From contig JASEGB010000005.1 of assembly GCA_030018275.1 (NCBI GenBank), positions 1-35,858 on the forward strand: a stretch of DNA of 35,858 bases, read 5' to 3'. Origin of the DNA: Actinomycetota bacterium (GTDB lineage Bacteria > Actinomycetota > Aquicultoria > Subteraquimicrobiales > Subteraquimicrobiaceae). The translations under genes were made by a program, and so were the position numbers. Shown piece by piece: positions 1 through 35,858 of the stretch. The notes under the pieces were generated by a model. The model had not been told where the DNA came from. It searched no databases and saw only the letters and a list, made by a program, of their open reading frames with translations. The first letter of the stretch is position 1; every line of letters begins with the position of its first letter.

Positions 1-59
1 AATCAAACTCCTTTAAGGGGGTTTGGACTTGACAAAGTTAGTCTTTTCATAGATGAAAA

Positions 60-1284
60 GTGAAGAATACTCCCACTAGTTGCCGGTCACTAAAAAATAT
101 TTTAAATATAGCACTTATCATAGGAGCGGGTTTATTACTCTATAGTGTATTGGTTTTTATTACACCTTCGGTCCAAGATTTTTTTATCCCCTTTATCGTT
201 GGTCTCTTCGTGGGGTTGTTCGTTAAAGATTTGGGGAAGGGAACACTTTTAGGGTTCACAACTGCTTTTATTGGATGTTTTTTGTTTGAATATACACCTA
301 CCTTATTTTACCTCTCATTCATTCCTAAAATCGGTCCCTCTCTCATTCAGGGCTTGATTGCCATATTAGGTAGTGCATTCTCTGTAAAACTTTGTATGGC
401 TGGAAGGCGAAAATTCGTTCTTTATTCATTATTGATTTTCATTCTTTTATCCTTCGTTGTGAATGCTACCATCTTTAATACCTTTGTACTCAAGAGGGTC
501 TCCTTTGAGCCTGCCCCTGAAGGATACGCCTTCGATGGATTCCTTTACCTCAAGACTTTTTACCTTATGAAAAGAGGGCATGGCTACTATCGAGCCTTCG
601 GGATGGCTTTCGATCAAGATCAAAGGTTAACTGGTACTCCTCCAGCCATTTTTGGTTGGCGATTACCGACAATTTTCTGGATTTGGTCAACTCTTTTGCC
701 CGCCAATGGTACCTATCTCAATTATCATAAGCAGTTCGAAAGCGCCCTTTTTGCTCTTCTAGCCGTTTTGACCAGGGAGCTGATGATATTTGTTCCCGTA
801 GCTGGTTTATTGGCTAGTGTCTCATCGAGGGACAGGAAGAGGATAATTATCTGGGTTTTACCTTTGGTGTGCTTCTCAATTTTCTTCATGTTCCATTATT
901 TTTCGGTAAAACCTAAGTTGGTGCACACGCCCTTCAATTTATCTGCGTGGTTGCATGGAGGCTTAGGATTCGTCAAATCCACTCTTGGTTTCGGTTTGAA
1001 CTTTTTTGCAAAAGGGGAAATGCTCAAATTCCTTCTTCTTTTCTTGGCTCTATTCGGTGTCTTAACGCTTCCAAGAAGAGTCGAGAAGATTTTTATGGCT
1101 TTGCCTATTGCTCCCCGTATTTATATTCTTTATCGTGGGTGGTCCCTGGAGAGATTATTGGGGAATTATTATTTATATGCCATTCATTCTCATTTATACC
1201 CCGATGTTCTTTGGAAATCTCTCCCGATATCTTTTATTCAATCCAAAAGTCCATTCCAGTAATGAGGGGGGATGTTCAAATTAA
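60..1284 (+). pseudogene. Frameshifted polytopic membrane protein, GT-C glycosyltransferase-like
   Basis: A GTG at 60 opens a hydrophobic protein of 400 codons with about eight to ten membrane segments. The lumenal-type stretch LTGTPPAIFGWRLP and the RELMIFVPVAG segment resemble polytopic GT-C or PMT-like sugar transferases that use lipid-linked donors. Near the T5 run at 1090-1094 the good reading moves to another frame: the last hydrophobic helix and its tail (WRDYWGIIIYMPF and onward) are read in the frame ending at TAA 1282, while the original frame becomes non-hydrophobic and stops at 1262. The middle also seems short around 705-735, as if helices were lost. It sits directly before a sugar epimerase, which fits a polysaccharide role. 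The frameshift could be a sequencing error. Family assignment is tentative. Confidence 0.5.
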
Positions 1285-2215
1285 AATTTTGGTGACTGGT
1301 GGGGCGGGTTTCATAGGTTCGTATGTTGTCGACGCTTATTTAGCCCAGGGACATGAGGTTATCGTTCTGGATGATCTTTCCACTGGTAAGAAGGAAAATT
1401 TAAATCCATCCGCCAAATTTTATGAGATGGATATTCAGGATGAGAATTTAATCGATGTTTTTGAAAGGGAGCAACCGGAAGTGGTTAATCATCATGCAGC
1501 TCAAATTGATGTCCGAAAGTCGGTGACAGATCCGAAATTCGATGCTCGAGCAAATATCTTGGGGACGATCAATGTTCTTGAGGCCTGTGTGAAATGCAAG
1601 GTGAAAAAGATTATTTTCGCTTCATCGGGTGGCGCTGTCTACGGTGAACCTCAATATCTCCCTGTCGATGAGGTACATCCCAAAAAACCCATCTCCCCCT
1701 ACGGAGTGAGCAAGCTTTCCGGCGAATTTTATATTCAGGCTTACCACGACGTCCATGGGCTTAAATTTACAATCTTACGTTACGGGAATGTCTATGGACC
1801 GCGCCAGGATCCACTTGGAGAGGCGGGCGTTATCGCCATCTTTTGTTCTCAGATGCTTGAAGGCACGCCTCCCAAAATCTTTGGCACGGGTGATCAGCTC
1901 AGGGATTACGTATATGTCGAGGATGTAGTCGAGGCCAACATCATTGCACTATCGGGGGGAGATAATGTGGCGGTAAACATTGGGACGGGAATTGGGACTT
2001 CGGTCAATGAACTTTTCAAGAACTTAAGTAGCATTATTGGTTTTGCCCAAGATCCAATATATTGCCCTCCCCGACCCGGCGAGCTGGATAAGATATTTCT
2101 TGCGCCGGACCTGGCTCGAAAGGAACTCGGTTGGGAACCAACCACGGATATTATGAAAGGTCTGGTGCTTACGATGGATTATTTCAAGAATAGAATTAAA
2201 GTTCGACGAGACTAG
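1262..2215 (+). CDS. NAD-dependent nucleotide-sugar epimerase (UDP-glucose 4-epimerase-like)
   Basis: This is an extended short-chain dehydrogenase of 317 residues. It has the N-terminal Rossmann motif GGAGFIG near residue 13, the SSGGAVYGE segment carrying the catalytic serine region, and the YGVSK catalytic Tyr/Lys pair. The RPGELDK and LGWEPTTDIMKGL stretches are typical of the C-terminal sugar-binding part of GalE/WbpP-type enzymes. Such cytoplasmic enzymes invert C4 of UDP-glucose or UDP-GlcNAc to feed glycan synthesis. The same frame is open far upstream, but homology starts at KILVTGG, so ATG 1262 is chosen. It lacks a clear ribosome site, although GAGGGGGG lies just inside the start. 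Exact substrate is not visible. Confidence 0.88.
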   Translation: MRGDVQIKILVTGGAGFIGSYVVDAYLAQGHEVIVLDDLSTGKKENLNPSAKFYEMDIQDENLIDVFEREQPEVVNHHAAQIDVRKSVTDPKFDARANILGTINVLEACVKCKVKKIIFASSGGAVYGEPQYLPVDEVHPKKPISPYGVSKLSGEFYIQAYHDVHGLKFTILRYGNVYGPRQDPLGEAGVIAIFCSQMLEGTPPKIFGTGDQLRDYVYVEDVVEANIIALSGGDNVAVNIGTGIGTSVNELFKNLSSIIGFAQDPIYCPPRPGELDKIFLAPDLARKELGWEPTTDIMKGLVLTMDYFKNRIKVRRD

Positions 2216-2221
2216 GGCATT

Positions 2222-2476
2222 ATCCCTCTTTAAGGAATCCATCCAAAAAATTTTCTCAGTCTCATTTACGGAGAGAAGTTCTTTGAGCCTTTCTCTTTGA
2301 CAACTTTTGGATTTCCATTTCTTACCCTTCAATCATTCTGGTGGACTGCACCCAGGGCAGACAAACCCCCTTCTTTCTCTAGCAAGATAAATTGTAGTGC
2401 TTCCTCCAACAGTATCTACTTTCTCTGGATACACCTGTGGAAGATTAAGCCAGTTTGCTATAATATCTATAGACAT
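2222..2476 (-). pseudogene. ISL3-like transposase remnant
   Basis: On the minus strand, ATG at 2476 is preceded by a strong GGAGG site and opens MSIDIIANWLNLPQVYPEKV, then a YLARERRGFVCPGC segment like the N-terminal zinc-finger region of ISL3-family transposases. It stops at 2333 after 47 residues. A second frame below it reads QRERLKELLSVNE, which resembles a later ISL3 segment, so most of the gene is deleted. No terminal repeats are visible. It marks past IS activity at the edge of the rearranged polysaccharide block. The family call rests on short stretches only. Confidence 0.5.
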
Positions 2477-2674
2477 CTATTAGCCTCCTTCTCTAAAGAT
2501 TCTTTTCGTTGCCCTTTAGATTCTAGGAGACTTTTAGATGTCTTTTAAATTTTCAAGGTACCTTAGTGGGATCTACCCACTATTTTTGGAGAAGAGCCTT
2601 TAAATTCTAAACAAATCTTTAAGTTTTATCCCTGCCTGGCTCTTTTTGCTCCTAGCCGAATAAAAATAAGGAAT

Positions 2675-2735
2675 AGAAAATGGCTAAACTAAAGGTTTTG
2701 ACGGTCTTTGGCACGAGACCAGAAGCCATCAAACT
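2675..2735 (+). repeat. 61-bp direct repeat, copy 1 (5' end of wecB)
   Basis: Bases 2675-2735 recur at 4063-4123 with two mismatches by eye. The repeat starts six bases before the wecB ATG and ends at codon 19. The copies are 1388 bp apart and bracket the HEPN-like/MNT cassette. Confidence 0.9.
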
Positions 2736-2751
2736 CACCTTAGTTTATTAA
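2680..2751 (+). pseudogene. wecB 5' fragment (UDP-GlcNAc 2-epimerase), copy 1
   Basis: ATG 2680 encodes 23 residues beginning MAKLKVLTVFGTRPEAIKL, the highly recognisable N-terminus of UDP-N-acetylglucosamine 2-epimerase. It then stops at TAA 2749. The full enzyme is about 370 residues, so only the first 5% remains. Nothing resembling the rest of WecB follows. Instead the paired palindromes at 2777-2836 begin 26 bases later, so the gene was cut at the border of the HEPN-like/MNT cassette. Confidence 0.85.
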
Positions 2752-2776
2752 CTTCCAAACTAGGCCGCCACGAGAA

Positions 2777-2836
2777 TTCTGTTATATTTATACAGAAAAT
2801 GGAGTTTGCCCCTTGTTCTGTTGTTTTGTTACAGAA
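2777..2836 (+). repeat. Left pair of TTCTGT-N9-ACAGAA palindromes
   Basis: Two perfect TTCTGT-N9-ACAGAA palindromes lie at 2777-2797 and 2816-2836, with a 39-bp start-to-start spacing. The same pair with the same spacing occurs at 3888-3947 on the far side of the cassette. In inverted alignment the two 60-bp blocks share both hexamers of both palindromes plus flanking bases. They could be operators, recombination sites or terminal inverted repeats. Confidence 0.85.
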
Positions 2837-2903
2837 AAAATGGTAAGCTATCACCGAACAGAGAAATTTTACCTCAATAAATTAAAAGGAACGGAATTTT
2901 TAA

Positions 2904-3251
2904 ATGAAAGCTGATGCACATTTGGCAAAGGCTAGAGAAATTCAGGCAAGTATCAATGTTCTTAAAATGAATGGAGCTGAACAACATGTTGTGAGCATTG
3001 TGGAAATGGTTTACGGCGTGGCCCAACATCTTATCTCCTACGGGATGGAGCAAAAATATGGCAAGCATTTAGATAGTCATGTGGGGTTACCTCGAGAGCT
3101 GCGGCTTTTGGATGAAGATGAAATTGCCCAAAAATTTGAGCGCTTGGATACTCTTCGGTATGGTCGGTGGTACGGTAAGCAAGGAAATGGCAAGATAGTC
3201 AAGGAATGTCTAAAGCTTCTTTCGGATATTGAAAGGTGGGCTATAAAGTGA
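2904..3251 (+). CDS. Small helical protein paired with a nucleotidyltransferase (HEPN-like)
   Basis: This 115-residue protein is predicted mostly helical and ends GKIVKECLKLLSDIERWAIK. Its gene overlaps a minimal nucleotidyltransferase by four bases (GTGA), the arrangement of HEPN/MNT pairs. A central segment (VYGVAQHLISY, then HVGLPRELRLL) is compatible with a HEPN helical bundle. The usual HEPN RNase motif R-X4-6-H is not seen. The nearest conserved-looking stretch is RYGRWYGKQGNG near residue 85. It may therefore be a divergent or catalytically inactive partner. ATG 2904 follows AAAAGGAACGG. The cassette is bracketed by palindrome pairs, suggesting autoregulation or mobility. Function as toxin or target adaptor is inferred from context. 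Confidence 0.6.
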   Translation: MKADAHLAKAREIQASINVLKMNGAEQHVVSIVEMVYGVAQHLISYGMEQKYGKHLDSHVGLPRELRLLDEDEIAQKFERLDTLRYGRWYGKQGNGKIVKECLKLLSDIERWAIK

Positions 3252-3886
3252 TTCCTGAAGCTTTCCGGCCAGTAATTATAGACTTTGTTTCGGAAGCGGA
3301 AAATATTCCACACTTAATTTGTGCTGTTCTCTTCGGCTCTGTTCTTACAGGAGAGATCTCCAAGAAGAGTGACATTGATATCCTTCTCCTTTTCGATACA
3401 GACCATGACCCTGCAATTGGGAAGGAAGCTGAGCTTTCACACCAAATAGCCTCCAAAATCTTGAAAAAATATGACTTTCCAAACTCATTCTCTTTTGTGT
3501 TTGTTAATATCAGTGATATTTCGGAGACAGATAGTACCTTCCTTTGGGAGGTAGCCCGAAGCGGCATCATTATTTGGGCTCCTGCCAGAATGGAATTACT
3601 GCGAACTCCCCATGCAGGTTTGGAACCTCAAGTGCTTGTTTTATATTCAATGAAGGGACTTAAAAGTAAGGACAAAGTGGCTTTGAATCGAGCCTTGTTT
3701 GGGTACAGAGTAGAAAAAACCATAAAAGAGAGAAAATATATAAGTCAAAGAGAGGGAATAGTCTCCAAAAAAGGGAGAAAATTAGGACCAGGCGCGGTGC
3801 TCCTGCCGGCGCAGGCTTTGGAGGAAATCATCAAATTACTTAAGGCCCGCAGGGCTCAGTTTTCTTACATAAAACTGTGGATTTAA
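3248..3886 (+). CDS. MNT-type nucleotidyltransferase of a HEPN-like/MNT pair
   Basis: The N-terminal half is a pol-beta-fold minimal nucleotidyltransferase. LFGSVLTGEISKKSDIDILL contains the signature GS-X10-DXD that binds metal and NTP. The C-terminal half, roughly residues 125-212, has a basic section with YSMKGLKSKDKVALNRALFG followed by GRKLGPGAVLLP. It may form a small nucleic-acid-binding or winged-helix-like domain. GTG 3248 is chosen because it overlaps the upstream stop as GTGA and has AAAGGTGGG seven bases before it; GTG 3236 is a possible alternative. By analogy with MntA it may adenylylate or otherwise neutralise its partner. The DXD residues are intact. Confidence 0.75.
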   Translation: MIPEAFRPVIIDFVSEAENIPHLICAVLFGSVLTGEISKKSDIDILLLFDTDHDPAIGKEAELSHQIASKILKKYDFPNSFSFVFVNISDISETDSTFLWEVARSGIIIWAPARMELLRTPHAGLEPQVLVLYSMKGLKSKDKVALNRALFGYRVEKTIKERKYISQREGIVSKKGRKLGPGAVLLPAQALEEIIKLLKARRAQFSYIKLWI

Positions 3887-3887
3887 G

Positions 3888-3947
3888 TTCTGTTACAAAA
3901 AGACAGAAACCAAGAAATTTACTATTTTCTGTTTTATAGTAACAGAA
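3888..3947 (+). repeat. Right pair of TTCTGT-N9-ACAGAA palindromes
   Basis: Perfect palindromes lie at 3888-3908 and 3927-3947, again 39 bp apart. The first starts within two bases of the MNT stop codon. This position makes a simple promoter operator unlikely for this copy unless it controls something downstream. Confidence 0.85.
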
Positions 3948-4062
3948 AGGAAGGCTTTCTGGCGTATAAGGCGGAATGGGAAATTAGGAACTAGTAAACT
4001 AGAGTTTGTAAAAATGCGAGATTTCAAACTCAGGTAATAATTTGCCTATAAATTTTTGGGAG

Positions 4063-4123
4063 AGAAAATGGCTAAACTAAAGGTTTTGACGGTCTTTGGC
4101 ACTAGACCAGAAGCCATAAAACT
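4063..4123 (+). repeat. 61-bp direct repeat, copy 2 (5' end of wecB)
   Basis: This is the second copy of the 2675-2735 sequence, with two mismatches. Here the reading continues two to five codons further into wecB before breaking. Confidence 0.9.
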
Positions 4124-4214
4124 TGCACCGGTGATCCCCCATACTATGACCTTGACATCATGCAACCCGAGCAAGAATTATTTGATATCGCTACAAAATC
4201 GCTTGCTGGTCTAA
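4068..4214 (+). pseudogene. wecB remnant with internal deletion, copy 2
   Basis: ATG 4068 (GGGAGA before it) gives MAKLKVLTVFGTRPEAIKLA plus PVI, the UDP-GlcNAc 2-epimerase N-terminus. From 4142, in another frame, the sequence reads YYDLDIMQPEQELFDIATKS, which belongs about 35 residues further along in WecB. An internal deletion has therefore joined two parts of the gene out of frame. The remaining 300 or so residues are missing and a GT4 tail follows at once. Confidence 0.8.
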
Positions 4215-4529
4215 AGCAATCTTGCAGACCTTTTTGTATTTCCCTCGTTGTATGAAGGTTTTGGGCTTCCTCCCCTTGAAGCAATGGCTTGTGGTACACC
4301 TGTCGTCGCTTCAAACACATCAGCTTTACCTGAAGCAATAGGAGATGCAGGCATAATGGTAAATCCAAAGGACACAGAGGCACTAGCTCAAGCTATGATT
4401 AGAGTTCTCTCAGATCAGACCCTTCAGAAAGAAATGGTTTCAAAAGGACTTGAGAGAGTGAAAATATTTTCCTGGGAAAAGACAGCCAAGGAAACTCTTA
4501 AAGTTTACGAAGAGTCCTGTAAGAGTTGA
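4215..4529 (+). pseudogene. GT4 glycosyltransferase C-terminal fragment
   Basis: After TAA 4212 the frame reads [20 protein letters not shown] and continues to a normal GT4 C-terminus at 4529, about 104 residues. The E-X7-E nucleotide-sugar binding motif (EGFGLPPLE) is present, but the acceptor-binding N-terminal domain and half of the donor domain are missing. It is joined directly to the wecB remnant. A TTG at 4248 could start a peptide of 93 residues, but it would lack the catalytic fold. It closely resembles the tail of the intact GT4 gene that begins seven bases later. Confidence 0.85.
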
Positions 4530-4535
4530 TTAGAT

Positions 4536-5672
4536 ATGAGAATAGGGATTGATGTATCGCCAGCGGTGCATCAACAAGCAGGGGTAGGTAGATACACTCA
4601 AGAGCTGGTAAAACATCTTTTAAAAATAGATAATGAGAATGAATACGTACTTTTCTACTACTATTCTGGAAAAGACCCCAGACCTTTCGCTGAATTTCCT
4701 AACGTTCGGCTCAGGCCCAAGTGCATCCCGGGAAGAGCTATAAGGCTAGGGTTCTTCGCTTTACATAAACTTCATCTAAATGCAAACTTCCTTATAGGAG
4801 ATGTAGACATTTTTCACTCGCCAGATTGTGTTTTGCCCCCCTTAAGCTTTAAATCTATTCTAACTATCCATGACTTAACCTTTCTCCTATATCCCCAGTA
4901 TTATACTTGGCTAAATCGAACTCATCTTAACACTATGACTCCTCTTTCTGCCAAAAAGGCACTTAAAATCACCGCCGATTCTAAAAACACTAAACGAGAT
5001 GCCATCAACTTACTTAAGGTACCCAGTTCAAAGGTGGAGACAGTGTACCCAGGAATAGATGAAAGATTTAAACCTGCAAAAGATAAGAAATTAAGGGCTT
5101 TCAAGCTCAAGTATCAACTCCCCGATAAATATATACTTTTTGTGGGGACTCTCGAACCTAGAAAGAATGTTATTACGCTAATTGATGCGTTCTATAAATT
5201 GAAAGAATCAGAAAGTTTCAAATACAAATTGGTGATCACTGGCAGAAAGGGATGGCTATATAAAAATATTTTTCGAGAAATACACAAGCTTAATATGTCA
5301 AATAAAGTTAAATTTACTGACTTCATCCCAGACGAAGAGCTGCCTACTCTCTACAGCGGTGGAGATTTATTTGTCTATCCTTCTCTCTACGAGGGATTTG
5401 GTCTTCCTCCCTTGGAGGCAATGGCTTGTGGTACCCCAGTTATCACATCAGATACATCGTCTCTCCCTGAAGTGATAGGAGATGCAGGAATTCTCATTAA
5501 CCCCGAAGATACGCAGGAACTCGCCAATCGAATGAGGAAAGTGCTCACTGACTCAGAACTACGTAAGGAGTTATCCCGAAAAGGATTGGAACGAGCAAAG
5601 CAATTTTCCTGGGAGAAAACAGCTCGCCAGACTCTTGATTTATACAGAGAAGTCGCCGAGGAGAAGATATGA
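4536..5672 (+). CDS. GT4-family glycosyltransferase
   Basis: This is a complete 378-residue retaining glycosyltransferase of the GT-B fold. The N-terminal acceptor domain opens MRIGIDVSPAVHQQAGVGRY, the donor domain starts near KYILFVGTLEPRKN (residue 200), and the E-X7-E motif is in [27 protein letters not shown] follows, as in mannosyl- and rhamnosyltransferases of this family. It acts on the cytoplasmic face, adding a sugar to a lipid-linked glycan. The stop overlaps the ATG of the next GT4 fragment (ATGA), so the two were one operon. No strong ribosome site precedes ATG 4536. Donor and acceptor sugars cannot be read from the sequence. Confidence 0.93.
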   Translation: MRIGIDVSPAVHQQAGVGRYTQELVKHLLKIDNENEYVLFYYYSGKDPRPFAEFPNVRLRPKCIPGRAIRLGFFALHKLHLNANFLIGDVDIFHSPDCVLPPLSFKSILTIHDLTFLLYPQYYTWLNRTHLNTMTPLSAKKALKITADSKNTKRDAINLLKVPSSKVETVYPGIDERFKPAKDKKLRAFKLKYQLPDKYILFVGTLEPRKNVITLIDAFYKLKESESFKYKLVITGRKGWLYKNIFREIHKLNMSNKVKFTDFIPDEELPTLYSGGDLFVYPSLYEGFGLPPLEAMACGTPVITSDTSSLPEVIGDAGILINPEDTQELANRMRKVLTDSELRKELSRKGLERAKQFSWEKTARQTLDLYREVAEEKI

Positions 5673-5842
5673 AAATAGGAATAGATGCTCGGATGATAGA
5701 TTGGGCTGGGGTAGGGAAATATACCTTAAACCTTCTAAAATCCCTGGCTCAACTAGATTCAGAGAACGAATACATTATTTTCTCTAATCAAGAAAGCGAA
5801 GAGCTTATCCCAGAAGCTCCTAACTTTCATAAAAAAGGGTAA
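5669..5842 (+). pseudogene. GT4 glycosyltransferase N-terminal fragment
   Basis: ATG 5669 overlaps the previous stop and encodes MKIGIDARMIDWAGVGKYTL and onward, 57 residues, before TAA 5840. It matches the start of the intact GT4 gene at 7658 (same IGIDAR, IDWAGVG and NEY landmarks), diverged as a paralogue. The remaining 310 or so residues are missing, and two toxin-antitoxin modules occupy the space up to the intact paralogue. Confidence 0.85.
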
Positions 5843-6013
5843 ATATCCCTCTTACCTCACCACTTTACTAACCCTTTTGGATAAGAAAACTTTCTAATGA
5901 GGTGAACTGGTTAATAGGTGACTGGAAACAAGTAAATGGTAGGGGAGCAGGATGTCGGATGAGAGACGTCGATGTCCAAAGTCCAAAGTCTAATAGAAAA
6001 TGTAATCTTTTTC

Positions 6014-6050
6014 TGTAATACATTGAATTGTAATACATTTTATCGTAATA
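6014..6050 (+). promoter_or_regulatory. Direct repeats upstream of Phd/RelE module (likely antitoxin operator)
   Basis: The 11-mer TGTAATACATT occurs at 6014-6024 and 6029-6039, 15 bp apart, and a partial third copy (CGTAATATTT) follows at 6043. They lie 22-58 bases before the antitoxin start. Phd/YefM-type antitoxins usually repress their own operon by binding repeated sites at this position. That role is inferred. Confidence 0.55.
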
Positions 6051-6071
6051 TTTATAGCTGAGGTGATAGAA

Positions 6072-6338
6072 ATGGAGAAAACACTACCTATTTCACTTGC
6101 TCGTCCTCAATTAACTCGGTTAATTGCAGAACTTGAGAAAGGCGGTGAACCTATTAAAATCACTCATCGAGGAAGGGTAGAAGCAGTTCTCATTGGTGCT
6201 GAAGACTATGATAGCTTGATAGAAACGCTTGAGATTTTGAGTGACCCTGAGGCAATGGAAGCTATTAAGGAAAGTGAAAAAGACATAAAAGCTGGGCGGC
6301 TTCATCCCCACAAAGAAGTTTTCAAAACAAAAAAATGA
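6072..6338 (+). CDS. Phd/YefM-family antitoxin
   Basis: This is an 88-residue protein. Residues 1-55 have the Phd/YefM pattern: ISLARPQLTRLIAELEKG, then a beta hairpin (PIKITHRGRVEAVLIGAEDY). An acidic helix for toxin binding follows (LSDPEAMEAIKESEKDIKAG). ATG 6072 is chosen over GTG 6063 because GAGGTGA sits just upstream and homology begins at MEKT. The gene overlaps the toxin start by four bases (ATGA), the classical antitoxin-toxin order. It should bind DNA as a dimer, repress the pair and neutralise the toxin. Confidence 0.9.
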   Translation: MEKTLPISLARPQLTRLIAELEKGGEPIKITHRGRVEAVLIGAEDYDSLIETLEILSDPEAMEAIKESEKDIKAGRLHPHKEVFKTKK

Positions 6339-6595
6339 ACTACGAGTTACTTTACACAGCCAGAGCTAAAAAAGATATTAAAAAGCTCAACAGCCAGTTC
6401 CTTGATAGACTAGAAAGAGGCCTTCTCGCAATAGGTGAAGATCCAGCTAGAGGTAAGCCATTAACTGGTAGCTTAAGGGGGTTGTGGTCTTATCGTATTG
6501 GTAAGTGTCGTGTAATCTACCATCCAATAAAAAAAGAAGGGATTGTAATAATCGAGCACGTAGGTTACCGTAAAGAGATTTACAAGAAACGATAA
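6335..6595 (+). CDS. RelE/ParE-superfamily toxin
   Basis: This 86-residue protein begins MNYELLYTARAKKDIKKL and has the RelE/ParE core LRGLWSYRIGKCRVIYHP and VGYRKEIYKKR. These give the basic strands and C-terminal Tyr/Arg/Lys residues typical of ribosome-dependent mRNA interferases such as RelE and YoeB. Length and order match a complete toxin. It overlaps its antitoxin by four bases. RelE-like cleavage of mRNA in the ribosomal A site is the likely role, but ParE-type gyrase poisoning cannot be excluded from sequence alone. Confidence 0.9.
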   Translation: MNYELLYTARAKKDIKKLNSQFLDRLERGLLAIGEDPARGKPLTGSLRGLWSYRIGKCRVIYHPIKKEGIVIIEHVGYRKEIYKKR

Positions 6596-6782
6596 TTAAC
6601 AAATTTGTCAATTATCATGGAACAGGTCTTCCTCTCGCCTTTAGTGTAAAAGTTGAAATCTCAAGAAGAATAACCCCCTTAAGATACGAGTTGAAGCTCA
6701 TCACTAGCCCAACCACTAATCTGCAAGTTCTTATTAATGTCCAAACATAAATACTTACCCCAAAATTCTGGAGGAGGAGAAT

Positions 6783-7241
6783 ATGATTAAATTTAAAAAA
6801 ATAGAGCATGATCCAAGAGGGTTTTTCCCAGAGCTCATTGAAATGTTCAAGCAAGATGAAGAGGTCATAGCGGTTTATCTTTTCGGCTCGTATGCTACAG
6901 GGAATATTGGTCCTTTAAGTGATGTGGATATAGCAGTTTTATTGAATCCGAAGTTTCCCTCCGAATCTTATTTTGACAAAGAACTTGATTTGCTTTTGAA
7001 GACAAGCCACATTTTAAGGACAGATGAAGTCAATTTGGTCATTCTCAACCGCGCTCCTTTCTCCCTTGCCTATGGCATCTTTAGCGAAAACAAATTGCTT
7101 TTTTGCCGAAATGATCTGGAAAGAGTTAAATTCGAGACCAAAATAGTCGATGGATATCTGGATTTTAAACCACTTTTAGAGGAGAACTATCGCTATCTTT
7201 ATCGTCGCGTTAAGGAGGGGAAGTTCGGTGTTAAATCTTGA
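6783..7241 (+). CDS. mntA: MntA-type adenylyltransferase antitoxin
   Basis: This is a 152-residue minimal nucleotidyltransferase with the exact GS-X10-DXD signature in LFGSYATGNIGPLSDVDIAV. The C-terminal helix-rich part (YLDFKPLLEENYRYLYRRV) is usual for MntA. In type VII toxin-antitoxin systems MntA transfers AMP groups to a tyrosine of HepT and silences its RNase. GGAGGAGGAGAA precedes ATG 6783. The 3' end overlaps the next gene by 14 bases, so translation is coupled. The key Asp pair is intact. Confidence 0.88.
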   Translation: MIKFKKIEHDPRGFFPELIEMFKQDEEVIAVYLFGSYATGNIGPLSDVDIAVLLNPKFPSESYFDKELDLLLKTSHILRTDEVNLVILNRAPFSLAYGIFSENKLLFCRNDLERVKFETKIVDGYLDFKPLLEENYRYLYRRVKEGKFGVKS

Positions 7242-7650
7242 GATCGTCAATTCTCGTCTCAAAAGACTGGAGAAATGTGTCCAGAGGCTCAAATCAGTGG
7301 CGATGGTGGATAAGGAAAGATTTCTAGGAGATGAAGACCTCCAAGATAAAGCAGAGCGCAATTTCCACATCGCCATCGAGTGCTGTTTGGATATTGGAAA
7401 CCATATCATATCCGCCTTAGGCTTTAGAGCGCCCAAAAATTATGGGGACATTTTTAAAGTGCTTGGAGAGGAGAAAATTTTACCGGAGGAATTTTCTAAA
7501 ACTCTAGGAAAAATGGCGGGTTTCCGGAACATTTTAGTCCACGATTATCTTGAAATAGACCTAGGGGAAGTTTATAAGAATTTACAAAAATTGGAGGATT
7601 TTATCGTATTTGTACAGTACATTTTAGAGTTTATCGAAAAAGAGAGATAG
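7228..7650 (+). CDS. hepT: HepT-type HEPN RNase toxin
   Basis: This 140-residue all-helical HEPN protein carries RNILVHDY near residue 107, which is the R-X4-H-X-Y motif. Arg and His form the RNase site, and the Tyr is the residue adenylylated by MntA in characterised systems. GTG 7228 has AAGGAGGGG six bases upstream and overlaps mntA. Together with MntA this is a complete type VII toxin-antitoxin pair. It ends eight bases before the next GT4 gene, so it now lies within a glycan operon. Confidence 0.9.
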   Translation: MLNLEIVNSRLKRLEKCVQRLKSVAMVDKERFLGDEDLQDKAERNFHIAIECCLDIGNHIISALGFRAPKNYGDIFKVLGEEKILPEEFSKTLGKMAGFRNILVHDYLEIDLGEVYKNLQKLEDFIVFVQYILEFIEKER

Positions 7651-7657
7651 AGGGAAA

Positions 7658-8764
7658 GTGCGTATAGGTATTGATGCTCGGATAATAGATTGGGCTGGGG
7701 TTGGTAGATATACCCAAAATCTTCTGAAATCTCTCAGGGAAATAGATGGGAAGAATGAATATATCCTTTTTTGTGATCAAAAAAGTGAACATTTAGTACC
7801 AACCGCTCCCAATTACGATAAAAGGGTAGTAGAGCAGCCGGTACTCTCCCCACTTTATCAGTTCAGTTGGAGTAGGAAGTTGCGGCGGGCAGATCTGGAC
7901 GTCTTTCACTCTCCTCACTTCGTGTGGCCCTATATTACCCCCTGCCCCTCGGTGGTGACCATCCATGACCTCATTCCCTTAATTTCGCCGGAAGTTATGC
8001 CCTCACGCCTTGCCAGGATTTACTACCGCTGGATGAACAAGCGCGCTACAAGCAGGGCAAAGAGAGTAATCGCCGTCTCTAAATCCACGAAACAGGATTT
8101 AGTTCGCCTCCTTGGAGTATCTGAGGCAAAGATAAAGGTCATCCAAGAAGCAGTCGATGAACGATATAAGGTAGTCAGGGACAGGGAGCTCTTAAAGACC
8201 ATTAGGGGAAAATATGACATCAAGCAAAAGTTCATCTTAAATGTGGGAAATCCAAAACCTCATAAAAACTGGTCGAGGTTGATTGAAGCATTCTTCAAAT
8301 TGATGCTGGAGAGCAGGAGGAATTATCAGTTGGTACTAGTGGGTCCAAAATATTCCGAGCATTCTGAGATCGATCATTTAATTAGGAGATCTGGTCTGGA
8401 GAAGAGGGTTACATTCACGGGCATCATTGGAGAGGAGGATTTGTTGCTCTTATATAATGCCGCTGAGGTCTTTGTTTTTCCCTCCCTCTATGAGGGTTTT
8501 GGGCTACCGCCCTTGGAGGCCATGGCCTGTGGTATCCCGGTTATCTGCTCCAATACTTCCTCTCTATCCGAGGTGGTTGGAAATGCGGCTCTGATGATCG
8601 ATCCCTATAATGTAAGCGAAATTGCTGAAGCCATAGGGAAAGTCCTCACCGATAACTCCCTACGAGAGAAGCTGAGAGAGAGGGGTCTTGCCAGGGTGAA
8701 TAAATTTTCGTGGAAGAAGACCGCTGAGGCGACGCTCAAAATATATCGGGAAGTGGGAAAATAG
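7658..8764 (+). CDS. GT4-family glycosyltransferase
   Basis: This is a complete GT-B enzyme of 368 residues. The N-terminal domain starts [18 protein letters not shown], the linker is [15 protein letters not shown], and the C-terminal E-X7-E motif is [17 protein letters not shown]. It is paralogous to the truncated copy at 5669-5842, which may be its former neighbour or duplicate. GTG 7658 follows AGAGGGAAA. The stop codon is directly followed by the ATG of the next GT4, so the two are co-translated. Sugar specificity is unknown. Confidence 0.92.
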
Positions 8765-9889
8765 ATGCAAGTATTGATGATCAATAAGCTTTATTATCCA
8801 GTGATCGGTGGGGTGGAGAATCACCTTTATTTGCTATGCAACGAATTAAAAAAGTGCATCGATGTCAGGGTACTTGTATGCAACACCGAGTTGAAGACCG
8901 TTATAGAAAAGCTGGATAACCTCGAGATAATAAGGGTTGCCAGCGCCGGAATACTGTTTTCCATGCCCCTTGGTTTCACTTTTCCCCTGTGGCTCAGACG
9001 GCTTGAAGCCGATATAATCCATTTTCACCACCCCTTTCCCCTCGGTGAGATATCCTACCTGCTGACCTGCCTGCCGGCAGGCACGGCTAAACCCAAGGGG
9101 AAGATCGTGATAACTTGGCACAGCGATATAATCCATCAAAAACACTTCTTGAAGTTCTATGAACCTTTTTTGCTGAAACTCCTCGAAAGAGCCGATAGGA
9201 TTTTGCCCACGTCTGCCAATTATATCGAGTCATCTCCCTTTTTAAGACGTTTCAGAAATAAATGTCAGCCCATCCCCTTGGGAATAGGTGTGGCACAATT
9301 CAAACTCACCCCGGAAATTGAGAATGCTGCCGCCAGGATTCGAGAAAAATATGGCTCAAAAATTCTTCTCTTCATCGGTCGCTTGGTCTACTACAAGGGT
9401 GTGGAGTATCTAATCGAGGCCATGAAGTATATCGATGCGCACCTGATAATAATTGGAGAAGGACCGCTGGAGAATAAGCTTAAGGCTTTGGCTTATAAGG
9501 AGGGAGTCACGGGAAAGATATCATTCTTAAAACCTGTGAGGGATGAGGAATTGCCCCATTATTATTACGCTTGCGATGTTTTCGTCCTCCCATCCGTCGC
9601 CCGAAGCGAGGGCTTCGGCATCGTCCAACTTGAAGCCATGGTTTGTGGCAAGCCCGTGGTGAGCACGAATCTTCCCACGGGTGTCCCTTTCGTGAACCAG
9701 CATCAAAGGACGGGATTGGTTGTCCCACCCAAGGACGTTCGAGCCTTAGCCGAGGCTATAAATACTTTGCTCAAAGACCCCGATTTGTGCAAAAAATACG
9801 GGGAGTATGGAAAAAAGAGGGTGGAAAGGGAATTCACCAAGGAAATCGTAGCCCAACGGGTATTGGAAGTCTACGGGGAACTTATTTGA
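8765..9889 (+). CDS. GT4-family glycosyltransferase with in-frame palindrome insertion
   Basis: This 374-residue GT-B enzyme starts MQVLMINKLYYPVIGGVENH, typical of GT4 enzymes with an N-terminal GG loop. HFHHPFPLGEI and ITWHSDIIHQK form the acceptor side, KILLFIGRLVYYKGVEYL starts the donor domain, and SEGFGIVQLEAM holds E-X7-E. Between PLGEISYLL and KGKIVITWHSD the protein carries an extra CLPAGTAKP-like stretch, encoded by a 16-bp perfect palindrome at 9068-9083. The family normally has a short loop there, so a small repeat appears to have inserted without breaking the frame. It starts right after the preceding stop. Confidence 0.92.
   Translation: MQVLMINKLYYPVIGGVENHLYLLCNELKKCIDVRVLVCNTELKTVIEKLDNLEIIRVASAGILFSMPLGFTFPLWLRRLEADIIHFHHPFPLGEISYLLTCLPAGTAKPKGKIVITWHSDIIHQKHFLKFYEPFLLKLLERADRILPTSANYIESSPFLRRFRNKCQPIPLGIGVAQFKLTPEIENAAARIREKYGSKILLFIGRLVYYKGVEYLIEAMKYIDAHLIIIGEGPLENKLKALAYKEGVTGKISFLKPVRDEELPHYYYACDVFVLPSVARSEGFGIVQLEAMVCGKPVVSTNLPTGVPFVNQHQRTGLVVPPKDVRALAEAINTLLKDPDLCKKYGEYGKKRVEREFTKEIVAQRVLEVYGELI
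9068..9083. repeat. 16-bp perfect palindrome inside a GT4 coding region
   Basis: TGCCTGCCGGCAGGCA reads the same on both strands. Related copies occur at 17929-17944, also inside a gene, and between genes near 27243-27258. It looks like a small dispersed palindromic element. Confidence 0.7.
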
Positions 9890-10004
9890 AAGGCTGGAAC
9901 TAAAGGTAAGAATGATTAAGAGGAGGCAGGAAATTTCGAGCGATATATTTAATAAAGCAAATAATGGTAAATTTTAGTGTGGGCTGAAAAATGCGAGGTT
10001 AAAG

Positions 10005-11366
10005 ATGTCCAGGTCGAAGTGGTTAGTGATTTCTCTGATAATGGATGCGATTCTCGTTAATGTGGGCATCATCCTTGCATTCCTTCTACGTTTTGGAGGA
10101 GAGCTTCCCCCTTTTAACTTCAGAGCTTACACCAACCTAGCCATCTTCATCACCATTATTCAAATCGGGACACTCCACGTATACGACCTTTATAATGTGG
10201 AGAAGATTCAGGGTGGTTGGGACATCCTCTATGCCGTATTTAAGGCTGTCTCCTTAAGCATGCTGTTAACGGTTGTTCTGACCTTTTTCTACCGCTTTTT
10301 TTCCTTTCCCCGTACCGTTCTGTTACTCTCCTGGGTTCTTGTCATAGCCCTCATCTCTGGTTGGCGGGTATTGGTAATGAAGGTCATAAATATCAGTTGG
10401 CCTATCCAGCGTGTCCTCATAGTGGGAACCGGTGAAACTGGTCAAAAGATATTAAGGGAACTTAAGGCCCGATCCAAGTGGGGTTATCGAGTCGTGGGAC
10501 TGATCGATAGGAGTCTGGCAAAGGTAGGTCGGCGGTTCCAGGGTGTTTCGGTTGTAGGAACCATAAGGGACATCATTCCCATAGTGAACAAATATAGAGT
10601 GGATCGGGTCATAGTTACCTCACCCGTTAGGCAACGAGAACTCATAGAGGGTCTCGCAAAATCTAAAGAAACCCACGTTAGAGTGGAAGTGGTACCCGAA
10701 CTTTACGAGATATTTGTGGGAAAAGTGGATCACACACTGGTCAGTGACATTCCTCTCGTGAAGCTCACCAAGGATCCGATTCCGGCATGGGTTAGCCTGG
10801 CAAAGCGAGCCATGGACATCATTTTGGCCCTCATACTATTGATCCTTGTCGCTCCTTTGATGATTTTGGTTGCGCTATTGGTGAAGCTTACATCCCCGGG
10901 TCCCATTTTTTACGTACAGGAGAGAGTGGGTGAGGATGAAGAGCTCTTTAAGGTGTATAAATTCCGGACCATGATTCAGGAGGCGGAGGAGGAGAGTGGA
11001 CCCATTCTTGCTGTGGAGAGGGACTCTCGCATCACACCGGTAGGGCGATATTTGAGGCGATTTCGAATAGACGAGCTCCCTCAGTTATTCGATATTCTCA
11101 AAGGGGATATGAGTTTTGTGGGACCTAGACCCGAGCGTTCCCATTTCGTGAAAGAATTCAAGAAAAAAATCCCGGGCTACACGGAGCGATTCAAAGTTAA
11201 ACCAGGTGTAACCGGTCTTGCTCAGATCAGTGGCTCCTATGCCACCACCCCCGAAAATAAATTAAAATATGATCTTATTTACATTTACCACCAATCATTA
11301 TTCTTGGATATAAAGATACTTTTACACACCATAAAGGTTGTTTTGACAGGGAGAGGCGCCCGCTAA
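10005..11366 (+). CDS. Polyprenyl glycosylphosphotransferase (WbaP/WcaJ-like)
   Basis: This 453-residue protein initiates glycan synthesis by moving a sugar-1-phosphate onto undecaprenyl phosphate in the membrane. Four or five N-terminal helices span about residues 5-130. A Rossmann-like domain (RVLIVGTGETGQKILREL) covers roughly 140-260, and the catalytic bacterial sugar transferase domain covers 265-453. Key motifs are KFRTM, RIDELPQLFDIL and GDMSFVGPRPE, plus VKPGVTGLAQISG. All are intact and the length is normal. It follows the GT4 genes after a 115-bp gap that shows no clear promoter or gene. The sugar is not predictable with confidence. Confidence 0.94.
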   Translation: MSRSKWLVISLIMDAILVNVGIILAFLLRFGGELPPFNFRAYTNLAIFITIIQIGTLHVYDLYNVEKIQGGWDILYAVFKAVSLSMLLTVVLTFFYRFFSFPRTVLLLSWVLVIALISGWRVLVMKVINISWPIQRVLIVGTGETGQKILRELKARSKWGYRVVGLIDRSLAKVGRRFQGVSVVGTIRDIIPIVNKYRVDRVIVTSPVRQRELIEGLAKSKETHVRVEVVPELYEIFVGKVDHTLVSDIPLVKLTKDPIPAWVSLAKRAMDIILALILLILVAPLMILVALLVKLTSPGPIFYVQERVGEDEELFKVYKFRTMIQEAEEESGPILAVERDSRITPVGRYLRRFRIDELPQLFDILKGDMSFVGPRPERSHFVKEFKKKIPGYTERFKVKPGVTGLAQISGSYATTPENKLKYDLIYIYHQSLFLDIKILLHTIKVVLTGRGAR

Positions 11367-11394
11367 CCTTAAAATTTAAAATTCAAATTGTAAA

Positions 11395-12648
11395 ATGCAA
11401 AATGACAATCCAAAATTCATCATGACTCTTTCCATCGGCTTGTACTCGGCACAATTTAAAAATCCCATAACCAATTTGTTAGCCAGGGCTCAATCAGCCT
11501 TTCGCATTGAAGAGAGCAGTGCTGGCTCCCGTCTTGAGATCTGGAAAAGTGCTTTAAAGATGATCTCCACACGTCCCGTGTTTGGCTTTGGACCCGATAC
11601 TTTCAGATTGGTATTTCCTGGATTTCAAACCTTGAGGTACATCAAATTGGGTGGGAGAACTACCGTTGCCGATAATGCCCATGATTACCCTCTTCAATTG
11701 GGTTCAACCCTGGGTATCCCAGCTGTGGCAATTTTCTTGTGTTTACTCATAATTTATTTCTTGAAGAGTCTTCCACTACTGATCACCGGCGATATCGCAA
11801 AGCGTCCCTTATACACCGGATTTGTCGCAGGGGTATGTGGATATATGATTCATCTATTATTTGGTGTAAGTGTCGCGGGTAGCACCACTTTTTTATGGAT
11901 ATTTTTGGGATTGATTGCAGCCCAAATGCCCAATTCGGTCTTAGCCTACAAGCAAATCCCTCCTTTTCGAGCTGTTATTCTGGGATTCCTTTCTATCTTT
12001 GTGCTTGGGATTGCCGCCGTTTCCACTCTTCCGTACTTCGCCGACATTCATTTCGCCCGAGCCTGTGACCTCGCTCAAAGTGGTCATTTCAAAGCGGCCA
12101 TAAATGAAGACCAATTGGCCACTAGATTTTATCCCCATTTGGATAGATATTGGTGCCATTTGGGCACGATGTATCTCAATCAAAGCAAGCTCAAGAAGGA
12201 TAAAGTTTTATTCAATGATGCCATCCGGGCTTTTGAGAGGGCTAAAAGGACCAGTCCGCTTGAGGTTGATAATTATATTTTCCTGGCTCATGCTTACAGA
12301 TATGGTGCTCGCTCCGAGTATGGGAAGTCTTACAAATCCATCTACTATGCTAAAGCCATAAAGGAACTCAAAATGGCTCTGAAATTGAAACCTCATTCTT
12401 CAATCGCCTTGGGCTTGCTGGGTATTTGCTATCTGGAAATGGGGCGGGAAGAACGGGTCTTGAAAACTTTTAAGAATATGGTGAACATTGATCCTAAATA
12501 TCCAAAGGCCCACTTTTACCTCGGATATTGCCATGAAAAATTGGGAAATGTGAAAAAAGCTTTAAGAGCTTATAGGACCGCTATGACTTTAAAACCCGAT
12601 TACGAAGAAGCCAGAAAAGCGTATATCCGTCTCAGAATTTCCATTTGA
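11395..12648 (+). pseudogene. O-antigen ligase/TPR protein lacking its N-terminal half
   Basis: The 417-residue reading starts with unconvincing sequence. From about residue 25 it matches the second half of the full-length protein at 17886-19979: SRLEIWKSALKMISTRPVFGFGPDTFRLVFP corresponds there to PRLKMWRQTLPLIADRPFLGSGADTYKLVFP. It retains the large periplasmic loop end (DNAHDYPLQLGSTLG), four or so helices and about four C-terminal TPRs. The first eight or nine helices of the Wzy_C/WaaL fold are missing, so ligase activity is unlikely. The upstream join (11367-11420) is AT-rich low-complexity sequence. It may still be expressed as a TPR membrane protein. Confidence 0.7.
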
Positions 12649-12745
12649 TTGGTATTCGTGAAATCAAAATTAAAAAAATTATTGGATAATTTTAGAAAAA
12701 AAATTGAAGGAAAATGACGATAATCTTAGAATTAATATAAAGACT

Positions 12746-12763
12746 TTGAGAAAAAAAGCACAA
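12746..12763 (+). promoter_or_regulatory. Candidate Rex operator upstream of first cytochrome
   Basis: The 18-mer TTGAGAAAAAAAGCACAA fits the Rex pattern TTGTGAA-N4-TTCACAA at 11 of 14 informative positions. It shares TTGnGAA-N4-nGCACAA with the site at 13921. It lies 35 bp before the start codon, where it would block a promoter. The A-run makes the left half less certain. Confidence 0.4.
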
Positions 12764-12798
12764 TTCAAACCATTTATCTAAGGAAAGGAGGGAAGGAC

Positions 12799-13821
12799 AT
12801 GGTTCGTTGGCCTGATATGAGCAATCCCGCCACGCGCCTGAAGGTGATATCCATCGTCCTCATGGTGGTGATCATCATCGTGGCCATTGCAGCTAGTGCT
12901 TTGGCTTTTACGTGCACTCCTACCTTCTGTGCGGATATATGCCACAGCATGAAGGCCGATGCTGAAGCTTGGCGGAAGTCATCCCATGCCCATGTGAATT
13001 GCCTCGCTTGTCACGTCGAACCCGGATTATTCATGCTCATATTGGATAAGATAAAAGCGAGTAAAGGGGTATACTTTGAAATTACGGGGACGTATCATAA
13101 ACCCATTAACGCTCACAGCCATCTCGCTGAGGAATTGCCCAGCCATCCCTGTGAACGGTGTCACGCCATTGAGAAAAGGAAGGTGACGTCCTCTCCGGGG
13201 GTGATCATCAACCACAAGGTTCATATCGAAAGACACATCGGTTGTGCCTATTGCCATAACCGTGTGGCTCATCCCGATATGAAGGAATATGAAGATTTCA
13301 TGGCCATGGAGGGATGCTACAGGAAGACAGAATGCCATGGTCTCGTGGGTGCCAAGGCTCCTGGCAAGTGCGAGGCGTGCCATCCACCGGGTTTTGAACT
13401 GAAGCCCAAGAATCATCTCGTAGCCACTTTCCTTCTGGTTCCCAAGCCAGGTGTGAGAGCTGATCATGCGAAGATGGCCAAAGAGGAGAAAAAGTATTGT
13501 GAAATGTGCCACCTCGACAAGTTCTGCACCGACTGCCATGGCATGGAGATACCTCACTCGGAGAAGTTCGTCAAGAAAGAACACGGACCAGTGGGCAAAG
13601 CAAAACCCCAAAGCTGTATGAAGTGTCATCCCGAGCCGAAGTTCTGTGATGTTTGCCATCATGAAGGGTATAAACCTGAACTCGGTCCAATGGCTTCAAA
13701 GGGTCATCCACCCCTTGTGCGGGAGAAGGGAGCGGAGTCGTGTTTCAAGTGTCATGGTCCTACATACTGTGCTCATTGTCACGTGAAGGGAGAAAAGTAT
13801 CCCGCAATAAAAGGCCCATAA
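12799..13821 (+). CDS. Membrane-anchored NapC/NirT-type multihaem cytochrome c
   Basis: This 340-residue protein has one N-terminal membrane helix (about 15-37) and a long extracytoplasmic haem region. The opening CADICHSM, then EAWRKSSHAHVNCLACH, is the NapC/NirT/NrfH quinol-oxidising pattern, but the first motif is spaced CX3CH instead of CXXCH. Canonical motifs follow: CLACH, CERCH, CAYCH, CEACH, CEMCH, CTDCH, CMKCH, CDVCH, CFKCH and CAHCH, ten in all, plus a CX5CH (CYRKTECH). Up to 12 haems are possible. Likely role: taking electrons from menaquinol and passing them outward. AAGGAGGGAAGGAC precedes ATG 12799. Its central part is nearly identical at DNA level to that of the next cytochrome. 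Confidence 0.93.
   Translation: MVRWPDMSNPATRLKVISIVLMVVIIIVAIAASALAFTCTPTFCADICHSMKADAEAWRKSSHAHVNCLACHVEPGLFMLILDKIKASKGVYFEITGTYHKPINAHSHLAEELPSHPCERCHAIEKRKVTSSPGVIINHKVHIERHIGCAYCHNRVAHPDMKEYEDFMAMEGCYRKTECHGLVGAKAPGKCEACHPPGFELKPKNHLVATFLLVPKPGVRADHAKMAKEEKKYCEMCHLDKFCTDCHGMEIPHSEKFVKKEHGPVGKAKPQSCMKCHPEPKFCDVCHHEGYKPELGPMASKGHPPLVREKGAESCFKCHGPTYCAHCHVKGEKYPAIKGP
13357..13680 (+). repeat. 324-bp segment duplicated in the next cytochrome, copy 1
   Basis: This segment encodes five consecutive haem motifs (CEACH to CDVCH). Aligned at an offset of exactly 1080 bp to 14437-14760, I count seven mismatches, about 98% identity. Sequences on both sides diverge sharply. Confidence 0.92.
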
Positions 13822-13888
13822 TTCCTCATGGAGATTCGTCTGGGAGATTTGTTTTCTTATCCAGACGGATCTGAACGGAATAGTACGG

Positions 13889-13920
13889 AGAGAGTGTCCA
13901 AATGAACACTCTCTAATTTC
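13889..13920 (+). terminator. Hairpin after first cytochrome, possible terminator
   Basis: A perfect 9-bp stem, AGAGAGTGT pairing with ACACTCTCT, encloses an 8-base loop and is followed by AATTTCTT. The T-run is weak. It ends directly at the candidate Rex box, so it separates the two cytochrome transcription units. A second, imperfect stem (CGTCTGG/CCAGACG) lies just upstream at 13838-13867. Confidence 0.5.
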
Positions 13921-13938
13921 TTGTGAATTTAGGCACAA
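13921..13938 (+). promoter_or_regulatory. Candidate Rex operator upstream of cytochrome lipoprotein
   Basis: TTGTGAATTTAGGCACAA matches the Rex consensus TTGTGAA-N4-TTCACAA at 12 of 14 informative positions. It is part of a perfect CTTGTG-N8-CACAAG inverted repeat starting one base earlier. It stands alone between a hairpin and the next gene, 81 bp before its ATG. The rex gene itself is 1.1 kb downstream. Confidence 0.55.
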
Positions 13939-14019
13939 GTTCATCGATAGTTGGGTTAATATTGGATATCATAGAGGCACTAATAGTTCCGGTAATCGTC
14001 ACATAAGGAGCTGATTCAA

Positions 14020-14886
14020 ATGTTCTGGAGAAGAGGGAAGTACTTATGGTTATTTTCTATTATTTCCCTGATTATATTCATGTGCTCTCTAATTGGCTGC
14101 GAGGTAAAGTCCGTTGAAAAACCGAAACCTGAAAAGGAAGTTGTAAAGAAGGCTGTAAAACCAAAACCGCCCAAGATTTCGCCTGAAGGTGGTCTTCCGC
14201 CAATAGAGAAAGGTTTCAAAGATTGCACTTTTTGCCATGGCAGTATCGATTTCGGACAAGTTAAGGAGAAGATATTCGATAGAAAGCTGTTGACCTTTTC
14301 TCATGTTCCTCACATTAATATCGGAGTAAAATGCTCAACATGTCATAAGCTCCCTGTGCACGTTAAAAAAGGGGTAAACCGCCCACCTATGCAGATATGC
14401 TATGGTAGTGAGTGCCATAGTTTAACTCAGGCAAAAGCTCCTGGCAAGTGCGAGGCGTGCCATCCACCCGATTTTGACCTGAAGCCCAAGAATCATCTCG
14501 TAGCCACTTTCCTTCTGGTTCCCAAGCCAGGTGTGAGAGCTGATCATGCGAAGATGGCCAAAGAGGAGAAAAAGTATTGTGAAATGTGCCACCTCGACAA
14601 GTTCTGCACCGACTGCCATGGCATGGAGATACCTCACCCGGAGAAGTTCGTCAAGAAAGAACACGGACCAGTGGGCAAAGCAAAACCCCAAAGCTGTATG
14701 AAGTGTCATCCCGAGCCAAAGTTCTGTGATGTTTGCCACCATGAAGGGTATAAACCTGAGATGGGTCCATGGACGAAAGTTCATCCCGCATTTGTTGAGA
14801 AAAAGACGGCTGAATACTGCTTTAAATGTCATGATTCTTATTCTCCTTTCTGTGCAGAGTGCCATGTGCGAATGTTCCGACGATAA
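14020..14886 (+). CDS. Multihaem cytochrome c lipoprotein
   Basis: This 288-residue protein has a lipoprotein signal: basic start, hydrophobic helix and lipobox SLIGC, with Cys27 the predicted lipidated residue. A Lys/Pro-rich tether (PKPEKEVVKKAVKPKPPK) follows, as in surface lipoproteins. Haem motifs are CTFCH, CSTCH, CEACH, CEMCH, CTDCH, CMKCH, CDVCH, CFKCH and CAECH, nine canonical, plus CX4CH (CYGSECH). The last takes the place of the CX5CH of the upstream cytochrome. It should sit on the outer face of the membrane and relay electrons from the quinol-oxidising partner. AAGGAG lies about 10 bases before ATG 14020. A Rex-like box upstream suggests redox control. Confidence 0.92.
   Translation: MFWRRGKYLWLFSIISLIIFMCSLIGCEVKSVEKPKPEKEVVKKAVKPKPPKISPEGGLPPIEKGFKDCTFCHGSIDFGQVKEKIFDRKLLTFSHVPHINIGVKCSTCHKLPVHVKKGVNRPPMQICYGSECHSLTQAKAPGKCEACHPPDFDLKPKNHLVATFLLVPKPGVRADHAKMAKEEKKYCEMCHLDKFCTDCHGMEIPHPEKFVKKEHGPVGKAKPQSCMKCHPEPKFCDVCHHEGYKPEMGPWTKVHPAFVEKKTAEYCFKCHDSYSPFCAECHVRMFRR
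14437..14760 (+). repeat. 324-bp segment duplicated from the previous cytochrome, copy 2
   Basis: Partner of 13357-13680. The near identity inside otherwise diverged genes points to recent duplication or gene conversion of a five-haem module. Confidence 0.92.
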
Positions 14887-15033
14887 GTGATATTTGCATC
14901 GATTGATTCTTAAAGAGTGGACTATTTCAGTGTGAGGAATAAGAAGTGTGTCCAGATGGCTGAGGGAAAATGAAAAGAAAAAAAAATCCCACAAACTACC
15001 ATAGCGCGTTTACCTCTTTATCTTCGCTATCTT

Positions 15034-15594
15034 TTGAGGCTCGCACGCAAAGGATTGCGGATCATCTCCTCCTATGAGCTAGCGGAACATGTAGGCACAA
15101 ATCCTGCTCAACTAAGGAAGGATCTATCCTATTTGGGTGAGTTTGGCACTAGGGGTGTGGGTTATGATGTAGCTGAGCTCATTCGACAGATTTCGAAATG
15201 CCTTGGACTTACGAAGGAGTGGAAGATTGCCATAGTGGGCATGGGAAAGCTCGGTCCCGCTCTTTTGGGATATAAGGGTTTTGAGCAGGAGGGGTTCAAA
15301 ATTGTAGCCATTTTTGATAAGAATCCAAAGAAGATAGGAAAGAAAATGGGAAATTTGGTGGTTTCTGATGTCACTAATCTTAAAGAAGTGATTGAGAAAG
15401 TTGGAGGCGTTGACATCGGGATAATCACCACACCCGCATCAGCGGCTCAAAAAGTTGCCAATCAACTCATCGAGGCCGGCGTTAGGGCCATTTTAAACTT
15501 TGCCCCAGTTACTTTGGGAGTGCCTTCCAACGTGGTCCTGCGGCAGGTGGATTTAACGACAGAATTACAAATCTTATCCTTCCACCTTACATGA
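15034..15594 (+). CDS. rex: Redox-sensing transcriptional repressor Rex (start displaced by one base)
   Basis: The winged helix carries SSYELAEHVGTNPAQLRKDLSYLGEFGTRGVGYDV. The Rossmann domain has IVGMGKLGPALLGY, and the usual ending is VDLTTELQILSFHL. Rex senses NADH/NAD+ and releases respiratory or fermentative genes when NADH is high. TTG 15034 is the first in-frame start, but coding continues upstream: from 14974 the same frame reads KEKKIPQTTIARLPLYLRYL, the standard Rex N-terminus. The natural start, ATG 14970 behind GAGGG, is one base out of frame, separated by an A9 run at 14978-14986. An A10 run would restore full-length Rex. Sequencing error, mutation or transcript slippage are all possible. 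Confidence 0.93.
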   Translation: MRLARKGLRIISSYELAEHVGTNPAQLRKDLSYLGEFGTRGVGYDVAELIRQISKCLGLTKEWKIAIVGMGKLGPALLGYKGFEQEGFKIVAIFDKNPKKIGKKMGNLVVSDVTNLKEVIEKVGGVDIGIITTPASAAQKVANQLIEAGVRAILNFAPVTLGVPSNVVLRQVDLTTELQILSFHLT

Positions 15595-15622
15595 GATTCA
15601 AAATTTTCCTCTATATGTTGCT

Positions 15623-17899
15623 GTGAGGCGAATCGGAATTTACGGATATTTTTGTCAAACCAGAAAAGAGAAGTTGATGCTGGCACTCACAGTCTTCTTT
15701 TTCATTTTTTCATCCTTGTTAATTCCCTCCAACGCTAGAGCTGTTCTTGAATCACCCCTTGGATTGGAATGGATGTTTACTAAAAAAGGGCAACTTTATT
15801 CTCCTCCAATCGCCAAGAATTTGATGGTGTATGTAGGCACGGACAATGGTGTTCTCTACGTTCTTAAGGGCTTCACGGGGAAGCAAAAATGGCGATACGA
15901 CACCCATGAGGATATTCGTTGTTCCCCAGCGGTCGAGAAGGGTGTAGTTTATCTGGGTTTAAATAATGGCAGCTTGATCGCTCTGGATGCCTTCACTGGC
16001 GAAGAGAGGTGGTTTTATGAGGAAAAAACTTCAGGTCCATTGCCGACGGAATTTGTTTATTACTATGCCCCCACTCCCGCTGTGATGGGTGATACCGTAG
16101 TACACAGTTCCCCCGGGGGGAAGGTAAATGCCTTCGATGCTGAAACAGGTAGCCTTAAATGGAGCCACAGCACCAAAAGTTCCTTTGTCTCCGCCCCCAT
16201 AGCTGCGAATGGAATGGTCTATGTCAGTTCCATTGATGGCAAACTCCAAGCTCTTGATATCGATTATGGGGAGATAATATGGAGCTATGCTGACTTGATA
16301 AGTTGTGATTGTTCGCCGGCCGTCGGCGGCGACATGGTATTTCAAGGTTCAGCTGATGGTAAGATATATGCTTTCGATGCCAAGAGTGGGAGGATAATAT
16401 GGAGGCACCATAGCCTTGAGGTTGCCAAATGCATTATCGTGGGCAAGAACATGGTCTATTTTGGTTCCTCCAATGGCAATCTCCACGCTCTCGATATGGA
16501 TACGGGACAGCTGAAATGGAGATTTATAACGGAAGGGTCGGTGCTTTCCACTCCAACGTTTGATAATGAGTTGATTTATCTGGGCTCAAATGACGGGAAA
16601 TTATATGTAATCGGTGCATATACCGGTGATTTACAATGGGTTTATGACACTAAAGGCTTTTTCGTGACTTCCACTGCCATTACCCATGAAATGTACTATG
16701 TGGGAGCGACCACGAAAGAAGATGGCTTTCCAACAATCGTTGTGACCGCCTTCAAGAAGGGCAGTTTTCCGGGCACCGAAATTTGGGTTGGAGGCCGGAA
16801 AGAGGAGACCTTTGCTACGTGGCTTATAAACTATATAAGTAGCGGGACCAGAGGGGTACTTCGGGGGAAGGAGCTAAGTATGCATCGGATATTGGATATC
16901 GCTTCCTATCCCCTGGGTTTTCCGGTACATTTAATGGGGCGTGCCTCTACCGAGTTTGTGGAGTCATGGGAGCTTCCCCATCACTGTGGGAGAATCAATA
17001 AAATGTTCATCGAACTCGCCTCGCTTATCTCCATAAGCGGCTACATAAGTTCTCTCGTCCTTACGCCTCTTAATGCTGGGGCAAGCATCGGTTTTCTCAT
17101 TTATACTTGGATTATAGCAATGCTCCTCTCCGTGCTTTACTTTCAGGCGAAAGGGTTACTTTTTGCGGGCATATCCGTGAATAACATCAGTCGGATGAGA
17201 ATCGATCTAAAAGAGCTCTTTATTTTAATCATCCGCAACTATCCTTTAATCTTAATTTATTTCTTGATGACAGGTGCAGGACTTTTTGCTTGTGCGCTGT
17301 TAACCGGTTTATTATCTTACCTTCCCCGGTTTTGGTTTTTTGTTCTTCTGGGTTTATCTCTATGGGTTTTGACCATCTTGATTGGTAGTCTCGGTCGGGG
17401 CTTGGGACTCGCCCTTTATAAAAGTCGTGAAGAAAAAATTCCTTTGAAACTGATCGGTGCACTCAGGGAAATTAAAGGTTGTTTTGGCAGATTGATCGTC
17501 TTTTCCCTCTGGCATTTTTTCCTGCTCATCCTAATTTCCTTTGGCTTAAGCATGGGTCAGGCACGGGGTTCCTACCCTATGATCATCGGAGGTTTCATTG
17601 GTACCATCATTTTTGTTTTAACCGTTTTCATGGATGCCTCGGTTGTTTTGGAAGACAGAGGTCTTCCCGATGCACTTCAAGCCAGCATCCACTTCTCCCT
17701 TCGCAATTTACCATGGGTAATAATATACTTAACCTTGGTGGGTTTAATTTTACTTTTGATTTCCATTCCTTTGAATTTCCTTCGGTCTTGGATGGGAATG
17801 ATGATTTCGGTTTCCTTATCCTCACTGATCTGCGCTCTTCTCGTCCAAATCCATGCCTTTTTCTATTTATCCTGGGGAAGGAAAGTTGAACAAGGATAA
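15623..17899 (+). CDS. PQQ-type beta-propeller fused to a polytopic membrane domain
   Basis: This is a 758-residue two-part protein. A signal peptide ends SNARA near residue 40. Residues 45-390 hold about seven to eight PQQ/BamB-like blades, each with a GxxxALDxxTGxxxW core (for example GSLIALDAFTGEERW). From about 470 to 745 there are six or seven hydrophobic helices, with the last part resembling membrane domains of the DUF975/YciC kind. GTG 15623 gives a basic n-region; ATG 15677 is an alternative without it. It overlaps the next gene, so it is part of the rex-adjacent operon. No dehydrogenase residues are apparent, so a scaffold or sensor role is more likely than PQQ catalysis. The fusion is unusual. 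Confidence 0.8.
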   Translation: MRRIGIYGYFCQTRKEKLMLALTVFFFIFSSLLIPSNARAVLESPLGLEWMFTKKGQLYSPPIAKNLMVYVGTDNGVLYVLKGFTGKQKWRYDTHEDIRCSPAVEKGVVYLGLNNGSLIALDAFTGEERWFYEEKTSGPLPTEFVYYYAPTPAVMGDTVVHSSPGGKVNAFDAETGSLKWSHSTKSSFVSAPIAANGMVYVSSIDGKLQALDIDYGEIIWSYADLISCDCSPAVGGDMVFQGSADGKIYAFDAKSGRIIWRHHSLEVAKCIIVGKNMVYFGSSNGNLHALDMDTGQLKWRFITEGSVLSTPTFDNELIYLGSNDGKLYVIGAYTGDLQWVYDTKGFFVTSTAITHEMYYVGATTKEDGFPTIVVTAFKKGSFPGTEIWVGGRKEETFATWLINYISSGTRGVLRGKELSMHRILDIASYPLGFPVHLMGRASTEFVESWELPHHCGRINKMFIELASLISISGYISSLVLTPLNAGASIGFLIYTWIIAMLLSVLYFQAKGLLFAGISVNNISRMRIDLKELFILIIRNYPLILIYFLMTGAGLFACALLTGLLSYLPRFWFFVLLGLSLWVLTILIGSLGRGLGLALYKSREEKIPLKLIGALREIKGCFGRLIVFSLWHFFLLILISFGLSMGQARGSYPMIIGGFIGTIIFVLTVFMDASVVLEDRGLPDALQASIHFSLRNLPWVIIYLTLVGLILLLISIPLNFLRSWMGMMISVSLSSLICALLVQIHAFFYLSWGRKVEQG

Positions 17900-19979
17900 A
17901 AACTTGGGAGGAAAACGGAGTGATGGCCTGCCTGTCGGCAGACATGGCAAATTCAAAACCATTTGGGATGGGATAATCCATTGGTCCCTCTTTCTTTTGG
18001 TTTTCCTCTTTCCCCTCCTGGTTAATCCCTTCTTACCCCCAATTTTTACATTACCTAAGCTCACTTTCCTTAGAATACTCACCATAGTTATGTTATTTGC
18101 TTGGTCGGTCAAAGTTATTAAATCGGGGAGGATAAGATTCATTCGTACAACTTTGAATATTCCCGTCTTAGCTCTGGCCTTCGTTGCCATTCTTACCACC
18201 ATCACCTCGGTGCATTTCCTCACGGCATTGTTTGGGGAATACAGCCGGTGGGAAGGTTCACTAACCTTCCTCAACTACCTTTTAATTTTCTTCATTGCGA
18301 CGAATTTTGTCAGCGAAAGGAGGCAGTATGATCTCCTTCTCTTTGGGTTGCTTCTTTCCGCTTCTCTCGTCTCGATCTTAAGCATCATAGAACAGCATTG
18401 GACCAATTTTCTTCTCCTATATCCCAAGGTCCACTGTCCGGCTGGATTGGGGAAGCCGAGTGGATTTGAAATGGCTCGATCCTTCGCCACCTTTGGTAAT
18501 CCCATGTATCTTAGCGCCTATTTAACATTGGTACTCCCCTTGGCGCTGGCTATTTTCATGAAAGGTTCTTATCCCAAAAGGTTAAAGGTGTTGCTGCCCC
18601 TTTCCATAACTTTGATGCTCATCTGTCTGGTCTTTACCTATGCTCGAGCTGCCTGGCTTGGATTCGCCATGTCTTTCTTATTTATCGTATTTTTAAGTCT
18701 TCGAGATATTTGGGCAAATAAGAAGATGGTCTTAGTGTTCATGGGCATGGCCCTTATTTGTGCTCTTTTTGTCAATATCCCCTCGAAGTACAGCGCTTAT
18801 ACTATTACCCAGCGAATGACCTCAATCGTTCAAATTGAGGAAGGAAGTGCCGTGCCTCGCTTAAAGATGTGGCGACAGACACTCCCCCTCATCGCCGATC
18901 GTCCATTTCTGGGTTCAGGTGCCGATACCTATAAGTTGGTTTTCCCCAAATACAAACCCAAGGGCTGGGTAATTGCTTTTCGTCAACCTCTACTCGATAA
19001 AGCCCACAATGATTTCCTACAGGTGGCGGCAACCATGGGACTATTGGGATTGGCTGCGTATCTTTGGTTCCTTGGCACTTTCTTCCTGAAGGGAATCCGC
19101 ACCATAAGCCAGACCGAGCATAATTATGAAAGAGCATTACTCATTGGGGTCATTGCTGGAGCTTTGGGCTACGTCGTTCAACTCCAATTCAACTTCAGCC
19201 ATCTTTCGGTAGCTCCTCTTTTCTGGCTCTTTGCCGGTCTAGCCTGTACCATTCAGAAAAATCGGAAGTGGGAATGGAAAATTTTCGCGAAATCAAGGCG
19301 GCTGGCGTGGATAATCTATGGAGCTTCGGGGCTCATCGCCCTTCTTCTCATCCTATGTAGTCTCATTCCTCTGATTGCAGACACTTATTTTTCCAAGGCA
19401 CTAAACTACCAGCATGAAAAGCGATTAGAGGAGGCAATTTCCTGCTATGAACGAGCTGCCTCTTTGTATCCCTTGGAAGAACTGTACCTGTATTCGCTGG
19501 GGAGGGCATATTCCACAAAGGCTTTTTCCGCTAAGGATCCAGAATATGCTCGTCTTTATATCATTTTGGCAGCCGATGTCTTCAATAGATCCCAGAAGCT
19601 CAATCCTTGGGATGAAAATGCTTTCTTTTACGCTGGGAATATGTATCTTCGAGCGGGAAAGGTGCTCCACAAAGGGATGTTTGCCAATGCCATAGAGGCT
19701 TACAGCCGCGGATTGAAGCTCAATCCCACGAGCGCGGATGCCCACCTGAATTTGGGAGTTGCCCTTGCCTATCAGGGCGACTTTGAAGAAGCCATTTCCC
19801 AATGGGAAAAAACTCTGGCCATAGATCCCGGAAAGGTTGATGCCCATTACAATATTGGATGGGTCTATGAAAGAATGGGTCTGCTCTCCGAGGCTAAAAA
19901 GGCATATCAAAAAGCTCTTGAGATAAATCCATCTTATACGGATGCCAAAAGAGCCCTCGAACGCCTGCAAAATCCCTGA
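17886..19979 (+). CDS. O-antigen ligase/polymerase-family membrane protein with C-terminal TPRs
   Basis: This 697-residue protein has about 12 membrane helices over residues 35-500, including the large loop with RLKMWRQTLPLIADRPFLG and DKAHNDFLQVAATMG that defines the Wzy_C/WaaL family. Four or five TPRs follow (for example ADAHLNLGVALAYQGDFEEA). Such proteins polymerise or ligate glycans, or glycosylate proteins, on the outer face. TTG 17886 is chosen because GGGGAAGGAAAG stands just before it and it overlaps the upstream stop; ATG 17853 is the longer option. GLPVGRHGK near residue 15 comes from a palindrome-like insertion. It is the only intact one of four related copies in the window. Confidence 0.88.
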   Translation: MNKDKNLGGKRSDGLPVGRHGKFKTIWDGIIHWSLFLLVFLFPLLVNPFLPPIFTLPKLTFLRILTIVMLFAWSVKVIKSGRIRFIRTTLNIPVLALAFVAILTTITSVHFLTALFGEYSRWEGSLTFLNYLLIFFIATNFVSERRQYDLLLFGLLLSASLVSILSIIEQHWTNFLLLYPKVHCPAGLGKPSGFEMARSFATFGNPMYLSAYLTLVLPLALAIFMKGSYPKRLKVLLPLSITLMLICLVFTYARAAWLGFAMSFLFIVFLSLRDIWANKKMVLVFMGMALICALFVNIPSKYSAYTITQRMTSIVQIEEGSAVPRLKMWRQTLPLIADRPFLGSGADTYKLVFPKYKPKGWVIAFRQPLLDKAHNDFLQVAATMGLLGLAAYLWFLGTFFLKGIRTISQTEHNYERALLIGVIAGALGYVVQLQFNFSHLSVAPLFWLFAGLACTIQKNRKWEWKIFAKSRRLAWIIYGASGLIALLLILCSLIPLIADTYFSKALNYQHEKRLEEAISCYERAASLYPLEELYLYSLGRAYSTKAFSAKDPEYARLYIILAADVFNRSQKLNPWDENAFFYAGNMYLRAGKVLHKGMFANAIEAYSRGLKLNPTSADAHLNLGVALAYQGDFEEAISQWEKTLAIDPGKVDAHYNIGWVYERMGLLSEAKKAYQKALEINPSYTDAKRALERLQNP
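17929..17944. repeat. Palindrome-like element inside the ligase gene
   Basis: TGCCTGTCGGCAGACA is a degenerate form of the 9068-9083 palindrome. It encodes LPVGR in the cytoplasmic N-terminus of the ligase, where an insertion would be harmless. Confidence 0.5.
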
Positions 19980-20104
19980 ACTCCTCTGAAGCAAAATACC
20001 ATCTGATGTGGGTTTCCTTTACATTTCCAGCCCATTCTGGTATCTTTGTCCATGCAATTTGTGAATGAATTCGCTTAACACCCAGACCTTCTTAAGGAGG
20101 AATC

Positions 20105-20764
20105 ATGCCATCAGAGGAAACCCAAGCTCCAGATTCAGCTGAGAAAGTCAGTCCGATACTTGCTGGCATAATTTTCCTTCTTCTCATTGCCATTTTGATA
20201 CTGGGGGTAATCATAGTTAAATCGGTTTTCTTTGGGCCTAAGGTCCCTCAAACTGCTGCGGAACGGGATGTATTGAAGTACGAAGCGGAGGTCAGAGTCA
20301 ATCCCAGGGATGCGGAAGCCTACACAAACCTCGGGTTTGCCTACTTTCAATTGGGGAAGAATGAGCAGGCTATCAAAGAGTTAGAGAAAGCCATCAAGCT
20401 AGATCCCAAATCGCCCACGCCGCATTATTACCTCGCCCTTGTTTATCAAGCACAAGGCAATATTGAGAAGGCAATCGATGAGCTGAACCTAACCCTTAAA
20501 CTCGACCCCCAACATGAGCTGGCTTACTTTTGTTTGGGGAAGATATATTTTGAACGAAAAGAATACGATAAAGCGGTTGAAGCTTTCAAGAAAAGCATTG
20601 AGATAAGTCCGGTAACCGCGGATACCCATTATTATCTGGGGATGACTTATGAGAGGGTGGGACAGAAGGAATTGGCTATAAAGGAGTATCAAGAGGTGTT
20701 GAAATACTTGCCGGATCACGAGGAAGCCAGACGAGCTTTAAGAAGGTTAAAAGGGGGAAAGTGA
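20105..20764 (+). CDS. Membrane-anchored TPR protein
   Basis: This 219-residue protein has a short charged N-terminus, one membrane helix at about 18-42 and then four TPR units over residues 60-210 (AYTNLGFAYFQLGKNEQAIK is the first). The TPR domain probably faces outside, where it could hold partner proteins together. AAGGAGGAATC before ATG 20105 is a strong ribosome site. It overlaps the next, similar gene at TGATG. The two lie between the ligase and a large anchored cytochrome, so a scaffold for cytochrome assembly or glycan export is a reasonable inference. Confidence 0.88.
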   Translation: MPSEETQAPDSAEKVSPILAGIIFLLLIAILILGVIIVKSVFFGPKVPQTAAERDVLKYEAEVRVNPRDAEAYTNLGFAYFQLGKNEQAIKELEKAIKLDPKSPTPHYYLALVYQAQGNIEKAIDELNLTLKLDPQHELAYFCLGKIYFERKEYDKAVEAFKKSIEISPVTADTHYYLGMTYERVGQKELAIKEYQEVLKYLPDHEEARRALRRLKGGK

Positions 20765-21444
20765 TGACGGCGGGGCATAAAAAGTGGGTATATATTCTAT
20801 GGGCAACTATAGTTTTAGTTCCCCTGGTCATTGCAGCTATCTACTTGGGTTCTTTAATTAGGGGAAAGACTATACAAGATGAGGCAGCTGAGTATGGAAG
20901 AAAAGGGGTGAAACTCTTTAGGGAAGGTAAGTTAAAGGAGGCTTCTGAAGCTTTTGAAAAGGCATTGGAGCTCAATCCCAAGGACGCCGGAATACATTAT
21001 CAATTGGCCATGACTTATGAAAACATGGGGAGGACAAACCTGGCGATCAAGCATTATAAAAGTACCATCCAGTTGATGCCCAAAGCTCCCGAACCGCACT
21101 ATAATTTAGCTGCAATGTATAAATCCCGGAATGAATTGGATAAGGCCATCAAAGAGCTAAAGATAGCCATCGATCTCAATCCTAAATTTACGGGCGCATA
21201 CTTAACCCTGGCTGAATATCTTGCCTTAAAGGGGAAACTCGATCAAGCCGAAAAATACTATAGAGAAGTCATGCGAATTGGCAAACAGAGATTCGATCTT
21301 GTCGAGGCACACAATGGATTGGCAAAGATTTATATAGAGAAGGGAATGGTCGATGCGGCGATAGCAGAGTGGCAAAAAACGCTGAAATTGGATCCGGAGA
21401 ATAAAGAAGCACGACGGGGGATCAAAGAACGTGGAGGGGAATAG
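20764..21444 (+). CDS. Membrane-anchored TPR protein, paralogue
   Basis: This 226-residue protein has one helix near residues 9-32 and five TPR-like units (AGIHYQLAMTYENMGRTNLA, then APEPHYNLAAMYKSRNELDK). ATG 20764 overlaps the preceding stop and is six bases from GGGGG; GTG 20761 is a one-codon-longer choice. The anchor-plus-TPR layout is the same as in the gene before it, so they probably arose by tandem duplication and may work as a pair. No catalytic motif is visible. Confidence 0.88.
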   Translation: MTAGHKKWVYILWATIVLVPLVIAAIYLGSLIRGKTIQDEAAEYGRKGVKLFREGKLKEASEAFEKALELNPKDAGIHYQLAMTYENMGRTNLAIKHYKSTIQLMPKAPEPHYNLAAMYKSRNELDKAIKELKIAIDLNPKFTGAYLTLAEYLALKGKLDQAEKYYREVMRIGKQRFDLVEAHNGLAKIYIEKGMVDAAIAEWQKTLKLDPENKEARRGIKERGGE

Positions 21445-21461
21445 GAAGGAGTTATTTAGAT

Positions 21462-22697
21462 TTGAATAGCGAACCCCAAAAAGGGTCTCGAGAGCGCGAG
21501 GCACCAAAAACAAGCACAATACTGTTGATCTCATTGCTGGTTATAATAACAGCTTTAACTCTGTATTTTCTTTTTGTTTTCCTAAAGAAGCCGCCGAAAC
21601 CCGTTGTCCCACTTGCCGTCAAGTTATGCCTTTCATGCCATACCGAATTAAAAGCGAAGCTAAAGCTGGATTATACACATCTGATCTTTAAGCGGGGAGA
21701 ATGCATCGTTTGTCACATTCCCCACAATAAAATCAAGAAAGTGAAACTTAGAGCGGCTAGGAAAGAGCTTTGCCTTGGCTGTCATCAACCAATCGCTCAG
21801 AAGCTGGGTAAGCTGTATACGCATCTTCCAGTGACCAAGGGTTTCTGCATCGATTGTCACGATCAACACGCATCTGCTCATAGGTATATTCTGAGACAGT
21901 CTCCCCAGAAGATCTGTACCGCCTGCCACCCAATCTTTCCGGATCTTAAGCTGGCTCAGGTACATCCTCCTTATGAAAAGGGTTATTGTGCCGACTGTCA
22001 TGATCCCCATGGCTCAGATCATAAGGTCATGCTGCGTATGGCGCAAAATCCTTTATGCTTCATGTGTCACCCCACAGTCGCTCCGGATATTTTAAAACCC
22101 GTTCAACATCCACCATATTTGCAAGGCGGCTGCACGGAATGTCATCATCCTCACGCTTCGAATATTAAACCTCTGCTTTTGGCTGTTGAGCCCGATGTCT
22201 GTTATTTCTGTCATGAAGATATTGCAGGGGAAGTGCAAAGACCATCTCATCACCCCATTGGTCTCACAATCGTGTGCTGCGATTGCCATTCCCCCCACAG
22301 CTCCTATTTTTCCAATCTCACACTCGCCTCCGGCAATGACTTATGTTATTTATGCCATCCGAATATAGAGAGAAACTATGTGACCTGCGCCCACAACTTC
22401 GTCAGCTGGAGAAGGGAAGAAGGTTTTTGCACAAATTGTCATATGGTCCACGGTTCTGACTTTGCCCCTCTATTACTTTACGAATCCATCACCCTTTGCA
22501 AGTCCTGTCATCCTTTAGGTCCACATAGATGGAGCGACCATCCCTATGGCGATGGCTATATAGATCCACGGAGGGAAACACAACTTACCTGCGCCAGTAG
22601 CTGTCATGATCCCCATGGAACGGGCAAGGTGGCTATGGTTCGCTGGTACCCGGATGAGCTTTGTTTGATTTGCCATCCCTGGAGAGAACTCCCTTAA
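21462..22697 (+). CDS. Membrane-anchored multihaem cytochrome, doubled-CXXCH type
   Basis: This 411-residue protein has one N-terminal helix (about 20-42) and a regular array of haem motifs. The 14 canonical ones are CLSCH, CIVCH, CLGCH, CIDCH, CTACH, CADCH, CFMCH, CTECH, CYFCH, CCDCH, CYLCH, CTNCH, CKSCH and CLICH. One CX3CH (CASSCH) lies before the last. Many are followed by PHG or PHA, the doubled-CXXCH domain pattern of cytochromes related to NrfB and MtrA. A NapC quinol site is absent, so it should receive electrons from another cytochrome and act as a wire on the outer face. TTG 21462 has AGGAAGGAG upstream. It ends the TPR operon and is followed by a repeat-rich gap. Confidence 0.93.
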   Translation: MNSEPQKGSREREAPKTSTILLISLLVIITALTLYFLFVFLKKPPKPVVPLAVKLCLSCHTELKAKLKLDYTHLIFKRGECIVCHIPHNKIKKVKLRAARKELCLGCHQPIAQKLGKLYTHLPVTKGFCIDCHDQHASAHRYILRQSPQKICTACHPIFPDLKLAQVHPPYEKGYCADCHDPHGSDHKVMLRMAQNPLCFMCHPTVAPDILKPVQHPPYLQGGCTECHHPHASNIKPLLLAVEPDVCYFCHEDIAGEVQRPSHHPIGLTIVCCDCHSPHSSYFSNLTLASGNDLCYLCHPNIERNYVTCAHNFVSWRREEGFCTNCHMVHGSDFAPLLLYESITLCKSCHPLGPHRWSDHPYGDGYIDPRRETQLTCASSCHDPHGTGKVAMVRWYPDELCLICHPWRELP

Positions 22698-22705
22698 TGA
22701 AACTC

Positions 22706-22782
22706 CGGCTCTCAGCCATCAGCTATCAGCTGATATATTTAAAAATTAAGGCTGGAAGCTGGAAGCTGACAGCTGAAAGCAA
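22706..22782. repeat. Intergenic repeat rich in AGCTG/CAGCT units
   Basis: CAGCCATCAGCTATCAGCTG is followed after an AT-rich spacer by GGCTGGAAGCTGGAAGCTG and CAGCTGAAAGC. The halves can pair with each other, forming an imperfect hairpin after the cytochrome stop. It looks like a dispersed intergenic repeat and may help end transcription. Confidence 0.5.
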
Positions 22783-22802
22783 AATGATGTAATATTTTTT
22801 GT

Positions 22803-22818
22803 TATAATTGCTTATAAT
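22803..22818 (+). promoter_or_regulatory. Two TATAAT boxes before the first NHL gene
   Basis: Perfect TATAAT hexamers at 22803-22808 and 22813-22818 lie 30-45 bp before the start codon. No good -35 box is seen at the expected distance. This suggests the NHL gene has its own promoter. Confidence 0.35.
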
Positions 22819-22848
22819 GTAGAATCGAATGGAATACTGGAGGAAGCA

Positions 22849-23814
22849 TTGAAGAAACGGCACTTTTTAATCATCGTCCTCATCATCTTGCTCCTAATTT
22901 TGGCTGCTCTTCTCTATCTTTACCTCACTCTCGTCCGTCCCTCTCAAAGGGTTGTAACCCCAAAAATAAAGGGAATCGAGCACCTATTTTCCATATATGG
23001 ATATGGAGACAAGCCCGATCAGCTTCTTTCAAGACCCAGCGGTGTAGCCGTGGATGAGAAGGGGAATATCTACATAGCTGACCAGTATAATGATCGAATT
23101 TTGGTCTTCGATAAGAAGGGGAAGTTCCTGTTTAAGTTCGGCGAGAGGGGAAGTGGTCCCGGTCAATTTGAGCGTCCCATGGGTATAGCTGTAAGTCCCA
23201 AAGGGCGCATTTATGTAACCGATAGACAGCAACACAAAGTCCTCATCTTCGATTCCAAGGGAAAATTCATCAAGGAATTCAGGGTAATGATGCCCCTAAT
23301 CCCCAGGGTTGCTCACAATAAGCTTTATCTCACCACTTATGGTCACGTCATAATCTATGATCTTGACGGTAATGAGCTGGCAAAATGGGGAAGGAGGGGA
23401 AGGGACAAAGGAGAGTTTGATTTTCCCAATGGAATTGTCATTGGGAACGAGGGCAATGTTTACGTCTCCGACTCAAACAATTTAAGACTTCAGGCTCTCG
23501 ATAAAAATGGTGAGGTCTTGTGGGTTGTTGGTAAGCCTCCTAAGGATATTTGGGCTCTCGAGCGACGCTTTGGACTCCCCGCGGGACTTGCCATAGATGA
23601 AAATCAAAAGCTCTATCTCGTAGATGCCTTCCATTATTCTATAAGGGTGTTAACGAATAAAGGCAAAGAGCTGGCAAACCTAGGTGGTGAGCCGGGGGAC
23701 AAACCCGGACAGTTTTATTATGCCGCAGATATTGCCTATGCTGGCGATGGTGTTTTTGTGGTTTCTGATAAATATAACGATAGAGTTCAAGTGGTGAGAA
23801 TAACCGTTGAATAG
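22849..23814 (+). CDS. Anchored NHL-repeat six-bladed beta-propeller
   Basis: This 321-residue protein has a membrane anchor (residues 7-29) and six NHL blades. Typical blade cores are GVAVDEKGNIYIADQYNDRI, GIAVSPKGRIYVTD and GIVIGNEGNVYVSDSNN. NHL propellers bind proteins or other ligands. The enzyme-type metal residues of amidating lyases are not obvious. TTG 22849 has TGGAGGAAGC directly before it. It sits between an anchored and a secreted cytochrome, and a paralogue at 29753 is also next to cytochromes. That repeated pairing suggests it contacts or positions cytochromes outside the cell. Confidence 0.9.
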   Translation: MKKRHFLIIVLIILLLILAALLYLYLTLVRPSQRVVTPKIKGIEHLFSIYGYGDKPDQLLSRPSGVAVDEKGNIYIADQYNDRILVFDKKGKFLFKFGERGSGPGQFERPMGIAVSPKGRIYVTDRQQHKVLIFDSKGKFIKEFRVMMPLIPRVAHNKLYLTTYGHVIIYDLDGNELAKWGRRGRDKGEFDFPNGIVIGNEGNVYVSDSNNLRLQALDKNGEVLWVVGKPPKDIWALERRFGLPAGLAIDENQKLYLVDAFHYSIRVLTNKGKELANLGGEPGDKPGQFYYAADIAYAGDGVFVVSDKYNDRVQVVRITVE

Positions 23815-23989
23815 TATTAACATTAGAAACAGACCTTTAGGAGTTCATCTCCTGCAATTAATTTTCCCAAAAAAGAGGATTTAACGGAGGGAAGTAGAAT
23901 AAGGTTATGTGACTGGGTTCGCAACCATTTTGGGTATAATAATGTATAAAAGGGGCACCAGAAAAGGAGATTAGAAAGGAGGTGTAAGG

Positions 23990-24910
23990 GTGAGAAAATT
24001 CATAGCATTGTTCGTCACGATAGCCTTTGTGCTTACCATATCTGGTGTTGCCTGGGCAGCGGGCTACAATGTGCCTCTGCAATATAGGAGACCCGTTTAT
24101 CCCTCGGGACCCCACGGTGACTATGCGGATACCACCAACAAGTGCAAGGATTGTCACGCGGTTCACCTAGCCCAAGGTCAGTGGAGACTCTTAAGGGACA
24201 ACACCCGAGCCACTGCATGCGATGCTTGCCATGGAAGCGGTGGACTGAGTGTAATTATCATCACCACCAATGAAGAGGGTCACACCATGGGCTACACTGG
24301 TACTGCACCTGACGACTCTGATCCTGCTTGGAGCGTCACCAGTTTTGGCTGCATGGATTGTCATTCTCCCCATGACAATAACACCGTCGTACTAACCGGT
24401 AAGGAAACGAGCAAGCTACTCAAGGCGGATCCAGACCCAGGTGAGGCTCTGTACTGGACCGGCACAGGTGATGAGAGTCAATGGTGTTCCGACTGCCATT
24501 CTGCAAACTATGGACTGCACACAGATGTTAAGTACATGGGTGCAGGGAATACAGTTCCAAGATACGGTCATGACTGCAGTACTGCTGGTCCTCATGTCAC
24601 TGCCACTTATCCTTGTGGTGCTCCTGATGGTTGCCACGGCCATCCTGATTTCCCGGCAGCCCCGGGCAAAGTTTCATTCCCAGATAATGATTATCCAAGT
24701 GGTATGGCACCAGATGGAAATGATGGCCCAACCTGTAGGCAGTGCCATCAAACTGATGGAATCCCCGGCGTTTGGCCACACCGCCAGGGTACCAATCCAA
24801 ACACAGGAACAGTAACATCAAGAGATATGCTGAAGAATACTTTTGATGCATCCGCGGATAAATTGGACGACGTCTGCAACGATTGCCACTTCACGCCCTC
24901 ATTGCCCTAA
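23990..24910 (+). CDS. Secreted six- to seven-haem cytochrome c
   Basis: This 306-residue protein has a clear signal peptide ending SGVAWA-A near residue 23 and no anchor or lipobox, so it should be released. Haem motifs are CKDCH, CDACH, CMDCH, CSDCH, CRQCH and CNDCH, six canonical, and a CX5CH (CGAPDGCH). The N-terminal SGPHGDYADTTNKCKDCHAV and the small spaced domains resemble extracellular cytochromes of metal reducers. GTG 23990 is preceded by AAAGGAGGTGTAAGG and a TATAAT at 23935-23940. With a size and haem number close to OmcS-like filament subunits it is a candidate for an extracellular polymer, though this is only inference. The gene stands alone after the NHL gene. Confidence 0.9.
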   Translation: MRKFIALFVTIAFVLTISGVAWAAGYNVPLQYRRPVYPSGPHGDYADTTNKCKDCHAVHLAQGQWRLLRDNTRATACDACHGSGGLSVIIITTNEEGHTMGYTGTAPDDSDPAWSVTSFGCMDCHSPHDNNTVVLTGKETSKLLKADPDPGEALYWTGTGDESQWCSDCHSANYGLHTDVKYMGAGNTVPRYGHDCSTAGPHVTATYPCGAPDGCHGHPDFPAAPGKVSFPDNDYPSGMAPDGNDGPTCRQCHQTDGIPGVWPHRQGTNPNTGTVTSRDMLKNTFDASADKLDDVCNDCHFTPSLP

Positions 24911-25191
24911 TCGAGTTCAAATATGAGTAGCGCGGGAGTTTGTCTCCCGCAATAGTCCTTAGGTCGGGATTGCTTTGCTGGACGGCAGGTAAAACATTTT
25001 GGGCGGAAATAAACTCCGCCCCCTAATTTTTGTCCCTTGTAGGGTCCACCAAAACCGTAGGAACAGACCCTTAAGTTTGTTAGGGGTCAGTGCTTTCCTG
25101 CAATTGAGTCCCCGTTTGCATTGATATATACTAATCATTAGATTAATGGCAGAAATGGATTTTTATCAAGATAGTGAGTTAGGGGAGAAAT
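24911..25191. repeat. Intergenic REP-like hairpins
   Basis: No gene is visible in this gap. It holds a GCGGGAG/CTCCCGC stem at 24932-24950 and a GGGCGGA/TCCGCCC stem at 25001-25021, then GACCCTTAAG and TTAGGGGTC pieces. The same modules recur at 29318-29560, so this is a dispersed repeat family. The first stem may also act as a weak terminator for the secreted cytochrome. Confidence 0.65.
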
Positions 25192-25822
25192 TTGGGGGAA
25201 GAAGGCAAGAAAATTGACATCAATGTGGAGAAGGTGATCTTTTGGTTTTTGTGGCTTTGGTTTTTCTTCTTCCATTGGCTCAAAATCCCTTCGGATTCGA
25301 TGCTTGCCAAATCACCAAGCTAACTCTGTTAAGGTTTTGACCATTCTAATCCTCGGCGTTTGGTTGATTAAAGTCTTCTGGGAACAAAGGATAGTGTTAG
25401 TCAAAACCCCGCTGATCTTCCCATTTTGACCTTTGTTCTTATTTCGACCGTCGCTACTTTAAATTCCGTTCATTTGCCCACGAGTATTTCCGGTGAGTGG
25501 CTTGATTACAGATATGAGGGTACAGATATGAGGGTTTGCTGACCATCCTAAATTATGTTTTGCTCTATTATATTGTGGTTAACTTGGTTAAGGATAAAGC
25601 ACAAATTTCCCGTTTAACGGGGGCGCTTCTTGTGAGCGCTGGTTTAACCTCAATTTATGGGATTTTTCAGCATTTGGGCATCGATCCACTAAGTGGTCTT
25701 TATTCAAAGGGAACCGAGCTCGCCCGAAGCTTTTCTTCTTTGGCAATGCTTTGTTTTTTGGAGGATACTTCAACCCCCGAGTCCATGTCGCGAGAGAAGC
25801 TCTAAGGGAGCTTAAGGAATGA
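25192..25822 (+). pseudogene. O-antigen ligase/TPR pseudogene, heavily decayed
   Basis: Scattered frames give a recognisable copy of the ligase at 17886: LVFVALVFLLPLAQNPFGFD, then VLTILILGVWLIKVFWEQ, then LTILNYVLLYYIVVNLVKDK and GTELARSFSSL. At least four frameshifts separate them. After GNALFFGGYFNP the frame jumps directly to VAREALRELKE and a stop, which is the end of a TPR tail, so the rest of the membrane domain and nearly all TPRs are deleted. Functional product is not expected. Confidence 0.8.
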
Positions 25823-25974
25823 ACAACCTGGCTTTTAGTAGCATAACCACATAAGTGTTAATGGCAATTGAAACAGTTGCGGATATCTTGAGAACCGCGA
25901 ATAGTTATTTTTTTCCAAGTCAGAAAAAGAAAGCCAATTTTAGCAAATGCTAGAAAATCCAAGGGGGATAAAAG

Positions 25975-27184
25975 GTGGGTGGATATTCTTCATGGTGTGA
26001 TAGGATAATCAAATGGGGATTGATACTCCTTGTCTTTCTCCTACCTTTAACTTTCAGCCCCTTCAATCTTTTGCGCTATGATCTTCCAAAGGTTACCTTC
26101 GTAAGGGTTCTATCCCTGATCTTCCTCGGTGTTTTACTGATAAAAATAATCCTCGGGAAAATGAAGCTCGCCAGAAGCCCTTTAGATATTCCCTTTTTAG
26201 CATTTCTTCTAATAGCTGGGATTTCAACCCTCCTTTCGGAGAACATCTACGTTAGTTTGCTCGGTGAATGTCGAAGGAATCAAGGATTCTTTACCCCTCA
26301 TTTCCTATGCTTTCCTCTATTATCTCTCTTTTAACTTTTTCCGTGAGAAACGAGATTTTCGGCGGTTTCTGATAGCCCTTTTTGCTTCTTGCTCGGTAAT
26401 ATCGATAATTGGAATATTGCAATATTTGGGCATTACATTTGGTGAATGGAATCTCTATTACATTGCCGATCCCGCCCGAAGCTCCTCCACTCTGGGCAAT
26501 CCCATCTATCTTGGGGGTTATCTGGTTCGCGTCATACCCGTTGCCATGATTATCGTTCTGTGCACTGAGGAATTTTGGGATTTCATTCCCTTCGTTGCCG
26601 ATCTCCATGCTCGCGGGGCCTTGGATCATCTACAATTCGGTCTTTACGACGATGCCATTGGCGAAGCTAAATTGGCGGTAAGGCTTTATCCTCTTGAGGA
26701 GGAGTATCTATTTCTATTGGGAAAAATTTATGAGTTTAAAAGCGATGCTCAAGGTGATCCCCGGTGGTATAAAGAGGCCATATCAACGTATATAGAGGCT
26801 TTGAGATTTAATCCTCGTGAGCGGAATGGCTACGCACGTCTTGGCGATGCTTACCTTAAAGTTGCTGAAAAGGGGAGTTTGAAAATGGGGGGATAAAGCA
26901 ATTGAAACCTACAAAAACTGATTGAATTGGAGCCAAATTATTCTCAATCTCATTACAACTTGGGAGTGGCGTATTATCTAAAAGGGGAGCTAGATGAAGC
27001 CATTGCCCAGTGGCAAAGGACGGTGGAGTTAAAACCGGATGAACTGGATGCCTATCTTCTCATGGGGAAGGTTTATCACGAAAAGGGAGTGGTAAAGGAA
27101 GCGATTTGTGCTTATAAAAAGGCATTGGAGTTGGATCCATTCAATATGGAAGCTCACAAAGCCCTCAAGCAATTGAAGGAGTAG
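25975..27184 (+). pseudogene. O-antigen ligase/TPR pseudogene with frameshifts and deletion
   Basis: GTG 25975 (AGGGGGATAAAAG upstream) opens a normal ligase N-terminus (IIKWGLILLVFLLPLTFSPF). The frame shifts near 26285, continues as SYAFLYYLSFNFFREKRDF, then passes from GGYLVRVIPVAMIIVL directly to WDFIPFVADLHARGALDHL, so the catalytic loop and several helices are lost. TPRs follow. A G6 run at 26887-26892 breaks the frame and a missing base near 26915 restores it before the last TPR block (SHYNLGVAYYLKGELDEAIA). Homopolymer indels might be sequencing errors, but the internal deletion cannot be. Confidence 0.82.
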
Positions 27185-27258
27185 CATGGCCTATCTGCCG
27201 GTAGGAACTTCTCTCCTGCAATTCCTTTGTCGATGACCCGCCTGCCGACGGGCAGGTG
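27184..27258. repeat. Palindromic repeats between convergent genes
   Basis: CTGCCGGTAGGAACTTCTCT resembles the element family at 23834 and 29400. CCTGCC-GACG-GGCAGG at 27243-27258 is a strong 6-bp stem related to the palindrome at 9068. The gap lies between a plus-strand pseudogene and the end of the minus-strand cytochrome operon and could serve as a two-way terminator. Confidence 0.5.
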
Positions 27259-27293
27259 AACCCCACGCACAAATCTCCGGGGTGGACACCCGG

Positions 27294-28352
27294 TTACTCG
27301 TGGCAGATGGGGCAGAACTTTTCCCGTTCGTGACAGCCGCATGCACCAGGTACCTTAGAGGCAGGACCGTGGGTTTTCGGAAAGTCTTCTGCATGTGGCC
27401 AGGGTATTCTCTTATGGCACTGCTGGCAGAAGGGCATATTGTGGCACTTCCAGCAGAGCTTCTTATTCACGAAACCCTCGCGAGGATGTTTCTTTTTCCA
27501 GTTGGGAGGGTGGGGCATCTCTAAACCGTGACATTGATTACATGTCTCAATGGGATGACATCCCCTGCAGTGGGTCGGTTCCTCCAAATGGACCTTCGGG
27601 TAGTCCATCTCTTCCCGAGGCTTCTTGCCTACATCTTCAACGTGGCACAAACGACAGTTGCTGGTAACTAGCTTATCATTGTGGCAAAGGACACATTCTT
27701 TCATGTTGGGAGATTTTCCATCGGGAACCATCTTACCATGAGCTATTGTATTGTGGCAGTCAGTGCATTTGTATCCACCACTGAGAATCTCTTTGTGGCT
27801 CACTCCTATGGTATATCTAATTTTCTTTTCTCGGGTGACATCCGAGTGGCAAGAGAGGCAGGGCTCGCCGCTTACAATGGCTGTTATGGGTTCTTTGTAA
27901 CCCCGCCCTAACTGGGAGATGATCATTGAGGTCATTCTCATTTTTTCCATGCACAGTCCAAGCACACCGGGCTGCTGGTGGCAAGAAAGGCAATTTACCT
28001 TCTTGTGGGGAGATTCTCTCCAAGCGTAGTATTCTCCCTCCATGGTATGGCAAGAGCGGCAGAAATTTGGCAAAGATGAATAATACATTGCTGAGGCGAA
28101 AAGGATCAAAATAATGGCGATGGTTATGCCCGCCCGGATGGCCATCTGTTTTTTAGTGAGTTTTTTGGGAGGCTTTTTCTTTTCCTTGGATGGTCTAAAG
28201 ACTATTAAAGCCGCAATGGTTAGGATGATTAACACCACAATGATGAACATACCCACGAGCAATACGGCTTCCTGTGGATGAGCTTCCGGGTTCCTGAGGA
28301 TCGATATTATTCTTTCTTTGCTCAATAGATAGAGCCAATTCTTTGGCATCAT
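27294..28352 (-). CDS. NapC/NirT-type multihaem cytochrome with two N-terminal helices
   Basis: This 352-residue protein has two membrane helices (about 27-49 and 71-90) separated by a very basic loop (KEKKKPPKKLTKKQ). The quinol-oxidising start follows: FCRSCHTM, then YYAWRESPHKKVNCLSCH. Eleven canonical motifs are present: CRSCH, two CLSCH, CTDCH, CVLCH, CRLCH, CRGCH, CNQCH, CWKCH, CQQCH and CPICH. A CGCH near the end is too tight for normal haem attachment. NapC/NirT normally has one helix and four haems, so this is an extended form with an extra helix. ATG 28352 has AAGGA before it and lies 10 bp after the upstream cytochrome stop, so both are one operon. Confidence 0.92.
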   Translation of the reverse strand: MMPKNWLYLLSKERIISILRNPEAHPQEAVLLVGMFIIVVLIILTIAALIVFRPSKEKKKPPKKLTKKQMAIRAGITIAIILILFASAMYYSSLPNFCRSCHTMEGEYYAWRESPHKKVNCLSCHQQPGVLGLCMEKMRMTSMIISQLGRGYKEPITAIVSGEPCLSCHSDVTREKKIRYTIGVSHKEILSGGYKCTDCHNTIAHGKMVPDGKSPNMKECVLCHNDKLVTSNCRLCHVEDVGKKPREEMDYPKVHLEEPTHCRGCHPIETCNQCHGLEMPHPPNWKKKHPREGFVNKKLCWKCHNMPFCQQCHKRIPWPHAEDFPKTHGPASKVPGACGCHEREKFCPICHE

Positions 28353-28362
28353 TATCCTTCAT

Positions 28363-29292
28363 CTATGGGGCTGTGACCTTGGGCATTACCACTCCCGGGT
28401 GGACGTGTTTGATATGACAGTAACCACATGTCTTTTTGACGTGACATCTAAGGCATTTTCCCCTTCCAAGCCTTTTAAACTCCTTCGAGTGTTTTTTCAA
28501 GAAGCCTTCGGGATGAGGCATCTCCATCTGATGGCAATTGTCACAAAAGCTTTGAATGTGACAGGTGAGACAGTTTTTATCATCCTTTTTGAATTTTTTT
28601 CCGTGGATATGGGGCCAGTTAATCTGATGAGGCATTAAACTGTGGCATCTTTCGCAATCTTCTTTTTCATGGCAAATGATACAGGTTGATGTATCACCCA
28701 TACCATGAGTCTTCTCCCATGTGGTCCCATGAGTCACAGCCCAAGGACCCGCATGTCTTTTCCTTTCCCCCTTCACGTGGCATTTGAGGCAGTCCTTGGT
28801 TGCTTTCTTTCCGTGGCACTGTGTGCATTTATCCATAGTAGGATTATTTTCCTTTGTCAAAGCTTTCCCATGGGCGACTGTATTGTGGCAATCCGTGCAT
28901 TTTCCTCCCTGGGGGATGCAATCGTCATGACTTATGCGGATGGCGCTTTTTACTACGATTTTTTGGAGGATTTCTCTATGACAGTGTATACAACCATCAT
29001 TCTTTACCGTGCTTGATATGGGTCTTTGGTACGATTTGGTTGGAAAAAGCAGAATCATTCTTAATTCTTCCATTTTTTCTTCGAGGAAACCTAATGCCCC
29101 GAGTTCACCGTGACAATCGTAGCAACTTACTCGACTGTGGGGGGAGTTTTTCCAGGTCTCATAAGGTCTTCTCATTACATGGCAGGATTTACAGAAGAAG
29201 GGTTCGGATGTGAGGATCATCAGACCTGTTACAATGAGGATATATCCCATGAGTACCATAGTGACAATGATCCAGGCCTTCTTTTTTGCCAC
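28363..29292 (-). CDS. NapC/NirT-type twelve-haem cytochrome
   Basis: This 309-residue protein has one N-terminal helix (about 8-28), then FCKSCHVM and YETWKNSPHSRVSCYDCH, the NapC/NirT/NrfH signature with Met as likely distal ligand region of haem 1. All twelve motifs are canonical: CKSCH, CYDCH, CIHCH, CTDCH, CTQCH, CLKCH, CIICH, CERCH, CLTCH, CDNCH, CLRCH and CGYCH. GTG 29292 has AAAGGAAA upstream. It is first in a two-gene minus-strand operon, with its paralogue close behind. It probably oxidises menaquinol at the membrane and feeds outer cytochromes. The haem-rich C-terminal part is a natural built-in wire. Confidence 0.93.
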   Translation of the reverse strand: MAKKKAWIIVTMVLMGYILIVTGLMILTSEPFFCKSCHVMRRPYETWKNSPHSRVSCYDCHGELGALGFLEEKMEELRMILLFPTKSYQRPISSTVKNDGCIHCHREILQKIVVKSAIRISHDDCIPQGGKCTDCHNTVAHGKALTKENNPTMDKCTQCHGKKATKDCLKCHVKGERKRHAGPWAVTHGTTWEKTHGMGDTSTCIICHEKEDCERCHSLMPHQINWPHIHGKKFKKDDKNCLTCHIQSFCDNCHQMEMPHPEGFLKKHSKEFKRLGRGKCLRCHVKKTCGYCHIKHVHPGVVMPKVTAP

Positions 29293-29317
29293 TTTTAATT
29301 TCCTTTCAAAAAATTCC

Positions 29318-29752
29318 TGTAGTGCGGGGGCTCGTCCCCCGCAAATTTTTCTTGGGCGGGCACGGAGTCCCGCCCCTACAGTAGGATTTTGTCCTGTAGA
29401 AGCAGACCTTTAGGTCTGTTAATAACAGGTCTAAAGACCTGTTTGTACGAGGGTTCATCTCCCGCTAAATATTTATTGTGGCGCTTTAGGCTTATTTTAC
29501 AGGCGAACATAATCAGGTGCAAATTGGGAAATTCTAGTAGCGTGGGAGTTCATCTCCCGCAATTTTTCCTTCATTTGGGCGGGCACAAGAAGACTTAGGT
29601 GGCGGAGTGCTTCTGCTAATGGTCTCTGCTAACAGGTGAGCCTTGCTTTGAGCTTTTTAATCCTGCTATCATAGGCACGAATAAAATACGGCCAATCACT
29701 TTAGGAGGCAACAAAAATTTCTACGAATCCGAGAAGTTTTCAGATACGGACT
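29318..29752. repeat. Intergenic region with multiple REP-like hairpins
   Basis: No gene is visible between the divergent minus cytochrome operon and the plus NHL gene. Stems include GCGGGGG/CCCCCGC (29324-29342), GGGCGGG/CCCGCCC (29354-29375), a CAGACCTTTAGGTCTG palindrome and ACAGGTCTAAAGACCTGT just after it (29404-29440), and GTGGGAG/CTCCCGC (29542-29560). The same units occur at 24932 and 23839. GGAGG at 29704 is too far from the next start to serve it. Promoters for both genes should lie here, but none is convincing. Confidence 0.65.
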
Positions 29753-30721
29753 TTGTGGAAAGTAATGTTGAAATTTTCGCAAAAAAGATGGGCTTTTATA
29801 ACTGGATTTTTGTTGTTGGCGGTATTAGCCATCATCTTAGTTTATCTTTTTTATAGTAAGCCCCCTGTGACTGGACTTCCCGAATTTCTCTTCAGTATCC
29901 AAGGGAAAAGTAAGGATGCCAGGCTGGTGAACCCACTACGTACACCCCTTGGAGTAGCTATTTTTCGCGACAGAGTCTTCGTTGCGGATAGTGGGAATTC
30001 TGAGATAAAGATCTTCAATTTGGATGGACGCTTCTTATCCTCCTTTCCAGTGACCACAATAGCAGTCGAGAAACCAACCACCTATCCTGTGGGAATTACT
30101 ATAGACCGTGATGGAAAAATCTATGTCTCGGAAATTCGCTCCCAAAAGATTATGGTCTTCAATTTCCAGGGAAGATTTCTCTACAACTTTCCCAGGGCAA
30201 AGAATTCAAGGGCTCTAGTTAAGCCTCTTGCTTTGGCGTTTGCAAACAATAAACTATATGTGACCGATATTGGAGATCAAAGCGTGAAGGTATTTGACAA
30301 GAGAGGCAAATTATTACTTAAATTCGGGAAAATGGGAAGTAGGAAGGGGGATTTTCTATATCCAAATGGAATTGCTGCCTTGGAAGATGGCAGAATTCTG
30401 GTAGCCGATTCAAACAATAGACGAGTGCAGGTCTTTAATTCCCGAGGAAAATTCCTGAGTTTTCTTGGGGGATCTAAAGTGCTTTTTAGTCTTCCTCGAG
30501 GAATAGCCATCGATGGCGAGGAAAGAATACACGTCGTAGATACTTTTTCACGAGCGGTTTTTGTTTTTGATGCCAAGGGAGAGCACCTCTTCTCTTATGG
30601 TGAGTTCGGTGAGGGCAAAGATCAATTTGGTTTCCCCAACGGGATTGCCATCTCCACTTCCGCCCGGAAAATTTATATTACGGATCGAGGGGAGAATTCC
30701 ATCCTAGTCTGGCGCTATTAG
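29753..30721 (+). CDS. Anchored NHL-repeat beta-propeller, second copy
   Basis: This 322-residue protein has one membrane helix (about 15-33) and six NHL blades, for example GVAIFRDRVFVADSGNSEIK, GITIDRDGKIYVSE and GIAALEDGRILVADSNN. It is a paralogue of the NHL protein at 22849 with the same anchor and length. TTG 29753 is the first start; ATG 29765 four codons later is equally possible, with GGAAAG close to it. It lies between the NapC-type operon and the FN3 cytochromes, repeating the NHL-next-to-cytochrome arrangement. A binding or scaffolding role outside the membrane is inferred. The stop lies inside an AGGGGGA/TCCCCCT hairpin (30720-30736) that may weaken read-through. Confidence 0.88.
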   Translation: MWKVMLKFSQKRWAFITGFLLLAVLAIILVYLFYSKPPVTGLPEFLFSIQGKSKDARLVNPLRTPLGVAIFRDRVFVADSGNSEIKIFNLDGRFLSSFPVTTIAVEKPTTYPVGITIDRDGKIYVSEIRSQKIMVFNFQGRFLYNFPRAKNSRALVKPLALAFANNKLYVTDIGDQSVKVFDKRGKLLLKFGKMGSRKGDFLYPNGIAALEDGRILVADSNNRRVQVFNSRGKFLSFLGGSKVLFSLPRGIAIDGEERIHVVDTFSRAVFVFDAKGEHLFSYGEFGEGKDQFGFPNGIAISTSARKIYITDRGENSILVWRY

Positions 30722-30850
30722 GGGGACTGTCCCCCTCGATGTTCCTTCCTGCGAAAATATCTCTTTTGACCAATAATTCGAATTCATTAAAAATTGCGCT
30801 TCCCTTTAAATATAAAAAGTAATATATATTTGTATTAAGAGGTGGTATCA

Positions 30851-31093
30851 ATGGCGAGCCGGAGAGTTAGAATTAGTGCAACCATTTCATCCGAACTCTT
30901 AGAGGAGTTGGATTTGGAAGCGAGGGAGAAACATAGGAGCAGGAGTCAGCTGCTCGAAGAATGCATTAAAATCTGGCGCGGGCTTAAATTACGTGAAGAT
31001 ATGAAAGAGGGATATCTTGAGAGAGTTAAACCGGATAGAAAACTTGCGGAAGAGGATCTTGCTGCTCAAGTTGAAACTTTACCCGAATGGTAA
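30851..31093 (+). CDS. Ribbon-helix-helix antitoxin of a MazF pair
   Basis: This 80-residue protein has an N-terminal ribbon-helix-helix fold: RRVRISATISSELLEELD, then a basic helix and SRSQLLEECIKIW. The acidic tail EEDLAAQVETLPEW should wrap the toxin. ATG 30851 is favoured over GTG 30842 because AGAGGTGG precedes it. The gene ends six bases before the toxin start region. It is expected to repress its own operon; AT-rich sequence at 30800-30840 could hold the promoter. Confidence 0.85.
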   Translation: MASRRVRISATISSELLEELDLEAREKHRSRSQLLEECIKIWRGLKLREDMKEGYLERVKPDRKLAEEDLAAQVETLPEW

Positions 31094-31099
31094 ATCCAA

Positions 31100-31465
31100 A
31101 TGCTCCGTAGAAGAGGGATGTCGGTGAGAGAAATCAAACGCAGTGAGATTTATTGGGTGAATTTTAGTCCCGTGAAAGGATCAGAACAGAGAGGCAGAAA
31201 ACCAGCACTTGTTGTTCAAAACGATATTGGCAATAAATATGCGTCCACGACCATCGTGGCAGCCATCACTTCCCAGGTGTCAAAGAGAAAATATCCCATG
31301 AATGTGATTCTTCCTGAAGGTATACTTCCGAAAAAATCGGAGGTCTTATGTTCTCAACTGAGGACCATTGATAAAAGAAGATTGGAAAAGTACATATGCA
31401 CATTGGATGAAGCAATAATGAAGGAAGTCGATGAAGCTTTACATATAGCTCTTGAGCTCGATTGA
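31100..31465 (+). CDS. mazF: MazF/PemK-family mRNA interferase toxin
   Basis: This 121-residue protein has the MazF core EIYWVNFSPVKGSEQRGRKP, LVVQNDIGNKYASTTIVAAI and a SEVLCSQLRTIDKRRL segment. The conserved Arg of the first loop and the Ser/Thr of TTIVAAITS form the RNA-cleavage site. It cuts mRNA at short single-stranded sequences when released from its partner. ATG 31100 is the first start; ATG 31118 or GTG 31124 (GAGGG upstream) would give a length closer to the family norm. It sits between the NHL gene and the FN3 cytochromes. Confidence 0.9.
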   Translation: MLRRRGMSVREIKRSEIYWVNFSPVKGSEQRGRKPALVVQNDIGNKYASTTIVAAITSQVSKRKYPMNVILPEGILPKKSEVLCSQLRTIDKRRLEKYICTLDEAIMKEVDEALHIALELD

Positions 31466-31763
31466 TTTTTCTTCCCTTATTTGCAAAATCTCCACTTTAC
31501 TATCCTGAAGCAGCCAGGTTGCCAATTTCTTTATCCGCATAATTTAGGTATAGCTGGGTCATAATTTCAGAATTTGCTGCCTTCAGAAAAACATTCGGTG
31601 ATTCATGACCCATGTACAATTTGGGTATAAATATCATTGAGGATGTCATTTTGAACCAAAAATAAGAGGAAATACTGCTAAAACGACGAATATGTTAAAA
31701 TAATCACAATCTCTAGGAGGGGCAAATTTTGGAATAGATACATTTATAAATTGGTGATCCAGT
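31466..31763. other. Gene-free gap before the FN3 cytochromes
   Basis: No convincing plus-strand gene is visible. On the minus strand 31498-31640 reads a 45-residue open tail with LYMGHESPNVFLKAANSEI, which may be the end of a lost gene, but I do not recognise it. AGGAGGGG at 31726 is about 40 bases from the next start and so is probably not its ribosome site. Confidence 0.4.
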
Positions 31764-33788
31764 GTGACTGAGAAAAAGTTGCATATTCATTTTCTGTTCA
31801 ATAAAAAAGTGGGTTTTTTGATCGCCCTTTCCATTTTAATTCTATTTCTCCTTTTTAACAGCATCGCTTTTGCCATCAATCCACCCACGGGTTTGAATGT
31901 AACCGCTGAAGCGCCTCCAAGCTGCAATATCAATCTTGCCTGGAATCCACCTTCTCTTCTTCCCGGGGAGGCGGTGGACCATTACAGGGTCTACAGAGCT
32001 CTTTCCACAATCACAGATGCCAACAAGGGAGCGGCGGATCTCATAGCTCCTAAAGTACTAGCCACAATCTATACCGATTCCACAGGTATTCCTGGAGAAA
32101 CCTATTACTACCAGGTCACCGTGGTTGATACCTTGGGCAATGAAAGCCCGGTTTCCATAAATGTCATTAATGATCATGCCACCGTATCAGGGAGTGAAAA
32201 CCCACATGATAGCTACAGTGATTTTTCAAACCTTTGTCGGGATTGCCATCGCATTCATCTCGCCCCGGGCTCAACTCTGGTATTTCGTCGAGAGAGCGAA
32301 AAGGAAGTCTGTTTTGTTTGCCACGATGAAACCGGGAGTCCCTACAACATTAAGCAACTTTTCCTTCACCCCTCTCGTCATTCCATCGAACCCGAGACGG
32401 AACCGGATGGAGTGACCATGAAGTACTGTCACGATTGTCATTCACCACACAGCAATAAGGATTTGAGACCAAAATTAATCAAGGACACCATCAGAGGACA
32501 ATCGGTGACGGGAAATAATAACACCGTGTGCTACGCCTGTCACGAGAACATTTCTTATCTCTTACTCCCGAACGATGCTTGGTATGGAAAAACCATCTAC
32601 AATAAGACCGAGCACTATCTGGGGGGAACCGCTGCTTTAACGACATATCCCGGCACCACATATGCCACCGGACTCTGCTTGAATTGCCACGATCCTCATG
32701 GCTCTCCTTATAACGATATAAGGCGCAACGATAGAAATGATTTATGTAAAGCCTGTCACGACGATCCATCCATCACTTTACCTGCAACCTGTTCCTATCG
32801 GGGGATGGCTTGGTATTTACTCACGCCCCATTATTCCTCAATTTATGCGGTATGGCCAAATCCCGATGATACCGGTGCCTGGCTCACGGGAGGTGCCACC
32901 TCGGGCGAGTGCATCAACTGCCACAATCCCCATGGGAGAAGCGATAGCATAACGGGTCCCAATGATGATCTCTATCCGAAATTGTTGCTCAAATGGGAAT
33001 GGAATAATAATAGCCAGGAGGAGTTCCTCTGCTATGGTAAAGATCCTGCCCAGAAAGCATGTCATGCCGCAACCACGGGTTCGGTCAGTGGTATCAATAT
33101 TTATGATGGTTTTACCAAGGGAACAGCTACCTATAATGGTCCACCTGGTTCGCCGAAGATAAATACCCGTCATGACATCGGTTTAGATGCCCAGAATTAT
33201 AGTGGAGCCAAAGTCGAATGTATCCATTGCCACAACCCCCACATAAATACGGGATATTATGATTATGACTACTCCACCGCCCCACCAACTCTAATTCGGA
33301 GTAAATTTATCGATCCCGATAATCGAGCACAATTGTTCTCGGGCACCATGACCGTTGATTATACCACGGGGACGGTCACTCTGCCGGGCTATAGGGAATT
33401 TTGCAACAAATGCCATGATAATGTTTATCCGTCTGGAGTAACCGCTCCCACTGTAACTTTAATTAATGTTAAAGAAGCCTACATTAAGGACTATCACGGG
33501 GACAAAGCGGGTACAGGCGATGGAATGATGGACGGTGGAATGGGTGCCATAAAACCACCTTATCAAAGGGGAATGGCTGCTCTTCCCTGCACGGATTGTC
33601 ACGATCCCCATGGCTCTAAGAATATCTATCACATTAGGGAGAGCATCACCACGGATCAAACGTACTCCATCACTGTGACCACAGGGGTTGGCGAGCCTTG
33701 GAACCTATGTCAAGCTTGCCACACTAAAGGACATAAGTGGCACCATAACTGCTTTAGCTGTCATTACCACGGAAGTGGAAGGTTCTAG
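31764..33788 (+). CDS. Secreted FN3-domain multihaem cytochrome
   Basis: This 674-residue protein has a signal peptide ending SIAFA near residue 37, then one fibronectin type III domain (INPPTGLNVTAEAPP to TLGNESPVSI, about 38-133). A long cytochrome region starts at residue 158. Canonical motifs are CRDCH, CFVCH, CHDCH, CYACH, CLNCH, CKACH, CINCH, CIHCH, CNKCH, CTDCH, CQACH and CFSCH, twelve in all. A CX9CH (CYGKDPAQKACH) lies between the seventh and eighth. DPHGS and NPHGR pieces mark doubled-CXXCH units. It has no membrane anchor, so it should be exported. The FN3 domain could bind glycan or other proteins. GTG 31764 lacks a close ribosome site. Two good terminators follow. Confidence 0.92.
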   Translation: MTEKKLHIHFLFNKKVGFLIALSILILFLLFNSIAFAINPPTGLNVTAEAPPSCNINLAWNPPSLLPGEAVDHYRVYRALSTITDANKGAADLIAPKVLATIYTDSTGIPGETYYYQVTVVDTLGNESPVSINVINDHATVSGSENPHDSYSDFSNLCRDCHRIHLAPGSTLVFRRESEKEVCFVCHDETGSPYNIKQLFLHPSRHSIEPETEPDGVTMKYCHDCHSPHSNKDLRPKLIKDTIRGQSVTGNNNTVCYACHENISYLLLPNDAWYGKTIYNKTEHYLGGTAALTTYPGTTYATGLCLNCHDPHGSPYNDIRRNDRNDLCKACHDDPSITLPATCSYRGMAWYLLTPHYSSIYAVWPNPDDTGAWLTGGATSGECINCHNPHGRSDSITGPNDDLYPKLLLKWEWNNNSQEEFLCYGKDPAQKACHAATTGSVSGINIYDGFTKGTATYNGPPGSPKINTRHDIGLDAQNYSGAKVECIHCHNPHINTGYYDYDYSTAPPTLIRSKFIDPDNRAQLFSGTMTVDYTTGTVTLPGYREFCNKCHDNVYPSGVTAPTVTLINVKEAYIKDYHGDKAGTGDGMMDGGMGAIKPPYQRGMAALPCTDCHDPHGSKNIYHIRESITTDQTYSITVTTGVGEPWNLCQACHTKGHKWHHNCFSCHYHGSGRF

Positions 33789-33830
33789 TTAGAACCCAAA
33801 AGAATTTAAAATAAAGGATTTGCAATAGAA

Positions 33831-33857
33831 AGCACGGGCACAAATCCCGTGCTTTTT
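33831..33857 (+). terminator. Rho-independent terminator
   Basis: AGCACGGG pairs perfectly with CCCGTGCT across a 7-base loop and is followed by TTTTT. It lies 42 bp after the FN3 cytochrome stop. Confidence 0.85.
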
Positions 33858-33937
33858 GCTGGAATCTGAGTTAAAGTTAGAACCTAAAGATTTAGGAAAG
33901 TAGCTGCTGGGTTTGTGAGAGATTTCAAGTAATTTGA

Positions 33938-33968
33938 GCACGAGTGAAAGCTCGTGCATTTTCTTTTT
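33938..33968 (+). terminator. Second Rho-independent terminator
   Basis: GCACGAG pairs with CTCGTGC over a 6-base loop, followed by ATTTTCTTTTTT. Because the two terminators are in tandem, the next cytochrome almost surely has its own promoter in 33970-34184, where nothing convincing is seen. Confidence 0.8.
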
Positions 33969-34184
33969 TAGCTCCATTTTTTAAGAAAGTGAAAAGCGAT
34001 GCTTGAATAAATTGAATACTGAAAATGCGGTAGAAAGTGATACGGTTTTTAATTTCTAGTGTTATTAATTGGGGAAATCTGTCAAATTTGTCGAGCCTAA
34101 CGTTAAAGGATACTTTGAAAAACAACGATAATATGGATGGAAGTTAAAAAACATAATCCAAAAGGATTTTTGGGGAGAAATTTG

Positions 34185-35858
34185 ATGCATTCAAAGTTAC
34201 TAAAGCATGCCAAAAAAACTTTTGTTCTTCTTTTTGTTGGTGTTTTTGTTCTTGGAGCATTATTCCTATTTGTGTCACCCGCTTTTGCTATCAATCCACC
34301 AACAGGTTTGAATGTTACGGCTGGAGCTTCTCCCAATATCAATCTTTCCTGGACAGCTCCAGGGGGCCAAGACCACTACAAAGTTTATCGGGCTTTATCC
34401 ACTATTACCGATGCCAATAAACCTGCAGCAAAGCCTCTTTCCGACAATGTAACCACTGAAAGCTACACCGATTCCACTGGTATTCCAGGAGAAAGGTACT
34501 ATTATCAAGTAACTGCGGTTGATGCCGCTGGTAATGAGAGTGGCGTCTCTACTGGTGTTATCAATGATAATGCCATTGTGGTGGGGAGTGAGAACCCACA
34601 TTACAATTATTCCAACTTAACCAATTTTTGTCGTGATTGTCACCAGGTTCACTTGGCGGAGAGCAATGTCAATGTATACAGGCGCACCCCTTCCATAGAT
34701 ATCTGTTATGTCTGTCACGACGGTACGGGAAGTACTTATAATATTCAGAATACCTACAAGAATCTGGCGGCTCATGATACTCAATTGACCAATCCAGCCT
34801 CGGACATTAAGTGTACTCGTTGTCACTATCCTCATGATGCTCCTTCCCCTACCAGATATACTTGGTTGACCAAAAAGAGTGAAGAGAATCTATGTTACGA
34901 TTGTCACACCACTATCCAGACCAATTTTGCCAAAACATCTCATCATGCTATTACTGGTACTACAGGAGATGGCTTGACGGGGGCAAAGGTTGAGTGCACC
35001 AGTTGCCATGGTCCCCATACTGTGAAAACAACCGCTAAGACATCTGATCCTGATAACACCTACAACCTTTCTGGCGAAGTGGGTGCACATACAAACTTTT
35101 GCATAAAATGCCACGATGGTTCTCCACCCACGCAGACCTGGGGTAGTTCAACCACCTTTGTTCCCTATACCATTACCTTCCCGACCGTCTCTTCTTATCC
35201 CTTCTTCCCGGGTTGGAACAAGTCTGCCTACACCAGTGCCGCTCACTACACAGTCCTTACTGGCGACAAAAGAGCTTGCACCAACTGCCATGAATTTCAT
35301 GGAACCGACTATTCTCGTCTATTAAGAGGTGGTGAAGATACAACTACGTCTACCACGGGAACGTGCCTTTACGACCCCTGGGGTTCGGCATGTCATGTGA
35401 ATGGTAACAGTTATGGTGCCCCGGATGTCAAAACTCCTTTAATCAAGAAGGGTGTTACCTGGACCGCAAATTCCGCGTGGAATGCGCCGGATGTGGGCAA
35501 CTATGCAGAACCTGCTTTTGCTGATTTAGATGGTGATGGAGACTATGATCTGTTGATCGGAGCCTATGATGGTATAAGTTACGCCTACAAGAACACTGGA
35601 AGTGCAACCAGCCCCATCTGGACTGCAAATTCCTCCTGGAATGCCCCGGATGTAGGTAGTTACGCCGCACCCGCCTTCGCCGACTTAGATAACGATGGCG
35701 ATTATGACCTACTAATTGGCGAAGCAAGTGGCATAAGCTACGCCTACAAGAACACTGGAAGTGCAACCAGCCCCACCTGGACCGCCGAATCCTCTTGGAA
35801 CGCTCCAGATGTGGGCACCTACGCAGTACCAGCCTTCGCCGACTTGGATAACGATGGT
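34185..35858 (+). CDS. FN3-multihaem cytochrome-FG-GAP/VCBS fusion, 3' end outside window
   Basis: This open frame of 558 codons runs to the window end. A signal peptide ends VSPAFA (residue 35), and an FN3 domain (36-125) matches that of the previous gene. The haem region from residue 149 has CRDCH, CYVCH, CTRCH, CYDCH, CTSCH, CIKCH and CTNCH plus a CX8CH (CLYDPWGSACH, 394-404). From residue 425 come FG-GAP/VCBS propeller repeats, each with a calcium-loop-like DLDGDGDYDLLIG core. FG-GAP propellers are common in adhesins and integrin-like surface proteins. GGGGAG lies eight bases before ATG 34185. The fusion suggests a cytochrome that attaches to a surface or matrix. How many further repeats or haems follow is unknown. 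Confidence 0.92.
   Translation, partial: MHSKLLKHAKKTFVLLFVGVFVLGALFLFVSPAFAINPPTGLNVTAGASPNINLSWTAPGGQDHYKVYRALSTITDANKPAAKPLSDNVTTESYTDSTGIPGERYYYQVTAVDAAGNESGVSTGVINDNAIVVGSENPHYNYSNLTNFCRDCHQVHLAESNVNVYRRTPSIDICYVCHDGTGSTYNIQNTYKNLAAHDTQLTNPASDIKCTRCHYPHDAPSPTRYTWLTKKSEENLCYDCHTTIQTNFAKTSHHAITGTTGDGLTGAKVECTSCHGPHTVKTTAKTSDPDNTYNLSGEVGAHTNFCIKCHDGSPPTQTWGSSTTFVPYTITFPTVSSYPFFPGWNKSAYTSAAHYTVLTGDKRACTNCHEFHGTDYSRLLRGGEDTTTSTTGTCLYDPWGSACHVNGNSYGAPDVKTPLIKKGVTWTANSAWNAPDVGNYAEPAFADLDGDGDYDLLIGAYDGISYAYKNTGSATSPIWTANSSWNAPDVGSYAAPAFADLDNDGDYDLLIGEASGISYAYKNTGSATSPTWTAESSWNAPDVGTYAVPAFADLDNDG
35457..35858 (+). repeat. 159-bp tandem repeats encoding FG-GAP/VCBS blades
   Basis: Units start at 35457, 35616 and 35775 with a constant 159-bp (53-codon) period. 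Each begins TWTA or IWTA and contains WNAPDVG, PAFADLD and YAYKNTGSATSP. The third is cut by the window end. High similarity suggests recent internal expansion. Confidence 0.9.

Follow-up and report, generated by a model that had tools for sequence, protein, structure and literature searches.

Multihaem cytochromes with accessory domains are already known in ANME, in OmcZ and in Dethiobacter. The large multihaem cytochromes of ANME carry S-layer, peptidase-M6-like or pectin-lyase-like domains (PMC9012536), and the OmcZ preprotein has one long-spaced haem motif, with 14 residues between the cysteines, besides accessory Ig beta-domains (PMC9473688). MtoA-like cytochromes of Dethiobacter possess C-terminal Ig-like domains, and NHL genes are found in their clusters (PMC10376724). 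In addition, cultured Anaerosomatales have 17-18 multihaem cytochromes, and one of these organisms, which reduces Fe(III), forms clusters on ferrihydrite (PMC9686372). How Gram-positive and subsurface bacteria keep their electron-conducting cytochromes in place against minerals, matrix or partners is largely unexplained.

The locus described here belongs to a window of 35,858 nucleotides, which is the whole stretch of DNA analysed and part of contig 5 (C5) of a 1.49-Mb genome of an Actinomycetota bacterium from the deep subsurface. Its main features are collected in Table 1. The gene that crosses the window end is read, with a probability of about 0.6, as a secreted 14-haem cytochrome of an extracellular electron-transfer (EET) cluster, in which an FG-GAP/VCBS propeller with calcium loops, placed in the side loop between haems 8 and 9, would be a docking module. 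The whole gene encodes 1013 aa, including Ns, in a single frame and is ordered as signal peptide, FN3, haems 1-8, FG-GAP array and haems 9-14. An in-frame ATG is also present at 34137, with the ORF open from there to the window end (34137-35858), but the start at 34185 is more likely, having GGGGAG 8 nt upstream and the signal peptide directly after it.

Table 1. Features of the cytochrome gene and of two nearby genes, in window positions
Feature	Position	Strand	Basis or remark
NHL-repeat beta-propeller protein, same cluster	29753..30721	+	Pfam
FN3 and multihaem cytochrome with 14 CH motifs, without FG-GAP	31764..33788	+	neighbouring gene
5' part of the FN3-multihaem cytochrome gene, in which the FG-GAP array is internal	34185..35858	+	ORF runs past the window to C5:37178
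Predicted signal peptide MHSKLLKHAKKTFVLLFVGVFVLGALFLFVSPAFA	34185..34289	+	translation; ribosome-binding-like GGGGAG upstream
Fibronectin type III domain (aa 54-134)	34296..34538	+	Pfam fn3 E=1.9e-6, over cut-off
Haem motifs 1-8 (first part of the cytochrome)	34629..35396	+	in six homologs, haem motifs stand at all eight aligned positions
FG-GAP/VCBS array, start	35460..35858	+	2.5 units of 53 aa lie within the window, with DxDxDG loops

A first-pass annotation of the window had proposed a fusion of FN3, cytochrome and FG-GAP parts, and this fusion is real, as fn3, Paired_CXXCH_1 (E=1.2e-18), FG-GAP_3 (PF13517; E=2.8e-11, 44.3 bits against a cut-off of 26.9) and FG-GAP (E=1.2e-7) are all over the curated Pfam cut-offs in one frame. 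Several multihaem profiles also exceed their cut-offs in the window ORF, and a few others lie below, among them MtrC/MtrF (PF22113), which reaches 26.9 bits against a cut-off of 30. The FN3, haem-motif and DxDxDG-repeat content of this ORF is far above chance. The gene was also expected to be larger beyond the window, and past the edge it indeed continues with more FG-GAP units and six further haem motifs.

Regarding the haem sites, the seven or eight motifs counted in the first pass correspond to seven CXXCH, at aa 165, 190, 226, 253, 287, 322 and 381, and one CX8CH at aa 410-420 (CLYDPWGSACH, 35364-35396), which is haem 8 and at whose position all six aligned relatives have a canonical CXXCH. 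The second cytochrome part has its six motifs in the order CXXCH, CXXCH, CX14CH, CXXCH, CX3CH and CX5CH, the CX14CH being haem 11 and the last two haems 13 and 14 (all three in L005:7700-8150). At positions 8 and 11, relatives have CXXCH. Haem attachment at the odd CX8CH, CX14CH, CX3CH and CX5CH motifs is predicted. All 14 sites are common to seven aligned full-length proteins, including FG-GAP-free homologs, which were taken from the same class with the C-terminal part as query. The protein possesses the attributes of a multihaem c-type cytochrome, namely a signal peptide, multiple CXXCH and every site kept in homologs. The nearest solved structures by sequence, found as profile matches, are 6r2q_A, 7tfs_A and 6i5b_A, presumably MtrA, OmcE and OcwA, respectively. 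A C-x9-CH resembling the CX8CH of haem 8 is present in the neighbouring gene 31764-33788. Many core proteins end on a tyrosine a few residues past the last haem motif, such as the window gene (...YPRYYSNY), L044 (...YTHAY) and L057 (...YTNIY).

As seen in the alignment, the array is placed between DVKTPLIKK and HPTLTISNAHKDTE, i.e., from haem 8 to haem 9, where the six aligned homologs have a short stretch and the window protein carries the array with no net loss of core residues. This loop was surveyed by scanning 84,980 species genomes, with added searches of the own class, the phylum, Coriobacteriia and Desulfuromonadia. Counted before the Desulfuromonadia search, its length is two-peaked among 133 distinct proteins, being 36-88 aa in 102 and 362-448 aa in 31, the window's own included, with none between. 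The pairing of PF13517 with a multihaem core, raised by the first-pass annotation, recurs throughout, since FG-GAP_3 matches all 30 gap-free long loops (E<=0.01); some matches fall below the curated cut-off because the propeller is degenerate in a large Anaerosomatales clade. Classical DxDxDG units are found in L057 (seven DxDxDG-like loops), L269, L271 and L189; in Anaerosomatales most of these loops are lost, and therefore calcium is not a universal feature. Carriers of known lineage are all Actinomycetota, mostly Anaerosomatales/Coriobacteriia. As the same insertion is found in about 30 related bacterial proteins, it is, judged from their sequences, a real design and not a wire with a terminal adhesive head.

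In the probable congener Candidatus Subteraquimicrobium carltonvillense (G001 and G065, with identical matches), the orthologous FN3 start is present at the same place with 86% DNA identity, and its contig stops before haem 1, so that it is uninformative on the insert. A scan of viral contigs with the L057 insert found no relatives. A second insertion site, of 332-1051 aa, was observed in the Coriobacteriia relatives L106, L108, L069, L081, L094, L130, L234 and L254, located upstream of the haem-9 anchor by four or five motifs; the L108 insertion has a DUF1349 (lectin-like) match below the cut-off.

In Desulfuromonadia, 30 of the 33 loops read are 38-72 aa long, and the other three (L304, L313 and L340) reach 274-300 aa and hold a different domain of ~230 aa without a Pfam family. 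It may tentatively be proposed, with the odds somewhat against it, that the haem 8-9 loop is a natural grafting site where lineages independently placed folded binding domains while the electron path stayed uninterrupted, with FG-GAP propellers in Actinomycetota and the ~230-aa domain in some Desulfuromonadia as parts of the same pattern and the core as a docking chassis. If so, this widespread 14-haem core would serve in general as a chassis by which the wire is docked to specific surfaces.

For the window protein itself, we infer a docking role of the propeller from the architecture. The secretion signal would lead to export of the cytochrome, and the 14 conserved haem sites, the clean propeller insertion at one loop and the conserved layout would be compatible with a propeller standing beside the haem chain and holding the wire to a surface, a polysaccharide or a partner protein. 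Electrons would go on from haem 8 to haem 9 alongside the propeller, in a haem chain that is presumably unbroken. Docking or attachment is what FG-GAP propellers usually do, and this role is favoured because of that usual function, the CBM/Ig-like domains in sister proteins, the cytochromes, NHL proteins and polysaccharide genes around the gene and the mineral-associated, cultured Fe(III)-reducing member of Anaerosomatales. One such sister is the core paralogue on contig 4 of the same genome (G000:C4, L039:6131-10150, minus strand), which has N-terminal CBM96 and bacterial Ig domains and is likely, from these domains, a polysaccharide-binding cytochrome; moreover, relatives of the core carry Big_5 or DUF1349 (lectin-like) domains. 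The nested propeller, inserted without haem loss, represents a concrete and separable candidate docking module that may be expressed alone, cleanly deleted or moved, with the insert-free cores as natural "minus" controls, and the haem 8-9 loop marks a tolerated spot for attaching domains to cytochrome wires.

An account judged unlikely is that mobile repeat modules were simply tolerated in a permissive surface loop and have little function of their own. It would explain that the same loop takes another domain in L304, L313 and L340, that relatives live without the insert and that the window's units of 159 bp are near-identical, which hints at a recent array expansion. However, an insert of ~430 aa has been kept in a 24-row Anaerosomatales clade with a conserved length of 412-448 aa, which argues for its maintenance.

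Concerning the fold, a low-confidence model of the L057 insert by itself (pLDDT 50, pTM 0.56) consists almost wholly of beta structure, and its top PDB matches in Foldseek are beta-propellers: ITFG2 in KICSTOR, SEC13 and CRTAC1, of which ITFG2 and CRTAC1 are FG-GAP proteins. By sequence, integrin alpha-V and ITFG2 are matched weakly, and the full-length AlphaFold model of L057 (pLDDT 33) was not used. The propeller would probably have seven blades. Beta-propellers coupled to c-haem are catalytic in cytochrome cd1 and quinohaemoproteins, and CXXCH chains can feed an active site, so the insert could in principle be a catalytic or cofactor-bearing module and the protein an enzyme, not a docked wire. 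This is improbable, as the inserts match FG-GAP/integrin-type propellers and not the PQQ or haem-d1 types, and only six columns are invariant across the 30 inserts, with no obvious catalytic set among them.

The history of the insertion was studied on unrooted trees of the core from which the loop had been taken out, so gains and losses are not separable on them. The carriers are not one clade on these trees: a 26-row clade unites the Anaerosomatales type with L057/L269, L271 is sister to FG-GAP-free Coriobacteriia and the core of the window protein is placed with cytochromes of its own class that lack FG-GAP. In AU tests on a 29-row subset of the full 92-row tree, a single origin of the carrier cores as one clade was rejected (p=5e-57; p=0.0019 without L271). 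Because the host cores are not one clade, the propeller was either gained more than once at this site or moved by recombination. When the halves of the window protein were treated separately, joining the N half to L057/L269 within the Anaerosomatales FG-GAP clade was rejected (p=0.008), this half siding with its own class. For the C half, joining the same clade was not rejected (p=0.17-0.23), and its own class gave p=0.26. For this gene, instead of a repeated gain, the propeller and the C half may have arrived together by recombination.

The array of the window gene is built of tandem units of 53 aa (159 bp), all with DxDxDG loops of the DLDGDGDYD type, confirming the calcium loops described in the first pass. 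The window end is the exact start of a run of 97 Ns inside these repeats, and past it the same frame continues with at least two complete FG-GAP units up to about C5:36300, followed by the second cytochrome part; five units are visible in the window gene, besides the gap. The units flanking the gap are 88-91% identical in DNA, above the neighbours on one side, and for units 3 and 4, to the left and right of it, the identity is 91% over the readable part. This near identity explains why the assembly broke at the repeats and argues for one array. Whatever the N count, the missing DNA must be 37+159n bp, and with n=2 the blades would number seven and the haem 8-9 loop would measure ~413 aa, which falls by this arithmetic within the 405-448 aa of gap-free relatives.

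An assembly join had been named in the first pass as a result that would speak against the fusion, and a gap is indeed present, but the fusion stands. It is very unlikely that the 97-N join is a scaffolding artefact linking two different repeat-bearing genes. The gap does sit within repeats and may differ from its nominal length, the N half joins cytochromes of its own class without FG-GAP and the best BLAST matches of the C half are the FG-GAP cytochromes L269 and L057. Nevertheless, the C half is equally compatible with its own class, the flanking units are alike and this gene is the only PF13517 locus in its genome. Moreover, the two halves join at haem 8 and haem 9 of one core with an agreeing frame, and the identical layout is found on the gap-free contigs of L057, L128 and L129.

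A cytochrome with a C-terminal adhesin-like head, as the window read alone would suggest by stopping within FG-GAP repeats, is scarcely credible and is refuted for the assembled gene, since the frame goes on to six more haem motifs and a stop and the propeller is internal in every complete homolog bearing the insert. The sorting signal looked for in the extended gene is missing: at the C-terminus of the full translation (...RYYSNY), LPXTG, a transmembrane helix and other sorting signals are all absent. The protein is thus distinct from a surface adhesin with a terminal binding head and a cell-wall anchor. From the earlier image of a wire with an attachment head, the layout fails, as the array is internal and the C-terminus haem-bearing, and the attachment role survives as the best guess for the propeller.

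In its neighbourhood, the first part of the gene 31764-33788 shares 68% DNA identity with the beginning of the FG-GAP gene, and the homologous FN3 that starts it has E=0.0016, below the cut-off. The cluster in the window further includes several NapC/NirT-type and c7-type cytochromes, a Rex-like regulator, TPR proteins and polysaccharide biosynthesis genes. The FG-GAP cytochromes of L128 and L129 have NHL genes immediately upstream and, on the downstream side, a gene for an L,D-transpeptidase. PQQ-type and NHL beta-propeller proteins are scattered through the cytochrome cluster at 15623-17899, 22849-23814 and 29753-30721, and therefore propellers exist there both standalone and within a cytochrome. 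The interval 30842-31465, which separates the NHL gene from the cytochrome pair, contains a small ORF of 83 aa for a putative antitoxin together with a MazF/PemK-like toxin gene, and among the polysaccharide genes there is a Polbeta nucleotidyltransferase and HepT-like pair (6783-7650) with the typical MntA/HepT toxin-antitoxin layout. Dispersed short hairpin repeats were noticed at 29340-29580, e.g., GTAGAAGCAGACCTTTAGGTCTG... and GTGCGGGGGCTCGTCCCCCGC..., a family with 23 other partial matches in the same genome and dozens in congeneric genomes and with no match in Rfam.

The open literature searched yielded no description of an FG-GAP propeller seated between two haems at a recurring site, which is in this sense new: open-access searches for FG-GAP/VCBS with a multihaem cytochrome turned up an anammox neighbour gene and otherwise unrelated papers, and many characterised cytochromes with this layout, named in the first pass as a result that would speak against the observation, were not encountered there. 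The insert resembles other FG-GAP/VCBS propellers (PF13517 and PF01839, with integrin alpha, ITFG2 and CRTAC1 as kin) in its DxDxDG loops and units of ~45-60 aa, seven of them in L057. However, those propellers stand alone or in adhesins, whereas here the propeller is nested within a multihaem cytochrome. The signal peptide, dense CXXCH and EET gene neighbourhood are shared with extracellular cytochromes of the Paired_CXXCH/c7 type such as OmcE, MtrA and OcwA, from which this protein differs by its 14 haem sites, the odd spacings CX8CH, CX14CH, CX3CH and CX5CH and the ~400-aa propeller between haems 8 and 9.

Compared to OmcZ, one CX14CH motif and accessory beta-domains are common features, but OmcZ has eight haems, its long motif at haem 1 and accessory domains that are C-terminal and cleaved off. 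With 14 sites, CX14CH at haem 11 and no C-terminal Ig, the window protein falls outside the OmcZ family. Similarly, the MtoA-like cytochromes of Dethiobacter combine an accessory beta-domain with a multihaem cytochrome and NHL genes in the cluster, their Ig-like domain being terminal in contrast to the internal propeller. Finally, the ANME cytochromes are archaeal and very large, with S-layer or pectin-lyase folds, and neither FG-GAP nor a common insertion site is reported for them, yet they share with this protein a haem chain joined to haem-free domains, which are thought to fix the chain in an extracellular layer or to carbohydrate (PMC9012536).
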